This document shows, in pieces, positions 1-64,000 of a DNA stretch of 64,000 bases. The notes under the pieces are model-generated. The model had not been told where the DNA came from and searched no databases. It was given only the letters and a program-made list of their open reading frames with translations. The stretch spans positions 1 through 64,000 of IMG/VR virus record IMGVR_UViG_3300028840_003271; one strand, written 5' to 3'. This DNA is from a virus. Numbering within the stretch: the stretch's first letter is position 1; each line of letters starts with the position of its first letter. The position numbers were made by a program, and so were the translations under genes.

Positions 1-286
1 TTAATATTGAAAAGAGTGATGATATTTTTTCAATTTGTTGTGGTTTCATATGTTTATACATAAAATCTACAGCACCTTGAATATCAAATTTGTTAAATTC
101 TTCTCGTGCTAATCGTCTACTTTCTGGAGTATTTAATTCTTTAAACCATGATATGTCTGGAATAGGTATTCTTTGATGCCAAGGAATTTTAGCACATTCT
201 GAACAAAAATATAATCTAATATTACCAATAATGGCCGTATATATTGGTAGTTTGTTTTCACAACAAAAATCGCAATATATATCCAT
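1..286 (-). CDS. Zinc-knuckle-like small protein, 3' end outside window
   Basis: The ATG at 286 lies just after the stop of the preceding gene (289), and 95 codons are open to the window edge without a stop, so the C-terminus is missing. Two Cys pairs, CDFC at residues 5-8 and CSEC at 28-31, look like one treble-clef or ribbon zinc site. The rest is charged and helical with no family I recognise. It is the last visible member of the leftward array and probably shares a transcript with the gene before it. A small zinc-binding phage protein is the most that can be said. Confidence 0.7.
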   Translation of the reverse strand, partial: MDIYCDFCCENKLPIYTAIIGNIRLYFCSECAKIPWHQRIPIPDISWFKELNTPESRRLAREEFNKFDIQGAVDFMYKHMKPQQIEKISSLFSIL

Positions 287-288
287 GG

Positions 289-699
289 TTATTCCATAAG
301 CGTTGGTGGTTCTTTAGTCATGTTTGTAATTTTTAAAGCGTCGCTTGGTCGAATAAGTGGGTCGTTTTTTTCACCATTTTCACATAACTGATGATATTTT
401 TCTAATATCGCTTTACAAAAATGGTTTCTTAATATATTATATTCACCCACCTTACCTAAAAATCTTATTAGTGTAAGTTCACCATCTACATGAAAAAACT
501 GATACATAAATTTAGCAAAAACGTCTATCATACCTTCACTAAATTCAGACCAATCCGATAACACTTGATAATTACCATTTTCAAAAAGTTGTGCTGAAAT
601 GACTGTAATTGGTTTTGGTAAAGTTTCTAGTATTGTATCTAGACTATCAGTGTCTATTTGTTCAGAATTATCGTTGTTTTTATTATGGTTATTTGACAA
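289..699 (-). CDS. Hypothetical protein, TTG start
   Basis: A 136-residue soluble protein with an Asn/Asp-rich first 20 residues, followed by mixed alpha/beta sequence. The first codon is TTG; there is no ATG until far inside, and an AGGAG site stands seven bases before the TTG, so the non-ATG start is well supported. The stop is 3 nt before the next gene. No motif or family is recognised. Confidence 0.65.
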   Translation of the reverse strand: MSNNHNKNNDNSEQIDTDSLDTILETLPKPITVISAQLFENGNYQVLSDWSEFSEGMIDVFAKFMYQFFHVDGELTLIRFLGKVGEYNILRNHFCKAILEKYHQLCENGEKNDPLIRPSDALKITNMTKEPPTLME

Positions 700-733
700 A
701 ATCTGTCTCCTAATTTAGTTATTAGATTTATTA

Positions 734-1540
734 TTATTTAGTAATAGTTGCTGATCCAGCATATTCAATAGTTGCTGATTCAGCATTTTCAATAGTTGCT
801 GATCCAGCATATATAATAGTTGCTGATTCAGCATTTTCAATAGTTGCTGATCTAGCATATTCAATAATTGCTGATCTAGCATATTCAATAGTTGCTGATC
901 CAGCATTTTTAATAGTTGCTGATCCAGCATTTTTAATAGTTGCTGATCCAGCATTTTCAATAGTTGCTGATCCGGCATGTTCAATAATTGCTGATCCGGC
1001 ATATTCAATAGTTGCTGATTCAGCATTTTTAATAGTTGCTGATCTAGCATATTCAATAGTTGCTGATCTAGCATATTCAATAGTTGCTGATCCAGCATTT
1101 TCAATAGTTGCTGATTCGGCATATTTAATAATTGCTGATTCAGCATTTTTAATATTTGCTGATCCAGCATTTATGATTCTCGAATTGGTGCAACGATTAA
1201 TAGTTACATTTCCAACTAAGATATAGCATCCATTAAAAAGAACTTTTCGATCTTGTGTAACTAGCATTTGAGAAACGCGAGAGCGTAATAACTGTTTTAC
1301 GTGATTCTGTTCGTATTCTGTAAACCATTCTGGACACGACTTTTGATCAATATGTAATTTATATAATTTTAAATCTGCATAGTTTCCATTTTTCGGAGTA
1401 TATTCTAATCTTACAAAATCGTTTTGTCCATTGTCACAAAGATTTGCATAATCAATCAAATCTTCGTGACTATCTGTAGATTCTGGATGAAAAATTAATT
1501 CACGATTTTGTGTGTAAATAGCAGAAAACGTTTGACACAT
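734..1540 (-). CDS. Octapeptide-repeat (beta-solenoid-like) protein
   Basis: 268 residues. About the first 120 form a globular N-terminal domain beginning MCQTFSAI, a beginning I associate with repeat-tailed proteins of unknown function in phages and bacteria. Residues 123-266 are 18 tandem octapeptides close to A-G/E/R-S-A-T-I-E/K-N/Y. Such short periodic repeats with regularly placed small and beta-branched residues suggest a beta-solenoid, comparable in layout (not ancestry) to ice-nucleation octapeptides. The ATG at 1540 has AAGGA ten bases upstream. No signal peptide or membrane segment is seen. Function unknown; an elongated binding or structural tail is an inference. Confidence 0.75.
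   Translation of the reverse strand: MCQTFSAIYTQNRELIFHPESTDSHEDLIDYANLCDNGQNDFVRLEYTPKNGNYADLKLYKLHIDQKSCPEWFTEYEQNHVKQLLRSRVSQMLVTQDRKVLFNGCYILVGNVTINRCTNSRIINAGSANIKNAESAIIKYAESATIENAGSATIEYARSATIEYARSATIKNAESATIEYAGSAIIEHAGSATIENAGSATIKNAGSATIKNAGSATIEYARSAIIEYARSATIENAESATIIYAGSATIENAESATIEYAGSATITK
743..1174 (-). repeat. 18 tandem 24-bp coding repeats
   Basis: The 3' half of the octapeptide-repeat gene consists of 24-bp units of the form caatagttgctgatccagca plus four bases (plus strand), differing at a few positions. Because the unit is a multiple of three, a second frame on the same strand also stays open across the array and encodes a Leu/Gln-rich repeat. The units lie head to tail without spacers inside a gene, so this is not a CRISPR array. 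Copy-number change by slippage or recombination would lengthen or shorten the protein without breaking its frame. Confidence 0.9.
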
Positions 1541-1557
1541 GTGATTGTTTTCCTTGT

Positions 1558-1914
1558 TTAATCAAAAATGCTAAAAAGAGAATTTGGTAATACATTAGCG
1601 TATAGTTCATATGGTATAAAGTAACTATTTCGTAAAGATGTATCAAGTGGAACCATTCCTACATAATAAACATTAAGTTGGTTTTTATTGTTTTCATCAA
1701 TTTTACAGTCAATACATGTTGGATGAATCCAATTTACATCTAAATTTACATATTCTTTACATAATAAATGAATTTGTGATAATGGATGTTTATCTTTTGA
1801 TAGAAATTCTTGTTGTGGTAAACACAGTTTATCTTTATCAATAGATAAGATGTATCTATTGTTGTTTGTTAAATCTATAGATACAATAACTAGATTAAGT
1901 GTAACATCAAACAT
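1558..1914 (-). CDS. Hypothetical protein, possible degenerate Nudix fold
   Basis: 118 residues with alternating beta strands and one central helix. The order (strand, LPQQEF turn, helix around PLSQIHLLCKEY, strand) resembles a Nudix hydrolase, but the diagnostic REXXEEXGU helix is absent, so catalysis of the usual kind is unlikely. Its ATG overlaps the TGA of the sigma-like gene by eight bases, indicating translational coupling. The Nudix-like reading is a weak structural guess. Confidence 0.6.
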   Translation of the reverse strand: MFDVTLNLVIVSIDLTNNNRYILSIDKDKLCLPQQEFLSKDKHPLSQIHLLCKEYVNLDVNWIHPTCIDCKIDENNKNQLNVYYVGMVPLDTSLRNSYFIPYELYANVLPNSLFSIFD

Positions 1915-2467
1915 CTATATTATCCTTAATAATTTTTAAAATTGTTTTAATTTTATGTTTAGCACCGGTTTTAGTTATATTTAAATCTTTAGCAATATCT
2001 GTTAATTTGACTTTGTTATTTAAATATGTTCTAATTAATGATACTTGTGTTGTTGTTAATATATTTTTATTTTGTAAATTTTCTAAAGAATCTAAAACTG
2101 AAAAAGTTAAATAATGTGAATTATCAAATTCTGTTTCTACTATCATATCACACTCATCATACAGTTCTACTGGTTCTGTTTTGTGTTTATGTTTAAATTT
2201 ATATGGTGAAAAATATTCTTTAAGTGTCCAACAAGCACAAATCTTACGATAAGCTTTTTTGGAAAATTTCTTATATGGATTCCACTGCCAATCTGCTATT
2301 ATGATAGCTGAGGTAATATTACACAAAAGTTCTTCATCATATGTTGATGTTTGTGCGTGTTTATTGATAAATTTTTGAGCAAGACGAGTGTATAGTGATA
2401 GTAATAAAAAAGTGTTGTTATTATATTTGGTTTTTTTCAAATTTTTTAGTAGTAATAATTGTTTCAT
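1907..2467 (-). CDS. Sigma-70-family-like transcription factor
   Basis: 186 residues. The central part (around ADWQWNPYKKF ... AYRKIC) resembles sigma region 2, where a conserved D/N-P near the core-binding helix precedes the YA-like helix. The C-terminal 50 residues (LTTTQVSLIRTYL ... LTDIAKDLNITKTGAK) form a convincing region-4 helix-turn-helix. The ATG at 2467 overlaps the TGA of the glycosyltransferase gene as ATGA and is preferred over an in-frame start 36 bases further upstream. A small two-domain sigma such as T4 gp55 is the closest functional analogue, so it could direct host RNA polymerase to a phage promoter class. A plain HTH regulator is the alternative. Confidence 0.6.
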   Translation of the reverse strand: MKQLLLLKNLKKTKYNNNTFLLLSLYTRLAQKFINKHAQTSTYDEELLCNITSAIIIADWQWNPYKKFSKKAYRKICACWTLKEYFSPYKFKHKHKTEPVELYDECDMIVETEFDNSHYLTFSVLDSLENLQNKNILTTTQVSLIRTYLNNKVKLTDIAKDLNITKTGAKHKIKTILKIIKDNIDV

Positions 2468-3537
2468 ATGTAGTCTATAATTTTTTGTGCTGTATTTTTC
2501 CACGTAAATTTTTTAGCTGTTTCTATACCATAAATATTAACAAGTTTTGACGATGTTTTACTTATATTATATATGTCTCTCATATGTGTAATAAATAAGT
2601 CAACATCGTTTTTTGTAAAAGAAGACCATCTACCTTGTTTATGAAACCATATTCCGTCTTGAGCCCATTCTATTTCTTTTGGTTTGACTAAAAACGAGTT
2701 TTGATCGTCACAAAATTCTGTTAAAGCTGAACAATATGTGGTGATTATTGGAATTCCACAAGCCATAGTTTCAAGAATAGGTAGACCAAATCCTTCTGCT
2801 CGTGTTGGAAAAATACCACAATGTGCTTGATTGATAATGTTTGCTACGTGTGTAGGAGTAGATACGGGTGGAATAAAGAAGATTTTATTTTCTTTACCCA
2901 TTGGAGAAGATAGATATTTCTGCTCCCATTTTTTTACATTTTCTTGAGATAAGAAAGGATTATTCCACATTAGATAAAGCTCGACATTGTCTTCTGGTGT
3001 AAATGCTTTATTAAATAAGCCACATAAAATATCGTGACCTTTTCTTTTTTCAATTTTACCAATATTTAGAAAACGAAAAACTTCATCTGTTTTATTTGAT
3101 TGTGGTTGAAAAACTTCTGTATCTACACCTAGTGGTATTACTTCTATTGGAACAGAAATATTATTATTTTCTAATACAGATTTAGCCCATTTTGATGCTA
3201 CAAAAACCTTGTCCATAAAATTCAAATTATCTCGTTGTCGTCCATCAAGCAAGTCTAACTCAAAGAAAGGATAACCAATACGGGGTCCTTTTCCAATACT
3301 CTGTTCGATAAGAGAATGTTCGTGCCAAATTGTCAAACTTGGTTCGTTTTGGGAGAGAAAATGGTTGGACGATATTAATTTTTTCAACCAATCGGCTTCT
3401 GACTGGTCATAAATATCAGTTGGTGAACCAATAGGAAAATAATGACATTCTGCTTGAGATGAGAGTTCTCGAAGAATATTTCGACACGCTATTCCATAAC
3501 CCAAATTATTATATGGACCCCGTATGGTTAAGTTCAT
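2464..3537 (-). CDS. Glycosyltransferase, GT4-type (GT-B fold)
   Basis: 357 residues of a retaining GT-B glycosyltransferase. The C-terminal donor domain shows the start strand IGKIEKRKGHD and the signature EGFGLPILETMACG (E-x7-E type), which binds the phosphate and ribose of a nucleotide sugar. The N-terminal acceptor domain begins GPYNNLGYGIACRN. The ATG at 3537 comes shortly after the stop of the 46-residue gene. It stands apart from the main glycan cluster (15897-43926) and is followed by the sigma-like gene. The substrate cannot be told; glycosylation of a phage or host surface polymer is likely. Confidence 0.88.
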   Translation of the reverse strand: MNLTIRGPYNNLGYGIACRNILRELSSQAECHYFPIGSPTDIYDQSEADWLKKLISSNHFLSQNEPSLTIWHEHSLIEQSIGKGPRIGYPFFELDLLDGRQRDNLNFMDKVFVASKWAKSVLENNNISVPIEVIPLGVDTEVFQPQSNKTDEVFRFLNIGKIEKRKGHDILCGLFNKAFTPEDNVELYLMWNNPFLSQENVKKWEQKYLSSPMGKENKIFFIPPVSTPTHVANIINQAHCGIFPTRAEGFGLPILETMACGIPIITTYCSALTEFCDDQNSFLVKPKEIEWAQDGIWFHKQGRWSSFTKNDVDLFITHMRDIYNISKTSSKLVNIYGIETAKKFTWKNTAQKIIDYI

Positions 3538-3540
3538 TTT

Positions 3541-3681
3541 TTATCCTTGATCTTCAGTGGTTTTTGAATTTTCCAATTCTTCTTGAGCAAGTTCCATTAA
3601 TTTTGCAATAAAATCTGGATGAATCTTTGGTTTACGACCACGTTTTTTTGGTTGTACAACAACAGCTTCTTCACTTGACAT
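3541..3681 (-). CDS. 46-residue basic protein with AT-hook-like motif
   Basis: A short gene between the lipoprotein and glycosyltransferase genes. The ATG at 3681 has GGAG eight bases upstream, and the TAA ends 3 nt before the next ATG. The N-terminal third carries KKRGRKPK, close to the RGRP core of an AT-hook, followed by an acidic amphipathic helix. It may bind AT-rich DNA minor groove, or simply be a small nucleic-acid-associated protein. No family recognised. Confidence 0.6.
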   Translation of the reverse strand: MSSEEAVVVQPKKRGRKPKIHPDFIAKLMELAQEELENSKTTEDQG

Positions 3682-3684
3682 AAA

Positions 3685-4191
3685 TTACTCCTTCTTTAGA
3701 GAGAGTTTAAAGGGGGAAACAATAATTTGTGGTTCAACATATACAGGATGAACCTCGCCGTCTGGTCCTTTTAACATAATCCATGTGGCTGACAAACCTT
3801 CTGGCATAAAAAGACCATTTGGATCTGCTTGGGGTAACGTTCCAAAAGAACCACCTTGGCGTTTACAACGGTGTACTGCTTTTTCTGGATTTGTATATTG
3901 AACAGAATATGGTAATCCAAATCCAATTGCTTCTCCAAGAAAAATTAAATCTCCATGCATATTAACAATATAAGCATAAGTTGTAATTTCTTTATCTCGT
4001 AACTCTAAAATATCACGAGCAAGTTTTCTTTCTGTCCAACGAGTAATGTCTGGCATTCCAATTTGACGATGTGCTTCACTTAAAGCTTTAGCAGTTTCCT
4101 CGGCCTGTCTATTGTCAGCACTATTTTTTGCAACGTTACTACACCCCATACATAATAAAAACACCACACAAATACTTAATCCTCTTAACAT
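3685..4191 (-). CDS. Exported lipoprotein
   Basis: 168 residues. A hydrophobic signal ends in the lipobox LCMGC, with Cys17 as the predicted lipidated residue, so the mature protein would be anchored to a membrane of the infected cell. The mature part is soluble with a conserved-looking core (YAYIVNMHGDLIFLG) and no enzyme motif. AGAGGAGG precedes the ATG. It leads a group of three envelope-directed genes (this one plus the next two). Phage lipoproteins of this size can act in lysis or superinfection exclusion, but nothing here decides the role. Confidence 0.75.
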   Translation of the reverse strand: MLRGLSICVVFLLCMGCSNVAKNSADNRQAEETAKALSEAHRQIGMPDITRWTERKLARDILELRDKEITTYAYIVNMHGDLIFLGEAIGFGLPYSVQYTNPEKAVHRCKRQGGSFGTLPQADPNGLFMPEGLSATWIMLKGPDGEVHPVYVEPQIIVSPFKLSLKKE

Positions 4192-4192
4192 T

Positions 4193-4522
4193 TTAATCCT
4201 CCTCTAAATCATGTAAGAAAGTACGTAAATCTGACGGGAGACGATCCCAATCTAATTCATTAGCACGATGTAAAATTAAAGAACGAAGCGAGTCTTTATG
4301 TTCTTCTTCTGCTATTATATACTCCTTTTTTAGTTGTCTTAAATCACGAATAGTTCCTTCAACATAGGATTTGTTTTCTCGATAAACATCTGTTTTAGAA
4401 GATTCCCATCGAGTAGCAAAAGTTCTATAAAGAGTTAAGCTTAAAAAGCTTACACCAAAAATTGTTCCTATACCTAAAACAATGCATAAAATAGATATAC
4501 CAATAAATTTAAAAGTATTCAT
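4193..4522 (-). CDS. Small membrane protein with coiled tail
   Basis: 109 residues: one N-terminal transmembrane helix (roughly residues 6-30), then a long charged, probably coiled-coil segment. That layout suits a single-pass protein with a soluble periplasmic or cytoplasmic helix, as in inner-membrane spanins, but there is no lysis cassette beside it to support this. It is one base from the lipoprotein ATG region. Function unknown. Confidence 0.6.
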   Translation of the reverse strand: MNTFKFIGISILCIVLGIGTIFGVSFLSLTLYRTFATRWESSKTDVYRENKSYVEGTIRDLRQLKKEYIIAEEEHKDSLRSLILHRANELDWDRLPSDLRTFLHDLEED

Positions 4523-4535
4523 ATTATTCTCCTAT

Positions 4536-4937
4536 TTATGTTGTTGAGTCTTCCATATCGTCATCATATAAATATGGTGGTGGAATTGTAATTTCTAAAT
4601 CCAATTCGTTAATATGTTTTTCTACTTCCAGTAAATTCCATGGAAAATGTGAATGAAGTTTAAGATTTTCTTGTATAATAGTATATGTTCCATTTTCAAA
4701 CGCTACTTCGTAATACCACTTATCGTTTTGAGAATAAAAATTTACTACTATACCTAGTTTTTCTTGAGTGTTATTTTCTGATTCTAAATTATAAACTACT
4801 AAATCATATTTTACAAATTGTGGAGGTGGAAAAGTATTAGGTTCAGATACTATAAATTTCGGTATGTAGAAACAATTAAAAAATATGATAAGTGTAACAA
4901 TACACGTTAAAAGAATTAATTTTTCTCCAACAGACAT
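4536..4937 (-). CDS. Membrane-anchored hypothetical protein
   Basis: 133 residues with an N-terminal hydrophobic helix (about residues 7-27), then a compact beta-rich domain starting near YDLVVYNLES. The domain has the look of a small SH3-like barrel (KLGIVVNFY ... WYYEVAFENGTYTII), and an acidic tail ends the protein. Grouped with two other envelope proteins. No family recognised. Confidence 0.6.
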   Translation of the reverse strand: MSVGEKLILLTCIVTLIIFFNCFYIPKFIVSEPNTFPPPQFVKYDLVVYNLESENNTQEKLGIVVNFYSQNDKWYYEVAFENGTYTIIQENLKLHSHFPWNLLEVEKHINELDLEITIPPPYLYDDDMEDSTT

Positions 4938-4949
4938 TATTTTTTTCTC

Positions 4950-5912
4950 CTATAAAATACAGTAATCGGTATGTCTACGATATTCTTCTAAACTTTTAGC
5001 GTTCATATATGACATTGATGAACGTAGTCCATTAATAAAACGATGAACAATTTTATGAAGTGGTCCAATATATTCTACAAGTTGTTCTTCTCCTTCAACA
5101 AATTCTGGTCTTTTTTCATATTGTTCCCATTGAGTAGAGTATGATGCCGAACCACGAAATACTTTATGGAGTTTACCATTTAATCTTAATGTTCTACCCG
5201 ATGCTTCTTCTGTTCCTGCTAATATTCCTCCAACCATTACAAGGTCTGCACCAAGAGCGAGACCTTTACACAAATCTCTTGGTTGTTTTATTCCACCATC
5301 AAGAACAATTTGTGTATCAACATTAGATTTAACACATTCTAACAAAGATGAAATTGGTGGATATTCTAATCCAGTTTCAATTTTAGTTGTACATGCTGAA
5401 CCCGTTCCAATACCACACCTTATTGCTTGAACATTATGTTGAGATAACCATGAAAAACATTCTGCTGATGCCACATTACCTACAAGAATATGAATATCGT
5501 GATGTGTAGAATGTAATTTTGTCAACACTTCACTAATTTTAGTATTAGCACCATTTGCTGTATCCAAACAAAAATAACGACATCCACGAGCATAAAGTTC
5601 TTCAAATCTTTCAAAATAATCTCCATTTATTCCAATTGCACATCCTACATCTTTTGGACACTGAATGTGTTCGTGAATTTGATCGGCAATACTTTGAAAA
5701 CGATGAATGTAACCAAATCCACCCAAATTTCTTATAGTAGTGACCAAGTTTGCATTACCAATATCTGGCATTGGACTAGCAATAAGAGGTATACTTAAAT
5801 GTATATCACCATACCATACTGATGTGTTTACATCTTTACGAGAAACAATAGAAGAAACGTGTCTACTAATTAGACCAATATTATTAAATCCTAACGACTT
5901 CAACTTGAACAT
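4950..5912 (-). CDS. guaC: GMP reductase / IMP dehydrogenase family protein
   Basis: 320 residues of a single (beta/alpha)8 barrel without the CBS insert typical of IMP dehydrogenase, which favours GMP reductase (GMP to IMP with NADPH). The catalytic loop GIGTGSACTT contains the active-site Cys, the phosphate-binding segment VLDGGIKQP follows, and the C-terminal NGLRSSMSYMNA matches the family's end. The length is slightly below E. coli GuaC (347). It lies downstream of a phosphoribosyltransferase, so the pair would interconvert and salvage purine nucleotides for phage DNA. The start at 5912 has AAGGT upstream and overlaps the preceding gene by 29 bases. Confidence 0.85.
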   Translation of the reverse strand: MFKLKSLGFNNIGLISRHVSSIVSRKDVNTSVWYGDIHLSIPLIASPMPDIGNANLVTTIRNLGGFGYIHRFQSIADQIHEHIQCPKDVGCAIGINGDYFERFEELYARGCRYFCLDTANGANTKISEVLTKLHSTHHDIHILVGNVASAECFSWLSQHNVQAIRCGIGTGSACTTKIETGLEYPPISSLLECVKSNVDTQIVLDGGIKQPRDLCKGLALGADLVMVGGILAGTEEASGRTLRLNGKLHKVFRGSASYSTQWEQYEKRPEFVEGEEQLVEYIGPLHKIVHRFINGLRSSMSYMNAKSLEEYRRHTDYCIL

Positions 5913-6111
5913 TTGAAGGTAACCTTATACAAACTTTATTAGGGTTTTTGTTAATTCTATAAATATTTTGTCCCAATCGTGTAATAATTTGTCCAACATA
6001 AATTCCTCGTTCGGATAAATATGTAAAAACCTCAGACAATTCTAAAAATGAGTTTGTATCAATATTAATTTGAGTTATTTTGTGGGGTTGTCCCAAGGGA
6101 AGACTATCCAT
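5884..6111 (-). CDS. Small protein squeezed between purine genes
   Basis: 75 residues overlapping the 3' end of the phosphoribosyltransferase gene by 37 bases and the 5' end of the GMP-reductase gene by 29. The sequence is protein-like (SFLELSEVFTYLSERGIYVGQII, then a beta-rich tail). No clear Shine-Dalgarno precedes the ATG at 6111, so translation probably depends on coupling, or a later non-ATG start is used. No family recognised. Confidence 0.55.
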   Translation of the reverse strand: MDSLPLGQPHKITQINIDTNSFLELSEVFTYLSERGIYVGQIITRLGQNIYRINKNPNKVCIRLPSNVQVEVVRI

Positions 6112-6536
6112 TCGGTCGGCTTTATTTGACTATAAAAGTGTGGTGCTGGTTTTATTTTTGGATTCCAAAAAAGAGTTGCTAATGCTGTATATGTTCCAAA
6201 ATATTGAACAAATGTTCGTGTTGTTTTTCCGGTATCTATAATATCATCAACTAATAAAATATGTTTTCCATTTTGTTCATAATCAATATTTTTTACAACG
6301 ATAGGTTTTTCTAATGGTGTTTTTTGTTCTCCATAAAATCCTATTTGAACACTTTCGTGTGGTAACATAAGTTTATTAGCAAGTTTTGTGCTTACATGTA
6401 AACCACTATTTCCAATACCAACAACTTTATCTAATACACCAAAGACAGCGTTATAAGTAATTTGTTGATATAAATCTTCTATATATTTTTCTATATTTTC
6501 TTTTGAACAGTAACGCTTGTCGAGTATTGTTTCCAT
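6075..6536 (-). CDS. Phosphoribosyltransferase, purine type
   Basis: 153 residues of a type I PRTase. The PRPP loop is HILLVDDIIDTGKT, with two acidic residues followed by DTGKT, and GIGNSGL forms the pyrophosphate loop. The size and the short aromatic hood at the C-terminus (WIVFPWDN) resemble xanthine/guanine PRTases. It would turn a purine base plus PRPP into a nucleotide; the downstream GMP-reductase-like gene makes a purine salvage unit. AAGGAG lies seven bases before the ATG. Confidence 0.82.
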   Translation of the reverse strand: METILDKRYCSKENIEKYIEDLYQQITYNAVFGVLDKVVGIGNSGLHVSTKLANKLMLPHESVQIGFYGEQKTPLEKPIVVKNIDYEQNGKHILLVDDIIDTGKTTRTFVQYFGTYTALATLFWNPKIKPAPHFYSQIKPTEWIVFPWDNPTK

Positions 6537-7322
6537 TTAATCTCCTTTTTTTAGCCAAAAATGATGTGCGGTTCCATGTCCCCAACAATCTTCGTTGGGC
6601 GTACATCGTCCTTGTGAATGTTTTATTATAATCAACCCAACATCTCTAATAAGTTGTTCTAATTTTTCTGAACTAAATTGTAGAGGATGAAAGGGGTCGT
6701 TATTGTTAAAGTCATCACAATCTACAGAAATAAAAGCATGTTCTCCAGGTTTAAGATAAATATGAATGTTTCGTAAAACCTGTTCAGCATCGTAGCAATG
6801 GTCAAGAACATTAATACACATTACTTGGTCAACCTGTTCAATTAAATGTGTTTGTAAATGTTCTGCTGGAACGGTATAAACGGTAGAATATTTGTCAAAA
6901 TTAGCATATGGTAAATCTTTAAGTTGATTATAGAGTGGTTCAATAGCAATAAACTCTCCTCTTAACCAAACCAATCTATTAACAGGACCAGGACCAATAT
7001 CTAACAAAACTTTATTTTCAAACTGGTCTTGTTTAAATCCAAATCTTTTCATAGTCCATTCTGACAATTTGGGAACTTCACGACATTCCTTTTGTCCTCC
7101 ACGAATCCAAGCTCCTAATTCAGCAGATTGAGCGGTTTCCCATTTTTCTACCGACACATTATTAATACTAGTTTTTTGTGGAAAAAACTGGTAAGTCAAA
7201 TATATAAACCCTTGAGTAATACACGCAAATATAAATCCAACCAAAAGTATACATATAACATATCCTGCTAACCAACACAAGGGGGGGTCGCGTAGGCGAG
7301 ACAAGTCTTTTAATGTTTGCAT
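6537..7322 (-). CDS. Membrane-anchored SAM methyltransferase-like protein
   Basis: 261 residues. Residues 16-48 form one or two hydrophobic helices, after which comes a Rossmann-fold class I methyltransferase: motif I VLLDIGPGP, acidic strand FIAIEP, and motif IV region QVMCINVLDHC. Membrane tethering of a small-molecule or sugar methyltransferase is unusual and suggests a lipid-linked or envelope substrate, though the acceptor is unknown. Its stop abuts the PRTase ATG. Confidence 0.72.
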   Translation of the reverse strand: MQTLKDLSRLRDPPLCWLAGYVICILLVGFIFACITQGFIYLTYQFFPQKTSINNVSVEKWETAQSAELGAWIRGGQKECREVPKLSEWTMKRFGFKQDQFENKVLLDIGPGPVNRLVWLRGEFIAIEPLYNQLKDLPYANFDKYSTVYTVPAEHLQTHLIEQVDQVMCINVLDHCYDAEQVLRNIHIYLKPGEHAFISVDCDDFNNNDPFHPLQFSSEKLEQLIRDVGLIIIKHSQGRCTPNEDCWGHGTAHHFWLKKGD

Positions 7323-7331
7323 TTTTTTCTC

Positions 7332-7850
7332 CTATAAATATGGTAATACATTTACAGCACGATGTAGTTTTTTCTGTAATTCATCAATATATTTTTGTTC
7401 TAAATTAGGTAGTGCTTTAAAACAAAGTTTATGTATTTGTTCACATTCTTCTGACTTGTAAATCGTTTCTAATTTGTAAACCTTTCGTTCACCTAAGGTT
7501 ATTGGAATATGATTATAAGTTGGATAATATTTATAAGCTTCTTTCCAAAGAATATTTTCAACCTCTTCATAATCTTTTAGCATATTACGATATTCACTAC
7601 ACAAGTCTCGAACTTCGTCATAAATTACTTTATTTTTATCGTTTACTTTAATTTTGGAAGCATGTTCGTGTTTCCAATCGATTGTTGTGGTCCAAGGGTC
7701 ATTTAACCATTTTTCCAGAGATTGAAAAATATGTTCAACAATAAAAGGTTCCCAATCAGGAATTTCCCAACGATTAAAGGAAATTTTCCAAGGTTTAGTT
7801 ATAAATCTACAGCGAAACGCATACCAATATCTCTTTAATTTTTCCAACAT
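7332..7850 (-). CDS. Hypothetical protein, helical
   Basis: 172 residues from the ATG at 7850, chosen because GGAG lies six bases upstream; an in-frame TTG twelve bases earlier overlaps that site. The protein is rich in Trp, Tyr and charged residues and mostly helical, without membrane segments. No family recognised. It lies between a small basic protein gene and the methyltransferase gene. Confidence 0.6.
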   Translation of the reverse strand: MLEKLKRYWYAFRCRFITKPWKISFNRWEIPDWEPFIVEHIFQSLEKWLNDPWTTTIDWKHEHASKIKVNDKNKVIYDEVRDLCSEYRNMLKDYEEVENILWKEAYKYYPTYNHIPITLGERKVYKLETIYKSEECEQIHKLCFKALPNLEQKYIDELQKKLHRAVNVLPYL

Positions 7851-7872
7851 TACTAACTCCAAAACTTGAAAT

Positions 7873-8127
7873 CTATTTTAGTCCACGAGATAAAAGTAGA
7901 AATTGACGGGTGTCAGGATGTAGGTTAAGTCCTAATAGACTATTAAACTCTTTTTGAGTAGAAGATTTAGCAAAGTCTTCAAGTGCTTGAGACTGTTGTT
8001 GAGAACGTTTAATTGCTCGTCCTTGTTTTTTTGCTTGTTCTTTTGCGTTTGGTCCCGTGTAACATCTTCCAGATTGTCCAAATTTCCATCCAGATTTTCC
8101 ATCCTTTGTACATTTCATTAGAGGCAT
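7873..8127 (-). CDS. Small protein of the GWK-SG-CYTG type
   Basis: 84 residues. The N-terminus MPLMKCTKDGKSGWKFG and the following SGRCYTG resemble short proteins I associate with structural regions of some large phages, where a Lys/Gly/Trp head precedes a helical tail. The middle has a basic Gln-rich helix. The role is unknown; placement near head or packaging genes elsewhere is recollection, and no such gene is in this window. Confidence 0.6.
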   Translation of the reverse strand: MPLMKCTKDGKSGWKFGQSGRCYTGPNAKEQAKKQGRAIKRSQQQSQALEDFAKSSTQKEFNSLLGLNLHPDTRQFLLLSRGLK

Positions 8128-8153
8128 CGTTGTCTCCTTTAGTTGAGTTAGTG

Positions 8154-8612
8154 TTAATCTAAAAATCTTACTAAAGCAGATATTGATATACCACCAACAT
8201 GTCTTTTTTCCTCTTCAAAATCTTTTCCAACTTCTTTTAATTCACTACCAACAATAAGAGTGGGTAAAGAAACAACCCTACGATCATGAGTAAATTTAGG
8301 ATATTGACTTGTGTCTACTTCATAATAACGATACTTTTTAAGAAGTTCTCGTATATATGGATTGTTTAAATTTCTTTTTACTTCTGGACAATACATACAA
8401 TTATTTGAAGTGAAGAAAATCAAAACAGGAACTCGTTTAGGTTCTGGTTCTTCTAATTCTTCTTTTTGCTGCTGTTGCTGTTGTTGTTGTTCTTGTGTTT
8501 GTCTGTCTAAAGCAATTAAAGCACCTTGAGTAGAAATGAGTGAACGAAATTCATAACCTAAAGCAGAATTACTGAGTAAAGAAAAGATTATAATATATAA
8601 TAGTTTGGACAT
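8154..8612 (-). CDS. Exported thioredoxin-fold protein (CxxC)
   Basis: 152 residues. A cleavable-looking signal (first about 19 residues, ending SALGY), a Gln-run linker, then a thioredoxin-like domain with the redox motif CMYC and the cis-Pro region SLPTLIVG. It would act on thiols in the periplasm or on the cell surface. The papain-like cysteine protease gene upstream shares its border (8612) and is rich in Cys, so thiol maintenance or disulfide formation in that neighbour is a reasonable inference. The Gln run is a simple-sequence stretch prone to length change. Confidence 0.78.
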   Translation of the reverse strand: MSKLLYIIIFSLLSNSALGYEFRSLISTQGALIALDRQTQEQQQQQQQQKEELEEPEPKRVPVLIFFTSNNCMYCPEVKRNLNNPYIRELLKKYRYYEVDTSQYPKFTHDRRVVSLPTLIVGSELKEVGKDFEEEKRHVGGISISALVRFLD

Positions 8613-9565
8613 TATAAATATTCCCCAGTACCATAGTTGGGCAACGTTTGTTTTGGAAAACCTTTAATATTTGAGTAGAAGTAGATTGAGCGACCACCAA
8701 GAAAATACCTTTCCCAAACTTCGGCATCAACAACTAACATTGATTGTAATGGTCGTCCTAAAATTGGTGTTAATTCATCATACCATTTTTGCCATGGATT
8801 ATGAGCTTTTCCCCAACTATTCATTACAAAATATACTCTTACTTTCCAAATTTCTTTTGTGTCATCATAACCAACCGTTGACATATCGTGATTCCAACTT
8901 CCTGACTTTTCGTGAATTCCACGACTTGATGGTGTTGAATTAAAACCTACGTTTTGACCACTATGACAGGCATATCCATTATGAAATAAAGCCATAGCTT
9001 CATCTGCTGTACTCGGAGTAACATATTCACCAACAGAATGTTCAGAACATTTATCAAGCACGCATTTTGGTGGTCCAGAACGTCCCCAATTATTTCCAAT
9101 GCTCGATTTGTATTTACTTAAGTCTACACAGTTTTCATAATTTTTACGAACCATAAATCCATATTTAGTTACAAAATATGCTGCTCTAGCAGGGTCCATT
9201 CCTTGTCCACTATGACCACGATATCCATATGTAGGCTCGGTTGCTCCTCTTTTATAATATTCTTCTGCTTCACCCTTAATATCTATTTCTACTGAACGAG
9301 TTACGTCACGTGCGTTTCTGTCGCCGTGACTCGTACAGTCACCGGTTGTTTGAGATTCTTGTTCAAACGCACCTTCGTCGTATTTTTCACGACTTCTCCA
9401 TAAAGTAGCTCTTTTTCCATTACCTGGATTTTGTTGAACTAAATGTAAAATATGTGAAGAATCTTTGACTATATTATTATCAAGTAATTTATCACGATAT
9501 TGTGTATCAATAGGACATGCTTGTAAACCATCTTCATATAATTTTTGTGGATTTGACCAGTCCAT
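8612..9565 (-). CDS. Papain-like cysteine protease (C1 type)
   Basis: 317 residues. The catalytic triad can be read in order: Gln and Cys in SQTTGDCTSHG (oxyanion Gln and nucleophile Cys), His in GSWNHDMSTVGYDD, and Asn in VMNSWG. The spacing matches papain-type C1 enzymes. No clear signal peptide and no long propeptide, so it may leave the cell by lysis or as part of the virion. Neighbours are an exported thioredoxin-like and a PKD-like exported protein. The ATG at 9565 has GGAG upstream. An inactive peptidase-fold binding protein is the alternative. Confidence 0.75.
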   Translation of the reverse strand: MDWSNPQKLYEDGLQACPIDTQYRDKLLDNNIVKDSSHILHLVQQNPGNGKRATLWRSREKYDEGAFEQESQTTGDCTSHGDRNARDVTRSVEIDIKGEAEEYYKRGATEPTYGYRGHSGQGMDPARAAYFVTKYGFMVRKNYENCVDLSKYKSSIGNNWGRSGPPKCVLDKCSEHSVGEYVTPSTADEAMALFHNGYACHSGQNVGFNSTPSSRGIHEKSGSWNHDMSTVGYDDTKEIWKVRVYFVMNSWGKAHNPWQKWYDELTPILGRPLQSMLVVDAEVWERYFLGGRSIYFYSNIKGFPKQTLPNYGTGEYL

Positions 9566-10366
9566 CTATTTCTCCTTTTTAGCAGCTTCTAATGTAGCCC
9601 ATCCTATGGCGTGGGCAATTTTTACAGCCTTCTGTCTTTTTTCATCATCCAAATCCACATTTTGTAATGTTAATGCTTTTTCAAATGCTTTATCAATAGC
9701 ATCGCTTAATCCAGCATATCTACCATCAATACCGGTTTTTTGAAACATCAATTTGCCGGCTTTGATATTTAGTTCTCTCAAATCATTAGTAGTTTTTAGA
9801 ATTGAAGAGTCTCTACCAACAACATCGGAAAAGTCAAGAAAAAACCGTGCTAAAGCATAACCATCATCTAAAGCATGCTCACCTTTAATAAGAGGAATAA
9901 TTGGAGTAACATAACTTTTATATGGTTCATCTGGTTCTGTAATAACTAAATCTGGAATTGGATTAGGATTTGGAGAAGGTTCCTCTCCATTTACTATTTT
10001 ATGAACAGCAATATCCAATTTATCATTTTCTACAGCACCAAAAATAAAATAATAAGTTCCTGGTTTCGTACTACTAAAATGTGCCCAATAATAGACAATT
10101 GGAAAATCATCAGCAGTTCCCATTTTTCCATCAGGTCCAGGGTCCATTCCTCCAAATATTGGTAATGGAGTAAAATAAGTATCAGCGTCAGGAGGAAGAA
10201 TTTTCCATACAAAAGATTTTCCCTTTGAACCTGTAGTTTTCAACCAAGCAGACTGGCCGGGTTCAATTTTTTCTGGTCCTAAAATTACTGCAACAGGATC
10301 TGCAAAAACAGAATTACAGAGGAAAAAAATAAGTATTAGCGTGGATAAAAGAGTTTTTTTCAACAT
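9566..10366 (-). CDS. Exported protein with Ig/PKD-like domain
   Basis: 266 residues: signal peptide (first 22 residues, ending VFADP), one Ig/PKD-like beta domain (VAVILGPEKIEPGQSAWL ... KPGTYYFIFGA), a Pro/Asn-rich linker, then a helical C-terminal domain. The beta domain suggests surface or carbohydrate binding; no enzyme motif. The stop abuts the protease ATG. Its 110-base leader holds two interlocking inverted repeats and a U-run (see 10406-10488), so expression may be controlled at RNA level. Confidence 0.68.
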   Translation of the reverse strand: MLKKTLLSTLILIFFLCNSVFADPVAVILGPEKIEPGQSAWLKTTGSKGKSFVWKILPPDADTYFTPLPIFGGMDPGPDGKMGTADDFPIVYYWAHFSSTKPGTYYFIFGAVENDKLDIAVHKIVNGEEPSPNPNPIPDLVITEPDEPYKSYVTPIIPLIKGEHALDDGYALARFFLDFSDVVGRDSSILKTTNDLRELNIKAGKLMFQKTGIDGRYAGLSDAIDKAFEKALTLQNVDLDDEKRQKAVKIAHAIGWATLEAAKKEK

Positions 10367-10405
10367 GTTTTTTCTCTCTTTAAATTTTAATTTGGAAAGT
10401 AAAAA

Positions 10406-10488
10406 ATGGGATGGAGTAACAGCTTGGTGTTGATTAACGCCATCCCATCGTTATCATAAATAACACCAAGTCTTAATTAAAAAGGTGT
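10406..10488 (-). promoter_or_regulatory. Structured RNA leader with interlocking inverted repeats
   Basis: On the minus-strand RNA, CUUGGUGUU (10470-10462) is perfectly complementary to AACACCAAG (10431-10423), extended inside by GAUAACG/CGUUAAUC with one bulge. The 9-base loop AUGGGAUGG (10448-10440) is perfectly complementary to CCAUCCCAU (10414-10406) outside that stem, which is directly followed by six U. Either a pseudoknot or two alternative states can form: the second pairing plus U-run looks like an intrinsic terminator. A further AACACC at 10488-10483, in the end of the preceding gene, could compete for GGUGUU. It lies between the genes at 10477 and 10366, in the right place for attenuation of the exported-protein block. 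Confidence 0.6.
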
Positions 10489-10827
10489 TTCTGTAAAAAT
10501 TAGTAATAATGCTTGAATAAATTCAAGAATAAGTGGCATTAATTCTCGTAGAAAATCTAATAGAGTGTCCCAATCTAATCCATATAGATTGTCGTTTTCG
10601 CCCATACATCCACGAGCAACAAGTTGACATCGAACTTCTTCGGAAACTTCATCTAAAAGATTAACTTCTGTTCCGTCTTGAGTTTTTCGAATAGGATTCC
10701 AAACTACACTTCTAACATCTCGCCACTCTGATAGTGTGATATTTCCACGTAAAAACTGCATGCGACCAACACGTCGTAATGCTACTCGCATTCGTCGAGA
10801 ATCAGCATTTAGTTCTGGTAAAGGCAT
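10477..10827 (-). CDS. Hypothetical protein with hydrophobic C-terminus
   Basis: 116 residues: a basic N-terminal half rich in Arg (MRVALRRVGRM), an acidic middle, and a hydrophobic C-terminal segment (LIEFIQALLLIF type, about residues 90-112) that could insert in a membrane as a tail anchor. AGGAGAAAAAT precedes the ATG. No family recognised. Its last codons carry an AACACC copy that can pair with the structured leader that follows. Confidence 0.62.
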   Translation of the reverse strand: MPLPELNADSRRMRVALRRVGRMQFLRGNITLSEWRDVRSVVWNPIRKTQDGTEVNLLDEVSEEVRCQLVARGCMGENDNLYGLDWDTLLDFLRELMPLILEFIQALLLIFTETPF

Positions 10828-10862
10828 ATTTTTCTCCTAAAAAAGGTTAACTTTCTACAATA

Positions 10863-11804
10863 TTATACACCGCTCTTGATTAATTGACGGAAACAAGGTG
10901 GAATATCGGTTTGAATTGCTGGAGTTGGCTCTTTTTCAGCATCGTTTTTCTTATTTTTACTTAATTGTAATTTACTATTTTCAAGTGGAATTTTTTCCAA
11001 TTCTTTTTCTGTTGGTGGTTTAATTTTTGGATTGAGTAACCATTCTACTTTAATTTCTTTAGCCCACTCTCTCACTGAACGGATAGGTACAACCCAATTA
11101 AAACTATCGGTTTGTTCTAAACCTAAAGTGATCATTCCAACCCATTTACCATCTTTTCGTAAAGCAACTAATCCTCCAGAACTACCACCAATACTACTAC
11201 AGGTTGTTTGATCAAATACACCATGTTCAGAACCACCATATTTTGGAATTAAAACACCAATTCTTGAAACAATTCCATCAGTAAGAGAACAAGTTCCACC
11301 AATTTCTTTACCTCCAGGTGCTCCACAATGATATAATAATGTTCCAGGAGGAGGAATTTTATCTTCTAAATAAAACGTAACTCCCTTTTCAATTTTTCCA
11401 GTGACTCTCACTCTTAAAAGAGCAATATCTCGTTCTGGATCTACTGAAACTACTTTAGCATAATATCTATCACTACCTCCAACTCTACCATTTTCTACAA
11501 TTTCCTGAACCATTTCAACATCTTTGTAAGTTACACGTTTCTTTTCTGTTCCATCTACAATGACAGTTGTGACTTTTCGTGAATCTTCAACAACGTGATG
11601 TGCTGTTAAAATCCATGCTGTTTTTTTACCTTCAATTTCTCTTACAATTAATGTGCCAGAACCCTGTGCTCGTTCACTACCGTAATTGTCAGTACAAGTA
11701 ATGTTTACAGATACATTTTGTAAAAGTGTTCCAATATCCTCATCAGCAACAGACGACAGTGGCATACACGCCACAATTAACAAAGCCCCTAAAATTTTCC
11801 ACAT
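10863..11804 (-). CDS. Exported trypsin-like serine protease
   Basis: 313 residues with a signal peptide (ending SSVAD near residue 21) and a chymotrypsin/HtrA-like domain. The triad is readable: His in TAHHVV, Asp in ERDIALLRV, Ser in SSIGGSSGG. No PDZ domain follows; instead there is a charged Lys/Glu-rich tail. It would act in the periplasm or outside the cell, on host envelope proteins or on phage proteins. AAGGAG lies upstream of the ATG. It starts the group of exported proteins that continues to 8154. Confidence 0.85.
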   Translation of the reverse strand: MWKILGALLIVACMPLSSVADEDIGTLLQNVSVNITCTDNYGSERAQGSGTLIVREIEGKKTAWILTAHHVVEDSRKVTTVIVDGTEKKRVTYKDVEMVQEIVENGRVGGSDRYYAKVVSVDPERDIALLRVRVTGKIEKGVTFYLEDKIPPPGTLLYHCGAPGGKEIGGTCSLTDGIVSRIGVLIPKYGGSEHGVFDQTTCSSIGGSSGGLVALRKDGKWVGMITLGLEQTDSFNWVVPIRSVREWAKEIKVEWLLNPKIKPPTEKELEKIPLENSKLQLSKNKKNDAEKEPTPAIQTDIPPCFRQLIKSGV

Positions 11805-11840
11805 AATAAACTCCTTTTAAATTAAGTTTTTTGAGAAAAA

Positions 11841-11912
11841 TGGGGGTGGCAGGATTTGAACCTGCGATTCTAGCGTATGAAACTAGCGAGATGACCACTT
11901 CTCTACACCCCT
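11841..11912 (-). tRNA. tRNA, anticodon CAU (Met or Ile2 type)
   Basis: A 72-nt cloverleaf. Acceptor AGGGGTG pairs with CACCCCC except for an A1-C72 mismatch. The D-stem is GAGA/TCTC with A11-U24 and the GG of the D-loop. The anticodon stem is CTAGT/GCTAG around loop TTCATAC. The T-arm is GCAGG-TTCAAAT-CCTGC and the discriminator is A73. No CCA is encoded. The unpaired 1-72 position and A11-U24 resemble initiator tRNA, but the three G-C pairs of the initiator anticodon stem are missing. CAU could also be a lysidine-modified Ile2 tRNA reading AUA. It stands alone between protein genes. Confidence 0.93.
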
Positions 11913-11980
11913 TTTTGTATACAGGACTATTCATTTTTACAGTACTTATCAGTATGTAATTAAGGTATAAATAAAACCTT

Positions 11981-12118
11981 TTACTTTTGTTTAAAAATTC
12001 TTTTCCAATTTTTTTCTAATTCTTTTTGTGATACAAACACGGGTCTTCGACGAGATCCTTTTCCATTTTGTATTTTTTGTGATTTTTGTGATTTTTCTTT
12101 ATCAATACTTTTTTTCAT
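11981..12118 (-). CDS. 45-residue basic protein
   Basis: The ATG at 12118 directly follows GGAGAG. The product is Lys/Gln-rich at the N-terminus, has GSRRRP in the middle, and ends in an amphipathic Trp-containing helix (KELEKNWKRIF). It occupies most of the interval between the tRNA and the gene ending at 12148. No family recognised; the composition suggests nucleic-acid or membrane-surface binding. Confidence 0.5.
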   Translation of the reverse strand: MKKSIDKEKSQKSQKIQNGKGSRRRPVFVSQKELEKNWKRIFKQK

Positions 12119-12147
12119 CTCTCCAAAAAAGATTTTACACTATTAGG

Positions 12148-12414
12148 TTATTTTGGTGGTAATTTTACCTTAATATTAAGTGGAATATTGAACAGGCTTG
12201 ATATGTGTGATAGTCGTGGACCTAAAAATTTGTTCAGATGTTCTTGTTGTTCTTGTGATAATATACGACCGATAATGACTTCAAGTTCAATAAAACCTTG
12301 TTTTTCGTATCGGTCAAGCAGACTATCAATTTGACGAGTTACGTGGGTAATCCACGCACTTGTATTACTTACATTGTTTGCTGCCGTTCTTACTGGTCGT
12401 CGAAATAATGCCAT
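12148..12414 (-). CDS. Hypothetical protein
   Basis: 88 residues with a basic N-terminus and a helical middle (THVTRQIDSLLDRYEKQG), then a beta strand and proline end. The ATG overlaps the TAA of the preceding membrane-protein gene (TAATG), so the two are probably translated together. No family recognised. Confidence 0.6.
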   Translation of the reverse strand: MALFRRPVRTAANNVSNTSAWITHVTRQIDSLLDRYEKQGFIELEVIIGRILSQEQQEHLNKFLGPRLSHISSLFNIPLNIKVKLPPK

Positions 12415-12761
12415 TATTTTTCCTTTTCTTGTGTTGGTAAATCTACTTTTTTCAAAAATTCGTCTAAAAGTTTTTCGTAAGAACCATTACCGTTGGTTGG
12501 TTCAGATTTTGGTTTTGGTTCTTGCTCTATTAGTGTTAATCGACGTTGTAATTCTTTCAATAACACTTTTTCTTGTTTTTCTAAAATGGTTTCAATATCA
12601 AGAGTGGATTGTTTTACAGTATTGATAACTTCTGTATTGTCTATTTTTTTCTCAAGAGTAAGAGAATATCCAAATAAAGCACAAATAGTGACAATAATGG
12701 TCCAGGCAACTTTTGCTTTTGCAATTTGGTTGAGTAACCATTTTCGTATGTTTTTATTCAT
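12414..12761 (-). CDS. Single-pass membrane protein with coiled-coil tail
   Basis: 115 residues: basic N-terminus, one transmembrane helix (about residues 18-36, AWTIIVTICALFGYSLTL), then a predicted coiled coil (EKQEKVLLKELQRRLTLIEQE) and a charged tail. This type II single-pass layout is typical of inner-membrane spanins or other lysis-associated proteins. A hydrolase-like gene (13481-14020) lies nearby, but no outer-membrane spanin partner is evident. Confidence 0.62.
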   Translation of the reverse strand: MNKNIRKWLLNQIAKAKVAWTIIVTICALFGYSLTLEKKIDNTEVINTVKQSTLDIETILEKQEKVLLKELQRRLTLIEQEPKPKSEPTNGNGSYEKLLDEFLKKVDLPTQEKEK

Positions 12762-13276
12762 TATTCATCTCCGATATCTTCACAGTTAATTGTATGAAAT
12801 GCTAGATGTAAATCAATAGGTTTACGATTATCAAAATCTATATTAGTTTTTATAAGTTTATTACGAATACTGTCTGCATATTTTCTACGACTTTTTTTTG
12901 GATTTCCAGCAACAAATTTGTAAAAAACATCATATATAAATTGAATTTCATCTTTTGTTAGAGATAACAAATATTCTTTTTCATTATGTGGGGTTGTTTT
13001 TTCTTTAAAATATCGACGAGCACGCAGGTCCATCATTTCAATTTCTGGAGTAATAAGGTCTATGTTTTTTGTGTGTTGAAGATTATGTAATCGCGTTTTT
13101 GCTGGTTTTCTCATATATCCTTTTTTAGCTCGTCCTATAGCAATTTCTAAACCCCTTTTTTTGTTCCACTTATCTTTTGGGCAACATTGTGACCATCCAA
13201 TTTGAGTTGAACTAAGTGCTACAACAACTCCAATCGGTTGATTAGTTTGTGGATGATAAATATATTTAGTTAACAT
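12761..13276 (-). CDS. Conserved phage protein of unknown function
   Basis: 171 residues. The N-terminal part (GVVVALSSTQIGWSQCCPKD ... GLEIAIGRA) resembles a family I have met in several phages, in which a short beta hairpin is followed by a basic IAxGRA helix. The remainder is helical and basic. AAAGGA precedes the ATG. Function unknown; DNA or RNA contact is plausible from charge only. Confidence 0.65.
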   Translation of the reverse strand: MLTKYIYHPQTNQPIGVVVALSSTQIGWSQCCPKDKWNKKRGLEIAIGRAKKGYMRKPAKTRLHNLQHTKNIDLITPEIEMMDLRARRYFKEKTTPHNEKEYLLSLTKDEIQFIYDVFYKFVAGNPKKSRRKYADSIRNKLIKTNIDFDNRKPIDLHLAFHTINCEDIGDE

Positions 13277-13286
13277 TTTCTTTCCT

Positions 13287-13478
13287 TTATATACAAAATA
13301 AAGTTATAATGATTACTATAAAACCAAAAACGAACAACAGTAAACACATAATAGTTTCTATTACAGAAGCAGAACCACTATAATCATTTATATCAAATCT
13401 AGGAATTTCTCTATTTCTTTGAATATTTTTTAAATGCCATTCTATAAATTCCTTTTCGGTTTTTTCATTATTATTCAT
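13287..13478 (-). CDS. Small membrane protein, C-terminal helix
   Basis: 63 residues: a charged N-terminal half and a C-terminal transmembrane helix of about 24 residues with an Ile/Val/Phe-rich core. A tail-anchored layout. It sits directly after the YiiX-like hydrolase gene, so a lysis-related role (antiholin- or holin-like) is possible but not supported by sequence. Confidence 0.55.
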   Translation of the reverse strand: MNNNEKTEKEFIEWHLKNIQRNREIPRFDINDYSGSASVIETIMCLLLFVFGFIVIIITLFCI

Positions 13479-13480
13479 GC

Positions 13481-14020
13481 TTATGTTCCCAATTTTGTAA
13501 GTTTTCTAAATAAAGAACCCGGACTTTCACGACCTTTATCTGAAGTGATGAAACCAGCTTCTTCATATACCAAAGATACAAATTCTGAACAATGAACTTT
13601 GTTTGGATTTTCTCGTAACCAATTACAAATCATATTATAAGGAGTTCCTAAAAGATTTTCTGCTTTTGCTCTCATAAGTTTAAGAGCTTGTTCGTCAAGT
13701 AGTCCATTTGGCGGTTCCCACCAAAATGTATTAAGTCCACCCAATCGACGTGTCCAAAACTTCTTCTCCCAAGACGGAAGAACTTCTTCAACATATTGAA
13801 TATATGACATTTTACGAACACGGGGTGGATATGCTTCATATATTTTAGGCTGATTTTCATAATAGAGAAAAATAGCAACATGAGATAGTGGAGAATTAGT
13901 AAATAGTTCGAGCAATCCATCTAATGGTCGAGGAACTGAATTTTCCATAAAAATAACAGAACCTTCTTTTGGATAACCACCAAATACTGGTAATAAGTCT
14001 GAAGCTTTAAGTGCTAACAT
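13481..14020 (-). CDS. YiiX/NlpC-P60-like papain-fold hydrolase
   Basis: 179 residues of a permuted NlpC/P60-type fold. His in LSHVAIFLYY, a following acidic residue (YEAYPP), and the nucleophile Cys in KVHCSEFVSLVYEEAG match the circularly permuted YiiX/lecithin-retinol-acyltransferase-like enzymes. Such proteins cleave amide or ester bonds in cell-wall peptides or lipids. No signal peptide, so it needs a holin or acts inside. Neighbouring small membrane proteins make a lysis role possible. Confidence 0.72.
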   Translation of the reverse strand: MLALKASDLLPVFGGYPKEGSVIFMENSVPRPLDGLLELFTNSPLSHVAIFLYYENQPKIYEAYPPRVRKMSYIQYVEEVLPSWEKKFWTRRLGGLNTFWWEPPNGLLDEQALKLMRAKAENLLGTPYNMICNWLRENPNKVHCSEFVSLVYEEAGFITSDKGRESPGSLFRKLTKLGT

Positions 14021-14023
14021 ATT

Positions 14024-14308
14024 TTAACCTGTAACAATGTTTCTTGGTGGTGTAACAATACCAGTTCCAAATTGTGAATTATAAGCATTTTTAATTTCAT
14101 TACTTGGTTCAGCAACACACAAAATATGTTCTGATTTTATTTCAAAACTTTTGTCATCAGATAAAAACATCCAAGGTGCCATGGCTAATTTTCCTTCGGG
14201 TGTAGCAATAATTTTGACAGGTTGTTCTATTTTATATGGACGTATATCTAGATTTTCAATTTTTGCAAGAATTTCTTCACCGTTTACAAGTTTAAAAACT
14301 TTAATCAT
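14024..14308 (-). CDS. Lsm/Sm-like small beta-barrel protein
   Basis: 94 residues starting MIKVFKLVNGEEILAKIE, with a later LAMAPWMFLS strand. This matches small Lsm-like proteins common in marine phages: a bent five-stranded barrel followed by a short C-terminal tail. The ATG at 14308 is chosen over an in-frame start 42 bases further upstream because that extension has no Shine-Dalgarno of its own and lies in the leader of the promoter-like block at 14354-14397. Hfq-like RNA binding is a family expectation, not shown here. It is the first gene behind that promoter. Confidence 0.72.
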   Translation of the reverse strand: MIKVFKLVNGEEILAKIENLDIRPYKIEQPVKIIATPEGKLAMAPWMFLSDDKSFEIKSEHILCVAEPSNEIKNAYNSQFGTGIVTPPRNIVTG

Positions 14309-14353
14309 AGTTATATTTATCCTTTCGTGGAACGGGTCGTGACGGACCATCGC

Positions 14354-14397
14354 CCTCTATAATCATAGTACCGAGTTTTGGTCGAAAGTGAAGTGAG
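14354..14397 (-). promoter_or_regulatory. Promoter-like block, copy 1
   Basis: Read on the minus strand, this block matches the one at 61598-61640 at about 32 of 41 positions with no gap, although the surrounding sequence is unrelated. The best conserved parts are ACTTCACTTT, GGTACT and ATWATAGAGG. The last resembles a -10 element, with a run of A and a -35-like patch about 17 bases upstream. It precedes the Lsm-like gene. Function as a promoter is inferred from position and conservation. Confidence 0.6.
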
Positions 14398-14420
14398 ATT
14401 CTGGAAATTTTGACCAAAAC
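14375..14420. repeat. 9-bp inverted repeat at promoter-like block
   Basis: GTTTTGGTC at 14375-14383 is the exact inverse of GACCAAAAC at 14412-14420, 28 bases apart, one arm inside the promoter-like block. It could be an operator for a dimeric repressor or an RNA stem upstream of the start site. The second copy of the block does not keep this pairing, so it is not part of the common core. Confidence 0.5.
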
Positions 14421-14474
14421 CCCCCGTTAGGGTGACCAGACAATTTCTCGATTTTTTTTAACAAATTATACATT

Positions 14475-15434
14475 TCATTGTACTGTGTATTCCCAACAAT
14501 CTTCACATGCTGTTCCCGTCATATCTCCAGCCAACATGGCCTTTCTTAGGTTGATATATTTTTGACTGTGCCAACATTCCATAAAAGTCATATTATTTAG
14601 GTCTCCACAATCAAATTCATGAGTATGATTAAAGCAACATCCAGATAGTTTAGCATCGTAAGTGATTCTGGCCTCACTGAACAAGGCAAAGCACGCATTT
14701 ACTTGTTTGCTTTCATCTACTCCCCAACGACCAAAATTACCTTTAACTGGTTTACCACCCATTTTTTCCATTGTTTTTCCAGTTAGGTTGGCCTGACTAT
14801 AAAGAGGTAGCCAATAGTGCTCATCAACATATGGTTCTAGTTCTGCTAACAAGGGTTCCATTTTTTCAACTTGTTCATCATTATAACGAATACTTGATGT
14901 ATAAAGACCGCACTTATATCCGTTTTCTTTACGAATATTATAAGCATCTTTGATATGCTGAACTACCATAGCAAAAACTTTTGGAGGCATACGAGTAATT
15001 TCAGCAAATTGTTTTTCGTCTGCAAAATTTAAACTAAATTTCATACTATCTAAACCAGCCTGCATACACTCTTTCATTCTTTCTGGAGTTGTGTGTGGCC
15101 CACCATTAGTAGTAATAAATGAGTAAGGAAATCCACATTCTTTCTTTACCCACTCAATTGACCATGGAAGCCACTTACACAAAAAGCTTTCACCGAGAAA
15201 AAAATGTCCAATTTCTTCTACTCCGGCTTCTCTCATTTCCTTTGTAATTCTTTTGAAAAACTCTTTATCCATTTCTCCCTGTGGTCGTAATTTGTCAGCA
15301 GTAGCACAAAATTTACACTTAAAATTGCATTTAGCTGTAAGTTCCATTTTTACAGCCTTTGGACATGGGGGAGTCAAGCATAACCTGTTTTGTGGAACTA
15401 ATGTTATACCATCTACTTTTTCTGTAATTTTCAC
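14475..15434 (-). CDS. Radical SAM/SPASM-domain protein
   Basis: 319 residues. The radical SAM 4Fe-4S motif is CNFKCKFC (C-x3-C-x2-C) near residue 35. The C-terminal SPASM-like part carries further cysteines (NACFALF, GCCFNH, CEDCWEY) for auxiliary clusters. SPASM enzymes often modify peptides or proteins. The start is GTG at 15434 with AGAGGA upstream. No obvious small precursor peptide gene lies beside it; the next gene upstream encodes a DNA-repair-like protein. The substrate is unknown. Confidence 0.85.
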   Translation of the reverse strand: MKITEKVDGITLVPQNRLCLTPPCPKAVKMELTAKCNFKCKFCATADKLRPQGEMDKEFFKRITKEMREAGVEEIGHFFLGESFLCKWLPWSIEWVKKECGFPYSFITTNGGPHTTPERMKECMQAGLDSMKFSLNFADEKQFAEITRMPPKVFAMVVQHIKDAYNIRKENGYKCGLYTSSIRYNDEQVEKMEPLLAELEPYVDEHYWLPLYSQANLTGKTMEKMGGKPVKGNFGRWGVDESKQVNACFALFSEARITYDAKLSGCCFNHTHEFDCGDLNNMTFMECWHSQKYINLRKAMLAGDMTGTACEDCWEYTVQ

Positions 15435-15447
15435 TCTTTTTTCCTCT

Positions 15448-15897
15448 CTAAATTATTTTACTTTTCATTTCTTCTCCTTTTTCAATGGGCCAATAATAGG
15501 GAAGGTTGTCGGTTATTTCTGTACCAAAAAATTTTGAATAATACTCTTTATTCTTACGAAGTAAATTACTTTGATGACTTTGATGTAGTTTTTTGTCACC
15601 TAACCAAGGTGGATCTCGATAGGTGTGTTCGGATATTGGTAATGTTTTAAGTTTTTCATGTATAGTGTCTTTATAACCACGCTTTTTCCATTCTACAATC
15701 ATTGCTAAAGTATAATCAAGTAAAGACTGCTCATAACCAGCCCACATTTTTACAGCAGGATGGTTTTTCCATCCGTTCGACAGACCACATAAAGTTCGAA
15801 GAATTTGATAACCCTCAACTCTTTGTTTGCCCAAACGACGAAAATCAAGACATTGTGCAGATTTTGTATAGCTTGAATATGGTAAAAACGTTTGCAT
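15448..15897 (-). CDS. MSMEG_6728-like / endonuclease V-related protein
   Basis: 149 residues. The opening MQTFLPYSSYTKSAQCLD followed by RRLGKQRVEGYQIL and the HPAVKMWAGYE segment match the MSMEG_6728 family, distantly related to T4 pyrimidine-dimer glycosylase (endonuclease V). DNA-repair activity is a family-level suggestion only. The ATG overlaps the stop of the GT29-like gene. Confidence 0.78.
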   Translation of the reverse strand: MQTFLPYSSYTKSAQCLDFRRLGKQRVEGYQILRTLCGLSNGWKNHPAVKMWAGYEQSLLDYTLAMIVEWKKRGYKDTIHEKLKTLPISEHTYRDPPWLGDKKLHQSHQSNLLRKNKEYYSKFFGTEITDNLPYYWPIEKGEEMKSKII

Positions 15898-16457
15898 TAT
15901 AATAATTTAACCTTATCTTGTTTAATCAAGTTCTGAATATGTTTTTGCTCTACATCAAAATCATGATAGCAACTATCTTTTGGAGGTTTATTAAAATAAT
16001 GTCCTTCTTTTCCATCTGTCATTCCATCAAATCCATAAAGGGTTAGTGAGGAAAAAAATTGTAAAAAATACTCAATAGCAAGAATTCCAATCGACGGCCA
16101 TTTTTCCATAGGATTGTGTTGACCTAGTTTTACAGCCACGCTTCTACAAAAATCTTCACCCACGGTTGTATTTTTTTCTCCATAAAATTTTTCAATTTGT
16201 TGTTGAACCGGAGGCATCCACGGAGTCCATTTACAGTGTTGTATAAAAGTATAAATGTGAGAAAATTGACTTTTTGGATGCCATATTACGTCTTCACAAC
16301 AGCGACGAACTAAAAATGTAGATTTTGTTCCAACATCTTTTTCGTAACCGGCTAATTGAAAATTGTTAAAACGTACAACAATATTGAAATCGTCAATATG
16401 ACGACCTAAAGCGTTTCCTAATACTGACGAACCGTTACCAACTAATATTATATTCAT
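15897..16457 (-). CDS. GT29-like sialyltransferase-family protein
   Basis: 186 residues. The N-terminal VGNGSSVLGNALG, then FNIVVRFNNF and AGYEKDVGTKST, correspond to the large sialyl motif of GT29 enzymes (CMP-sugar binding). The C-terminal PSIGILAIEYFL, LYGFDG and HYF correspond to the small and very-small motifs. Such enzymes move a nonulosonic or related sugar from its CMP donor. A CMP-Kdo-synthetase-like gene lies 0.8 kb upstream, which fits supply of a CMP-activated sugar. It is the last gene of the main glycan cluster. Confidence 0.78.
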   Translation of the reverse strand: MNIILVGNGSSVLGNALGRHIDDFNIVVRFNNFQLAGYEKDVGTKSTFLVRRCCEDVIWHPKSQFSHIYTFIQHCKWTPWMPPVQQQIEKFYGEKNTTVGEDFCRSVAVKLGQHNPMEKWPSIGILAIEYFLQFFSSLTLYGFDGMTDGKEGHYFNKPPKDSCYHDFDVEQKHIQNLIKQDKVKLL

Positions 16458-16466
16458 TGTAATCCT

Positions 16467-16565
16467 TTATAGAGACAAAAAATTATGATAATCTTCAGCA
16501 GCATCAATGCTCGTTGCTTTTTCTGTTTTTATACTTCTAACAATGTAGTTTTCATAACGTGTTGT
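16467..16565 (-). pseudogene. Orphan 3' end of a CMP-Kdo-synthetase gene
   Basis: Directly after the stop of the LAGLIDADG gene, and in the same frame, 32 codons are open and end in TAA at 16467. The last 30 residues align without a gap to the last 30 of the CMP-Kdo-synthetase-like protein ending at 17249, with about 8 identities (shared S-I at the motif, D-Y-x-x-F near the end) and several conservative changes. The segment has no start codon. It looks like the original 3' end of that gene, cut off when the endonuclease gene inserted. Confidence 0.68.
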
Positions 16566-17252
16566 TTAAATTAAATTATCAGCAATAAATTTTTGTTTTT
16601 TGTATAACACAGAACATAAATCGTTTTTATACATTAATTGAGCAACATGTTTGATATGTGTTTTTTGTTTAATTTCTAATTTATATAAGTTTTTTTTACG
16701 ACGATAGATGTGACCATAATTAAAACATATTTTAGTTTGAATTTGTTGTAAAATTTTGATACCACCAGAACAAAAACCTAAACATCTTATATGGGAATTG
16801 GAACGATCTTTTCTTTTAAAGATGGTAATAAAACCATCACCATCAAAAAATCCTCGTAACCAGTCAAAAATTACATCTTGTGGCATCTTGGGTAAAAATT
16901 CTAATTTTGATTTATTTTCAAAGATACTTCTTGATCTCAATAATTCAACATCTTCTGTAGACAAACCATATATTTGAAATACATATTTGTAATAATATTT
17001 TTGGTATAATTTATTATAGTTTTTATAATATTTAATGGGATGTGTTGAATGTAATACGTTTCTAATGTATTGTAATATTTTTAGGTTGTTTTTGCTATAT
17101 TTAAGATTAACACCTAAAATAAAACTATCGTTAGAAGTGGTACGGTTATTGGATTGTAAATACCCATCAGCACATAAAAATCCTAGAACATAAGTTGTGC
17201 TAGGTGTCCATGTAACAAGATTTTGAATGTTTGAAGTATATTGTTGTTTCAA
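16566..17252 (-). CDS. LAGLIDADG homing endonuclease
   Basis: 228 residues with two LAGLIDADG helices, YVLGFLCADGYL near residue 25 and DWLRGFFDGDGFIT near residue 135. It is thus a monomeric two-repeat enzyme that would cut a long asymmetric site. The start is TTG, overlapping the TGA of the CMP-Kdo-synthetase-like gene (TTGA); no ATG lies nearby. It is free-standing, without intein splice motifs. Placed between that gene and a leftover of a homologous 3' end, it most likely homes into the 3' part of that gene. Confidence 0.88.
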   Translation of the reverse strand: MKQQYTSNIQNLVTWTPSTTYVLGFLCADGYLQSNNRTTSNDSFILGVNLKYSKNNLKILQYIRNVLHSTHPIKYYKNYNKLYQKYYYKYVFQIYGLSTEDVELLRSRSIFENKSKLEFLPKMPQDVIFDWLRGFFDGDGFITIFKRKDRSNSHIRCLGFCSGGIKILQQIQTKICFNYGHIYRRKKNLYKLEIKQKTHIKHVAQLMYKNDLCSVLYKKQKFIADNLI

Positions 17253-17971
17253 GACTGTATAAAAGTTAAATAATCTTGTTGTGTATTAATAGATATACAC
17301 GATTTTGTTGTAAACGATATTATTTTGTATCCTAATTCTAACCAATATAGTTGTTCTAATTTTTCTGTAGTATTTTGAAATTTAAACTTGTTATTATAAA
17401 TTTGAGCAAGTGTATCGTATTTCATTGTATAAATACCAACATTAATATTTAACATGTTGGTTTTATATGGAATATTGTATCTTGAATAATATAATGCTTT
17501 ATTATATTCAAGTGTTTCATTGTCGTAACCAAAAACAACTTTTGTAATATCATAATTAGTTTTGTTAGTATTTTTAAGTTTGTAATGTAAACATATAATA
17601 TCACATAGTTGTTCATCTAGTTCTACTAATGGTCGTATTAATAAAGGTGTCATATCAGCAATTGGTAAATCACACTGTCTATTTATATATATACCTTTTT
17701 TATCACCAATTTCTAAACTTGCTAAATACATTCTTTCAGTTCCACAAGACGCTTTTCCAGTTTTTATTACTTTTGCTCCAAAATCTTCACACCGTTCTAC
17801 AAGTTCATCGTCTGGAGTAGCAATATAAACATTGTCAATATTATATTCTTTTGTTTGCTCGATTACATTTTCCCAAGTGTGTTGAATAATTGGTTTACAA
17901 TTTTTCTTTAAAAGTAATTTATTTGGTAGTCGTTTACTTGCTAATCTAGCCGGAATTATAATATATTTCAT
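17249..17971 (-). CDS. kdsB: 3-deoxy-manno-octulosonate cytidylyltransferase-like protein
   Basis: 240 residues of a CMP-ulosonate synthetase: nucleotide-binding IIPARLASKRLPNKLL, then PIIQHTWE, YIATPDDELV, the substrate loop KTGKASCGTERMY, QCDLPIAD near the metal site, and LNINVGIYTMKYD. The family makes CMP-Kdo (or a related acid) from CTP for glycan assembly. Its C-terminal 30 residues are duplicated as a relic beyond the endonuclease gene, so the present 3' end may have been replaced. It would serve the GT29-like and KpsC-like transferases of the cluster. Confidence 0.85.
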   Translation of the reverse strand: MKYIIIPARLASKRLPNKLLLKKNCKPIIQHTWENVIEQTKEYNIDNVYIATPDDELVERCEDFGAKVIKTGKASCGTERMYLASLEIGDKKGIYINRQCDLPIADMTPLLIRPLVELDEQLCDIICLHYKLKNTNKTNYDITKVVFGYDNETLEYNKALYYSRYNIPYKTNMLNINVGIYTMKYDTLAQIYNNKFKFQNTTEKLEQLYWLELGYKIISFTTKSCISINTQQDYLTFIQS

Positions 17972-18342
17972 TTCAATAAATCAATTTGTCCTTTATCGAG
18001 AACTTTTTTAAGAGATGCTGATTTTTTTGTTCTGTGGTCTATAACTAAACCAGATTTATAGTTGTAAGTTCGAATCGTTTTTGTGTTATGAATTTTATAA
18101 TCTCGATAGTTCTTTTTTTTAATATTCTTTTCTTGCTCAAAAAATTCTTTTACTTTTTCTTTTAATGTTTGTAATGCTACTTTTTTATTTCTGTGTTGAT
18201 TTCTACCATCAATAGTAACATGAATACCGGTTGGTAGGTGTGTAGCTTTTACAGTCGAACTTGTTTTATTTTTATGCTGACCACCAGGACCCTTACCTTT
18301 AGTATATTCAATTTTAATATCTTTTTTGTTTATTAAACTCAT
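17968..18342 (-). CDS. Class I release-factor-like protein (GGQ domain only)
   Basis: 124 residues. The peptidyl-tRNA hydrolysis motif KGPGGQHKNKTSS is intact, followed by LPTGIHVTI and the helix RNQHRNKKVALQTL. The end, IRTYNYKSGLVIDHRT, copies the domain-3 close of RF1/RF2. The codon-recognition domains are absent, as in ArfB, PrfH and mitochondrial rescue factors, but the RF-like C-terminus differs from ArfB's basic tail. A role in rescuing stalled ribosomes during infection is inferred. It lies in the glycan cluster with ATGA-type overlaps on both sides. Confidence 0.85.
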   Translation of the reverse strand: MSLINKKDIKIEYTKGKGPGGQHKNKTSSTVKATHLPTGIHVTIDGRNQHRNKKVALQTLKEKVKEFFEQEKNIKKKNYRDYKIHNTKTIRTYNYKSGLVIDHRTKKSASLKKVLDKGQIDLLK

Positions 18343-18911
18343 TCTAAATCACTTGGTTTTATTGGTTCAGCACATTTACCACCACACTCTTGACATTTTG
18401 GTTCTAAATTAACTTTAGGAAGTTCTATATTTATGTATGGGTTTTTATCATATTTGTCATTAGATTGAATAACGGTTCCAGGACCAACATTAGGTATATA
18501 TATTTGATCACCCTCTTGAATAGTCCATGAATTTTTGTGTGTATAAACTCCGCCCTTATCGGTTTCATGTCGAACAATATCTTTTGGATCTAAAGGATCT
18601 ATCCAATAAATTTCTAAACAAATCGTATCTTCTATTGCTCGAAACTTATGTTCAATTTCTGGTGGAACATCAGTAAACATACCGTCTGTAACAGTAGTAA
18701 TATCATCGTCATTTTCCATATATAATACAACTTCAAGTTTACCACTGATTACATAAAATCGGTTCCATTTTGCTTTATGTTTATGTCTTGAGCACTCATA
18801 TCCAGCATTACTACGAATAATATGAACTTCAGATGTTGGTCCTTCAAATATACATTGTGTGGTTCCCCATCGTTTGGACTGAAATGCCCCTTGTAAAGTT
18901 TTATGTCCCAT
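18339..18911 (-). CDS. Cupin-domain protein, mannose-6-P isomerase type
   Basis: 190 residues. A double-stranded beta-helix domain with metal ligands in HKHKAKWNRFYVISG and PPEIEHKF is typical of cupins of the sugar-isomerase type. The C-terminal tail carries CQECGGKC, a small zinc site not usual for the family. Sugar isomerisation or epimerisation would fit its place beside the CMP-Kdo-synthetase-like and pyruvyltransferase genes, but a regulatory cupin cannot be excluded. Confidence 0.72.
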   Translation of the reverse strand: MGHKTLQGAFQSKRWGTTQCIFEGPTSEVHIIRSNAGYECSRHKHKAKWNRFYVISGKLEVVLYMENDDDITTVTDGMFTDVPPEIEHKFRAIEDTICLEIYWIDPLDPKDIVRHETDKGGVYTHKNSWTIQEGDQIYIPNVGPGTVIQSNDKYDKNPYINIELPKVNLEPKCQECGGKCAEPIKPSDLE

Positions 18912-19006
18912 TATCTTACTCTCATATCTATTTCCAGTAAATCCTCGTTATTGTAGAACTTTGTACCAAGAAAAGCCCTAAATATATAATTACTCTTAAC
19001 AGACAA
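18911..19006 (-). other. Short open frame, TTG start or gene relic
   Basis: A frame of 31 codons from TTG at 19006 (GGAAAA just upstream) ends at 18911 in a TAATG overlap with the cupin gene start, as real genes here do. The peptide (SNYIFRAFLGTKFYNNEDLL in part) looks like the C-terminus of a larger enzyme. The frame stays open about five more codons upstream to an in-frame stop, without ATG. It is either a tiny gene or the tail of a deleted one. A second 18-codon ATG frame (19052-18996) overlaps it. Confidence 0.35.
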
Positions 19007-19048
19007 TTTTCCACGAGTTTTTTAAGAAATTTTCTGTTTGTTGTTCTA

Positions 19049-19870
19049 TCATACCCAATCAAATTTAGGTCGGTGTTTTTGTAATTTTTTTAAAAGTCGT
19101 TTTTTATAATAAATAATTCTACGTAAAATTGGTTCTGAAATTTTAATATTGTTATTTGAAAAATATTCTCTCATCATATATCTAGGAATAATACGATTTA
19201 AACTTAAGCGTGGATGTTTGTCGATTGAGAGTAAAACATAATATAACATTCTAAAAAAGATATTACTATATATATCCATATCAGTAGATGTACCAACAGC
19301 AAACTGGTCAATATTTTGATAGAATCTTGGTATAACAATAGTTTTATTTTTGACTAAATCTAGTATAGATTGTGTAAGCGATTCTAAAAATAAGTTGTCA
19401 AACCGATTACGTATAACATATTTATATTTGAATGATAAACGCTCTTCGTGTGTAAGTTTAAGTTGATTTACTTTCCAAATATTATAAAACATTGCTAGAT
19501 GATTATGTATACTTGTTCCAGCACATTTATTACAAAAGAAACTTTTTGATTGACACCTACAACCGTTTTGAAAATTTTTGAATTTACTCAAAGTATACAA
19601 ATTATTTTTTGTTTCTTTTGTATATGGATAATAAGAACAAGATATTGGTTTATATAGAGATATTAGTTCGTTGATATTTACGTTTGGTTCTTTTATTTGT
19701 TTTGGTTTTTTTATGAGCGGTGGAATAACAAATTTCCAAGTAACAATAAAAATATCACAATCATAATTTAATTTTTTGAGAGGAAAAAGTATGTGTTGCT
19801 CAAATGACGGATAACACTTTGTATATTCTCGTGGAGAGCCAGATATGCAAATAGCAACCTTGTTATTCAT
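19049..19870 (-). CDS. Putative glycosyltransferase, SGxPRE family, copy A
   Basis: 273 residues. It opens AICISGSPREYTKCYPSF and later has DIFIVTWKF and YVIRNRFDNLF, where R-x-R-F-D could serve as the metal/nucleotide site of a GT-A-like fold. A CxC/CxxC knuckle (GCRCQSKSFFCNKC) sits mid-protein. Paralogues with the same order of motifs are at 28095-28826 and 37165-37983; the latter shares the Cys knuckle. I know of similar proteins in glycan loci of large viruses, but no named family. Sugar transfer is inferred. Confidence 0.65.
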   Translation of the reverse strand: MNNKVAICISGSPREYTKCYPSFEQHILFPLKKLNYDCDIFIVTWKFVIPPLIKKPKQIKEPNVNINELISLYKPISCSYYPYTKETKNNLYTLSKFKNFQNGCRCQSKSFFCNKCAGTSIHNHLAMFYNIWKVNQLKLTHEERLSFKYKYVIRNRFDNLFLESLTQSILDLVKNKTIVIPRFYQNIDQFAVGTSTDMDIYSNIFFRMLYYVLLSIDKHPRLSLNRIIPRYMMREYFSNNNIKISEPILRRIIYYKKRLLKKLQKHRPKFDWV

Positions 19871-20709
19871 TATTGTATATAACTTACTAAATATGGTTTA
19901 GAATAACCTTCTTTATACCACACTGCTCCCAAATTTTTTAACCAAGATACATATAAACCAAGATTTTTATGATAGGAATTTGGTACAACAACAACACTTC
20001 TTGGATAGTTGTTTTGACTTATTATTAAAGCAAGTATAGCAAAATGACAACGATCAGTAACAATTGTTCTATATTTTGATGCTAAATTAGCATATTCTTC
20101 GAGAGTGTTACATTTTTGAACAGGGTCTCCAAGATTTTCTTTTCTATGAATAATGCCTTCGTGAGTTCTTGTTTTTAACCATATACCAACGTCTTCTGTT
20201 GGTTCTGAAACGGGTTTTTTCCATTCTAAACCCAATCCTAAATCTGGTGCTAATTCAGCACCTTTATAAAACTGTTGACTGAAATATTCACGAGCATACA
20301 CTTTATGGTAGGGTAAATCTTCTTTACCAAGAAAAGATTGTGGTAATATTGTAACTTTTTTACCCGTTTTAAGTGCTTTAATTCTTGCTTTAAGGTGGGT
20401 AGTTGTGTGTAATTTATGTGTGGGTGGATAAGTAATATCAATGGGTGGTGAATGAATTCCTTTACCCATAACTCCACCACCACTTACAGCATATTCATCT
20501 ACAGAATTAAATCTTTTTTCGTTCCAATTAAGTTCGTGTCCTTTAGGAATATCAAATTTTATATAATTAATATTAAATTTTTTCAATAATTGAAACATCC
20601 CTTGTTTATGAACTTCGTCACTAACAGAACCCCGATTGACTATAAGGCCAATTTTTTTATTTTGTAGAGGAGTAAAGATGGGTTCAAATTTTTCTAGTGG
20701 TAATAACAC
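19870..20709 (-). CDS. Polysaccharide pyruvyltransferase family protein
   Basis: 279 residues of GT-B-like fold. SGGGVMG, VTILPQSF, TDRCHFAILALI and VVPNSYHKN match, in order, the conserved blocks of CsaB/WcaK-type pyruvyltransferases, which add a ketal-linked pyruvate from phosphoenolpyruvate to sugars. The start is GTG at 20709 with AAGGA six bases upstream. It would give the glycan an acidic group, as would the sulfotransferases nearby. Confidence 0.82.
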   Translation of the reverse strand: MLLPLEKFEPIFTPLQNKKIGLIVNRGSVSDEVHKQGMFQLLKKFNINYIKFDIPKGHELNWNEKRFNSVDEYAVSGGGVMGKGIHSPPIDITYPPTHKLHTTTHLKARIKALKTGKKVTILPQSFLGKEDLPYHKVYAREYFSQQFYKGAELAPDLGLGLEWKKPVSEPTEDVGIWLKTRTHEGIIHRKENLGDPVQKCNTLEEYANLASKYRTIVTDRCHFAILALIISQNNYPRSVVVVPNSYHKNLGLYVSWLKNLGAVWYKEGYSKPYLVSYIQ

Positions 20710-20719
20710 TGTGTTTCCT

Positions 20720-21031
20720 TTAAATTTTTATTACAATATCGTAAAATTTGTCTGAATTATTATTAGCAAAATCTTCGTTTACTATATTAATATTTTGATT
20801 AGACCCGTCTGAAAATAATGTATGGTTGGTGTGCTTTTCAATTATTGGAAAATATGTTATGAGATTATATTCTTGAATATATTTTTCAAATAAGTTTACC
20901 GTTTCGTCTAATGGGTGATACAAACTACGACAAATCAACAAACCGTCTCCATCACCACAAGCACTAAATACATGCCGAGTTAAACAATCAAACGTTGAAA
21001 GTAATAAGTCGTTTTTTCTGTTGTGATCCAT
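20720..21031 (-). CDS. Hypothetical protein
   Basis: 103 residues, mixed composition, with an Asn-rich C-terminal part and no recognised motif. ATG at 21031 without a strong Shine-Dalgarno; its stop is 11 bases from the pyruvyltransferase start. Shared context suggests a glycan-cluster accessory, nothing more. Confidence 0.5.
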   Translation of the reverse strand: MDHNRKNDLLLSTFDCLTRHVFSACGDGDGLLICRSLYHPLDETVNLFEKYIQEYNLITYFPIIEKHTNHTLFSDGSNQNINIVNEDFANNNSDKFYDIVIKI

Positions 21032-21034
21032 CGT

Positions 21035-22063
21035 TTATTTTTTTCTCTTTAATATTTTAAGTATACACGGTTTAATATGTTGCCACGCTTCTCCAGATTT
21101 TAATTCATCTGGTGACCATTCAGCATATGCTGTGTCATAAGCCCATTGTTGTCTTAATTCGTCATTCGGAATATATGGATTATTTATTGTTGAAATGTCG
21201 TGACTAGTGATATTATAAACCATAGAACCTTTATCGTGTGTGATAACTGGAATACCAGCAAGTGTAGCGTCTACACCAACATTTGAATTAAATGTAACTA
21301 CACACCAACAGTTTTCTAAATCCTTTTCTAAACCATTAAGTTTATTGTTGTATGCCTGATAGTGTGGTAAATTTTTAATTTGTTCTGGATTTTCGTTTTG
21401 ACTAATAATAATGTCGTCGTAATGAAAAGCAATATAAGCTAGACATTCCCAGTGTTTTAAAATTTTGTCTGTAATTTTGTCATAAATGACAGCTTTCCAT
21501 TCTTTTGCTGGTAGTGGTAAACGAGCTATTGCTATATTTTTTGGATGTATTCGATAAATAATTGGTCGATTGGTATGTTGTCGTATATTCTTTATAGTTT
21601 TATAAACCCAATCTGTAAAATCAGTGTGACATACCGAACTATCAGTTATAACTTGTTCAACAACTAAAATATGTTCACCATCTTTTCTCCAAGACTTCAA
21701 TTCCATATTAAACTTTTTCCATCTATCCGATGGGCTGTTTTGATTACAAAAATTTGCTCGACCATTAAGACCATTAATTCCAACAGAAAAACACGACCCC
21801 TTTTTAAGATATCCACCTTCAATAATAATATGTGGTTTTTTAAAATCTCTATGATGTTTTTGTAATAATCGTTTTATGTTTTTTTTGGTATTACATAAAG
21901 GTTTATATGTTCCGTGTGTTACTAATATATTACAATTATAATATTTACTAGTTCTTACTTGACGTTCAAATAAATATACATTTTTGTCTAAAGATAGTCC
22001 TTGTAAAAAAGAATGAATTTCGTCTTGTATATTATTTGAAACATAAGCTCCGATTGTTAACAT
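21035..22063 (-). CDS. KpsC-like capsule glycosyltransferase, copy A
   Basis: 342 residues. The C-terminal half carries CWCVVTFNSNVGVDATLAG and PVITHDKGSMVYNI. These resemble the Ser/Asn-rich nucleotide loop and G-x-PV segment of KpsC/LipB-type transferases, many of which use CMP-Kdo. The middle has GINGLNGRANFCN, NSPSDRWKK and SWRKDGEHILVVEQ, blocks shared by the paralogues at 24500, 39989 and 43018 and less clearly 31222 and 38821. A ca. 50-residue insertion around WKAVIYDKITDK distinguishes it. Acceptor unknown. Confidence 0.7.
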   Translation of the reverse strand: MLTIGAYVSNNIQDEIHSFLQGLSLDKNVYLFERQVRTSKYYNCNILVTHGTYKPLCNTKKNIKRLLQKHHRDFKKPHIIIEGGYLKKGSCFSVGINGLNGRANFCNQNSPSDRWKKFNMELKSWRKDGEHILVVEQVITDSSVCHTDFTDWVYKTIKNIRQHTNRPIIYRIHPKNIAIARLPLPAKEWKAVIYDKITDKILKHWECLAYIAFHYDDIIISQNENPEQIKNLPHYQAYNNKLNGLEKDLENCWCVVTFNSNVGVDATLAGIPVITHDKGSMVYNITSHDISTINNPYIPNDELRQQWAYDTAYAEWSPDELKSGEAWQHIKPCILKILKRKK

Positions 22064-22683
22064 TTTTTAATAAGATAAAAATCTAGATGTTTTCGTTGAA
22101 CTAATTGTTTTCCGTGTTGTGTACAACCTTCAGGATAACCCTTTTTGTTATAATGCTGAGGATATCCCAATAATATCATTCCATACGGTTGATATGTTGA
22201 AGGTATTTGGTAATTTGATAATATGTTTTTCCATGGTTTTTTACCATGGTCGGTATTGTCCATTTCACTCCATAATGATATCCAGCACGAACCAATACCT
22301 TTAGCGGTTGCTAATAATAGTATGTTTTGAATTGATGCTGCTACATTTTGTATTGATAAATTTTTCCATAATTTTCCTTGTGCTCCTTTAGAAGTGTCAG
22401 CAAAAACAATAATGATTATTGAAGCATCTCCCATCCAATTATGTTTTATATTAGATAAACGATAACGATTTAATGTAAAATCTGAAATTTCTCTTTTATC
22501 ATTTAAAATTAAAAACCGCTGATTTTGACTGTTTGAACCAGAAGGGGCATAAATTCCTGCTTCAATCAAATCTCCTAAATCTTTTGGTGAAATTTTTTCA
22601 TTATTAAATTTACGAACAGAACGACGATTTAAAATAACTTCTTGAACTATTTTTGCTTTATCCGGTGGTTCTGGATATGACAT
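22057..22683 (-). CDS. Nitroreductase-family flavoprotein
   Basis: 208 residues. NRRSVRKF near the N-terminus and APSGSNSQNQRF are the FMN-binding blocks, and GIGSCWISLW the conserved C-terminal part, of the nitroreductase family. The ATG at 22683 with AAAGGT upstream is preferred over an in-frame GTG at 22713. Nitroreductase-like proteins occur in some capsule loci; redox change of a sugar or cofactor is inferred. It overlaps the following KpsC-like gene by seven bases. Confidence 0.78.
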   Translation of the reverse strand: MSYPEPPDKAKIVQEVILNRRSVRKFNNEKISPKDLGDLIEAGIYAPSGSNSQNQRFLILNDKREISDFTLNRYRLSNIKHNWMGDASIIIIVFADTSKGAQGKLWKNLSIQNVAASIQNILLLATAKGIGSCWISLWSEMDNTDHGKKPWKNILSNYQIPSTYQPYGMILLGYPQHYNKKGYPEGCTQHGKQLVQRKHLDFYLIKKC

Positions 22684-22715
22684 ATCGTACTTACCTTTAT
22701 TAAATATGCTCACGA

Positions 22716-23303
22716 TTACAATCGTCCTCTTTTATTGATGAAGCCTTTATTTATAAAAAATAACCCATGTCGTTTTATCCAATTTTTATGAGTTCTAACA
22801 CACTTCTTTTTTATTTGTTCAATATCTTTTTCGAGAAAAGAAAATCCTATATTAGTTATTTTTTTTATCCAATATTCTGGATGTTGTTCGTTTACATGCC
22901 ATCCATTACTCTTGTTTTTTCTTGGTATTGGTGGTGGAGGATGTGCGGTTACCACTAAATATTTACAACAAGAAAAATCATTTAATACATTTAAAACATA
23001 TTGTTCTTCTAAATGTTCCAAAAATTCAATCGACCAACACAAATCAAAATAATTTTCATTACTTAAAAATGAACCAGTTCGATAATCATGAATTATAGTG
23101 TGTGGATTTTTAGTTATTGCTCTTTTATCTCCATCAACTCCAACCCAACTAACATTATATTTTTTAGCAAATTTTTCCACACCACCCTGCCCACATCCCA
23201 TATCAAACATGGATTTAATATTATATTTTTTAATTATATATTTAAATACTGGTTCGTCCATCCATGTTTTACCAGGTAGTTGTGATATTGGTTTTAATGC
23301 CAT
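22716..23303 (-). CDS. Class I SAM methyltransferase
   Basis: 195 residues. Motif I MFDMGCGQGGVEKFA, acidic strand VGVDGDKR and the DLCWSIEFLEHL block are typical of small-molecule/sugar methyltransferases of the UbiE type. The C-terminus is strongly basic. It overlaps the preceding methyltransferase gene by ten bases and would methylate a sugar of the glycan. Confidence 0.78.
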   Translation of the reverse strand: MALKPISQLPGKTWMDEPVFKYIIKKYNIKSMFDMGCGQGGVEKFAKKYNVSWVGVDGDKRAITKNPHTIIHDYRTGSFLSNENYFDLCWSIEFLEHLEEQYVLNVLNDFSCCKYLVVTAHPPPPIPRKNKSNGWHVNEQHPEYWIKKITNIGFSFLEKDIEQIKKKCVRTHKNWIKRHGLFFINKGFINKRGRL

Positions 23304-23893
23304 TTTCTATTTCTTTCTATTTCTTTATATTTATCTATTACTTCCATTTCTCGATTCCAAACTATTCCTAAACCAGTAAATTCTTGTAATAATATATAAG
23401 GTTTTTTCCATGCAAACGCTCGAAAAATTGAACCGACTTCTGCCATATGAACCTGTCCAAATTGAGCACCATTGAGACGACCACAATCGTGAAAAATAAT
23501 AATTCCATTATGACGAACTAATGAAGTATAATTTTGAATGTCGTTGACTACACCCCAAATTGAATGGTCGCCATCAATAAGTAGAATGTCAATTTCTCGT
23601 TTATGAAGTAATTGTTTAACAGTATTAACGGTTTTAGGAGATTTTGAATCACCCAATACTAAATGTGCAGAATGTGTTTTTTGCAAATCTTGAACCGTTT
23701 TTTCCAACTGAAATATTTTTTTACGTCCAATATCTACACTAATTAATAGTCCACCTTTATCTATAATTGGACCAATAGTTCGTAATGAATCTCCTTCCGC
23801 ACCACCAATTTCAACATATGTTTTTTTCTTCTCTATTAATTGAAGAATATGAAGCAATGTTTGTGATTCCCATGGAGTTGTTGCTAGTATCAT
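23294..23893 (-). CDS. CmcI-like SAM methyltransferase, copy A
   Basis: 199 residues. TYVEIGGAEGDSLRTI forms the SAM loop; DILLIDGDHSIWGVVND and IIFHDCG are the metal-binding and catalytic blocks of Methyltransf_24/CmcI-type O-methyltransferases. A clear paralogue lies at 30654-31232, with the same LQE/IQE..GxGIVWNR end. The function is likely O-methylation of a glycan unit using a divalent metal. Confidence 0.8.
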   Translation of the reverse strand: MILATTPWESQTLLHILQLIEKKKTYVEIGGAEGDSLRTIGPIIDKGGLLISVDIGRKKIFQLEKTVQDLQKTHSAHLVLGDSKSPKTVNTVKQLLHKREIDILLIDGDHSIWGVVNDIQNYTSLVRHNGIIIFHDCGRLNGAQFGQVHMAEVGSIFRAFAWKKPYILLQEFTGLGIVWNREMEVIDKYKEIERNRKWH

Positions 23894-23903
23894 TTTTTAC
23901 CTA

Positions 23904-24509
23904 TTAGAATGTATATTTAAAATAATCAATATCTTCTTCAAAATATTTTGCAACCATTTCACGAGTATGGTTATTATAATATTTTCGGTAATGAGGTCTG
24001 GGTTTTTTTATTTTTTTAACAAGTGGATAAAATTTATCTACATGTAATCTTGATAAGATAATTTTCCATATTTTATCCATACCTTCTTCAAATCTAAAAA
24101 CTTCATTAATTATGCATAAACCATTTTTGTTTCTGATATATTCTATTTGTTTTATACGAAAAAAGTGTATATCTTTAACACGACAATTGTTAATTATACA
24201 TTTAATATAATCGTTGAAATTATGAAAAATATTATTTGGATTACATTGTAATATAAAGTTTTGATGATAATGAAATGCTGAAACCATTCTATCCCAAGGA
24301 TTACGTACTATTGTAAATGAATAATAATTGTCTAACGAATCTTGAATTTTGTGTGCTAAGGATATTAGTTTAGGATGTTTTGGTTTAATAGGTGAATATT
24401 GTTTAATAGATTTAATTTCTTTTCTAAACATATATGTTATACTTGTTCCAGCAGTTTTTGGAATATGTATAAATATAAATTTAATATTCTTGTATTGTCC
24501 TATGAACAT
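23904..24509 (-). CDS. Sulfotransferase, copy A
   Basis: 201 residues. The PAPS 5'-phosphosulfate loop HIPKTAGTSITYMF is at residue 15, and the 3'-phosphate block IVRNPWDRMVSAFHY follows about 60 residues later, with the usual family end Y-F-x-x-D-I-D-Y-F. It belongs to the HS2ST/HS6ST-like sulfotransferases that transfer sulfate from PAPS to sugar hydroxyls. No PAPS synthesis genes lie in the window, so the donor would come from the host. Confidence 0.85.
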   Translation of the reverse strand: MFIGQYKNIKFIFIHIPKTAGTSITYMFRKEIKSIKQYSPIKPKHPKLISLAHKIQDSLDNYYSFTIVRNPWDRMVSAFHYHQNFILQCNPNNIFHNFNDYIKCIINNCRVKDIHFFRIKQIEYIRNKNGLCIINEVFRFEEGMDKIWKIILSRLHVDKFYPLVKKIKKPRPHYRKYYNNHTREMVAKYFEEDIDYFKYTF

Positions 24510-25585
24510 TGAAGATTATTAATTGTTAAAGGTTTTAAATGTTGCCAGGGTAAACCCTGTTTCATTTCATCGATTGTCCATTGAGTATAAGCAATGTCAC
24601 ACATTTGTTGAACACGGTCATACATTAGTGGATTTTCAATTTGTGATAAATCATGTCCAGTAATATCATAAACCATTGAACCTTGGTCTAAAGTAATAAC
24701 AGGTATACCAGCAATCAATGCTTCTACAGCACTATTAGAATTATATGTTACTACACACCAACAATTTTCTAAATCTTTATAAAGTTTATAACGATTTTTT
24801 TGTTTACTAATTATAACATTTGGATAACGTTTTTTATATTTATTAAAATTAATAGGATGGTAACATTGTGGATGAGGACGATATATAATTTTTCGAGAAG
24901 TGTGTTGAATAATCTGGTTAATAATATTTCTTATTAGTTTTCTGTAAACATATTTTCTGTTTAAAGATTGTGGTTTCCAATGAGAAAGAGAAGCGTCTTT
25001 ATCACACTGCCCACATACTAAAATGTGTTTTCCATCTTTTCTCCAAGATTGTAGTTTTACTTCTAATTTTTTCCATCTATCCGATGGACTATTTTGATTA
25101 TTAAATTCTGCTCGACCATTTAATCCATTTATACCAACCATATAATATTGACTACGAGCAATATATCCACGCTCAATAACTAATATTGGTCCAGCATGAT
25201 AATTATATAGTTTGTTTTTTTTATTATAATAACCATGAAAAGCATATGTTAATAATACATGACAAGGTTTATATGGTTCTCGTGAATTATATATTTCGTA
25301 TTTTACGTTTTTATCTTTTTTAAAACCTGATACAATTGATAAAATAGATTTATAACTACTAGTCATAAATTTTTTCTTAACTTTTGTTTTATTTTTTATA
25401 GTTTTTTCGTGTTTAGTATAAATATTAATTATAATACATGAATTTATATATGGTAATGGTTTTGGAATAAATTTTGGACGACCACATTTTTGTAAATTAT
25501 TAGATTTGTTTTGTATAATTCTATTTTTAAGTTTTAATTTTTTTATTTCAGTTAATGGTTTTCCACGTTCTCGTATGATACGCAT
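24500..25585 (-). CDS. KpsC-like capsule glycosyltransferase, copy B
   Basis: 361 residues from the ATG at 25585, which overlaps the preceding TAA (TAATG). The first about 80 residues are an extra, very basic N-terminal segment not found in the other copies. After it come GINGLNGRAEFNN, NSPSDRWKKLE, SWRKDGKHILVCGQ, IIYRPHPQ, CWCVVTYNSNSAVEALIAG and GSMVYDITGHDL. Closest to the copy at 21035. Sugar transfer from a nucleotide donor is inferred. Confidence 0.7.
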   Translation of the reverse strand: MRIIRERGKPLTEIKKLKLKNRIIQNKSNNLQKCGRPKFIPKPLPYINSCIIINIYTKHEKTIKNKTKVKKKFMTSSYKSILSIVSGFKKDKNVKYEIYNSREPYKPCHVLLTYAFHGYYNKKNKLYNYHAGPILVIERGYIARSQYYMVGINGLNGRAEFNNQNSPSDRWKKLEVKLQSWRKDGKHILVCGQCDKDASLSHWKPQSLNRKYVYRKLIRNIINQIIQHTSRKIIYRPHPQCYHPINFNKYKKRYPNVIISKQKNRYKLYKDLENCWCVVTYNSNSAVEALIAGIPVITLDQGSMVYDITGHDLSQIENPLMYDRVQQMCDIAYTQWTIDEMKQGLPWQHLKPLTINNLQCS

Positions 25586-26277
25586 TAATATATATAATTC
25601 CAATATTCTAAATCATCTTGAAAATAATTTTCTATAATTTTTTTTGTAAACGATGTAAAATATTCTCGATAATGTTGATTGGTTGTTTTCTTATCAATCC
25701 AAGGTAATGATATATTTTTTAGTCCTAATATTTTACACAATCTGGAAAAATCGTTTTGTAGATTTTCAAATTTTCCAACGAAATCTATGTTTAGAATATC
25801 TGGATATGGTAGATAATTTTCGCTTAAATACTTATAAGCACCCATAAACCCTGTTGGTAAACATTCTACAACTCTTTTCGTTGAATCAAAACAATTGTTC
25901 TCTTTTTGAGGTTGTTTTTTTATCCAATCTATTAACCAAAATTCAAAATTTTTAATACTTTGTTTTTTTCTTATCATTCTTCGTTTATAATTTTCATATA
26001 AACTTACTATTCTATCAAATGGATTACGGACAAAGGAAAATACAAAATATTTTTTAATATCATCGTTATATTGATAATTTAAAATTTGTTTATAATGGTA
26101 ATATGGAATATGATGACCAATATCAAACGACTTATTGTTATAAACATACTTTCCAAATAGTGCTTTGTAAGAAAAGTTGCTGTAATTTTTAAGAGCATAA
26201 TTTATAGAAGCTGATGCCGTTTTAGCAAGACGAATTTGAATAAATGGTGTATGATTATTGTTAATTTTGGATATCAT
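25585..26277 (-). CDS. Sulfotransferase, copy B
   Basis: 230 residues. The 3'-PAPS block FSFVRNPFDRIVSLYENYKRR is strong; the 5' block IRLAKTASASINYAL replaces the usual K-x-G/A-G-T/S-S with KTASAS, still compatible with the loop. It ends like its relatives (ENYFQDDLEYWNYIY). The ATG at 26277 overlaps the TAA of a sulfotransferase relic (26277-26360). A role in sulfating the cluster's glycan is inferred. Confidence 0.8.
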   Translation of the reverse strand: MISKINNNHTPFIQIRLAKTASASINYALKNYSNFSYKALFGKYVYNNKSFDIGHHIPYYHYKQILNYQYNDDIKKYFVFSFVRNPFDRIVSLYENYKRRMIRKKQSIKNFEFWLIDWIKKQPQKENNCFDSTKRVVECLPTGFMGAYKYLSENYLPYPDILNIDFVGKFENLQNDFSRLCKILGLKNISLPWIDKKTTNQHYREYFTSFTKKIIENYFQDDLEYWNYIY

Positions 26278-26360
26278 TAGTATATAAATTGAAAAGTATC
26301 AATGTCTTCTCTATAAAGATGATAAACAATATTTATCAATTTTGGAGTATATTGGAATAT
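26277..26360 (-). pseudogene. C-terminal relic of another sulfotransferase
   Basis: Between two intact genes, an open frame of about 25 codons without start ends in a TAATG overlap with the sulfotransferase at 26277. Its last residues (REDIDTFQFIY, preceded by a helix with Y-H-L-Y) match the C-terminal pattern of the copies at 23904 (EEDIDYFKYTF) and 25585 (QDDLEYWNYIY). The rest of the gene is missing and the AsnB-like gene abuts it, so it marks the edge of a replacement or deletion. Confidence 0.6.
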
Positions 26361-26368
26361 ACATTTTT

Positions 26369-28093
26369 TTATATATATATTAAATGTTGCCTTGTCCATA
26401 GTTGAAAACTATAAGCAAACATTTTTTGTTTTGGATGATTAAAATCAAAAGATTGAAGGAGAGAAAAAATACCATCATAATATTGTGGAGTTAAAACTTT
26501 TTTCACTCTTTTGTCTACTTGATTAGACCACAACCATTCTTTTTTTGGTATTCCCCATCCACTTTTCTTTTTCTCTAAAATAGATTTTGGTAATTTATTC
26601 TGATATGCTTTTCGTGGAATTTGTTTGGTATCTACCAACTTACCTTTAAAATTACCTTTATGAGAACTTGGAATATTCAATACATATTCTTTATAAAGCT
26701 TTGTTGTAAATGGAAAACGTCCTTCCATGGAAAACCTCATTCCATATCTATCCATTCTTGTAAGTAAGTCATCGGGTATTTTTGTTAAATGTTCTACCAA
26801 TAACTCGTTATTTAATCTGTCTGGACCAAACAACGATGTTGGAAACCATTCTAACAAATATTCTGTAATATTGTTTTTAATTTTTTGTGAAATGTGGTTA
26901 AACGACCATAATTTTACCCAAGTTGATAAAATGTCTTTAAGAGTTTTATCTGGTGGTAAATTTAAATGACAAGCATATCCTGATAAACTTTCGTCTCCAC
27001 CATCTCCAGATAAAGTTACTACTATATCATTTTGTGAAACTATTTTATTGAGTAAATAATATGATGGACAATGAAAATTTCCATGTGGTTCTTCTATTGT
27101 TAAATATGCTTCTTCAAGAAAATTAAGATAATTTTCAAATGACATATACCATTCACGATGGTCAAGATTGAATTTTTGTTTTAATTTTTGAACTTCGTTA
27201 GCATCGCTATTATGATGTTGATTATATTTTGGAATATGTGATTCAAATCTACAAGTAAATGTTTTTACTAAATTTTGTAACTGATATAGTTCATACAATA
27301 TTGTGGTTGAATCTAAACCACCACTTAAAAATAAACCAATTGGTCTACGACCCATTAAACATTGATTTACCGACTGGTTGACTATTGAACAATATTCTTC
27401 TAAATCAAATCGTGTGTTGTTAGAAAGTGGTGAAATTTGTATATACGTATCTAAAAATAAGGCTGGTTTATCGTTTATATGAAAACCTAAAACTTGTCCA
27501 GGATAAAGTTTTTTAATTGATGATACAAAAGTTTCTGGTCCTGGCATAAAACCTAAAGCAGAAAAACATTCAACTGCTCGTGGATTTATTTTTTTATTTA
27601 TATTACAACATTCTAATAAAGTTTGTATACTTGATGACCAAACTAAATTATTATCAACAAAAGTGTAATAAAGAGGTTTTACTCCACTACTATCTCGTGC
27701 TAAAACTAGTTTTTTTTCTTGCTTATCATACCAACAAAAAGTATACATTCCATCAACTTGGTCTAAAATTTTCCATCCATATTCTTGAAGTGCTAAAGCT
27801 AAAATTTCTGTGTCAGACGATGTTTTTGTGTGTATATTTTTTTCTCTCAATAAATTTTGGATGTTTTTATAATTATAAATTTCTCCATTATAAGATAATA
27901 TATACCTATTGTTTACTATCCAAGGTTGTTTTGATTTTTTAGCATCTTCTGTTATTGCTAGTAAATTATGTCCTATTGTAATATTGTTGTCAATATAAAT
28001 TCCACTACCATCTGGTCCACGATGATTAGTAGTATCTATCATTTGTTGAACAAGCAACTTGTTATTTGTTGTTATTCCGTGTATTCCACACAT
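26369..28093 (-). CDS. asnB: Asparagine synthase-like amidotransferase, copy A
   Basis: 574 residues. Cys2 after the initiator Met is the N-terminal nucleophile of a class II glutaminase (MCGIHGI, then NHRGPDG, SYNGEIYN, SSDTEIL), and LFLSGGLDSTT near residue 255 is the ATP-pyrophosphatase loop. VTLSGDGGDESLSGY follows. Full-length for AsnB. In glycan loci such enzymes amidate sugar carboxylates or amino-acid decorations. A second copy lies at 35457. Its 3' end borders a sulfotransferase relic. Confidence 0.86.
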   Translation of the reverse strand: MCGIHGITTNNKLLVQQMIDTTNHRGPDGSGIYIDNNITIGHNLLAITEDAKKSKQPWIVNNRYILSYNGEIYNYKNIQNLLREKNIHTKTSSDTEILALALQEYGWKILDQVDGMYTFCWYDKQEKKLVLARDSSGVKPLYYTFVDNNLVWSSSIQTLLECCNINKKINPRAVECFSALGFMPGPETFVSSIKKLYPGQVLGFHINDKPALFLDTYIQISPLSNNTRFDLEEYCSIVNQSVNQCLMGRRPIGLFLSGGLDSTTILYELYQLQNLVKTFTCRFESHIPKYNQHHNSDANEVQKLKQKFNLDHREWYMSFENYLNFLEEAYLTIEEPHGNFHCPSYYLLNKIVSQNDIVVTLSGDGGDESLSGYACHLNLPPDKTLKDILSTWVKLWSFNHISQKIKNNITEYLLEWFPTSLFGPDRLNNELLVEHLTKIPDDLLTRMDRYGMRFSMEGRFPFTTKLYKEYVLNIPSSHKGNFKGKLVDTKQIPRKAYQNKLPKSILEKKKSGWGIPKKEWLWSNQVDKRVKKVLTPQYYDGIFSLLQSFDFNHPKQKMFAYSFQLWTRQHLIYI

Positions 28094-28094
28094 T

Positions 28095-28826
28095 TTATTG
28101 AATATGAATAAACTTTTTATTTCTTCCTTTTGTATATTGTTTAGAAGGAAATGGTTTATTTCTAATTAGTGTAAAATTTGCTTTGTTGATTGTATAAAAT
28201 AATATTTTGTGTAAATTTAAGTATTTAAATAAAAGTGCTTCTACTACTATATTTTGGTTTTTGTTAAAATTTGGTGTAATTTGTGAGCAAATCCAATTGT
28301 AAAAATCTCCATATATTTTCATATTTTTTGAATTAGACGCTATAAGATAATCACTAATAGATTTTTTTCTACAATCTGTACAAATTAAACTATTTTTATT
28401 GTTTATAATTTCTTGTAAAGGGAAAATGGTGTCTAAACGAATATCAAATCGAGTACGAATAACGATGTCGTAATTACTTTGTAAAATTGTAGAAATACCT
28501 TTATAAACCTTATAATATTGAGCAACTAATGAATAAAATGTTACATAGTCTTGAGGAAATTTCTTTTTATTTTTATTTTCCCACTTCTCATAGTTTTCAA
28601 TATTTAAATATTTTGGTGTATATATTTTTTTAATTTCTTGTTTGTTAATTTTTTCCGTACTTAATCCACCAACTGTGTGACGCACGGTTTCATTTTTAAT
28701 ATTTCCTAATATGTTCCAAGTTTCAATAAATATGTCTACTTTATCTGGTGGAAAAGATTTTAATAAGGATTGATAAGTTTTTTTATATGTTCTCATTAAT
28801 CCTGTAAGTAGTAATGCTATTTTCAT
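28095..28826 (-). CDS. Putative glycosyltransferase, SGxPRE family, copy B
   Basis: 243 residues. It opens IALLLTGLMRTYKKTY, with DIFIETWN and DIVIRTRFDIRLD downstream, the same order as copies at 19049 and 37165 but without the Cys knuckle. The R-x-R-F-D block is the likely metal/donor site. The C-terminus is basic. Sugar transfer is inferred from context and the paralogues. Confidence 0.65.
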   Translation of the reverse strand: MKIALLLTGLMRTYKKTYQSLLKSFPPDKVDIFIETWNILGNIKNETVRHTVGGLSTEKINKQEIKKIYTPKYLNIENYEKWENKNKKKFPQDYVTFYSLVAQYYKVYKGISTILQSNYDIVIRTRFDIRLDTIFPLQEIINNKNSLICTDCRKKSISDYLIASNSKNMKIYGDFYNWICSQITPNFNKNQNIVVEALLFKYLNLHKILFYTINKANFTLIRNKPFPSKQYTKGRNKKFIHIQ

Positions 28827-29347
28827 GGTATAAATAATTTAGTTTCAATATAAATAGATGGATATTTTAGTTGTAAATATTGGATATGTTTAAGTATTTG
28901 TTCACTATCATCTATTATCCAAACTTTTTTTATTTTATATTTTTGGATTTGTTCTTCTATCCATTTTGCTTTAGCGTTCGATGGTGTAACACAGTTTGGA
29001 TGTCCTAATGTAACTATTTCAATATTATTGTTTATACTCATATATTGAAACAATTTTTTGATTGGTATATCGTTCCATCTTGATGTTAAAACAATAATTC
29101 TAGCATAATGACTTTTTTCTTGAACACATTTATGTAATTTGTCTAAATTTTCTACAATAGCATATTTGGTAATATATTTATCAAATTCACTAAAATCAAA
29201 CTGATCACCATGTTCTGGAATATAGTGTGTAAATTGTTGATTTGATAATCTTAGTTGTTGACCACTTGGTTTGTTAATAATAACATAAGTATCAATTATA
29301 AAAAGAGTATTATCAAAATCAAAAATAATTAATTCTGAGATTGACAT
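28823..29347 (-). CDS. HAD-superfamily phosphatase
   Basis: 174 residues. The nucleophile motif IFDFDNTLF (DxD), motif II IIVLTSRW and motif IV WIIDDSEQ are in order, with a small cap. It resembles phosphatases that act on sugar phosphates or the phosphatase half of T4 Pnkp; the setting next to a nucleotidyltransferase favours sugar-phosphate metabolism. Start at 29347 overlaps the preceding gene by 19 bases. Confidence 0.78.
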   Translation of the reverse strand: MSISELIIFDFDNTLFIIDTYVIINKPSGQQLRLSNQQFTHYIPEHGDQFDFSEFDKYITKYAIVENLDKLHKCVQEKSHYARIIVLTSRWNDIPIKKLFQYMSINNNIEIVTLGHPNCVTPSNAKAKWIEEQIQKYKIKKVWIIDDSEQILKHIQYLQLKYPSIYIETKLFIP

Positions 29348-29778
29348 GAGTGTTGTTGTATAATTCTTTCTTTAATATTACTACTTGATATTCCTACTGT
29401 ATATGGAGCATATATAATTTCAATATTGTTTTTTTGTAAAAATTCTTCTGTAATTCCTAATTGTTGTACTAATGATTCACCAACCCAATCATTACCATGT
29501 AAAATATATTTTGGTTGAAAAATTTCGATATACGTTTGTTGTAAACAATGTTCTTCCATTATAAAAGCAATATCAACATATTTACACGCTTGAACTACTT
29601 GTAAACGTTCTAACTCATTACAAATAGGATTTTTACCATAAAATTTAGCAAATTCGTCTCCATTGATAGATGCTACTACATAATTTGCTTTTGTTTTAGC
29701 AAACTTAAATATATTAACATGTCCGTAATGAAACAAATCAAACGTACCACCAACATATATAACTGTTTTAGATTTCAT
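29329..29778 (-). CDS. Cytidylyltransferase-like nucleotidyltransferase
   Basis: 149 residues. GGTFDLFHYGHVN (HxGH) and the C-terminal ISSSNIKERI are the two active-site blocks of the TagD/RfaE-C type nucleotidyltransferases, which couple a nucleotide to glycerol-phosphate or a heptose-phosphate. KYILHGNDW lies between. With the HAD protein downstream it may supply an activated precursor for the glycan. Confidence 0.82.
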   Translation of the reverse strand: MKSKTVIYVGGTFDLFHYGHVNIFKFAKTKANYVVASINGDEFAKFYGKNPICNELERLQVVQACKYVDIAFIMEEHCLQQTYIEIFQPKYILHGNDWVGESLVQQLGITEEFLQKNNIEIIYAPYTVGISSSNIKERIIQQHSCQSQN

Positions 29779-30653
29779 GACTTAAAATGACACCCTTTAT
29801 CATGGATAATATTTTCTTTTAATAATCCATATTGTACAACATTTGAATTTTCTATTGTTAATTTAGCACAAAAATCTAGATCTTTTATTCTACATTGATT
29901 TTTCCATTTATTTAGCAAAACGTACATAATAAAACTATCGTCCCAACGATTATATTTTTTAAAATTGCTATTATCGTATATATTGACAAATTCTTGTAAA
30001 AAAGTAAAACCTATAGGGCGTGTAAAAACAATAAAACCTGTTTCTATACCCATAGAATGTTTTTTTCTATGTTCTCCTAAATGATAACAGATGTCATAAT
30101 CACTACACAATGTATGTATTTTAGATGACATTTCTTTTTGAAACGTTACATCAGAATCTACAAAAATTAAGTATTTATATTGTTGATGATTTTTTACAAA
30201 TTCCAAAGCATAATTCATACTTAAAACTTTTTTAAACCATAAAAATAGTTTTTGATTGAAAAATCTAGCATTACTTGTTTTAAAAAATTTAAAATTGCAA
30301 TTAGGTTCGTGTAATAAAATTTTTTGCCAAGATGGTATTTCGTTATGTATAAAATATCTAATTACTTCTTTACACTTACAAAGTTCTGCTTCACCACCAT
30401 AAATTTTTGGAATAATTTTTTTGTGTTGTTGTAGAAAAGAATTAAACCAAGGTAGTTCCTCAAGTCTTTGGAGAAAAAATTTACGATTACCAAGATTGAC
30501 TAATGTTAATTGTAATCGCTTCAATAAATCGTCTTCATAAACAACGAATAAATCATCTTCTGCTTGTGTGCAAAGATAGGATTCAAGTAAGGTTTGACCA
30601 GTAAGATTAAATAATTTTTTATTAAAAGTGGTTACATATAAAATATTATTCAT
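29775..30653 (-). CDS. GT-A-like glycosyltransferase, DxD family, copy A
   Basis: 292 residues. LIFVDSDVTFQ (D-x-D) after a helix that ends ALEFVKNHQ, then YHLGEHRKKHSMGIETGF and YNRWDDSFI, define a small family with copies at 40962 and 41991. The D-x-D binds the metal and nucleotide sugar. Opens ILYVTTFNKKLFNLTG, as do the others. Probably soluble or membrane-associated; acceptor unknown. Confidence 0.72.
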   Translation of the reverse strand: MNNILYVTTFNKKLFNLTGQTLLESYLCTQAEDDLFVVYEDDLLKRLQLTLVNLGNRKFFLQRLEELPWFNSFLQQHKKIIPKIYGGEAELCKCKEVIRYFIHNEIPSWQKILLHEPNCNFKFFKTSNARFFNQKLFLWFKKVLSMNYALEFVKNHQQYKYLIFVDSDVTFQKEMSSKIHTLCSDYDICYHLGEHRKKHSMGIETGFIVFTRPIGFTFLQEFVNIYDNSNFKKYNRWDDSFIMYVLLNKWKNQCRIKDLDFCAKLTIENSNVVQYGLLKENIIHDKGCHFKS

Positions 30654-31232
30654 TTATCTACTATTTATCCATTTTGCTTTTCGGTTCCACACAATTCCAA
30701 TACCAGCATGTTCTTGAATTAAAACATAAGGTTTGTCATAAACAAACATATAAAAAGCAGGATGAACATTTGCTCGTACACCACGACCTCTATGTGCTCC
30801 GTGTGGAAAACCACAATCATGAAAAATTATTAATCCATCTTGTCTTACCAAAGGTGTGTAATTTTGAATATCGTTTTCAACACCCCACAAAGTGTGGTCT
30901 CCATCAATAAATAATATATCTACTTTTTGACCATTTAATATTTTAACTACTTCGTTTTTAATTTTTGGTAGTTTAGAATCGCCTTTGATAAAATGAATAT
31001 TACGATTTTGAGACTTGAGTTTTTGAACTACATTTTTCAAATCTTGTTTATAAAATAAATCAACACCTATTAATATACCACGTTTATCAATAATTGAACT
31101 TATTGTATTAAGCGATTTACCATTAGCACTGCCAATTTCTAAATATATTTTCTTTTTTTCAACAGAATCTAAATATGGTTTTAATGTTGACCATTCCCAC
31201 GAAGTCATTGCTGATATATGTTTACATGTCAT
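30654..31232 (-). CDS. CmcI-like SAM methyltransferase, copy B
   Basis: 192 residues, paralogous to 23294-23893: IYLEIGSANGKSLNTI, DILFIDGDHTLWGVEND, LIIFHDCGFPHG and GIGIVWNRK. Its product would be a second O-methyl group or the same modification on a different acceptor. It abuts the GT-A-like gene and overlaps the next one upstream by eleven bases. Confidence 0.8.
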   Translation of the reverse strand: MTCKHISAMTSWEWSTLKPYLDSVEKKKIYLEIGSANGKSLNTISSIIDKRGILIGVDLFYKQDLKNVVQKLKSQNRNIHFIKGDSKLPKIKNEVVKILNGQKVDILFIDGDHTLWGVENDIQNYTPLVRQDGLIIFHDCGFPHGAHRGRGVRANVHPAFYMFVYDKPYVLIQEHAGIGIVWNRKAKWINSR

Positions 31233-31983
31233 TTAATTCTTCCCATGCTTGACCATTTTTAATTTCATCATATGTCCATTGATAATATGCTAAATTTTTT
31301 ATCCATGACCTATCGTATATTGGTGATTCAATATTTTTGATACTACCAATTTTACGAGCAGAATTTGTTGTTATTATTGGTATACCTTCAATTAAAGCAG
31401 TAAGTTGAGCGTTTGAGTGGTCTGTTATAAATATCCAAGCATTTTTAAGCATTTTGTGTAAATTATTGAGTCTTTTTTCAGATACTAAAATTGGTCTATC
31501 TGTATATTTTTTTATCTCATTGATAGTGTTTTTTAACCAATTTTCAATTCCAAGAAATTTTCCCATAGGACACCACAATTTTTTGTTGTCCTTTTGCCAT
31601 ATTGTATTTGGTGGAGCAACTACAATATCACGACCATTTTTTTTCCAAGGTTTAAGTTTCAAATGAAATTTATTAAATCTATTGTTTGGAAAATTTTGTT
31701 TTCGTCCGTCATGGAGAATGTTGTTATGAACAATACGATAATATCCGTCAAACTTATTTACATTTTTACTTTTTCCAAAATATCCATGGTCAATATACCA
31801 ATATTCTTTTGATTGTTTAATACACTCTCCGCTTCCACGAAGAATACCATATGTTGCAATATTTTTTCCAGTAACATTACAACATTTTGATATTTTACCA
31901 CCGCAACCCTGAGCAAACGCTTTACCCAATTCAATACTACGATGATTATCAGTAATAATAGTTAATGGTATTAAATGTTTCAT
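31222..31983 (-). CDS. KpsC-like glycosyltransferase, copy C (short, divergent)
   Basis: 253 residues. NRFNKFHLKLKPWKKNGRDIVV and the C-terminal ITDHSNAQLTALIEGIPIITT, then WIKNLAYYQWTYDEIKNGQAWEEL, follow the family pattern. The usual CWCVVTFNSN is replaced by AWIFITDHSN and the first domain is shorter, so its donor or activity may differ. It could also be inactive. Confidence 0.6.
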   Translation of the reverse strand: MKHLIPLTIITDNHRSIELGKAFAQGCGGKISKCCNVTGKNIATYGILRGSGECIKQSKEYWYIDHGYFGKSKNVNKFDGYYRIVHNNILHDGRKQNFPNNRFNKFHLKLKPWKKNGRDIVVAPPNTIWQKDNKKLWCPMGKFLGIENWLKNTINEIKKYTDRPILVSEKRLNNLHKMLKNAWIFITDHSNAQLTALIEGIPIITTNSARKIGSIKNIESPIYDRSWIKNLAYYQWTYDEIKNGQAWEELNDM

Positions 31984-31994
31984 TTTAGTTTATA

Positions 31995-32522
31995 TTAAGA
32001 AATTCTTTGTAAAATAAATTGACCACATTTTTTACATCGTAAAATAGATTTAACTTTTTTAGTTTTAACTATTTCATCAACAGCACGAATTACTCCATAA
32101 TTTTTTGTTTTTTGCCAATAATCGTCTTCCGCTAAATATCCTCCAATTTTTACTTTTGGTAAATATGCTTCAAGTTCTGAATGAATTAATTCATAATTAT
32201 GAAATGTATCTAAATATACAAAATCAAAAAATTCATTTACAAATAAAGACGACACTTGAACAGAATCCTTTCTTAATATTGTAACATTATTAAGTGGTAT
32301 ATATTGTTGATATGTTTTTTCATAAATATCGTTAGCAGTAAGGTTTTGTTTTTCGTGTGGTTGAATCCATAAATCTATTAAGTATAAATGTTTTGGATTT
32401 TTGTCTAAAATTAAAGACGCATTTTCTCCTAAAAAAACACCAACCTCAGCACATATTGATCGAGTGTTAATATATTGAGTATATATTTGTTTTCTTTTTT
32501 TTCTTTTAAGAACTTCGTTCAT
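31995..32522 (-). CDS. Class I SAM methyltransferase (FkbM/24-like)
   Basis: 175 residues. CAEVGVFLGENASLIL (SAM loop), YLIDLW, and DFVYLDTFHNYELIHSEL followed by GGYLAEDDYW match Methyltransf_24-type enzymes. A CKKCGQF knuckle lies near the end. The TAATG-like junction with the next gene upstream suggests coupling. O-methylation of a sugar is the likely role. Confidence 0.75.
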   Translation of the reverse strand: MNEVLKRKKRKQIYTQYINTRSICAEVGVFLGENASLILDKNPKHLYLIDLWIQPHEKQNLTANDIYEKTYQQYIPLNNVTILRKDSVQVSSLFVNEFFDFVYLDTFHNYELIHSELEAYLPKVKIGGYLAEDDYWQKTKNYGVIRAVDEIVKTKKVKSILRCKKCGQFILQRIS

Positions 32523-33565
32523 TATAACATAGAATTTCTTGGTATATTTATTGCTTCACAACTTGGATAAGGATTTGATGGAGCAAAATCGTTGATAATT
32601 GTTCGACGAGGACATGTTTGAAACAATATCCTATCAGCTTTAATACCACATCTTTCTATTTGTTCTAATGTTTCTTTTTCAAATTCTCTAGTACGACTTG
32701 TTGTAATTATGATTTGATTACCTTGGTCATAAAGAGCATTAATATAGTCAATATTTGCTTGAATACCTTTTGTGGTTCCCCAATACGGTTCAAGATATTC
32801 TCCTGAATTTTCTACAAGAATTCCATCTAGGTCCACAAAAATAGTTTGAAACTGTTTTTTATATTGTAACCAGTCATCAAGAGTTCCCCAATCTTTGTAG
32901 TTTTGTACTTCAATAGTGTTGACGATATAGCCTCCATACAACATATAATGAAGAATAGTGGATAAATAAATATTAGAATGTTCTTTTGGATTTGTATTAG
33001 ATAATATTCTATAATAATCTTTACAAAACCTTTTAGCATTATCTATTGAATATAATCCACAACAAAACTTATCACTAATTACTCGTTTTTCAATGATATT
33101 TACAACCTGACCAACATCATTTACTTGAACATAACTTTTATTGGAAGGGTTGACGCTTAATAAATCATTTAAACTTACAACAGTAACATTGTTACCGTTT
33201 TGTGGCATACATTCAAAGTAATTATCACAATCCTTAATGTGTATTTGGTCCTGAATATTTTCTTGCTCAATAATTTTGACCACTGTTTCTGGTTGTGATA
33301 ACGTTGGTTTATCCAAAATAGAATATTTAACTTTAATAGTATCCAATTTTTTTTCTAATTGTCTCATTAATCGAGAACCAAACTTATACTTATCATAGTG
33401 TTCTCGAAGAACACCAATGTATATTTGGTCAATATTTTTTAAATCAATACCTCTTAAACTTTGTGTGACCATAGCATTACCATTTGGGTGAGTTAGTAAA
33501 TACTTTGGTCTCATATTGGGATATCTTGATGATTGTCCAGCACAAGGAACTATTAGTGTAGACAT
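32522..33565 (-). CDS. Nucleotidyltransferase-HAD fusion
   Basis: 347 residues in two domains. Residues 1-235: Rossmann-like NTP-transferase with CAGQSSRYPNMRPKYLL, acceptor loop KDCDNYF and the closing NYKDWGTLDDW. Residues 240-347: HAD phosphatase with TIFVDLDGILVENSG and IIITTSRTREF. Such a fusion could dephosphorylate an intermediate and activate a sugar or polyol. A choline/sugar-kinase-like gene follows upstream with a 13-base overlap, so the three activities probably form one pathway. The substrate is unknown. Confidence 0.75.
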   Translation of the reverse strand: MSTLIVPCAGQSSRYPNMRPKYLLTHPNGNAMVTQSLRGIDLKNIDQIYIGVLREHYDKYKFGSRLMRQLEKKLDTIKVKYSILDKPTLSQPETVVKIIEQENIQDQIHIKDCDNYFECMPQNGNNVTVVSLNDLLSVNPSNKSYVQVNDVGQVVNIIEKRVISDKFCCGLYSIDNAKRFCKDYYRILSNTNPKEHSNIYLSTILHYMLYGGYIVNTIEVQNYKDWGTLDDWLQYKKQFQTIFVDLDGILVENSGEYLEPYWGTTKGIQANIDYINALYDQGNQIIITTSRTREFEKETLEQIERCGIKADRILFQTCPRRTIINDFAPSNPYPSCEAINIPRNSML

Positions 33566-34341
33566 TTAATTTGCTCCAGTAAATAGTCGTCTGTTTCTGA
33601 ATTTGTAGAATATGGAATAATACGACAAAAATTGATAAATTGAAATAGTTTGTAATACTTATTATACCACTCAAACTGTTCGAAAAATTGAACAAGTTTT
33701 TCATCCATATAGTTTAACATTGTCTTTATTCTTGTTTGGTCATAGTCATCTGAACTCAAAAAACATTCCCAATGGTGTTTTGTGCTTTGACGAAGTTTTA
33801 CTATGTCAATTAATGGTGTTTCAATAAAACTATCGAGAAAATCAATAAGAACAATTTGATTTTTCAGTGTGTCAATTAAAATATTACTCAACGTACAATC
33901 CCCATGACATACTCCAATCGGTAATGTTAAAAATCCTGGCACACCAGTTGTTAAAATAGGTATTATATTGTTACATTTTTTTTCAATCGATTCGTATTTA
34001 TCCAGTATAATGTTACCATCAATGGTTTGTATTGAACTGTTCTGAATTTCATAATCAATAAACCGACAAAGTGTGGTGACTAATTCATCAACTTGTGATT
34101 TAGTAGCATAAATTAGAAATTGAAGAATGTTCACATGGTTGACATATTCCATTTCAATAGAATGAATTTCTTGAGAAATTGTTGGTACACAAAGACGAGA
34201 TGGTAAATCAAAATTAGAAAACTGTCGCTGTTTTTTTGCTTGAGCAATAAGACGATTAATGTCGTAGTTATTCGACGATGCTGATTTTATTACTTTACCA
34301 TCTTTAATCTCGATAGTGCAACCGGATTTTCCTTGAATCAC
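33553..34341 (-). CDS. APH/choline-kinase-like phosphotransferase
   Basis: 262 residues. GVCHGDCTLSNILID is the Brenner-type catalytic loop (H-G-D-x-x-x-x-N), and IVLIDFLDSF is the metal-binding Asp block, as in aminoglycoside, choline and sugar kinases. A Gly-poor N-lobe with GKSGCTIEI precedes. The start is GTG at 34341, overlapping the preceding TGA (GTGA). In the context of the fusion protein downstream, a sugar or polyol is a likelier substrate than an antibiotic. Confidence 0.76.
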   Translation of the reverse strand: MIQGKSGCTIEIKDGKVIKSASSNNYDINRLIAQAKKQRQFSNFDLPSRLCVPTISQEIHSIEMEYVNHVNILQFLIYATKSQVDELVTTLCRFIDYEIQNSSIQTIDGNIILDKYESIEKKCNNIIPILTTGVPGFLTLPIGVCHGDCTLSNILIDTLKNQIVLIDFLDSFIETPLIDIVKLRQSTKHHWECFLSSDDYDQTRIKTMLNYMDEKLVQFFEQFEWYNKYYKLFQFINFCRIIPYSTNSETDDYLLEQIKCLH

Positions 34342-34919
34342 TTTCTAACTACTATATCATTATATAATTCTATATCCTTTTTACAATATTCTTTCACTTT
34401 ATTATAACTAGGTGCTAACAACCTTGAAATAATTTCATAATAAGGTGGATGAATTGTTGCTTTATCATGTATAAGAGGAATGTCTACTCCAAGTTTATCA
34501 CATATTATTTTCCAATTTCTGTCAATATTTTCTAATGTTCCAAAATGTATTCTTTCATCTAATTTACCATCAATAGTTATTTGAGGATACATTTGAGGAC
34601 ATTCAAGATATCCATTCTTATTTATCCACCTATCAAAAGTTACATCTGATGATAGATTATTGGGTGGTTTTCTAACCTGTTGTAAATAATAATAAAATGA
34701 TACAATACGAGCATATGGATGACGAACTATTGAAAACACAAAATAATTCCTCCATTGTTCGTATGTAAGATTTTTAGAGAAAAGAAATTTATGTTGTAGT
34801 GGACGATACTTTTCTCGTGAAACTCCAAGATGTTTAGCAATACTTTTAGTTATTGATGATCCACCACATTTTGCTAAGTGAATATAAATAACTTTGAGGT
34901 CTGGATGATTAACTATCAT
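34338..34919 (-). CDS. Sulfotransferase, copy C
   Basis: 193 residues. IHLAKCGGSSITKSI (5'-PAPS loop, CGGSS variant) and FSIVRHPYARIVSFYYYLQ (3'-PAPS block) place it in the same superfamily as copies A and B. The end (KKDIELYNDI) follows the common pattern. It overlaps the methyltransferase upstream by eleven bases. Confidence 0.8.
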   Translation of the reverse strand: MIVNHPDLKVIYIHLAKCGGSSITKSIAKHLGVSREKYRPLQHKFLFSKNLTYEQWRNYFVFSIVRHPYARIVSFYYYLQQVRKPPNNLSSDVTFDRWINKNGYLECPQMYPQITIDGKLDERIHFGTLENIDRNWKIICDKLGVDIPLIHDKATIHPPYYEIISRLLAPSYNKVKEYCKKDIELYNDIVVRK

Positions 34920-35457
34920 TTAATAAACCATATAAGTATTGTTTGTGTTTTTGTACATAAATATATTGTGATAATTGTTCTATCCACCATTTTTCTGGTT
35001 GAACTGTAAGGTGTAAATTTCGTTTATCTGTTAAATAATCATTGTGGTTGGTGTTTGCTAATCTATAACAAATTGAAAACACTAATCCTTTTGATACTAT
35101 TCTAACAAATTCTTTTAATACATCGTGTATTTCGTTTGGTAGTAAATGTTCCATAACATCAAAAGCTACTATCCACTCAAAACTTTTATTCTTAAATGGT
35201 AAATTATGTGCAAAAGCAATTTGGTCTGCTTGTGGAGAAGCAAAATCTACACCAACACATTTAACACTTTTTACTTTCATAAGTTTACAAAAACCGTTAT
35301 CACCACATCCAACATCTAAAACTTTTTTAGGATTAAACTTTGATATGAAAAAATCAATAAAATCTTTTCCATGAATATATTGTCCATAATGCGAACACAT
35401 TCCATAAAGCTGACGATATCTTTTTTGTTCTTGTAGTTGTTGCTGATGTAAATTCAT
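34909..35457 (-). CDS. Class I SAM methyltransferase (type 11)
   Basis: 182 residues. KVLDVGCGDNGFCKLM is motif I, CVGVDFASPQ motif II, and FEWIVAFDVMEHLLPNEI the Methyltransf_11 catalytic block. Between a sulfotransferase and an AsnB-like gene; probably O- or N-methylation of a glycan sugar. Confidence 0.78.
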   Translation of the reverse strand: MNLHQQQLQEQKRYRQLYGMCSHYGQYIHGKDFIDFFISKFNPKKVLDVGCGDNGFCKLMKVKSVKCVGVDFASPQADQIAFAHNLPFKNKSFEWIVAFDVMEHLLPNEIHDVLKEFVRIVSKGLVFSICYRLANTNHNDYLTDKRNLHLTVQPEKWWIEQLSQYIYVQKHKQYLYGLLNDS

Positions 35458-37160
35458 TATGTATGAATATTAAATTCAGACGCCCATAATCTTAAATAAA
35501 ATAAGGATACTCGTTTTTTCATATGATTATCAAACAAATGTAATATGTCGTTTGTATTTTTATGAAAACCTTTAGAGTTTATTTCTCGAATTTTTCTGCT
35601 TATAAACGGATGATATGACCAAGATTTTTTTGGAATTGACCAACCGGTTTTTTTCTTATTTAAAACAAAGTTTGGTAATTTGTTTTTATAAGTTTGCTTA
35701 CTTAAAATTTTAACATTTTGTGACCATTGATTTTTTTTCTCAAAAGGTTTATTTGTAATTTTGTGTATATAAGGAATATTTAAAACATATTGACGAACCA
35801 AATTTGTTGTTAATGGAAATCTGGCTTCCATAGAAAACTTCATTCCAAGTTTATCATTACGAATTAAATAATCTTCACAAAGTTGAGTATAACATTCAAT
35901 TAAAAGTTCGTTATTACGAATGTCTGGACCAAATAAATCTGAAGGATACCAAGACTGCATATATTCATTAATTCTTTTTGCAAGATGTAAATCACCCTGC
36001 ATTACACCATTATGATACCAATGTTTATATTGTGATTTACAATTCGTAGGTAATTTTGTGTGTTTGATATAACCTGTAAAAATTTCATCACCACCATCAC
36101 CAGATAATGTAACAATAATTCCTTGTTCAGACATATATTTATACATTAAGTAATATGCTGGTGTGTTAATATTAGCATGTGGTAATTCTAATGCTTGAAT
36201 TGTTGGAAGAATAGCGTCTACAAAATCTTGTATATTAATAACTAATTCTGTATGGTTACTTTTATAGTGTTTACTTAATTTTAACGCTACATCAGCATCA
36301 TCATTAAATACTGTCTCGTTTGTATCAAATCTTGTTGAAAAAGTATCCATTTGGGTAAATTGACTACCTTCATGTAAAATGGCAGACGAATCTAATCCAC
36401 CACTTAATAATAATGCTATACGACGCTTACCCATCAAACATCTTTTTACAGATGTGGAAATAATATTAGATAATTTATCAGGTTCAAAAGTTGAAGAATT
36501 ATCCAATTTAAATTTTACACTATTTTTTTTCTCTGTAATTTCTTGTTTTTGACAATCATATATTAAAATCTGTCCAGGATAAAGTTGATAGATATTTTCA
36601 ATAAGAGTTAATGGTCCTGGAACGTATCCTAAATCTTGATATAATTTAAGAGCAAAAATATCTAATTTACGACTAATATGTGGTACTGAAAGAATAGATT
36701 TCAAACTTGATGAAAACACTAATTTGTTATTTATTGTTGAATAATATAATGGTTTTGTTCCACCATTATCTCTAGCAAGAATAAGTTGTTTAGTTTGTTT
36801 ATTATACCAAGATATAGCATACATACCATCAACATTATTTAAACCATCAATTCCATTTTTAAAAAGATGATACGCTAATACTTCTGTATCAGTTTCGGTA
36901 ACAAATTTACAATCTGTTAAATTATTTTTTAAATCTAAATAATTATAAATTTCACCATTAAAACATAAAACATATGAACTAATGCTCCAAGGTTGTTTTG
37001 AAACCAAACTACTATCAGTAATTGATAAAAGATTATGTCCTAATGTTACATATTCATCATGATATATGTCCTGATTGTTTGGTCCTCGATGAATTGACAG
37101 GTCAATCATTTTTTGAACTTGTTCAATATCTTTGACTGTTATACCATAAATTCCACACAT
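35457..37160 (-). CDS. asnB: Asparagine synthase-like amidotransferase, copy B
   Basis: 567 residues. Cys2 nucleophile in MCGIYGITV, SIHRGPNNQD, CFNGEIYNY, ETDTEVLAY, then LLLSGGLDSSA and VTLSGDGGDEIFTGY. Paralogue of 26369-28093 with the same two-domain plan. Two AsnB-like enzymes in one cluster imply two amidated positions or acceptors. Ends just upstream of the SGxPRE-family gene. Confidence 0.86.
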   Translation of the reverse strand: MCGIYGITVKDIEQVQKMIDLSIHRGPNNQDIYHDEYVTLGHNLLSITDSSLVSKQPWSISSYVLCFNGEIYNYLDLKNNLTDCKFVTETDTEVLAYHLFKNGIDGLNNVDGMYAISWYNKQTKQLILARDNGGTKPLYYSTINNKLVFSSSLKSILSVPHISRKLDIFALKLYQDLGYVPGPLTLIENIYQLYPGQILIYDCQKQEITEKKNSVKFKLDNSSTFEPDKLSNIISTSVKRCLMGKRRIALLLSGGLDSSAILHEGSQFTQMDTFSTRFDTNETVFNDDADVALKLSKHYKSNHTELVINIQDFVDAILPTIQALELPHANINTPAYYLMYKYMSEQGIIVTLSGDGGDEIFTGYIKHTKLPTNCKSQYKHWYHNGVMQGDLHLAKRINEYMQSWYPSDLFGPDIRNNELLIECYTQLCEDYLIRNDKLGMKFSMEARFPLTTNLVRQYVLNIPYIHKITNKPFEKKNQWSQNVKILSKQTYKNKLPNFVLNKKKTGWSIPKKSWSYHPFISRKIREINSKGFHKNTNDILHLFDNHMKKRVSLFYLRLWASEFNIHT

Positions 37161-37164
37161 AATA

Positions 37165-37983
37165 TTATTTCAAACGAGGTAATAATTTTGTTTCAGGATA
37201 AAATTTATGTCTTTTTTTACATAAACATCTTTTCCACGGTAATCTGACAATTTCTATATCATTTTTATCCAATTGTCTTTGAATAGCACGATGAGGTAAA
37301 CCCCACCCACCACATTCTTTATAATTGAAAAAAATTAGTCTATCAATATCTGAATATACTGATGTATATACACACATTGTATCCGATGTACCAATAGCTG
37401 TTTGGTCGTCTGGTCCAGAACCATATTGACACTTATTATCTGTTCCTTCAGGAATAAAAAGTTGTCCTTTTTGAGGTAAAAACTCTTTTTTTATTGGTTC
37501 AAGAAACAAGTTATCAAAACGATTTCTAATAACATAGTTATAATTAAACCCATGTTCTTCTTCATAAATCTGACGTAATTGATCAGATTTCCATATGTTA
37601 TAAAGCATTCCAAGCTGATTGTGTGCAATTTGACTACCACATATTTTACATTTGAGTGACTTTTGCTTACACTCACACTTCGTCATTTGTTGAAATTCAT
37701 AAAGTTTACATTGTTGTGCTAATTCTTCTTTTCTCAATAAAGTATAGTCTTCGTGGTTATATTGAAGTGGTTTATATAAATCTAATACTTCGTCAAAAGT
37801 TCCCTCGTCATTTGAAACATGTTTGTTTTGAGGTATAACATGGTTCCAACAACTTATAAAAGTGTCGATTTCATATTGCCACGACGACAGCACATCAAGA
37901 ATGTTTTGCTTATAATGTGGATAACAAGATTTGAACTCACGAGGAGCACCACTAAAACAAATTGCTATTTTTTTATTGGACAT
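37165..37983 (-). CDS. Putative glycosyltransferase, SGxPRE family, copy C
   Basis: 272 residues from the ATG at 37983; a TTG 21 bases earlier is in frame but lacks a better ribosome site. AICFSGAPREFKSCYPHY, DTFISCWNHVIP, the Cys knuckle TKCECKQKSLKCKICG and YVIRNRFDNLFLE match copy A (19049) closely, including IAHNQLGMLYNIWK. A and C are therefore the closest pair. Confidence 0.68.
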   Translation of the reverse strand: MSNKKIAICFSGAPREFKSCYPHYKQNILDVLSSWQYEIDTFISCWNHVIPQNKHVSNDEGTFDEVLDLYKPLQYNHEDYTLLRKEELAQQCKLYEFQQMTKCECKQKSLKCKICGSQIAHNQLGMLYNIWKSDQLRQIYEEEHGFNYNYVIRNRFDNLFLEPIKKEFLPQKGQLFIPEGTDNKCQYGSGPDDQTAIGTSDTMCVYTSVYSDIDRLIFFNYKECGGWGLPHRAIQRQLDKNDIEIVRLPWKRCLCKKRHKFYPETKLLPRLK

Positions 37984-38653
37984 ATCTTTGTAAATATTTT
38001 TCAAATAGTTTAGGATACTTACATTCTACATAATCACACAACCATTCTCGCTCAGCATTATCATATTTAGCAATGTGGTATTTGTGTTTTTGTTTCATAT
38101 TATATGTTCTACGACTACAAAATTCAGCATCTTGAATTTGTTGTTTAGTTATATTTTCATAGTTTTCCAGATTTAAAAACTTAAAAAGCGGATAAAGCTG
38201 TTCAAATCGACCAATAAAATCTTCATAATATAACAAAAGTTTACAATTTGGATAATTATCATATGCTCGGAGATTAACAAAGTAACTTTCAAGTGCTGTA
38301 GCATTTAATCTTGCTTTGAGTGGTTCATTTTTTCCGTAAGTTAATTTCTTATTTGTTCGTATATATCCATCATAAAAATCTCTCAAGAGAAGAATTATTT
38401 TATTATAACGATAGCTTCCGTCAATATTAAATAATGGTTCAATTGTTGGACGACCTATTTTATCTGTTCCTCTTACATCGTGAGTTCTTCTAATCCAAAA
38501 ATCTTCTTCTTTTTCTACATCATCGTATGCTTTATTTGTAACCAATTTGAGCATTTGACATACATAATTTGTGCCAGAACGAGGATATGCTACTATAATA
38601 GGTTTATTAAAATGTTGAATTGGAATTGTCGTTGTCACTGTTTCGATTTTCAA
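37973..38653 (-). CDS. Sulfotransferase, copy D (Sulfotransfer_1 type)
   Basis: 226 residues. IIVAYPRSGTNYVCQML is the classic cytosolic-type 5'-PAPS loop (YPRSGT), and KIILLLRDFYDGYIR the 3' block, so it belongs to a different branch from copies A-C. The frame opens at TTG 38653 (AAGGA two bases before, tight spacing) or GTG 38638; the true start is uncertain. It overlaps the following gene by 11 bases. Confidence 0.76.
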   Translation of the reverse strand: MKIETVTTTIPIQHFNKPIIVAYPRSGTNYVCQMLKLVTNKAYDDVEKEEDFWIRRTHDVRGTDKIGRPTIEPLFNIDGSYRYNKIILLLRDFYDGYIRTNKKLTYGKNEPLKARLNATALESYFVNLRAYDNYPNCKLLLYYEDFIGRFEQLYPLFKFLNLENYENITKQQIQDAEFCSRRTYNMKQKHKYHIAKYDNAEREWLCDYVECKYPKLFEKYLQRYVQ

Positions 38654-38810
38654 TATCCTTTTTTGCTAGTTTTCTTGCCCTTTTATTTATTGCTCTTTTG
38701 ACTTTTTTACCTAGACCCGTATGATTATTAAACACACATAAAAATTTCCTCCAACGAGTTGTCCAATCCTGTTCATCACCATTAATAGTTGGTATTCTAT
38801 CTTTTCTCAT
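38607..38810 (-). CDS. Small basic protein
   Basis: 67 residues: WTTRWRKFLCVFNN then KKVKRAINKRARKLAKKD, an Arg/Lys-rich helix, and an Asn/Ser/Asp tail. Overlaps the sulfotransferase start region by 47 bases. ATG at 38810. The basic helix suggests nucleic acid or ribosome contact. Small proteins with a similar W-R and R-R-x-R pattern occur in other phages. No family name. Confidence 0.55.
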   Translation of the reverse strand: MRKDRIPTINGDEQDWTTRWRKFLCVFNNHTGLGKKVKRAINKRARKLAKKDIENRNSDNDNSNSTF

Positions 38811-38820
38811 GATATAATAA

Positions 38821-39756
38821 TTATTTTTCTAAAATTTTTAGAGAAAAAAGATAATCTAAATAGTCTCCGTTTGATAATTCTTTGAGTGACCAATGACAGT
38901 ATGCCATATCACACAACCATTGATAACGATCATAATAATATGGTGGATTTATAACATTTTTTACACAAGAATAAGATACGTTATATGTTGGACAGTTTTG
39001 GTTTAAAGTAAAAATTGGAACTCCATGTAGAAATGCTTCAATTGTCGTTTTTGAACTAACGGTTATTAAGCATTTAGCATTATATAAGTCTTCAAACAAT
39101 GTTCTTGTTGGTAAAATTTCTACACTTGGAGGAATATCTAAAAACATATCTTCTCCAAGACTTTTCCATCTTGGACGGCCTGGATGTGTTCTAATACTTA
39201 CTGGTATAGAATTATCAATTTTACGAATTTGGTTATAGGTATTCCATATCCATCGTGTCCATTGTTTTCTAGTTTTAAAATTGTGTCCTATCCCTTCCGG
39301 TCTAAATTGCTCGCAAATTAAAATATATCCTTCTGTATGCCATCTGGGTGAATCATCTACCAACCAAGAAAAATAATTGTTTTGTGATAGTCTTTCATGG
39401 TCGTGTCCTTTTTTATACCAACATCGAGCATAATCTTTATCTAATAGTTCAGTATAAACATAAATTTGATCAGATGGTAAAAATGGGTTACACCATTCTT
39501 CTTTTTCTTTAAAACCAACCACTCCTTTTGGATGTAATACGGGTGATTTTATTGTGAGAAACTTTCCTCCATGTTTCTTTTGTTTCTCAATAATTTTTTG
39601 TGCTTTATTATTAAAAGTGAAAGACACGATTAAATCATATATTTCGTCTGGATTATATAGTGAATATTTCAATTCGTGTTTATGTAATCCATCTACAAAA
39701 TGATTAGCAAAGTTTTTTAGAATTGGTTTATCTTTTAGAAATAGTCCAATTTTCAT
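38821..39756 (-). CDS. KpsC-like glycosyltransferase, copy D
   Basis: 311 residues. ILICEQFRPEGIGHNF, VSIRTHPGRPRWK, then LFEDLYNAKCLITVSSKTTIEAFLHG and PIFTLNQNCPTYNVSY place it with the capsule-transferase group; SSKTTIEAFLHGVP is nearest of all copies to the standard KpsC loop. WLCDMAYCHWSLKEL closes the domain. The GLNGR block of copies A, B and E is absent. Confidence 0.68.
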   Translation of the reverse strand: MKIGLFLKDKPILKNFANHFVDGLHKHELKYSLYNPDEIYDLIVSFTFNNKAQKIIEKQKKHGGKFLTIKSPVLHPKGVVGFKEKEEWCNPFLPSDQIYVYTELLDKDYARCWYKKGHDHERLSQNNYFSWLVDDSPRWHTEGYILICEQFRPEGIGHNFKTRKQWTRWIWNTYNQIRKIDNSIPVSIRTHPGRPRWKSLGEDMFLDIPPSVEILPTRTLFEDLYNAKCLITVSSKTTIEAFLHGVPIFTLNQNCPTYNVSYSCVKNVINPPYYYDRYQWLCDMAYCHWSLKELSNGDYLDYLFSLKILEK

Positions 39757-39779
39757 TATGTTTTCCAGTCTATTTGAAC

Positions 39780-39992
39780 TTATATGGAAGATAAGTCTTT
39801 AGTAATATCAAATAATAATGTTTTTAGTCTTTTAATTTCGTGTTCGTATGCCCATTCAATTATGGAAGAATGTGTTGGAATAGTTTGTAATTCTTCACAT
39901 TTTTTTAATGCCCAATTTGGCACTTTTGAATTTTTCCAATATCCATGTTTTTTTAGAAATTGAACGTCTTGATATGGAGTTGAATTTGTCAT
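39780..39992 (-). CDS. Small hypothetical protein
   Basis: 70 residues, helical, with no recognised motif (HGYWKNSKVPNWALKKCEEL in part). Its ATG overlaps the TGA of the preceding KpsC-like gene (ATGA). Probably co-translated; function unknown. Confidence 0.5.
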   Translation of the reverse strand: MTNSTPYQDVQFLKKHGYWKNSKVPNWALKKCEELQTIPTHSSIIEWAYEHEIKRLKTLLFDITKDLSSI

Positions 39993-40846
39993 CTTAGTCC
40001 TCTACAAATATGTTTCCACGCTTCTCCAGTTTGAAGTTCGATTAAATTCCATTGGGTATATGCTAAATCACAAACCCATTGAAGTCGTGATATTTTAATT
40101 GGTTTGTTGATAGTTAATAAATCTTTATTACATACATTCCATATCATCGAACCTTTATCACAAGCATAAGCAGGTACTCCTGCAATTAAAGAGTCTACTC
40201 CACAATTTGAGTTAAAAGTAACGGTAGCCCAAGCGTTTTGTAAATCGTCGTCAATGTTTGAGTGGTTAGAATAGATAGCATTCTTTATTGTTATTTGACC
40301 CTTTTGTCCGTGTGGACGAAAAACAATATCTCGTCTTGTATGTTCTTGAAGTATTTTATAGGTATGTCTACACCATTCTATGTGGTTACTATGTTGAACA
40401 GACGAATCCCACGGAATTTGACCACATAATAAAATGTATTTTTGTAGTAATTCTTTATTGTCATCTCTCCAAGGACTCAATTTAATGTTTAATTTATTCC
40501 ATCTATCTGGTGGACTGTTTTCGTTACAAAAGTTAGCTCGTCCATTAAGTCCGCTCCATCCTACAGAATAATACTTATCTCGATGTATATAACCTCTTTC
40601 TATTACTAACCAAGGTTTTCCATTATGAGACTTAACTAATTGAGGTATTAAGTGTCCTCTAACATTACCATTTGAACGACCAATTTTAGATATACCAAAC
40701 GTTACCAATATATCACATTGTTGATAACCTTGATACATATCATAAATTTCTACATTTTCACGACAATTTTTAAATCCATCGTATAAACAATTCAAAACTT
40801 TAACATGTTTTTCTTTTTCTGGTTGACGAAAAATTCCAATTTTCAT
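39989..40846 (-). CDS. KpsC-like capsule glycosyltransferase, copy E
   Basis: 285 residues from the ATG at 40846 (MKIGIFRQ), chosen because AAGGAAG lies at the right distance; an in-frame upstream start at 40885 overlaps a small gene. GWSGLNGRANFCN, NSPPDRWNKL, IVFRPHGQ, AWATVTFNSNCGVDSLIAG and KGSMIWNV are the family blocks. Closest to copies A and B. Confidence 0.7.
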   Translation of the reverse strand: MKIGIFRQPEKEKHVKVLNCLYDGFKNCRENVEIYDMYQGYQQCDILVTFGISKIGRSNGNVRGHLIPQLVKSHNGKPWLVIERGYIHRDKYYSVGWSGLNGRANFCNENSPPDRWNKLNIKLSPWRDDNKELLQKYILLCGQIPWDSSVQHSNHIEWCRHTYKILQEHTRRDIVFRPHGQKGQITIKNAIYSNHSNIDDDLQNAWATVTFNSNCGVDSLIAGVPAYACDKGSMIWNVCNKDLLTINKPIKISRLQWVCDLAYTQWNLIELQTGEAWKHICRGLR

Positions 40847-40857
40847 AAAAATCTTCC

Positions 40858-40965
40858 TTATATATGAAATATAATACCCATACAAAGTTTTTCAATTAGA
40901 AAAATTGTTGAGATAAAAAAGTTAGAATAATATATACGATATAATTTATGTAATATGGAATTCAT
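40858..40965 (-). CDS. 35-residue membrane peptide
   Basis: ATG at 40965 overlaps the TGA of the preceding glycosyltransferase gene (ATGA), and the TAA lies just before the ribosome site of the next gene. The product is hydrophobic in the middle (NFFISTIFLIEKLCMGIIF) and could span a membrane once. The tight fit into the gap supports a real gene. Function unknown. Confidence 0.5.
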   Translation of the reverse strand: MNSILHKLYRIYYSNFFISTIFLIEKLCMGIIFHI

Positions 40966-41792
40966 TGTATATATTTATCCAAAATTTTGTATTTAAATTT
41001 GCCTTTATTATGACGAATGTATGAAGAAAATAGTCCGTGTTGAATTGCTTCTTTTGGTCCTTTCTGATTTTTCACCAAATCTCGCGTAGGATATTGTGGA
41101 TTTTCTTCAATTACTTTTTTAATTACATAACCATCATCAAATCTTTCATATTTACGAAATCGACCATCCAAAAAATAATCAATCATAAGTTGTAATAATT
41201 CAAAACCTTGATGTTTTTCTCTCCAACCAATAAAGCCAGCTTCAATACCTAAGTCTACTTTCCTTCTTTTTTCACCTAAATGATAAAACATTCCAGTATC
41301 ACCAAATGCTTCTAATAAAAGTGGTTTTGGTATTTGTTGTAGAAAAGTTACGTCGGCATCAACAAAAACAATCATTTTAAATTCAGATAAAGTTAAAGCA
41401 TACTTTAATGCTATGATTTTACGAAACCATTGAGATGCTCGAAAATTGTAATAGGTTCTTAAACATCCTTTTTTATGGTCACACGTTTTCCAAATATCTT
41501 TACCAAGTTTACAGTTACAAGGTCCAACCAAACCACCAAGTTCTTTTGGAATAATATCTTTATTGTCGTCTAACCATTTTGAAAGAATTTTGTCATTATC
41601 CAAATTATAAAGCATTATAGGAGATGGGTCTGAATAACTATTTGCTGTTTTTATGACTACGTTAGATAAATTGTTTTCATAAGTTACTAAAAGATTACCA
41701 TTTACTTTAACACTTAAAAAAGATTCAACCAATGCTGAACCACAAATATTCCACAGTTGTTTATTTACACTCGTGACATAAAGTACTTTCAT
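40962..41792 (-). CDS. GT-A-like glycosyltransferase, DxD family, copy B
   Basis: 276 residues: VLYVTSVNKQLWNICGSAL, a Cys-rich stretch (GPCNCKLGKDIWKTCDHKKG), IVFVDADVTFLQ (D-x-D), FYHLGEKRRKVDLGIEAGF and YERFDDGYVI. Same plan as 29775 and 41991. Probably an inverting or retaining transferase using an unknown NDP-sugar. Confidence 0.72.
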   Translation of the reverse strand: MKVLYVTSVNKQLWNICGSALVESFLSVKVNGNLLVTYENNLSNVVIKTANSYSDPSPIMLYNLDNDKILSKWLDDNKDIIPKELGGLVGPCNCKLGKDIWKTCDHKKGCLRTYYNFRASQWFRKIIALKYALTLSEFKMIVFVDADVTFLQQIPKPLLLEAFGDTGMFYHLGEKRRKVDLGIEAGFIGWREKHQGFELLQLMIDYFLDGRFRKYERFDDGYVIKKVIEENPQYPTRDLVKNQKGPKEAIQHGLFSSYIRHNKGKFKYKILDKYIQ

Positions 41793-41797
41793 TTTTT

Positions 41798-41980
41798 CTA
41801 TTCTTTCTTTTTATTACAAAATGCTAAAAATCCACTACCGACTAATAATGCTGTATGTATATTGGTCCACTCTTTAGTATGACTTAATAAATTTAAAGAT
41901 AACAACAGTATTGTAATAAACATTATATAAAAAACAATATGCCAAGCACGGTCAAACAAATAAAATAATAAGTTTTTTAT
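41798..41980 (-). CDS. Small membrane protein with no ATG/GTG/TTG at its natural start
   Basis: The gap between two glycosyltransferase genes holds a 60-codon open frame of good protein character: FYLFDRAWHIVFY, a first membrane helix, WTNIHTALLVGSGFLAF as a second, and a Lys-rich end. TAGGA stands before two adjacent ATA codons (41983 and 41980) and an ATT; no ATG occurs until codon 20, without a ribosome site, and a TTG at codon 8 lacks one too. It may start at AUA, at the internal ATG (40 residues), or be a gene that lost its start. Confidence 0.5.
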   Translation of the reverse strand: MKNLLFYLFDRAWHIVFYIMFITILLLSLNLLSHTKEWTNIHTALLVGSGFLAFCNKKKE

Positions 41981-41990
41981 TATAATTTTC

Positions 41991-42821
41991 CTAATTCTTG
42001 ACTACTAATCCACTACGAGAATGTATACCTTTTAAATGTTGAACATAATCTCTAAACGGTCCATGGCAAATTACATGACCACCAACTTGTTCAATATGTG
42101 GTTGTACAACATCAATAACTTTAATATTAGGATTTTCTTCTAAAATCTTTTTGTAAACATAACCATCATCCCAGCGTATAAATCTTTTAAAATCTCCAGA
42201 CATATAGCAATCAATGACTAGTCGTGGAAACATGGAATTTTGTTTAAAAACAAGAAACCCTGCTTCAACACCCATATCACGACGAATTTTATGTTCACCT
42301 AAATGAATTAGAACTTCATTATTTCCCAAAGCAGATAGAATTATTGAATATGGAAGATGTTGTGTAAATATTGTATCACAATCTAATAAAACAGTTAGTT
42401 CATGTTGAGGTACTTCTTTACCTGTAGCATATATTATAGTGATAATTTTACGAAACCATCGAGCAGTTTGACGATTAAAATTGGTTCCATATTTATTTTT
42501 TATCAAGTTGCCAAAAGTTTCACACCGTCCACCATATTCAGATGGTATTATATCAGCATTATCTTCAGTCCATTTTCGTAATGTTGGATCGTGAGTAATA
42601 TCAAATAAGTAAAAGTTTTGACCAGTAGATAATTTAACTACACCAGCTTCCTGACCTAATTGTTTCTTTAATTCTCGTCGTAAACCTGTTTCATTATCTT
42701 CATAGCATATCAACATATTTCCTTCGGTCATTGTGTTGACAAAGGAGTTTATCATATTTTTACCAGTAGCATCATAGAGTTTACGATTAAATGTGGTAAT
42801 GTAGAGTGGTTTGTTATTCAT
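41991..42821 (-). CDS. GT-A-like glycosyltransferase, DxD family, copy C
   Basis: 276 residues. PLYITTFNRKLYDATG, then TVLLDCDTIFTQ (D-x-D), LIHLGEHKIRRDMGVEAGF and FIRWDDGYVYK. The family members at 29775 and 40962 share each block. It ends with TAG, showing that amber is a normal stop here. Confidence 0.72.
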   Translation of the reverse strand: MNNKPLYITTFNRKLYDATGKNMINSFVNTMTEGNMLICYEDNETGLRRELKKQLGQEAGVVKLSTGQNFYLFDITHDPTLRKWTEDNADIIPSEYGGRCETFGNLIKNKYGTNFNRQTARWFRKIITIIYATGKEVPQHELTVLLDCDTIFTQHLPYSIILSALGNNEVLIHLGEHKIRRDMGVEAGFLVFKQNSMFPRLVIDCYMSGDFKRFIRWDDGYVYKKILEENPNIKVIDVVQPHIEQVGGHVICHGPFRDYVQHLKGIHSRSGLVVKN

Positions 42822-43030
42822 TTGGAATTTTCTAATTGTTTAATTAAATGAGCATGTTTTTCACCATCTTCCAATGCTTGTCGTCTCACACCCCAAGCAC
42901 CACGAGCACCATTATATAAACTATAATAACGATATTGGTCACCATGAAAAGTGGATATACGCTCTAAATTATAAAACATACCAAAATGAGGATATTTTTC
43001 TTTTTCTTCCAATTTATCTATTGTTGACAT
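42818..43030 (-). CDS. Small hypothetical protein
   Basis: 70 residues from the ATG at 43030 (MSTIDKLEE), preferred because GGAAAG lies before it. The protein has aromatic and charged residues (GDQYRYYSLYNGARGAWGV) and a helical end. It overlaps the flanking genes by 4 and 13 bases. No family recognised. Confidence 0.55.
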   Translation of the reverse strand: MSTIDKLEEKEKYPHFGMFYNLERISTFHGDQYRYYSLYNGARGAWGVRRQALEDGEKHAHLIKQLENSK

Positions 43031-43926
43031 TTTTCTTTCCATAAATTTTTTCTAAAATGTTGCCAAGGTAATCCTTCTCGAATTTCTGCTACATTCCATT
43101 GAGCATATGCTAAATTGTAACACCATTGTTCACGACCTATAGATAAATATGGTTTAGCAACACTATAAATAAGTGTTCCAGATATGTTATAAGTTATGTT
43201 TTTAGGACTACAACAAACTACAGGTATTCCATTTAAAATAGCGTCTACAGCACCGTTAGTAGTATAAGCAACAACACACCAACAATTTTCCAAATCTTCA
43301 ACAATGGTTGTATTTTTTTTAGGATTACTTATTGTATAATTACCTTGTGGTAAAATGGTTTGATTAGGATGTAATCTTAATTTGACAGGACGACTTGTTA
43401 ATTTATTGAGAGAAAAAATAGTGTCGGTCATCCACTTTACAATATCAACATCTTGAACGCTGACACCTTTTTCGTGTTGACCTAAAACTAAAATATGGTC
43501 TCCGTTTTTTCTCCAGGGTTTTAATTCAATATTTAGTTTTTCCCATCTATCAGGAGGACTATTTTCATTATAATAATTAGCATCTCTTTTTATTCCATCC
43601 TCACCAACAGCGACATAGCGACTATCGGTTAGTGCAAATTTATTTTCTCGTTCATTCAAAGAAGTAATAAATCCAGTATCCATTACTAATCGTGGAACAC
43701 ACCAAGTTTGACAATAATCTCTAATATACCATCTTAAATCTTTTCCATTATGTTTTGTATAATCACAAACTTGAACAATACAATCAAAATTAGCACCTAA
43801 AAGGTCGGTTGGATGTCGAATTGAGACTGGATTATCTCCAGATTTTATTATACCTTCAATAAAAGCATGACACAAACCAATACCTATTGTATCGTCTTTT
43901 GTAAAGGCAACACCAACATTTAACAT
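43018..43926 (-). CDS. KpsC-like capsule glycosyltransferase, copy F
   Basis: 302 residues. YVAVGEDGIKRDANYYN replaces the GLNGR block, while NSPPDRWEKL, PWRKNGDHILVLGQ, VKLRLHPNQT, CWCVVAYTTNGAVDAILNG and AYAQWNVAEIREGLPWQHF are kept. It is the first gene of the glycan cluster in the direction of transcription. Acceptor unknown. Confidence 0.7.
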   Translation of the reverse strand: MLNVGVAFTKDDTIGIGLCHAFIEGIIKSGDNPVSIRHPTDLLGANFDCIVQVCDYTKHNGKDLRWYIRDYCQTWCVPRLVMDTGFITSLNERENKFALTDSRYVAVGEDGIKRDANYYNENSPPDRWEKLNIELKPWRKNGDHILVLGQHEKGVSVQDVDIVKWMTDTIFSLNKLTSRPVKLRLHPNQTILPQGNYTISNPKKNTTIVEDLENCWCVVAYTTNGAVDAILNGIPVVCCSPKNITYNISGTLIYSVAKPYLSIGREQWCYNLAYAQWNVAEIREGLPWQHFRKNLWKEKCQQ

Positions 43927-44198
43927 GGTATTTTTTGTTCCTTGTTAATTTTGTCTGCTAATTGAGTAGCTTTTTCAATAGCAGAACCGAGCATGCTTTG
44001 AGTTGTTGCTTGACGATTATAATATCCTTCACCACAATGTATAAGTTTAATTCCTCGTTTTTGAGCAACTTTTTTATTTAGAACTTTTAATTTTTCAATG
44101 TTTGGAGAAACCACTTGAACCATTACATAAGTATCTGGTCCTTGTTTCGGCCATGTTCCTACTGGAGATTGTGAACGAATTTCAACAAATGCCTTCAT
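43920..44198 (-). CDS. Hypothetical protein
   Basis: 92 residues: a beta-rich N-terminus (QGPDTYVMVQVVSP), then helices. Shares the GPDTY string with the N-terminus of the next protein upstream, probably by chance. Its stop overlaps the KpsC-like copy F start. Function unknown. Confidence 0.55.
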   Translation of the reverse strand: MKAFVEIRSQSPVGTWPKQGPDTYVMVQVVSPNIEKLKVLNKKVAQKRGIKLIHCGEGYYNRQATTQSMLGSAIEKATQLADKINKEQKIPC

Positions 44199-44548
44199 TA
44201 TTTTTCCTCGTATGAAATTTGAAGATAAATGTTTTTACCATAAAACGGTTCTAATATTTTGTCTAATCTATAATCCTCATAATATTCTCTAATTTTACGT
44301 CCGTCACGAGAACGTCTATAAACTATTTCTGGATAATTTCCGTCATTATTTAGATTTCTTCTTTTTCTTACGTATAATGATAGTCTGTTTTTATCAGGAG
44401 TATCGTGTAAACTTATATATAACTTAGCATCAATCGGAATATGAAATTGATTTAAAATATGTTCCATTGCTTCCAAACAAATACTATGATATGTATCTGG
44501 TCCATTAAAATATCCAAAAGAATATATTTCTGCTTCAATAATTTTCAT
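44198..44548 (-). CDS. Hypothetical protein, paralogue of 61703-62062
   Basis: 116 residues from the ATG at 44548, with GGAG seven bases upstream. The layout F-x-I-P ... I-S-L-H ... Y-P-x-V/I-x-x-R ... E-Y-Y ... G-K-x-x-Y-L-Q-I-x-Y is shared with the gene at 61703-62062, so the two are duplicates. No enzyme motif; a small beta-rich domain. Confidence 0.62.
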   Translation of the reverse strand: MKIIEAEIYSFGYFNGPDTYHSICLEAMEHILNQFHIPIDAKLYISLHDTPDKNRLSLYVRKRRNLNNDGNYPEIVYRRSRDGRKIREYYEDYRLDKILEPFYGKNIYLQISYEEK

Positions 44549-44558
44549 GAAATTTCTC

Positions 44559-45107
44559 CTAAATATCAAAAAGTAACCAACGATTAAAAGTATTTACCAT
44601 ATTAGAATTAGAGCAACTTACAAACAGAAGATAATCTTTAACTTCCTGCCACGACGAAAACATAAGTTCGTGATTTATCGTACCAAACAACCAGTCGTTT
44701 ACATTCTGTTTACCTTGCTCACACATAAGTAATATTGGTTTTTTCATACGGTTACACCAGAAAAGTTCTTCTAATGTTCCACAACTTTTTATGTCTTTAT
44801 TCCAATAAACTATACAAAAATCACAAATATCACATAGTCTCAAGTCAAAAGTTCGTATGCTTCTAACCAATCTTGACAATTCATCGTATCTTTTTTCCTC
44901 TTTTAATTTTGCTCGTAATTTATGAAATTCCTTTCCCTCTGTAATAGAATGTCCTAAAAGACATTTTGGTTTATTTGTTGGATCAAGTACGACTATTTCC
45001 AATGATTGTAAAAATAGAGTTAGTTCTTGTCTCCAACCTTGTCCTAAATCAGAAGCGTGGTCAATTGGACCACATAAATAACAACGAGAACCTTTAAGAC
45101 GATTCAT
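44559..45107 (-). CDS. Nucleoside 2-deoxyribosyltransferase-like protein
   Basis: 182 residues. CYLCGPIDHASDLGQGWR, VVLDPTNKP, the D-x-x-x-C-D pair (FDLRLCDICDFCIVYW) and GTLEELFWCNRMKKPI match the Rossmann-like nucleoside 2-deoxyribosyltransferase/N-deoxyribosyltransferase family. In phages these salvage nucleobases or handle modified ones. It lies close to DHFR and upstream of the glycan cluster. Confidence 0.75.
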   Translation of the reverse strand: MNRLKGSRCYLCGPIDHASDLGQGWRQELTLFLQSLEIVVLDPTNKPKCLLGHSITEGKEFHKLRAKLKEEKRYDELSRLVRSIRTFDLRLCDICDFCIVYWNKDIKSCGTLEELFWCNRMKKPILLMCEQGKQNVNDWLFGTINHELMFSSWQEVKDYLLFVSCSNSNMVNTFNRWLLFDI

Positions 45108-45122
45108 AAATATACCTCATTA

Positions 45123-45512
45123 TTAGTCGTTCTGATGAATAATTTTGTGAATTTCATCAATATCATCATATGATAGACGTATATTATTGTTGATAAAAAC
45201 ATTATTTACTATATCATTTTCTATAAATCGGACAGTATGACTGCCACACTTAAGTAGTGGTTTTTGTTTTTTTGGTGGTTTTGACAAAATTTGTATCGCT
45301 TCTTCGATTGAAATAAGAGGATTAGCATTTTCATATTTTTCACTATTCCAATCTACTATACCACGATTTTTATAAATAACTAAAAACGGACGTTCTTTGT
45401 CTGGATTTTGTAATATTTCATGCCATACTTCCCATCCATTATTTCTTGCTAAATCAACCAAAACTTGTGTAATATCATTGGTAATTGTTCTAACTTGTAC
45501 TTTACTCATCAT
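45123..45512 (-). CDS. Hypothetical protein
   Basis: 129 residues, alpha/beta, with two initial Met codons (AGGAG upstream). A Lys/Pro segment (SKPPKKQKPLL) separates two halves. No family recognised. Between DHFR and the deoxyribosyltransferase-like gene. Confidence 0.58.
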   Translation of the reverse strand: MMSKVQVRTITNDITQVLVDLARNNGWEVWHEILQNPDKERPFLVIYKNRGIVDWNSEKYENANPLISIEEAIQILSKPPKKQKPLLKCGSHTVRFIENDIVNNVFINNNIRLSYDDIDEIHKIIHQND

Positions 45513-45518
45513 TATCTC

Positions 45519-46025
45519 CTAATTTATTTTAGTATAAAGGTAGCGAGAAAATTTCTCACACGAAAACAATAACCGTTTTTTCCATAATTTTACGTCTAAA
45601 TATGGAAAATGTCTATCACATTTATAGGAGGAAGAAATCTGTGTAACATAAATCGCGTTTACCCAATTATTTGTTAGTGCTGTACGATATATCGATTCTC
45701 CACCAATAAAGAATAGGTGACGAGGCTTAAAACGTGACGATAATAATTCAAGAAACTTTGTGTGTAACGATTTATTCATAAACCATACGTTTTTTTGTTT
45801 ATGACAGAGACCATATCCACTATACATACTAGTCATAACAATATTATGTCTATTAGGTAGTGGTTGTTTTGGTAAACTATCCCAAGTTTTTCTACCCATA
45901 ATAATTACATGACCATCTGTAATATATTTAAACCATTCTAAATCTTCTTTGAGATTCCAAGGAATTTTACCTTTAAAACCAATTCCATGATTTTGGTCAT
46001 ATGCTACAATAATTTTTCCGTTCAT
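45519..46025 (-). CDS. folA: Dihydrofolate reductase
   Basis: 168 residues. IIVAYDQNHGIGFKGKIPW carries the folate/NADPH loop and the Met20-like region, Asp and Glu near DLEWFK, VIIMGRKTWDSLP is the phosphate-binding block and FFIGGESIYRTAL the G-G motif. Typical size. It regenerates tetrahydrofolate for dTMP synthesis; no thymidylate synthase lies in the window, so the host or another part of the genome supplies it. Confidence 0.93.
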   Translation of the reverse strand: MNGKIIVAYDQNHGIGFKGKIPWNLKEDLEWFKYITDGHVIIMGRKTWDSLPKQPLPNRHNIVMTSMYSGYGLCHKQKNVWFMNKSLHTKFLELLSSRFKPRHLFFIGGESIYRTALTNNWVNAIYVTQISSSYKCDRHFPYLDVKLWKKRLLFSCEKFSRYLYTKIN

Positions 46026-46027
46026 TT

Positions 46028-47113
46028 TTACCTCGATAAATATTCAACACTAATGGATTTAAAAATAATCCGACCTAATGTTGGATGTTCTCTTTCTTTG
46101 AGTGGAGTAATAACTATTCCTTCACGACCTTTAAATTTACCAGTTAGAGGTAGTATGCTTTCACCATCTGTATATTTATCAAGTAAATCGTTTGACCAAG
46201 GACCAACATATATAATAGGAACCATGGGAATTTTAAAATTGCTACATAGTTGCTGTAATTCTTCGTATCCGAGATATTTTCCATCTATAGAAACGTCAAA
46301 AACTCTAAAATCCTTTTTACCATTTTCCATACCATACGATAAATTCTGAACTCCACTACCGTAAATTTCTCCAAACACAATAGCAGATGAACATTTATAT
46401 ACTGAATGTAGATGTTTTAATAAATCTTGAATGTCTGGATACCAATCTAACGGTTGCCAATATAAACAAGTTCTTTTTTCTTTATCTTGATATTTACGAC
46501 GAGTGTTATGAGAACCACACATAAAAGTTGGTTTACCACAGTCGTTAACTAAACCTATTCTCGTGTTTGTGCCATGGATTTTCAGCGTTATTCTTACGAA
46601 TTCACTCCCTTGTAAAATATTTGGATGGTTTCGTATGTTTTCAATTTTGGTATATTTATGAAAAAGAGGATGGTCTTTATGAACATCTCCTTGAGTAGAT
46701 TTTAGTGGTGGATTCCATTTTGTAATTTCTAAATCTTCAGTAATATTTAATCCGTTTGGTAAATATTTATATAACTTATTATAAATTCCTGACATATATT
46801 TTGTAAACGATGAAATCGTCATAATTGTTCCATACGATGCTATTCCACGAATTTTTGCTGCTTTTACTCGTCGTGACTTTGTATTTTGATTTTTTGGTAG
46901 TTCAGCACAATATTTTGTAATACCTAAAAATGTATGTAGACTTTCTGGAAGAATACAGTCGGGTGGAATAAAGACTATATTTTCTCCTACTTTCAACAAA
47001 TCTTTTTGAACCACAACTTGCCAACCCTTGATGACAGCAATTTCTAAACGATCAGCATTAGGATGTGCTTTTATTTCTAATATTGGAGTAATTTCAGCAA
47101 GCGATTCAGACAT
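46028..47113 (-). CDS. RNA ligase, DraRnl (Rnl5) type
   Basis: 361 residues. The N-terminal OB domain (HPNADRLEIAVIKGWQVV, VGENIVFIPPD) is characteristic of the Deinococcus DraRnl group. The nucleotidyltransferase part has the adenylated lysine in LKIHGTNTRIG, followed by IVFGEIYGSG (motif III), KDFRVFDVSIDG (IIIa) and EGIVITP (IV). Such enzymes seal nicked RNA, for example repairing tRNAs cut by host defence nucleases. A single phage tRNA gene lies at 11841. Confidence 0.85.
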   Translation of the reverse strand: MSESLAEITPILEIKAHPNADRLEIAVIKGWQVVVQKDLLKVGENIVFIPPDCILPESLHTFLGITKYCAELPKNQNTKSRRVKAAKIRGIASYGTIMTISSFTKYMSGIYNKLYKYLPNGLNITEDLEITKWNPPLKSTQGDVHKDHPLFHKYTKIENIRNHPNILQGSEFVRITLKIHGTNTRIGLVNDCGKPTFMCGSHNTRRKYQDKEKRTCLYWQPLDWYPDIQDLLKHLHSVYKCSSAIVFGEIYGSGVQNLSYGMENGKKDFRVFDVSIDGKYLGYEELQQLCSNFKIPMVPIIYVGPWSNDLLDKYTDGESILPLTGKFKGREGIVITPLKEREHPTLGRIIFKSISVEYLSR

Positions 47114-47748
47114 TATTTTTTCTCCGTTAAATAACGATATTTACCAACACCCTTTTCTACTTTAACTAAAATGTGTGGGGTTTGTATCCAGTTTCCATGT
47201 TTTGATTTTTGTTTCGGTCCCATATATAAAAAACAATATCCTGCTTCTGACTTATTACAAGACCGAGTAAGTATTCCGTCTTTTTCCACTCTTAATACAC
47301 GATAAACTCCACGATATCCCAAGTGATACATTTCAGGAATACCGTCGTTGTGTTCAATTATTTGATAGGGACCACCATTTATAGCACGAATTAAATCCCC
47401 TTTTTGTAGAGTTGTCCAATCTTCAATGAGACTACTTTTTTCTCTCAATAATTTTGCTTTAGATGATGCATGTTTAATAACAAATATATGAGAACATGAT
47501 GGACAAACCTTCGTTCTTACTCCACATATTAATTTACATTTTGGACAAGATTTAGTTCCAGGTTTTAAACCATTACGACTTTTTTTCTTTATCTTTTTTT
47601 GAATTTTTGGTTTGGATTTTAATTTTTTCTTTTGCTGCTGTTTTGGTTTAGTAGAATTAAATATAAACTTATGACCACACGAACACTGTTTTGTTCGTGG
47701 TCCAACTTCTTTTTTACACGATGGACAAGTTTTTTTACCTTTAGGCAT
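47113..47748 (-). CDS. Double zinc-ribbon protein
   Basis: 211 residues. Two ribbons, CPSCKKEVGPRTKQCSCG and CPKCKLICGVRTKVCPSC, flank a Lys-rich linker; then comes a beta-rich domain (LQKGDLIRAINGGPYQII, RGVYRVLRVEKDGILTRSC) resembling an SH3-like barrel. Nucleic-acid or transcription-complex binding is likely, but no specific family is recognised. The ATG overlaps the preceding 55-residue gene. Confidence 0.68.
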   Translation of the reverse strand: MPKGKKTCPSCKKEVGPRTKQCSCGHKFIFNSTKPKQQQKKKLKSKPKIQKKIKKKSRNGLKPGTKSCPKCKLICGVRTKVCPSCSHIFVIKHASSKAKLLREKSSLIEDWTTLQKGDLIRAINGGPYQIIEHNDGIPEMYHLGYRGVYRVLRVEKDGILTRSCNKSEAGYCFLYMGPKQKSKHGNWIQTPHILVKVEKGVGKYRYLTEKK

Positions 47749-47908
47749 CGCTATTTTCTTTTTTATTTTTTTCTTGAGTTAGTCGTAATTTTTTCCAACA
47801 TTCATCACACAACATTCTATCAACATGTCGTTGAAGAGTTGGCCAGAACCAAGTGGAACAGTTTGAGCAAGGTATAAGATTAAAAATTAAAACCTGTTTT
47901 GATTTCAT
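47741..47908 (-). CDS. 55-residue zinc-finger-like protein
   Basis: ATG at 47908 overlaps the preceding TAA (TAATG), and the TAA at 47741 overlaps the next ATG region. Two Cys pairs, CSNC and CDEC, with an intervening His (QRHVDRMLCDEC), look like one zinc site; the tail is Lys/Glu/Asn-rich. It fills the gap between two genes. Function unknown. Confidence 0.65.
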   Translation of the reverse strand: MKSKQVLIFNLIPCSNCSTWFWPTLQRHVDRMLCDECWKKLRLTQEKNKKENSDA

Positions 47909-48258
47909 TAAAATCCTAAATTAATAACACCACCAGTTAACGTTTGTGAAAGATTTGTAGGAGAAATAGATGATGGAAAGTTTTGATTATGATTATTGGA
48001 CTTATTAGATTCATCTTGTTGTGTTTTTGGTTTAGATTTGTGTAATTCATTCCACTTTATATAAGCACATTTACCATGATTATATATTATATAGTGTGGA
48101 TATTTATTGTATAACCATAATCTTAATTGATTCATAGTTTTACCAATAAATCCTAATTCAGAAAAAATTGAATCTATTCTCAATATGTTGTCTAAATAAT
48201 TCACTTCAATATAAGCAGGAGAAAAATTTAAACCTTTTATTTCATAAATATTTACCAT
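47908..48258 (-). CDS. Hypothetical protein
   Basis: 116 residues: a compact beta/alpha N-terminal domain (YIEVNYLDNILRIDSIF ... LRLWLYNKYPHY) and a disordered Ser/Asn/Gln-rich C-terminal third. No family recognised. Confidence 0.6.
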   Translation of the reverse strand: MVNIYEIKGLNFSPAYIEVNYLDNILRIDSIFSELGFIGKTMNQLRLWLYNKYPHYIIYNHGKCAYIKWNELHKSKPKTQQDESNKSNNHNQNFPSSISPTNLSQTLTGGVINLGF

Positions 48259-48352
48259 TATCTTAACCTGTGTTTTATTTTAATTTTCTACAATGTCTTT
48301 TTAGAAAGTTTTTTTTACTTTATCATCGATACATAAATATGCTTTTAGTTCC

Positions 48353-48727
48353 TCAATTAAGTAATTCAAATTTTCCACTACGATTAGTATAATATACTTT
48401 TTGTATTCCAAAATCTTTTAAAAGTTTCTGACAAATTTTACACGGTTTTGACATTCCAATACTACCATCGGCCATAATTCTTATATTTATCATAATATGT
48501 TGAGATAGTTTTGATGGTGGATAAGGAAACAGTTTGATACAAGCAACTTCACTATGCACACAACTAAAACGATAACCATATTTATTAGCAAGCGGATCGG
48601 TTTTCCGTTTATTATTTATTCCAAAACAAATTATTTGATTACACTTTTTATTTTTTACGAGAAAAGAAATGTGTTGGGAATTTGTATACAACAAAACATT
48701 ACGAGCGAGACTAATCAATTTGTTCAT
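48353..48727 (-). CDS. Cytidine/dCMP deaminase-fold protein
   Basis: 124 residues. The zinc-binding HxE and PCxxC motifs are readable: CVHSEVACI (H-S-E) and SKPCKICQKLL (P-C-x-x-C), in the order of the CDA superfamily. The protein is shorter than usual dCMP deaminases (about 150-190). It would deaminate a cytosine or related base, as fits the neighbouring nucleotide genes. A RNA-editing or toxin-like deaminase is the alternative. Confidence 0.75.
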   Translation of the reverse strand: MNKLISLARNVLLYTNSQHISFLVKNKKCNQIICFGINNKRKTDPLANKYGYRFSCVHSEVACIKLFPYPPSKLSQHIMINIRIMADGSIGMSKPCKICQKLLKDFGIQKVYYTNRSGKFELLN

Positions 48728-49127
48728 TTTGTAATTTGTGCCACAATTTTAATATTTCGTTAGTGGGTAAATTATGTTCTTCGTCTATTTTGTTTTTCTC
48801 AATAATATAATCTGACCACATTTTTGTAATATCTTCACTACTCATATGGTCAACCAATTCATATTCTTTTGGTTGTAGACGATATTCTGTTTTTTCAGAA
48901 ATTTCTTGTATTGCCAAATATATTCCTTTTGATTCATAACTGATTAAAATTACTGTTTCAAAATAATGTTCTGGTTTTCCAAACCAATTCCACTCTTCAA
49001 CATAAGTTTCAAACACCCATAAATTTGGAGGATTTGCTTCAAGTATATATTGTGGAGTTGTGTCTACTTCAAAAAAACCATATAATATAGACAACCATAC
49101 GGTTAAAACTATTTTACAAATAATCAT
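48711..49127 (-). CDS. Exported or membrane-anchored hypothetical protein
   Basis: 138 residues from ATG 49127 (an adjacent GTG at 49130 is also possible). The N-terminal hydrophobic segment (about residues 2-20) is a signal or anchor, followed by a Trp-rich beta domain and a helical end. Overlaps both neighbours by about 15 bases. No family recognised. Confidence 0.58.
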   Translation of the reverse strand: MIICKIVLTVWLSILYGFFEVDTTPQYILEANPPNLWVFETYVEEWNWFGKPEHYFETVILISYESKGIYLAIQEISEKTEYRLQPKEYELVDHMSSEDITKMWSDYIIEKNKIDEEHNLPTNEILKLWHKLQNEQID

Positions 49128-49230
49128 CACTTAAATCCTGTTTGTGTGTATTTCCAAATAATTTAGATGTAAAAATACACAATAATCCTAATGTTACACC
49201 TACACAAACACCAAATGCTATGTCGAACAT
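49114..49230 (-). CDS. 38-residue membrane peptide
   Basis: ATG at 49230, GGGAGAAT just upstream, overlapping the end of the RuvB-like gene by 13 bases. The first 25 residues are hydrophobic and Gly/Val-rich (FGVCVGVTLGLLCIF); the rest is polar. A single-span peptide. It fills the interval between two genes. Function unknown. Confidence 0.5.
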   Translation of the reverse strand: MFDIAFGVCVGVTLGLLCIFTSKLFGNTHKQDLSDDYL

Positions 49231-50114
49231 ATTATTCTCCCTTTTAGAGTTTTAACAATCAAACCTTGTCGTAACAAAAATGGTTCAATTTGGTTTTCAA
49301 TTGTGTCTTTGGACAAATTAGTGAGCGAACAAAGAGTATGAATACCAAGTGGAAATTTTGCGTTTTTTAACACTTGTAAATATTTTCTATCATTCAGTGT
49401 AAAACCCTTGTTATCAATTTGTAACATTTGCAAAGCAGACATAGCCACTGGTACATTAATAAAAGTGTGTCCTTTTGAAAAACAATAATCTCCTATCCAA
49501 CTTAACAAATGATTAGCAATTCGTGGAGTTCCCTTACTACATTTAGCAATAAAAGCGGCTGCTTCATAGTGTAGTTTTAATCCTAGTTTTGGACTGTTAT
49601 GAACTAATAAATCGGCTAATTCGTTAATTGAATATGTTGTTAAGCTCAATTTTACACCAAATCTGTCAAGTAAAGGTTTTGATAATGAACCACTATCTGT
49701 AGTAGCACCAATAAGAGTAAATTTTCCTAAATCTAAATTAAACGACGACTTTTCCCAAGTTAGAGTAATTTGAAAATCTTCCATGACTGGATATAATATT
49801 TCTTCAACTGCTGGAGCAATACGATGTATTTCGTCAATGAATAGTATAGAAAATGGTGTTATTTTACTCAAAACTGGTAATAAATGTTTGAGACTACGAA
49901 AATTTCCACCGTTTGTGATTTGAATATCTACACCAAATTCTTTTGCTATAATATACGCTAAAGTAGTTTTACCAGTTCCAGCAGGACCATTAAATAGTAT
50001 ATGAGGTAGAGACTTTTCCTGTTTTTTTGCTGAATTGATTAAAATTTGAAGACATTCTTTGGTTGTTTTTTGACCTATTACTTCTTGTAATTTAGACGGA
50101 CGAAAAGTATTCAT
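49218..50114 (-). CDS. ruvB: RuvB-like Holliday-junction helicase
   Basis: 298 residues. Opens FRPSKLQEVIGQ as RuvB does; Walker A FNGPAGTGKTTLA, Walker B ILFIDEIHR, sensor I FTLIGATTD, then the arginine-finger region LLDRFGVKL and the winged-helix end (LGIHTLCSLTNLS). Slightly shorter than E. coli RuvB (336). Acts with RuvA in branch migration; no RuvA or RuvC lies in the window, so it may use a host partner or load alone. Confidence 0.88.
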   Translation of the reverse strand: MNTFRPSKLQEVIGQKTTKECLQILINSAKKQEKSLPHILFNGPAGTGKTTLAYIIAKEFGVDIQITNGGNFRSLKHLLPVLSKITPFSILFIDEIHRIAPAVEEILYPVMEDFQITLTWEKSSFNLDLGKFTLIGATTDSGSLSKPLLDRFGVKLSLTTYSINELADLLVHNSPKLGLKLHYEAAAFIAKCSKGTPRIANHLLSWIGDYCFSKGHTFINVPVAMSALQMLQIDNKGFTLNDRKYLQVLKNAKFPLGIHTLCSLTNLSKDTIENQIEPFLLRQGLIVKTLKGRIICST

Positions 50115-50455
50115 ACATTATTTTCCATCCTCTTTAAAAGTTTTTTTACATCAGCACCATTTCGTAAATCAAACACCTCGTCTTCATCTATGTTTTTACG
50201 AATGTCTGATGCTGAGTATCCCTGTTGAAGAAGAAACGTTTTAACATCACAAAACCGAGACAGCACATCAAGTATGTTAAGATTATTAACACTAACATCT
50301 ATTTGTAATGGTTTGAGTTCTATAGCAATTTTACATATTGGACATAAAAATTCTCCCCCTTGTTTTGTTTCTTCTTGTTCAAGTTCAAATATACACGAAC
50401 AATGAGGACATTTATATTCAAAATATAAACAATAATCAATAGGTAACAAACTCAT
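50111..50455 (-). CDS. Zinc-ribbon protein
   Basis: 114 residues. A ribbon with YKCPHCSCIF and EFLCPICKIAI (CxxC-x21-CxxC) at the N-terminus, then a helical domain rich in Asp/Lys. Overlaps the RuvB-like ATG by four bases (ATGA type). Perhaps a nucleic-acid-associated cofactor; no family recognised. Confidence 0.62.
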   Translation of the reverse strand: MSLLPIDYCLYFEYKCPHCSCIFELEQEETKQGGEFLCPICKIAIELKPLQIDVSVNNLNILDVLSRFCDVKTFLLQQGYSASDIRKNIDEDEVFDLRNGADVKKLLKRMENNV

Positions 50456-50691
50456 TCGTCTTCTCCAGAGGTTCGATAAACATCTGAATTTTTAATTTTA
50501 AATTTTGCTCTGCGTAGATTACGAAACCCCCTTTCGTCTACGCAGAAATAATAGTCTAATGTTTCTCCGTGTGCTAACTTTAATGCTTTTTCACACGCAT
50601 GAATTGGACTAGTTGCCATAACCAATCTTTGTAATTGTCCTGATTTTACATAGTATTTTGTATATTCAGGTTTTGTTGGTTTGTTTGTCAT
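50452..50691 (-). CDS. Hypothetical protein
   Basis: 79 residues: a basic beta-rich protein (YTKYYVKSGQLQRLVMATSP ... YYFCVDERGF) with no recognised motif. ATGA overlap with the following gene. It lies between rIIB-like and RuvB-like genes. Confidence 0.58.
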   Translation of the reverse strand: MTNKPTKPEYTKYYVKSGQLQRLVMATSPIHACEKALKLAHGETLDYYFCVDERGFRNLRRAKFKIKNSDVYRTSGEDE

Positions 50692-50694
50692 AAA

Positions 50695-51654
50695 TCACTT
50701 ACAAAACCTCCCAAATTGGTCTCTCTTGTTCCAGTATTTACTATAACCATGATAACCATAGTTGTTATTTATTGTCATATCAAGTTTATCTTGTTCATCC
50801 CAATTTTCTTCATCAACATCTTCCTTGTCATAATCATTCCATTCATATTCATCATCTATATCATAGTCATTTCCTTGAACTTCCACCTTAGGAGCAACGT
50901 AAGCGGTGCTTCCAAGACTATCATATAAAGTATGAGTAAGTGCTCCTTCACAAACCTTTAAAACTTCATAAGAACAGGTTCTCAATTTTTGACATGAACA
51001 ATCAGTAGGAACAGAAACTACATCTTTAGGATTAATTTTAACTACCATCATTTTACAACTACAACCACCATAATTTCTAGCATATTCTAAAGTTCCAGCA
51101 TGAAAACCATAAGAACATCCTCGATTTCTATCATCATCAACACTACCTCTTGACATTGAAACAACTTGACCAACTGAATTATCTATTTTCTTTGAATAAA
51201 TATCCTTATTATCTTGAGTTACTGCTTTATAAGCAAGAAAACATCCGTCATCAGTAATAGGTAGGTTGTGATGACTAAGAAAATCAAACAACTCTTTTTG
51301 TGATTGATAAGAAGGATTAGAGTTTAAATTACGGAGAAAAGAAAGCAAATGTTCAAACGGAAGTCTATCTCGAACATATTCCTTTACTCGATTGGTAAGT
51401 TCATTATGAATAACTTTTCTATTGAGATACACTTCTCCATTTCGATATTCGACTGTTCCTTGTCCATGAGTGTTTACATAGTCTGATAAATATTGATCTG
51501 CTTGGTTTAATAGTTTTTGAAGTTCTACTACATCATTATTAGACAATGCTTCTTTTACTCGACTAAAAACCCAATGGTCTGAATTAACAGTATAAGTATT
51601 ACCATCCAGAAAAATACTAATTGACGAATCGGTTGAAATAAACGGAACTGACAT
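50695..51654 (-). CDS. rIIB: RIIB-like protein
   Basis: 319 residues. SLDVSI-like opening (here ISIFLDGNTYTV), the PFEHLLSFLRNL helix, LPITDDGCFLAYKAV and CSYGFHAGTLEYA are typical of T4 RIIB relatives. The C-terminal 60 residues are acidic and low-complexity. T4 RIIA/B protect against the lambda Rex exclusion and act at the membrane; the biochemical role is unknown. Directly downstream of the rIIA-like gene, as in T4. Confidence 0.85.
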   Translation of the reverse strand: MSVPFISTDSSISIFLDGNTYTVNSDHWVFSRVKEALSNNDVVELQKLLNQADQYLSDYVNTHGQGTVEYRNGEVYLNRKVIHNELTNRVKEYVRDRLPFEHLLSFLRNLNSNPSYQSQKELFDFLSHHNLPITDDGCFLAYKAVTQDNKDIYSKKIDNSVGQVVSMSRGSVDDDRNRGCSYGFHAGTLEYARNYGGCSCKMMVVKINPKDVVSVPTDCSCQKLRTCSYEVLKVCEGALTHTLYDSLGSTAYVAPKVEVQGNDYDIDDEYEWNDYDKEDVDEENWDEQDKLDMTINNNYGYHGYSKYWNKRDQFGRFCK

Positions 51655-51683
51655 TTGTAACTCCTTTGTTTTTTTAGAACTAG

Positions 51684-51704
51684 TTAAGACTTAAGACTTA
51701 AGAC
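51684..51704. repeat. Three tandem 7-bp units at the rIIA end
   Basis: Exactly three TTAAGAC units (plus strand) cover the last codons and stop of the rIIA-like gene and the bases after. They do not form a hairpin. They may be slippage-derived or a protein-binding site before rIIB. Confidence 0.6.
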
Positions 51705-53779
51705 TGATTTTTATCTACAAGATTAATATAATCTATCCAATCTGATGAAGATGGAGAATTATATAAAACACATGCTAATAGGGGATATTTTTCAAGTAAG
51801 ATTTGTTCATTTAATCCAAAATCTCGTGCTTGAATATCTTGGTCAAAAATTATACAACGTAATTTACTAAGTGACTGTAATTCGGATTGTAATTTACTAT
51901 ATTGTTTTTCGTATTTTCTACTTTTCTCCATAAGTTGTTTAAATAAACCACTAGACAATAATAAACTGTTTTTATCATCGAGAATTTTGCTAAAAATATC
52001 TCTTAAATTTTTGAAATTGTGTCTATAGACATAATACTCCAATAGTTCTTGTAAATTGTGTTTTTTCAAATAATCATTATATTGTTTTTCTAACCACTTC
52101 CAAAAACTTTCACAGACATGTGTATTAGATACATTCTTAACAAACTTATCTGCATAAGCATTTTTTACTCCTATAATTGGTGGTATGGAAATTTTTAGAT
52201 TTTTCAAATTATTTATAATATCTGTAATTCGATTTGGTAATATTGTTGGTGTTTTTAGTGGTGGTTTAATTACTTTATAGTTTGCAATTGGTATGTAAAG
52301 AAAATCTTTAACATCAGATAAATTAACATCTTTCCAACAAGGTTTTATACAACGACGATAAAACGAACGATTAGCATCAAATATATAATATTTATCTCTA
52401 TTTACCATTATTGTATTGTTTGTATTTTTCTTACGAGATGGTTTTGGTAAAGTGCTACTAAATATTAATTGAGAAAAAGGAATACCTACTGTTAGACAAA
52501 AATCTTTAAGGGATTTGTCGTCATATTCACTAATAACGTAAATATGGTCATATTTTCCAGAATTTAATAATTCTTTTGAGCGAACAAACGGACCAGCACT
52601 ATCGTTGACTACAAATCCTACTTTAGACCAAGCAACAATTTGACTTGGTTTATGTGTCAATTGGTGAGTCTTGTTTAAATGTTTAACTTTTACTGGTAAA
52701 TTTCGACACTTAATAAAGTGATTTGCATTTTGACCTTGCCATTGAGCATCGTTTAATAATGTTCGAATAAATCCAGAATTTGCATTATTATATTTTGAGC
52801 GTACAAATTGTCTCGCTTCCCATAAAGTTTTACATTTTAATATACCGTTCGTAACTTGTGATGAAATTTCAGACTTTACTTTATCCAATTTCGATTTAAT
52901 ATTATCTACTGTGTGTGAATTATATTGTAGTCCTTCACGAGAAACATTAACATCAAGTTTTCCAAGATTAAAATACAAATCAAGATTAGTATTTAGTATT
53001 GAATAATAACCTGAGTGATAATTACCAAATTTATCGTTATGTTTTTCTATTGGATAAGCGACATTACCCATAATAGCATTAACAGTTTGTGGATATGTAT
53101 TTTCATACATTTTCCAATCTTTATCTTTACCTTCAAACACTACCGATTTATTTTCTATAGGTATTGTTGGATGGGTTTTTGGAATTGGAGAAAATCTTTC
53201 TACAACTTGCTTTGCCTTTTTTTGAAATAAAGACACATCACTACTTTTAACTCCAAAAGAAATTTCCACACCATTACCATCTCCGTTAGCTGACGCTTCT
53301 CCTAGTTTATGTAGTGTTGGTAATCCACGACTATCTTTAGCAACCACATATGTTGTAGAAATTCCATTATATCTTGAAATTATTGTAAAACTATCAGTAT
53401 AAGCAAGTGGTGATTTACTACCCAATCCCATACATCCAATTAACTCGTTTGTATGAGTTTTATCTGATAATCCATATACTGTGTATATATTATGAATATC
53501 TTCTGAAGATAAACCAGTTCCAAAATCTTTTACTTTGAAAACTGGATCATTACATGTTGGTAAAGTAATTTCAAACGGAATTTCTTTTTTACCTGCTGTT
53601 ATATGACTATCATAAGCATTTGTTGCTAGTTCACGAATTGGTGCTAGAATTTTGTCAGAATAAAGACTGTCACTTAAAAGTTGCATAAGATGTGGAGTAT
53701 TGGCAACACGAAAATTGATACTTTCTTCGTGATTAATACCAGATGTTTTTATTCCACTTGATGGTGTAGAAATTTTCAC
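51698..53779 (-). CDS. rIIA: RIIA-like protein with GHKL ATPase domain
   Basis: 693 residues (T4 RIIA: 725). The N-terminal Bergerat fold is readable: IRELATNAYDSHI (E-x3-N-x3-D), KDFGTGLS (D-x-G-x-G), GCMGLGSKSPLAY (G-x-G-x-x-S) as in Hsp90/GyrB/MutL kinases. The long C-terminal part is helical. The start is GTG with GGAG seven bases before. It precedes the rIIB-like gene, forming the classic pair; membrane-linked defence or recombination roles are known from T4 genetics only. Confidence 0.86.
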   Translation of the reverse strand: MKISTPSSGIKTSGINHEESINFRVANTPHLMQLLSDSLYSDKILAPIRELATNAYDSHITAGKKEIPFEITLPTCNDPVFKVKDFGTGLSSEDIHNIYTVYGLSDKTHTNELIGCMGLGSKSPLAYTDSFTIISRYNGISTTYVVAKDSRGLPTLHKLGEASANGDGNGVEISFGVKSSDVSLFQKKAKQVVERFSPIPKTHPTIPIENKSVVFEGKDKDWKMYENTYPQTVNAIMGNVAYPIEKHNDKFGNYHSGYYSILNTNLDLYFNLGKLDVNVSREGLQYNSHTVDNIKSKLDKVKSEISSQVTNGILKCKTLWEARQFVRSKYNNANSGFIRTLLNDAQWQGQNANHFIKCRNLPVKVKHLNKTHQLTHKPSQIVAWSKVGFVVNDSAGPFVRSKELLNSGKYDHIYVISEYDDKSLKDFCLTVGIPFSQLIFSSTLPKPSRKKNTNNTIMVNRDKYYIFDANRSFYRRCIKPCWKDVNLSDVKDFLYIPIANYKVIKPPLKTPTILPNRITDIINNLKNLKISIPPIIGVKNAYADKFVKNVSNTHVCESFWKWLEKQYNDYLKKHNLQELLEYYVYRHNFKNLRDIFSKILDDKNSLLLSSGLFKQLMEKSRKYEKQYSKLQSELQSLSKLRCIIFDQDIQARDFGLNEQILLEKYPLLACVLYNSPSSSDWIDYINLVDKNQS

Positions 53780-53831
53780 TACACTTCTCCAACTAAAGAA
53801 AAATTATTGAGAATAAAAATAATATACACAA

Positions 53832-54341
53832 TTAAAAAGGTATTTCTGCGTCGTTCAGTCTGTCTTTAAGTTTGTTAAAATCGTTTTCAGTTAAATAGTG
53901 TATAGTAAAACTGCTTTCGCTATTAATACCATTTAAATTACAATCTTCAGAACGAACATTTTCTAAAACTATATCTGGAAATCCGTTTCTTGAAATAGTA
54001 ATTGTTAATTCTGTTTCTAGTTGTGGAGAAATGGCATAAATTGTATCACCAACAATATAAACGTTATATCCATCGTATTGATAATCGGTTTTTATTTTTC
54101 CTGAATAATTAAACGGAAGCGAAGATATTGATACAGATTTCCAATCTTGGATTTCTTTTAAATTGCAAATTTTATGGACATAAAAATTACGATAACCATT
54201 GGAAAGAAAATCCCATACTCGAACAAGTTTAGTATTAGGAGTATCATCATAAGATTCTGTTATAGAAAATACAATAAATAATCTTTTTTTTGATCTATAG
54301 ATTCCAGAATAGATTCTATTTTTTTCAATTTGAACTGACAT
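53832..54341 (-). CDS. Hypothetical protein
   Basis: 169 residues, mostly beta, beginning IEKNRIYSGIYRSKKRLFIV. It may hold one or two small barrels. No motif recognised. Between DUF932 and rIIA genes. Confidence 0.6.
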   Translation of the reverse strand: MSVQIEKNRIYSGIYRSKKRLFIVFSITESYDDTPNTKLVRVWDFLSNGYRNFYVHKICNLKEIQDWKSVSISSLPFNYSGKIKTDYQYDGYNVYIVGDTIYAISPQLETELTITISRNGFPDIVLENVRSEDCNLNGINSESSFTIHYLTENDFNKLKDRLNDAEIPF

Positions 54342-54363
54342 TTTTTTCTCCTTTAATTTTTAT

Positions 54364-55374
54364 TTAAGATGCCAATGACAAAGCAGTTTTTAAAGCCTTA
54401 TCATTAAGTTTAAGACCAGTACCAAACCACAAATTGTTAAGACGATTATTATTTCGTCCAAGTTCATAATTTAAATACTCATTTACACCAGAATATGCAC
54501 TCCAATAAGTATTACGAATTACTGGATTAGTATTACCTCGTCCAGTTTCACAGAGTTCAATAATACGATTAATTTTGTTCTTAGTTCTTGTTTTAATTTT
54601 TTCGTCAGGAATTTCATCTACATCCAAGACGAGTTTGACATACTTTCTTAAATCTTTAGTGTTAATTTGTTTAGTAGCCAAGTAAGCATACTTTTCTGCC
54701 GTAGCTTCAAATTCAGCATCTACAGTATTCATAATATCTCGAATATCATTTAGGTTGTTGTGTAATTGACTAGTATGTCTTACTCTCAATAATTTAGAAG
54801 AATTATTACTATGAGCAAACCCCAAAGTGTTCGAGCACACAACGCGTATTGGTGTATATCCTACTCTAACAGCAGAACTTCCATCATGTGAGTTTGACAG
54901 AAGAATAAATTTACACACTTCATCATTTTTAGCAACAATTGATGGTTTCTTATTGAGTTGTGCCAAAACCCAAACCTTTGAACCACCACAAAGACTGCCG
55001 GCAGTATGTAAACTACACAATTTAGCATCCAAAAATGGTTGAAACCATTCAAAAGCCTCCTTGTTTTGTAATGGATTATAAGAAGGTCCAACTACTCCCA
55101 ATACTTTATTATCTGTTGAACGAACTACTGCTTGAGAACGAACATTTGGTTTTACTTCAGGAGTATCACAAAATTGGTCAAGTTTATGAGCATAGTTAAC
55201 CGCTGATTGTGCTTGTGGAAGTGTAACCAAATTTTGAAGCTTTACTTCCCAATCCATTCCTGATTTTTCCAATCCCTTTTTAATCGAAAGATTTTCTCCT
55301 TCAGGAATATAGGTTCCTTCACCATGCCACGGAGTTTTTCCAACAAACATCATACTTTCAACTTCTGCTGACAT
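54364..55374 (-). CDS. DUF932 (phage/plasmid-like TIGR03299) protein
   Basis: 336 residues. GKTPWHGEGTYI at the start, then VRSTDNKVLGVVGPSYNPLQN and VWVLAQLNKKPSI, VRVGYTPIRVVCSNTL and AYSGVNEYLNYELG match the DUF932 family found in phages and plasmids. Function unknown; sometimes linked with DNA maintenance. Stands near the rII genes. Confidence 0.85.
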   Translation of the reverse strand: MSAEVESMMFVGKTPWHGEGTYIPEGENLSIKKGLEKSGMDWEVKLQNLVTLPQAQSAVNYAHKLDQFCDTPEVKPNVRSQAVVRSTDNKVLGVVGPSYNPLQNKEAFEWFQPFLDAKLCSLHTAGSLCGGSKVWVLAQLNKKPSIVAKNDEVCKFILLSNSHDGSSAVRVGYTPIRVVCSNTLGFAHSNNSSKLLRVRHTSQLHNNLNDIRDIMNTVDAEFEATAEKYAYLATKQINTKDLRKYVKLVLDVDEIPDEKIKTRTKNKINRIIELCETGRGNTNPVIRNTYWSAYSGVNEYLNYELGRNNNRLNNLWFGTGLKLNDKALKTALSLAS

Positions 55375-55439
55375 CTTACTTTCTCCTATATTTAAGAGAA
55401 TAAAAAATTAAAACATCAATGGATAACGAATACACACAA

Positions 55440-55997
55440 TTATTTTTCTTTCATTAATTTAACAGGACTAAGGGATGGATGAAAACTAAACTCGACTCCA
55501 TCTTTATGCTTTTCATTTATTGAACAATAATAACTTCCCCAATTTGTTCTTCCTTGATGAGAATCCAATTCTATTGATCGTTTTCTATCAAATACTTCTT
55601 TGATTAAACAACATCCACACATTTCGGCACATTTTTCAAGTAAAGGTAAAGAAAAAGCATATCCACCATAATAACTTTTTCCAACTATTAGTGTTACTTC
55701 ACTACAAGGTCCAAATTCTTGTTGGTTTACACAACTTGCTCGACTAGACCACGGACCTTTCAATATCTTATCAGTTCCATTTTTCATTTTAATGTTAAAG
55801 TGACACCCTCCAAATCCATTTCCAGGTCGTTTATAATAGAAAAATTTATAAATTCCTTCATATTCTGCTACGTATAATCCATTTTTTTCTTCAAAAATAA
55901 AATTATCCGGTTCTGGTATCTTATCTACCAAAACCTCAAATGTAGGTGAGTTAGCGTAATCTTTATACCAACGAACTCTACAATTTATAATTTTCAT
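55440..55997 (-). CDS. Hypothetical protein, Cys-rich
   Basis: 185 residues from the ATG at 55997 (MKIINCRV), preceded by GGAAGC and overlapping the previous gene by 20 bases. Rich in Gly, Tyr and Cys; CAEMCGCCL is a possible metal site. No family recognised. It begins MKII but lacks the Ser/Asn cassette of its neighbours. Confidence 0.6.
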   Translation of the reverse strand: MKIINCRVRWYKDYANSPTFEVLVDKIPEPDNFIFEEKNGLYVAEYEGIYKFFYYKRPGNGFGGCHFNIKMKNGTDKILKGPWSSRASCVNQQEFGPCSEVTLIVGKSYYGGYAFSLPLLEKCAEMCGCCLIKEVFDRKRSIELDSHQGRTNWGSYYCSINEKHKDGVEFSFHPSLSPVKLMKEK

Positions 55998-56460
55998 GCT
56001 TCCGATCTTTACATGAGAGAATAGACATATGTACACTCAAATCCCTTATGAGAATATCTTCATATTTATTATGGTAACAATTGGAACATATATACCGTTC
56101 TTGTTCTTCTTTGTAATTATAGTCACTAATCATATTAGTTTCGTAAAAGATTTTAAAACAAATTGGACAAGTTCTTAAACTGTTTATGTCTATGTCTATA
56201 TTCATTTGAATTCGTTTTTCAAACTCGTTCTTAGTTTCATTGTCCTTCATATTACAATATTCTTGACCTAAATAAACTGAACTAGGATAATTATTTGGAT
56301 CACCATAAAAGAAACAAACACCCAATTCTTTAAGAATTAAACCCTTTTCTTGTGCTAACTCTTCTACTCTTTCGTCAAATTCAGATTCTTTTGAACTAAT
56401 ACCAAAAATAGTAAAACTGGTTGAATTGGAATTAGATACAAAACCCTGTCTAATTTTCAT
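55978..56460 (-). CDS. N-terminal cassette protein 1 (SNSNSTSF variant), zinc-binding
   Basis: 160 residues. Opens MKIRQGFVSNSNSTSF, the variant form of a cassette shared by five genes here. The body carries CPICFKIFYE and ICSNCYHN, one zinc ribbon. Other members have different bodies, so the cassette is modular. GGAAAAA precedes the ATG. The cassette's role is unknown; modification by the nearby radical SAM protein is a hypothesis. Confidence 0.72.
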   Translation of the reverse strand: MKIRQGFVSNSNSTSFTIFGISSKESEFDERVEELAQEKGLILKELGVCFFYGDPNNYPSSVYLGQEYCNMKDNETKNEFEKRIQMNIDIDINSLRTCPICFKIFYETNMISDYNYKEEQERYICSNCYHNKYEDILIRDLSVHMSILSCKDRKHENYKL

Positions 56461-56473
56461 AATTTTTTCCTTC

Positions 56474-56560
56474 TTATTGTGTTAGAAAATCAACTACTTC
56501 GTGTGAAAAATTTAACTTTTGTGCTACATATAAAAATAATGAGTGTCTGCTGTAAAATAT
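56474..56560 (-). other. Short open frame without a usual start
   Basis: 28 codons (beginning FYSRHSLFLYVAQKLNF after an ATA) end at TAA 56474, filling the gap after the TGA of cassette protein 2. AAGGAG lies 12 bases before the ATA, rather far. No ATG, GTG or TTG is in frame near the beginning. It may be a relic or a gene with an AUA start. Confidence 0.25.
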
Positions 56561-56561
56561 A

Positions 56562-56855
56562 TCACATACTCTCTCCTTCCACATGTTCTAAATTTACTCC
56601 AATACTTTGAAGATATTCGTTTACTTTATTTATATCGTGTTGTTCCATTACTCCATGAAAATAATATTTTCCATTTACAATAAAAGTTTCTGTACTTAAT
56701 CTTTTTGTCCAGTCTACATTTTTATCGTTTGCTAAATCTTTTTGATATTTTAACCACTTATCAAACAAAACTATTTGTTTTTCTGTTATAAAGTTTTTAC
56801 CAAGCACAAAACTCGACGACGACGAATTACTTACAAATCCACTTCTAATCTTCAT
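56562..56855 (-). CDS. N-terminal cassette protein 2
   Basis: 97 residues, opening MKIRSGFVSNSSSSSF; the body (QIVLFDKWLKYQKDLAND ... YYFHGVMEQHDI) is a small alpha/beta domain unrelated by eye to the others. Its ATG overlaps the preceding gene by eleven bases. The Ser run uses both TCG and AGT codons, so it is not a simple DNA repeat. Confidence 0.75.
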   Translation of the reverse strand: MKIRSGFVSNSSSSSFVLGKNFITEKQIVLFDKWLKYQKDLANDKNVDWTKRLSTETFIVNGKYYFHGVMEQHDINKVNEYLQSIGVNLEHVEGESM

Positions 56856-57321
56856 TTAAGAAATCCTCAATAGGTATTTTGTGATAACCCACTTTAATTG
56901 CTTCTGTATTCAAATCATTATAAGCACCATATGTTTCCATATATGTTCCATAATTATATGCTTTAATAACGTAATCATCTTTATTACAATAAAAAATATG
57001 TTCATGACCATAATGACAACAAGCACTAAATGAAATTTTATTCTCGATAAGAAACTTAATTATATCATCTTGATTACAAACTACACTATATATTAATGAA
57101 TTAGCATCGTTTGGTAAAACTTTATTTTTATCGTATAAAAATCCGTGTTCAAGATGAGAAGGATGTAAACAACTAGAAAACACAAAACCATAATCTAATA
57201 ATTTTTGTGTTTGTAATGGTGTTAAATTGTTTAATAAATTATCTGTATGAAAAAAACCTTTAATCTTTACTACAAATGATGAAGACGAACTATTTGATAC
57301 AAATCCTTGTCTAATTTTCAT
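56845..57321 (-). CDS. N-terminal cassette protein 3
   Basis: 158 residues, opening MKIRQGFVSNSSSSSF. The body has Cys/His pairs (CLHPSHLEHG, CCHYGHEH) that may bind metal. Serine codons at aligned positions differ from members 2 and 4 (TCA/AGT/TCT against AGT/TCG), which shows selection on the peptide. Function unknown. Confidence 0.75.
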   Translation of the reverse strand: MKIRQGFVSNSSSSSFVVKIKGFFHTDNLLNNLTPLQTQKLLDYGFVFSSCLHPSHLEHGFLYDKNKVLPNDANSLIYSVVCNQDDIIKFLIENKISFSACCHYGHEHIFYCNKDDYVIKAYNYGTYMETYGAYNDLNTEAIKVGYHKIPIEDFLNED

Positions 57322-57330
57322 TCTTAACTC

Positions 57331-57831
57331 CTAATAATTATCATTGTCTGTTTGAATATAACTATCTTCAGAAAAAAGAAACTTTTCAAGAATTTCGTCA
57401 CTATCAAAGATTTCCATATTTTGATTTTCAGAAGCATTAGATTCGTGGTCAATATATCCATGTTGTTCAGAATTCCAATCATTCCAGCTAGATGGCCAAA
57501 TGAACGCTTTAATTGATGGAATATTTTTTACTAATACTTTTTCTAACATTGACAAATATTGATTACTATATATACTGTTTTCATTATAATTTCTTTTTGG
57601 TTCAGCATATTGACTTTGATAAAAAGCCCATAGAACTTTTGAACCCAAATCATAATACTTTTCAGGGTCCCACCCAAATTCTTTAGTACCAAATATTTTG
57701 TGAACATCAAGAACACCCATTGTATCAACATATTCATCAAACTTTTTAATAAAATTAGTGCTAATTTTACGTCCAACACATACAAAACTTGACGATGATG
57801 AATTACTAACAAAACCATTACGAATTTTCAT
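57331..57831 (-). CDS. N-terminal cassette protein 4
   Basis: 166 residues, opening MKIRNGFVSNSSSSSF then VCVGRK. The body is acidic and aromatic (KEFGWDPEKYYDLGSK ... IKAFIWPSSWNDW). Lies directly downstream of the radical SAM gene. Function unknown. Confidence 0.75.
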   Translation of the reverse strand: MKIRNGFVSNSSSSSFVCVGRKISTNFIKKFDEYVDTMGVLDVHKIFGTKEFGWDPEKYYDLGSKVLWAFYQSQYAEPKRNYNENSIYSNQYLSMLEKVLVKNIPSIKAFIWPSSWNDWNSEQHGYIDHESNASENQNMEIFDSDEILEKFLFSEDSYIQTDNDNY

Positions 57832-57849
57832 TTTATTTCTCCCTAATTT

Positions 57850-58893
57850 TTACTCCAAGTTATAAACAAAACAGCTTCGACCATTATTTAAAAGACGACG
57901 ACGCCATTTAATCAGACGTGGATTGGTCCACACATCTTTATGAAAGTCGTTACAGTTTAAAATATCAATGCCTTGCTCCCATTCTGACTCACCTTCAACA
58001 AACGAACACGGAAATCCAAAACCGTTACAATTAATGTAAAATGAAAATAGTGAACTTTCACAAGGTTCCACATATTCGCTCAGTTTGTCATAGTTTGGTC
58101 TGTCTTTAATTGCTGACAAATATATTCCAGCAGAACAGGAATCGAAACCATAAGCAACTCCTAATTGTTCACATAATTGAATAAGTTCACGATATTTATT
58201 AACATCTCGAAGGCTATGATAACCGGACTGTTTACCTTTACCTTTTGGTTTAAATTGTAAAAATACAATAGCATTTAATTTTGACAGACGAGAATCGGTA
58301 GAAATATCTTGTACAACCTGTTTTGCTTTTTCAAAAGTTTCTTCTGCTAATACAAAGTGGATATTAACTTGTTTCATTCCAACATCGGTAAACTTTTGTA
58401 TAGCATTATAGCTTGATTCCTTGTTAACAATACTTACTGCTACAGCACCCAATAATTGAGATGCTTTTTGAGCAACTTCATCAGTTACACCTAATCCATT
58501 ACAAGTAAGATTTGGAATTACTCCTTTTTCTTCTCTTAAAAATTGACAAATTTGCCAAAGTTTAGGATGGCTATCAATATCACAAATACCCAAGGCAACT
58601 TGACACACCGTGTTTGGAATTTTACTCCACAACTTTCTAAAAGTTTTCAAACTCATATATCGTCGTAACTCATTACTACCATTAGACTTATAACACCACC
58701 GACAATTTCCTGAACAGTACCCCTCACTAATTTCAATGTCTAAAAGTTCAACCGATGGAGCATATTGTGGATCATCTTCTTTTGTTTCTCCCCAACGAGC
58801 AAAAAAACCATTCTTTTTTGAGAAGAAAAAATTATAGTCGGGTGAAATGCAAATCTTACATTGTGGATAATCAAGAATTTGCACATTATTCAT
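57850..58893 (-). CDS. Radical SAM protein of a phage-associated family
   Basis: 347 residues from the ATG at 58893 (MNNVQILDYPQCKIC). The cluster motif is CSGNCRWC within EISEGYCSGNCRWCYKSNG; C-terminal cysteines (EPCESSLFSFYINCNG, GFPCSFVEG) suggest an auxiliary cluster or twitch domain. Proteins of this type, with the N-terminal VQILDYP...CISPDYNF, recur in my recollection of large phage genomes. It lies between two cassette genes, so peptide or protein modification of those products is an attractive but untested idea. Confidence 0.85.
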   Translation of the reverse strand: MNNVQILDYPQCKICISPDYNFFFSKKNGFFARWGETKEDDPQYAPSVELLDIEISEGYCSGNCRWCYKSNGSNELRRYMSLKTFRKLWSKIPNTVCQVALGICDIDSHPKLWQICQFLREEKGVIPNLTCNGLGVTDEVAQKASQLLGAVAVSIVNKESSYNAIQKFTDVGMKQVNIHFVLAEETFEKAKQVVQDISTDSRLSKLNAIVFLQFKPKGKGKQSGYHSLRDVNKYRELIQLCEQLGVAYGFDSCSAGIYLSAIKDRPNYDKLSEYVEPCESSLFSFYINCNGFGFPCSFVEGESEWEQGIDILNCNDFHKDVWTNPRLIKWRRRLLNNGRSCFVYNLE

Positions 58894-58894
58894 T

Positions 58895-59266
58895 TTAGTC
58901 ATCCAAATTAATAAGAACAATTGAACCAGAATCAGCAAGTTGCTGTAACTTAGTATTTAGATATTCATCATAGTAACTAATATCTGCTTGAATAAAATAA
59001 TAATCTGGATATTGACTTACTGTTTGAACAATTTCATCACCTTTGATGTAAAAATCAATCATACCATCTTTAATTTTATGTCTAAAAATGTCATTATCAT
59101 ATTCAATACTTGTTTTATTATAACGATAACTATGTGTTTCAATTAAGTCTTTAATATCTACAGATGTAGATTGACCACAAGTTGGACAAGCTTTACTTTC
59201 TTGTGGATAACCAATAACGAATGAGGATGAACTACTGTTACTTACAAATCCTGATCTAATTTTCAT
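58895..59266 (-). CDS. N-terminal cassette protein 5, zinc site
   Basis: 123 residues, opening MKIRSGFVSNSSSSSF then VIGYP. A CPTCG half-ribbon follows at residue 28, and the rest is an acidic alpha/beta domain. Its stop is within two bases of the radical SAM start. The serines are coded AGT AGT TCA TCC TCA, unlike the TCG run in member 2. Confidence 0.75.
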   Translation of the reverse strand: MKIRSGFVSNSSSSSFVIGYPQESKACPTCGQSTSVDIKDLIETHSYRYNKTSIEYDNDIFRHKIKDGMIDFYIKGDEIVQTVSQYPDYYFIQADISYYDEYLNTKLQQLADSGSIVLINLDD

Positions 59267-59283
59267 TTTATTTCTTCTTTTTT

Positions 59284-59787
59284 TTAATTAACAACTAAAA
59301 TTTGAATATTACTATATTGATGAATATTATCTATTTCTGTAATAGGAACGTTTTTGACTAATTCGGTTTCATCATAAACAGCTTTAATAGAATTGTGACT
59401 ATATTTGGACACACATAATATGTTATCATTAATTTTATATATATGATAATTTTGTTTAAAATTAGGAATTTGGACAGAACTTGTTATTGAATGAATATGT
59501 ACTAAATCATTTTTAATTTCTTGATTTACCATAATAGAATAACCATGTCTAATGGATCCATGTTTTGTTTTTAATTTCGGATATATTTCAAAATATCTTG
59601 TTGTATAAGGACAAATATTTAATTTTGCTATATGAAAATTATTTTCGTCTAAAATTAGAAGAAATAGATTTAAACTATCTGTATGAGCAACATAACTAAA
59701 CTGTTGTTCAGAACTAAATTCCATATGAAAAAGTGATACTGGACGATATCCACATTCACTCGGCAACACATGTTCTAATAGTTTCAT
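59284..59787 (-). CDS. Hypothetical protein
   Basis: 167 residues, beta-rich, beginning MKLLEHVLPSECGY; no cassette and no recognised motif. AAGGA lies upstream of the ATG, inside the 3' end of the preceding frame. Confidence 0.6.
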   Translation of the reverse strand: MKLLEHVLPSECGYRPVSLFHMEFSSEQQFSYVAHTDSLNLFLLILDENNFHIAKLNICPYTTRYFEIYPKLKTKHGSIRHGYSIMVNQEIKNDLVHIHSITSSVQIPNFKQNYHIYKINDNILCVSKYSHNSIKAVYDETELVKNVPITEIDNIHQYSNIQILVVN

Positions 59788-60013
59788 TACATGTTTCCTT
59801 TTTGTTTCTAGTTACATAACAAGTGTTTTTGGTTTCAGGAAATTTAGTGGTTGCGTTTGTAATACTCAAAGTTTTTATTTTAGTAGAATTTGTAATTTTT
59901 TCTTTTTTTGAAGAAACGGTTTTATTATTTGTTAAAAATTTTAATATATCACTATTTGTAATGTTAAATACTGGTGTACTACTATTACTAATAAAATTAA
60001 CACGAACTTTTAT
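59756..60013 (-). CDS. N-terminal cassette protein 6, AUA start candidate
   Basis: An 85-codon open frame with no ATG or GTG anywhere (one TTG at codon 49). Codon 1 is ATA at 60013, where other members have their ATG, and the peptide then reads I-KVRVNFISNSSTPVF, aligned with MKIRxGFVSNSSSSSF. GGAGAA stands seven bases before the ATA, and the ATA overlaps the preceding TAA. Either AUA is used as a weak start or the gene lost its ATG by one transition. The rest is Thr/Lys/Asn-rich with no further motif, and its last 32 bases overlap the next gene, so partial decay is possible. Confidence 0.6.
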   Translation of the reverse strand: MKVRVNFISNSSTPVFNITNSDILKFLTNNKTVSSKKEKITNSTKIKTLSITNATTKFPETKNTCYVTRNKKETCNETIRTCVAE

Positions 60014-60162
60014 TTTTGTTCTCCGTTAATTGGTAGTCCAGTTTCAGACAGTGGTAATGAACATCCATAAAGCATTTTCCAATCTGGAAATTTATTTTTA
60101 GCATGACTAATAGCAGACTCTATTACCATAGGCATTGGTAGATCATATGTTAAAAAAGACAT
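60010..60162 (-). CDS. Small protein downstream of Gp88
   Basis: 50 residues from the ATG at 60162 (MSFLTYDLPMPMV), with AGGAAG about eleven bases before it. A longer frame, open from GTG 60300 inside the Gp88 gene, adds 46 codons rich in Lys/Asn/Glu; a +1 slip at an A7 run in Gp88 would join the two proteins, but the ATG is simpler. No family recognised. Confidence 0.5.
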   Translation of the reverse strand: MSFLTYDLPMPMVIESAISHAKNKFPDWKMLYGCSLPLSETGLPINGEQK

Positions 60163-60214
60163 AGTATTTCGTCTTCCTAATCTAATCCAAAGCAACTTTT
60201 CTTCTTTTTCATTT

Positions 60215-60916
60215 TTATTTTTGTTTTTGTTTGATTTTTTTCCAAACACTGTTAACACCTTTTGGTTGAGTGCCGTGTAACAATAAAGCAAAATTTCCAC
60301 GATTTGTTAAAGCGTGTAATTCAGTAGAACTAACGGGTAAAGATAAAGACCGTGCTGATTTTTTTGTAAATAAAACACGACTATTTTTAAGACGGTATTT
60401 TTCAATTAAAAAGTCGTGAGTTCCTCCATATGATGCTGTTAAAATAAAATTCGGAGGAACTTCACGACGACATTCTATCCAAAACGGCAATGCTTTAGTA
60501 TAAGCATAAAATTTTATATCTGGATGTTTTTCTGCTAGTTTACACGCTGCTTGAAAATATTCCTTTTTGAAAAAATCACCAGCAGTATGAAATCGTATAA
60601 TTGAAGCATCAATAGGAAGTGTGCGGTCCATCAAGTTAGTTAGGTTATTCACACCACGAGTACTTTTTATACACTCAAAATTAGATTTATGGAGAGAAAA
60701 AGTATGTGGATATAACGCTTCCAATGATACAGCATAACATCTAAATTTACACGACGGACTATCTTTTACTTTACGTTGTCCATCTATTATTACTACTTTT
60801 GATTTACAATCTTTAGCAAAAGGACAAGAATATCCCGCTAATAAATCAAGCGAGTAAACCTTTCCTGTAAAAGGAATTTTTTTAAGTTTGGTGTTTGCTG
60901 GACTATATTTTAACAT
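60215..60916 (-). CDS. Gene product 88-like protein
   Basis: 233 residues. AGYSCPFAKDCKSK, CKFRCYAVS, IIRFHTAGDFF, FYAYTKALPFW and ILTASYGGTHD follow the layout of the Gp88 family found in phages (several Cys in the first third, then TAGDF). The biochemical role is unknown; the Cys pattern suggests a metal cluster. The end is Lys-rich (WKKIKQKQK). Confidence 0.82.
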   Translation of the reverse strand: MLKYSPANTKLKKIPFTGKVYSLDLLAGYSCPFAKDCKSKVVIIDGQRKVKDSPSCKFRCYAVSLEALYPHTFSLHKSNFECIKSTRGVNNLTNLMDRTLPIDASIIRFHTAGDFFKKEYFQAACKLAEKHPDIKFYAYTKALPFWIECRREVPPNFILTASYGGTHDFLIEKYRLKNSRVLFTKKSARSLSLPVSSTELHALTNRGNFALLLHGTQPKGVNSVWKKIKQKQK

Positions 60917-60918
60917 TT

Positions 60919-61314
60919 TTATTTTATTTTATTCACCTGTAAGTAAAGATTAGTTACAAAAGTGTCTTGTGGACGATTAAAAATTAGATTATGATTCACT
61001 CTTAACCAATCAGACACACAATATAAAAATCCTCCACAACATTTTCTTTTATTATCTACAATTCTAGGAGTGTATCTATATGCTTTTGCCCAAAGGTGTG
61101 AAGGTTGATATGAACACAAAGAAATTGGAATTAAATACTTGTTATTAACACCTGAAGGTTTGCCTTTCCAAAGAGTTAATTTAATTTTTTGTGGCTTACA
61201 TCCTAGCTTTTTAATAAATAGTCTTGGACACAATGTAGTTGTGCCTGAAGAAAAATTCAATCTATATTTTCGGTGTTGCAAATTCGCTACTCGACTAAAC
61301 AATATTTGAGACAT
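60919..61314 (-). CDS. Hypothetical basic protein
   Basis: 131 residues from the ATG at 61314 (MSQILFSRVANL), with GGAG seven bases upstream; an in-frame start 18 bases earlier lacks that spacing. Rich in Arg, Lys and Cys (NKRKCCGGFLYCVSD). No family recognised. First gene after the long non-coding interval. Confidence 0.6.
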   Translation of the reverse strand: MSQILFSRVANLQHRKYRLNFSSGTTTLCPRLFIKKLGCKPQKIKLTLWKGKPSGVNNKYLIPISLCSYQPSHLWAKAYRYTPRIVDNKRKCCGGFLYCVSDWLRVNHNLIFNRPQDTFVTNLYLQVNKIK

Positions 61315-61702
61315 TCTATTTCTCCTATACAATTAGAAATTAATAGATACAATAGATACTAATAGTAACAACTTGTTTGTTTTTGATACAATAGTATTAT
61401 TGAGGGAAAAAAGTATAATGTAAAGATTACCTTACTAATACTATAACTATTTTCTTTCCTCTATAAATACTTTTTATTAGCAGGTTAGAAGTTTTTACTG
61501 GATGATTTATTTTTAGTGGAAGTATAACTTTTTATTGTAACTTTTTTATGATGTTTTTGACAATTTGATACTATATAGATACATATAGAGCGAACATCCT
61601 CTATTATTACAGTACCAACTTTTTGCCAAAAGTGAAGTAGAAAAATGCTAATTTTGTCCAACTTTTACATAAGTTTTACATTTTACCTCTGACGAGGGGG
61701 TG
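61315..61702. other. Non-coding interval with AT-rich repeats
   Basis: 388 bases without a supportable gene. Parts are near-repeats (gatacaatag and related forms between 61346 and 61396; tagatacatatag near 61576), giving direct-repeat AT-rich DNA. A promoter-like block lies at 61598-61640. A TATAAATA on the plus strand near 61461 has no gene to drive. It could be a regulatory or replication-related region; nothing decides which. Confidence 0.5.
61598..61640 (-). promoter_or_regulatory. Promoter-like block, copy 2
   Basis: Minus strand: ACTTCACTTT, GGCAAAAA, GGTACTGTAATAATAGAGG in order, matching copy 1 (14354-14397) without gaps over 41 bases. TTGGCA and TAATAG are 17 bases apart, the distance of a sigma-70 promoter. 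It lies about 285 bases before the start of the gene at 61314. Confidence 0.62.
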
Positions 61703-62062
61703 TTATTCGTCATATTCAATCTGTAAATAGACAGTTTTACCAATATATGGAGTAAGTTTTTTACCCACCTTTTCGTTATCATAATATTCTTGATGACTTA
61801 GTCCATTATTACGAAAGCGAATACTAACCACGGGGTATTCAGATTGGTGATAATACTCGTAAGTGTTTTTAACAATTCTTACTGGTTTTCTGTCCGGTGA
61901 TTTTTGATTGTGTAAACTAATTATAACGTTTTTAACGTTACTAGGAATTTTAAATTGACGAAGTAAATTATCAAAACCCCCACCACAAAACACTTCGCCA
62001 TTATTGTCATGCCATTGATTATAATATTCTTCATGTGTAAAGGGAACTTCACAAATTCTCAT
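61703..62062 (-). CDS. Hypothetical protein, paralogue of 44198-44548
   Basis: 119 residues. Shares with 44198-44548 F-K/H-I-P, I-S-L-H, Y-P-x-V, E-Y-Y and a close G-K-x-x-Y-L-Q-I-x-Y-x-E end. The N-termini differ. No enzyme motif; small alpha/beta domain. It precedes the long non-coding interval. Confidence 0.62.
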   Translation of the reverse strand: MRICEVPFTHEEYYNQWHDNNGEVFCGGGFDNLLRQFKIPSNVKNVIISLHNQKSPDRKPVRIVKNTYEYYHQSEYPVVSIRFRNNGLSHQEYYDNEKVGKKLTPYIGKTVYLQIEYDE

Positions 62063-62074
62063 TTTCTTTTCTCC

Positions 62075-62572
62075 TTAAATTACTTTATAAGTTTCTTTGT
62101 CAATAGTAATTTCACGAATTCTATCAAGACGATAATCTTTTAAAACAATTGGATTTTCTATACCCTGATTGGTTGGTGATTTGTCCGTTTGTAACATATC
62201 TGAAAAGTCTGATGGATTTATTCTTCTTTTAATAAAACCAGTTTTGTGAAAATATTGTGTTTTATATACATGTTGAAGTTTAAGTTCAAGATACTGATTT
62301 CCATTATGTTCAACGAATGGAGTTTTTGGAATACGAAATCCCCATCGTCTCATATGACTTGAAAAATTAGCCGGTTTACCCTCTTTTGTTCTTTGTTTAT
62401 TTACAGCATTGCTATAAATCCAGTTAATAACTCCATTTACTTTTGACTTTTTAATAAAGCGACCTTTATACTTTTTCTTACCTGGATCTGTTTCAACAAC
62501 AAGAGTGACTATTTTTGTTCCACTCAAATTTTGTAGCATTTTTACTAAATCGTGACGCTTAATGGTTTTCAT
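62075..62572 (-). CDS. Hypothetical basic protein
   Basis: 165 residues, Lys/Arg-rich, beginning MKTIKRHDLVKMLQNL. GTKIVTLVVETDPGKKKYKG and a later RINPSDFSDMLQTD suggest a nucleic-acid-related domain, but I recognise no family. ATG overlaps the next frame's stop by one base. Confidence 0.6.
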   Translation of the reverse strand: MKTIKRHDLVKMLQNLSGTKIVTLVVETDPGKKKYKGRFIKKSKVNGVINWIYSNAVNKQRTKEGKPANFSSHMRRWGFRIPKTPFVEHNGNQYLELKLQHVYKTQYFHKTGFIKRRINPSDFSDMLQTDKSPTNQGIENPIVLKDYRLDRIREITIDKETYKVI

Positions 62573-63018
62573 TATATTTTCCTTACTGTACGAGTGTGAA
62601 TTTCTACATCTTCTAAACTAGAAAAATAACCTTCCCACGGAACATAATTATATTCACCTCCTTTATAGGTTTTATTATATATTGCTTCTGACACATTATA
62701 TGCTTCATCATATGTTGCATAAACCCCTTCAATATAAAAATTTCCATGACTTGTTCCAAAAGTATCTCCATCTTTATAACGGACAACCACAATATGAACT
62801 TCGCTTCCTTCTTTAGCATGAAAGAAAACTTTTTCTCGATGTTTTTCCCATCCAACCGTTTTACTTTTATTTATTTTTTCTTCTTCTCCAATATATACTT
62901 GTTTCAATACAAAATCTATATAAGTTGGATTTTGGCTTGGCGGCCACTCTTCATTTTCTTCACCTGCTCGAATACCACCACCAGTAGTCATTTCTGAATA
63001 ACTAATGTAAACATACAC
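62572..63018 (-). CDS. Hypothetical protein, GTG start
   Basis: 148 residues beginning at GTG 63018, seven bases after AGGA. Acidic, beta-rich, with Tyr/Gly segments (FGTSHGNFYIEGVYATYDEA). No family recognised. Confidence 0.58.
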   Translation of the reverse strand: MYVYISYSEMTTGGGIRAGEENEEWPPSQNPTYIDFVLKQVYIGEEEKINKSKTVGWEKHREKVFFHAKEGSEVHIVVVRYKDGDTFGTSHGNFYIEGVYATYDEAYNVSEAIYNKTYKGGEYNYVPWEGYFSSLEDVEIHTRTVRKI

Positions 63019-63049
63019 TATTCATTCCTCCATAAAGAGAGTTTAGTTG

Positions 63050-63751
63050 CTAACTATATGTATAAGAGAGACATTTATTTTGCTCTGTTTTTGGAAATTG
63101 AAAAGTAAATTTTAATTCTTCAAGTTTTCGTGGTGAAATATCTTTGTAACATCGACTGTCTTGATATGCTTCAATATCATTTAGTTCTTGACAAATTTCC
63201 CAGTAGTCATGAATATGAATGTTACCAACTGTTGGTGATTCTAAACAATCACAAGGTTTAATGTCTCCATTAGGTTTAATCATAACGTCACACCCAAAAC
63301 ATTCTTCACTACCTTCTAAACATCTTCCACTTTTTATAAGATTTTCGGAAGTATTTCTTATTGCTTTAAATCCACTAGTATTATAACGACAGGTTCCTAA
63401 CGCTTGAAAAACCCTAACTACTTCTTTATCTATTGGTTCATGAAATTTATCTTGAGACAGTTCAGCATGTATAACATTTTTTTGAGTTAGTTTTGCTAGT
63501 AACAATGCTCGTTCTTTTAGTTTACCATTAGTGATAATACTAACGTAGTTTACAGACGCTATTGCTAGACATAATATTTTTTCAAATTCAGGATGTATTG
63601 TTGGTTCACCACCACCTAGACAGATAAATTCATCAGTAAACTCTAGACATTTTTTAAACGTGAATAAACTCATATCTTCACCATTTGAAGTACAAGCAAA
63701 TCCACAATGACTACAATGCATATTACATTTTGAAGTTATTTGAACGTACAT
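63050..63751 (-). CDS. Radical SAM protein
   Basis: 233 residues. The motif CNMHCSHCGFAC is at the N-terminus; LGGGEPTIHP is the SAM-binding GGE block. C-terminal cysteines (CFGCDVMIKPNGDIKPCDC) are SPASM-like. This is the third radical SAM protein in the window. Its partner is unknown; no peptide precursor is evident beside it. Confidence 0.82.
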   Translation of the reverse strand: MYVQITSKCNMHCSHCGFACTSNGEDMSLFTFKKCLEFTDEFICLGGGEPTIHPEFEKILCLAIASVNYVSIITNGKLKERALLLAKLTQKNVIHAELSQDKFHEPIDKEVVRVFQALGTCRYNTSGFKAIRNTSENLIKSGRCLEGSEECFGCDVMIKPNGDIKPCDCLESPTVGNIHIHDYWEICQELNDIEAYQDSRCYKDISPRKLEELKFTFQFPKTEQNKCLSYTYS

Positions 63752-63763
63752 ATGTCTATTCTC

Positions 63764-64000
63764 TCATGTAAAAATTGGTCCACTCCAATGAACATCTTCA
63801 ATAGAAGTTGCTCCAAAAAATTCAACTGCTGCTAATTTAATATCTTTTCCTGATGTGTCTGGTGGAAAATGTTCTAAAATATCTTCATCAACTAACAAAA
63901 TTTTTCTACTATCATATCTACACAGTGCTAACGACAGTAATTTTCCTCCACCTTTAGGGTGAACTGGACGAATGTACAAACGATAAGGTTTAGTAGACAT
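63764..64000 (-). CDS. Hypothetical protein, start at window edge
   Basis: 78 residues with an ATG exactly at 64000, so the true start may lie outside. KPYRLYIRPVHPKGGGKLLSL and a short acidic C-terminal helix; no motif recognised. Ends thirteen bases before the radical SAM start. Confidence 0.5.
   Translation of the reverse strand: MSTKPYRLYIRPVHPKGGGKLLSLALCRYDSRKILLVDEDILEHFPPDTSGKDIKLAAVEFFGATSIEDVHWSGPIFT

Follow-up and report, generated by a model that had tools for sequence, protein, structure and literature searches.

A shared N-terminal tag of unrelated phage proteins and its linked radical SAM enzyme as a putative tag-modifying pair

Cassette genes and the conserved tag

The window analysed here is a stretch of 64,000 nucleotides from a virus (record IMGVR_UViG_3300028840_003271, positions 1 to 64,000). 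Five minus-strand genes in it (starts at 56460, 56855, 57321, 57831 and 59266) open with MKIRxGFVSNSSSSSF or a close variant (the tag, or cassette; Table 1). The in-window search with the pattern GGNTTYGTNWSNAAY(WSN)5TTY, allowing at most two mismatches, returned exactly these five genes, with 0.00 matches expected from shuffled sequences, and the same five were the only matches in the whole 170,004-bp virus record. The copy starting at 56460 is the most divergent of them (SNSNSTSF). The remainders of the five proteins are dissimilar and fall into five different C-terminal families, one each, and every one of these families has relatives in other phages which likewise bear the cassette. A sixth frame, at 60013, has ATA in the place of the start codon, with no ATG, GTG or TTG between the preceding stop codon and the cassette; because S15 and G6 are lost, it is judged to be a decayed copy. 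The sequence-only reading had reported the five starts with their common N-terminus, the complete divergence thereafter and the sixth frame with its ATA; all three claims held, the second for this set of five.

Table 1. Tag-bearing genes and the radical SAM gene of the window
Feature	Coordinates	Strand	Length	Remarks
Cassette gene 1	55978..56460	-	160 aa	Tag MKIRQGFVSNSNSTSF, DNA 56413-56460; C-terminal family of about 36 members, CxxC..CxxC stretch further on
Cassette gene 2	56562..56855	-	97 aa	Tag MKIRSGFVSNSSSSSF, 56808-56855; family of 31
Cassette gene 3	56845..57321	-	158 aa	Tag MKIRQGFVSNSSSSSF, 57274-57321
Cassette gene 4	57331..57831	-	166 aa	Tag MKIRNGFVSNSSSSSF, 57784-57831; family of 9, residues FGW..IDHQS..NDN
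Radical SAM enzyme (rSAM)	57850..58893	-	347 aa	PHROG 7293, E 7e-73
Cassette gene 5	58895..59266	-	123 aa	Tag MKIRSGFVSNSSSSSF, 59219-59266; CPTCG motif
Decayed cassette	59966..60013	-		IKVRVNFISNSSTPVF, no ordinary start codon; frame runs on to about 59790

Searches against Pfam, NCBIfam and PHROG gave no function for the window cassette proteins (PHROG 7397 matched the tag alone), and no PDB entry was matched with confidence when two AF2 models were used for structure searches. The model of cassette gene 2 shows an alpha/beta domain with tag residues 1-9 below a pLDDT of 50, and in that of cassette gene 4 the first ten residues have a pLDDT of about 58. The first tag residues are, hence, predicted by the models to be unstructured, which is weak evidence of disorder since invariant columns give AF2 no covariation. 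No published description of the tag peptide was found in the literature searched, which agrees with the earlier statement that its function is undescribed.

The distribution of the tag was followed with a 48-base degenerate pattern over viral contigs and prokaryote genomes. At least 120 stretches of viral contigs matched, and just 20 stretches did so in 257 Gb of prokaryote genomes; the tagged genes frequently stand in tandem clusters. The viral stretches include coliphage RB16 (100% match at the same coordinates) and what we take to be RB43 and Klebsiella phage KP15.

The placement of the cassette was N-terminal in 467 of 467 unique ORFs, in 462 of which the start lies exactly five residues ahead of the glycine. 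In an unbiased N-terminal census of 306 ORFs, picked solely by K.R.[GNS][FYLMIV] after the start codon, N10 was present in 300, S11 in 301 and S12 in 298 (97-98%), S15 was present in 94%, and positions 13 and 14 tolerated T, A, C or G. From the near-invariance of N10, S11 and S12 it is inferred that [S/T]NSS is the likely reactive or recognised core of the tag. The serine codons of the five window genes are AGT, TCA, AGT, AGT and TCT at position 9 and TCG, AGT, TCA, AGT and TCC at position 11, precisely as listed by the sequence-only reading, and over 461 cassettes AGY and TCN are both common at every serine position, for example, 222 AGY to 240 TCN at position 12 and 232 to 229 at position 15. 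Since the serine positions mix both codon families, selection acts on the peptide, and a copied DNA repeat is ruled out as the origin of the tag, which was also the earlier conclusion.

The tagged proteins are roughly 50-300 aa long with conserved C-terminal domains; beyond F16, most of them go on into a hydrophobic strand. One HMM round sorted their C-terminal parts into about 80 families, 16 of which have at least five members, and the same tag stands on zinc-ribbon-like, alpha/beta and other parts. Homologues without the cassette are rare and mostly have truncated or decayed tags, which rules out free shuffling of the tag among proteins. The cassette is thus a near-obligate N-terminus of its protein families, and the earlier description of it as modular has to be qualified in this sense. 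As a separate observation, a viral record of 222 kb in which no radical SAM was detected (G040, locus L067) has one intact cassette gene and a second homologue with the cassette mostly lost (MKIEPSSFVVSKK), as would be expected if tag and enzyme were lost together.

A radical SAM family linked to the tag

The radical SAM gene within the group belongs to PHROG 7293, which confirms the earlier assignment to a phage-associated family. The cysteines of the window enzyme are arranged as C60-x3-C64-x2-C67, C253, C278-x12-G291-x4-C296 and C341. The SAM-cluster motif CX3CX2C (C60, C64 and C67) is invariant in 11 aligned members, with a different spacing in a few; four further cysteines, C253 among them, are invariant in the rSAM alignment, and the auxiliary cluster motif CX9-15GX4C is met by the invariant C278-x12-G291-x4-C296. 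A twitch-like auxiliary cluster in the phage rSAM is inferred from this cysteine pattern; the second half of a full SPASM domain, CX2CX5CX3C, is absent from the window enzyme. The bacterial enzyme of locus L363 has a complete SPASM (Pfam score 34.1, above the cutoff of 21.5), and the domain is nearly complete in L126. The window enzyme falls below the Pfam radical-SAM cutoff, though the cluster cysteines are present. For the bacterial enzyme, the best NCBIfam matches were MftC, WgkB and similar models, below all equivalog cutoffs; the named models that come nearest are those of peptide maturases (mycofactocin, WgkB, PqqE), with scores far short of their equivalog cutoffs. Identity with viperin (pVip) was rejected for the window enzyme (E 0.0057 in PADLOC; NCBIfam 10.4 against a cutoff of 180 bits). 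Auxiliary clusters are a feature of SPASM/twitch enzymes, and peptides are the substrates of many SPASM members; BtrN and MoaA, however, are twitch enzymes with small-molecule substrates (PMC9012708), so the domain alone leaves the substrate unsettled.

The linkage of tag and enzyme was scanned in both directions. When 80 viral loci were fetched by the rSAM sequence (PHROG 7293) alone, 75 had cassette genes within 10 kb, compared to 0 of 120 random viral stretches (Fisher p 1e-49). All 322 cassette genes at these loci were on the rSAM strand, the nearest at a median distance of 560 bp, and for at least one of the five negatives (L347) cassettes lie about 12 kb off in the same record. The first rSAM relatives from an enzyme-only search had cassettes in five of five cases, and so did Vibrio phage D479. 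When 50 viral records were fetched by the cassette alone, PHROG 7293 was present in 36, compared to 0 of 50 random records (p 1e-15). The random records were smaller on average, although 13 of them are longer than 50 kb and two longer than 380 kb, and the comparison restricted to records of at least 50 kb gave a Fisher p of 2e-6. PHROG 7293 was not found in the other 14 cassette records, some of which are fragments; two others, 214-222 kb long and with a single cassette each, lack any detected radical SAM. A within-record distance permutation reached significance only when 24 records were combined (p 6e-11), with 10 significant alone; in RB16, some 20 kb separate the rSAM from the cassette genes.

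A comparison of 23 window genes with the 80 rSAM loci showed that only the rSAM and the cassette genes recur, so phage relatedness fails to explain the linkage. Two more radical-SAM-like genes of the window, both minus-strand and of other kinds (14475-15434 and 63050-63751), were rejected as tag partners: they recur at 0-1 of the 80 loci and are unlinked to the cassette in other phages. Like D479, the pseudoteven phages RB16 and RB43 have the cassette together with the rSAM. The RB16 cassette protein occurs in 175 records of the phage collection and the rSAM in 172, with nearly equal genus tallies, but most of these records come from a single clade and represent few independent events. In RB16 (locus L385), a minus-strand gene for a vWA-like protein, RB16p109 (3921-6140), lies two genes from the cassette gene RB16p111.

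In prokaryotes, a related rSAM was present in 19 of 20 genomes fetched by the cassette alone, mostly immediately adjacent, as in Veillonella parvula SKV38, Acetatifactor muris and Lachnobacterium bovis. Among 397 genomes of Acetatifactor's family, a close rSAM occurs in two, and in each of them a cassette adjoins it. The enzyme tree separates the bacterial from the phage enzymes with full support (100/100), and the tag variants track the enzyme groups in most cases: T9 and/or T14 are bacterial and S9/S14 mostly phage, with one virus record (L026) also having T9. The tag is, therefore, specifically linked to one rSAM family in both phages and bacteria. The sequence-only reading had named this co-occurrence as its check, to be refuted by no excess over chance or by cassettes mostly in genomes without such an enzyme; the check was passed far above chance in both directions, and neither of these computable refutations was met.

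Operon context in bacteria

In several bacteria, the tag-rSAM pair lies inside Avs-like NLR (STAND) defence operons with the order STAND, small protein, cassette protein, rSAM. This bacterial version was missed by the sequence-only reading. In Acetatifactor muris, Lachnobacterium bovis, Veillonella parvula and Clostridia MAGs, an MBL hydrolase (where covered) precedes a trypsin-NACHT STAND, and a protein with an M1E1E6-like domain comes after the rSAM. Sulfuricurvum has an Avs2-like STAND beside a SIR2-like gene, and Verrucomicrobia a STAND with a SMEK domain. The order of small protein, cassette protein and rSAM is kept while the effector parts vary; five bacterial loci (L367, L368, L129, L142 and L382) have rSAM and cassettes with no recognised STAND. 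The link of the pair to defence is inferred from operon context alone. The small protein of 124-142 aa between the STAND and cassette genes (L363 7441-7866, L365 7092-7496, L366 6770-7141) is weakly similar across these loci, without a family match for the two scanned (L363 and L365).

These loci share with AVAST (Avs) systems the MBL and trypsin-NACHT STAND genes, which resemble Avs1a/Avs1b/Avs2. However, they score under the Avs equivalog cutoffs (Avs1a 228.7 against 420 bits) and add the small protein, the cassette protein and the rSAM. Literature searches for an Avs-radical SAM link found none. The nearest published idea is that of Kaur et al. (2020; PMC7159879), in which rSAM-SPASM peptide processing belongs to NTPase conflict systems with a C-terminal FxSxx motif. 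Both kinds of loci couple an rSAM-SPASM and a small protein to AP-ATPase/STAND conflict genes. In the FxSxx systems, however, the motif is C-terminal and is released by a zincin peptidase, whereas the present loci have an N-terminal tag and an Avs-like NTPase and showed no zincin.

Proposed role of the tag and alternatives

The cassette is most probably an N-terminal recognition-and-modification tag. The dedicated rSAM with its putative auxiliary iron-sulfur cluster would bind the KxRxGFV part and modify the neighbouring [S/T]NSS core, most likely at N10, S11 or S12. In phages, a single rSAM would have from one to eleven small proteins as its clients; their C-terminal domains are unrelated, and their genes lie close by on the enzyme's strand and are probably co-expressed. 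Once modified, the N-terminus would have one function in all of them, either engaging a common partner or giving the protein protection or activity, and each C-terminal domain would have its own. That the rSAM modifies the SNSS core in dozens of phage protein families is considered likely, albeit inferred without mass data. The sequence-only reading had suggested the tag as a possible rSAM substrate, which is supported by the co-occurrence and the enzyme type; linkage is not proof of a substrate, and the modified residue, the chemistry and the biological role are likewise inferred. The chemistry (oxidation, epimerisation, an ether or other cross-link) cannot be chosen from the sequence.

The known SPASM/twitch maturases (MftC, WgkB, PqqE, FxSxx) likewise pair an auxiliary-cluster rSAM with a small gene bearing a short conserved motif, and this RiPP-pair criterion, a conserved short-motif gene adjoining the rSAM, is met here. 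In contrast to them, the present system is mainly of phages and has as its presumed targets many folded proteins of about 50-300 aa, several per enzyme, with an N-terminal motif. A leader-core precursor of the RiPP type is not met: no obvious leader cleavage or export genes, neither a peptide-releasing protease nor a transporter, lie beside the pair in the loci inspected.

The strongest alternative, although unlikely, is that the tag serves for docking or as an address, for instance in virion packaging or towards a host partner, with the neighbouring rSAM acting on a separate target such as tRNA or a metabolite. In the T4 capsid-targeting sequence, one short N-terminal peptide is likewise common to unrelated internal proteins. 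The predicted lack of structure in the first tag residues and the cassette phages without a detected rSAM also speak for docking. However, the tag differs from the T4 peptide in sequence, is rSAM-linked and occurs in bacteria too, and no acidic cleavage site of the prohead-protease type is visible in it. Docking also leaves unexplained why the tag is paired almost exclusively with a single SPASM/twitch rSAM family, even in bacterial operons, where no virion exists, and the identity of serines 11 and 12 is stricter than docking usually needs.

It is very unlikely that the proteins are distant homologues in which the tag belongs to the structure of a common fold or forms a ligand-binding loop, with a pathway such as cofactor assembly as their connection to the rSAM. 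The hydrophobic strand after F16 in most proteins would fit this, but the number and variety of C-terminal families under the same tag (zinc-ribbon-like and alpha/beta included) do not, and in an AF2 model made for one family, residues 1-9 lie outside the fold, at low confidence. Hitch-hiking of tag and rSAM as merely common accessory genes of large phages, suggested by matches mostly in large phage contigs, is all but excluded, as random viral records, large and small, have none, other neighbour genes do not recur and bacterial chromosomes hold adjacent pairs.

The reading as a modification tag, if true, would give dozens of uncharacterised phage protein families a testable function together, would add a radical-SAM system that is chiefly viral and acts on many folded proteins, and would tie it to NLR-like bacterial immunity. 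Both parts are present in the laboratory E. coli phages RB16 and RB43, which makes direct testing feasible. A bolder reading, in which the rSAM installs a new modification on the [S/T]NSS core of many unrelated phage proteins, joins this phage tagging system to the same pair in bacterial STAND operons and sees in the tag chemistry a point of phage-defence contact, where, for example, phage tagged proteins might engage or evade the STAND sensor. The odds are against it, and it is offered tentatively.

Elsewhere on the minus strand of the window, a long run of genes at about 19000-44000 resembles, by the look of the sequence, glycosyltransferase, sulfotransferase, methyltransferase and nucleotidyltransferase genes. 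It also includes two asparagine-synthetase-like genes, and the whole resembles a surface-sugar or small-molecule island. A possible homing endonuclease (LAGLIDADG-like by eye) stands within a gene run at 16566-17252, and two overlapping long repetitive frames (NQQLLKML.. and SATIENAG..) share one stretch at 715-1540.
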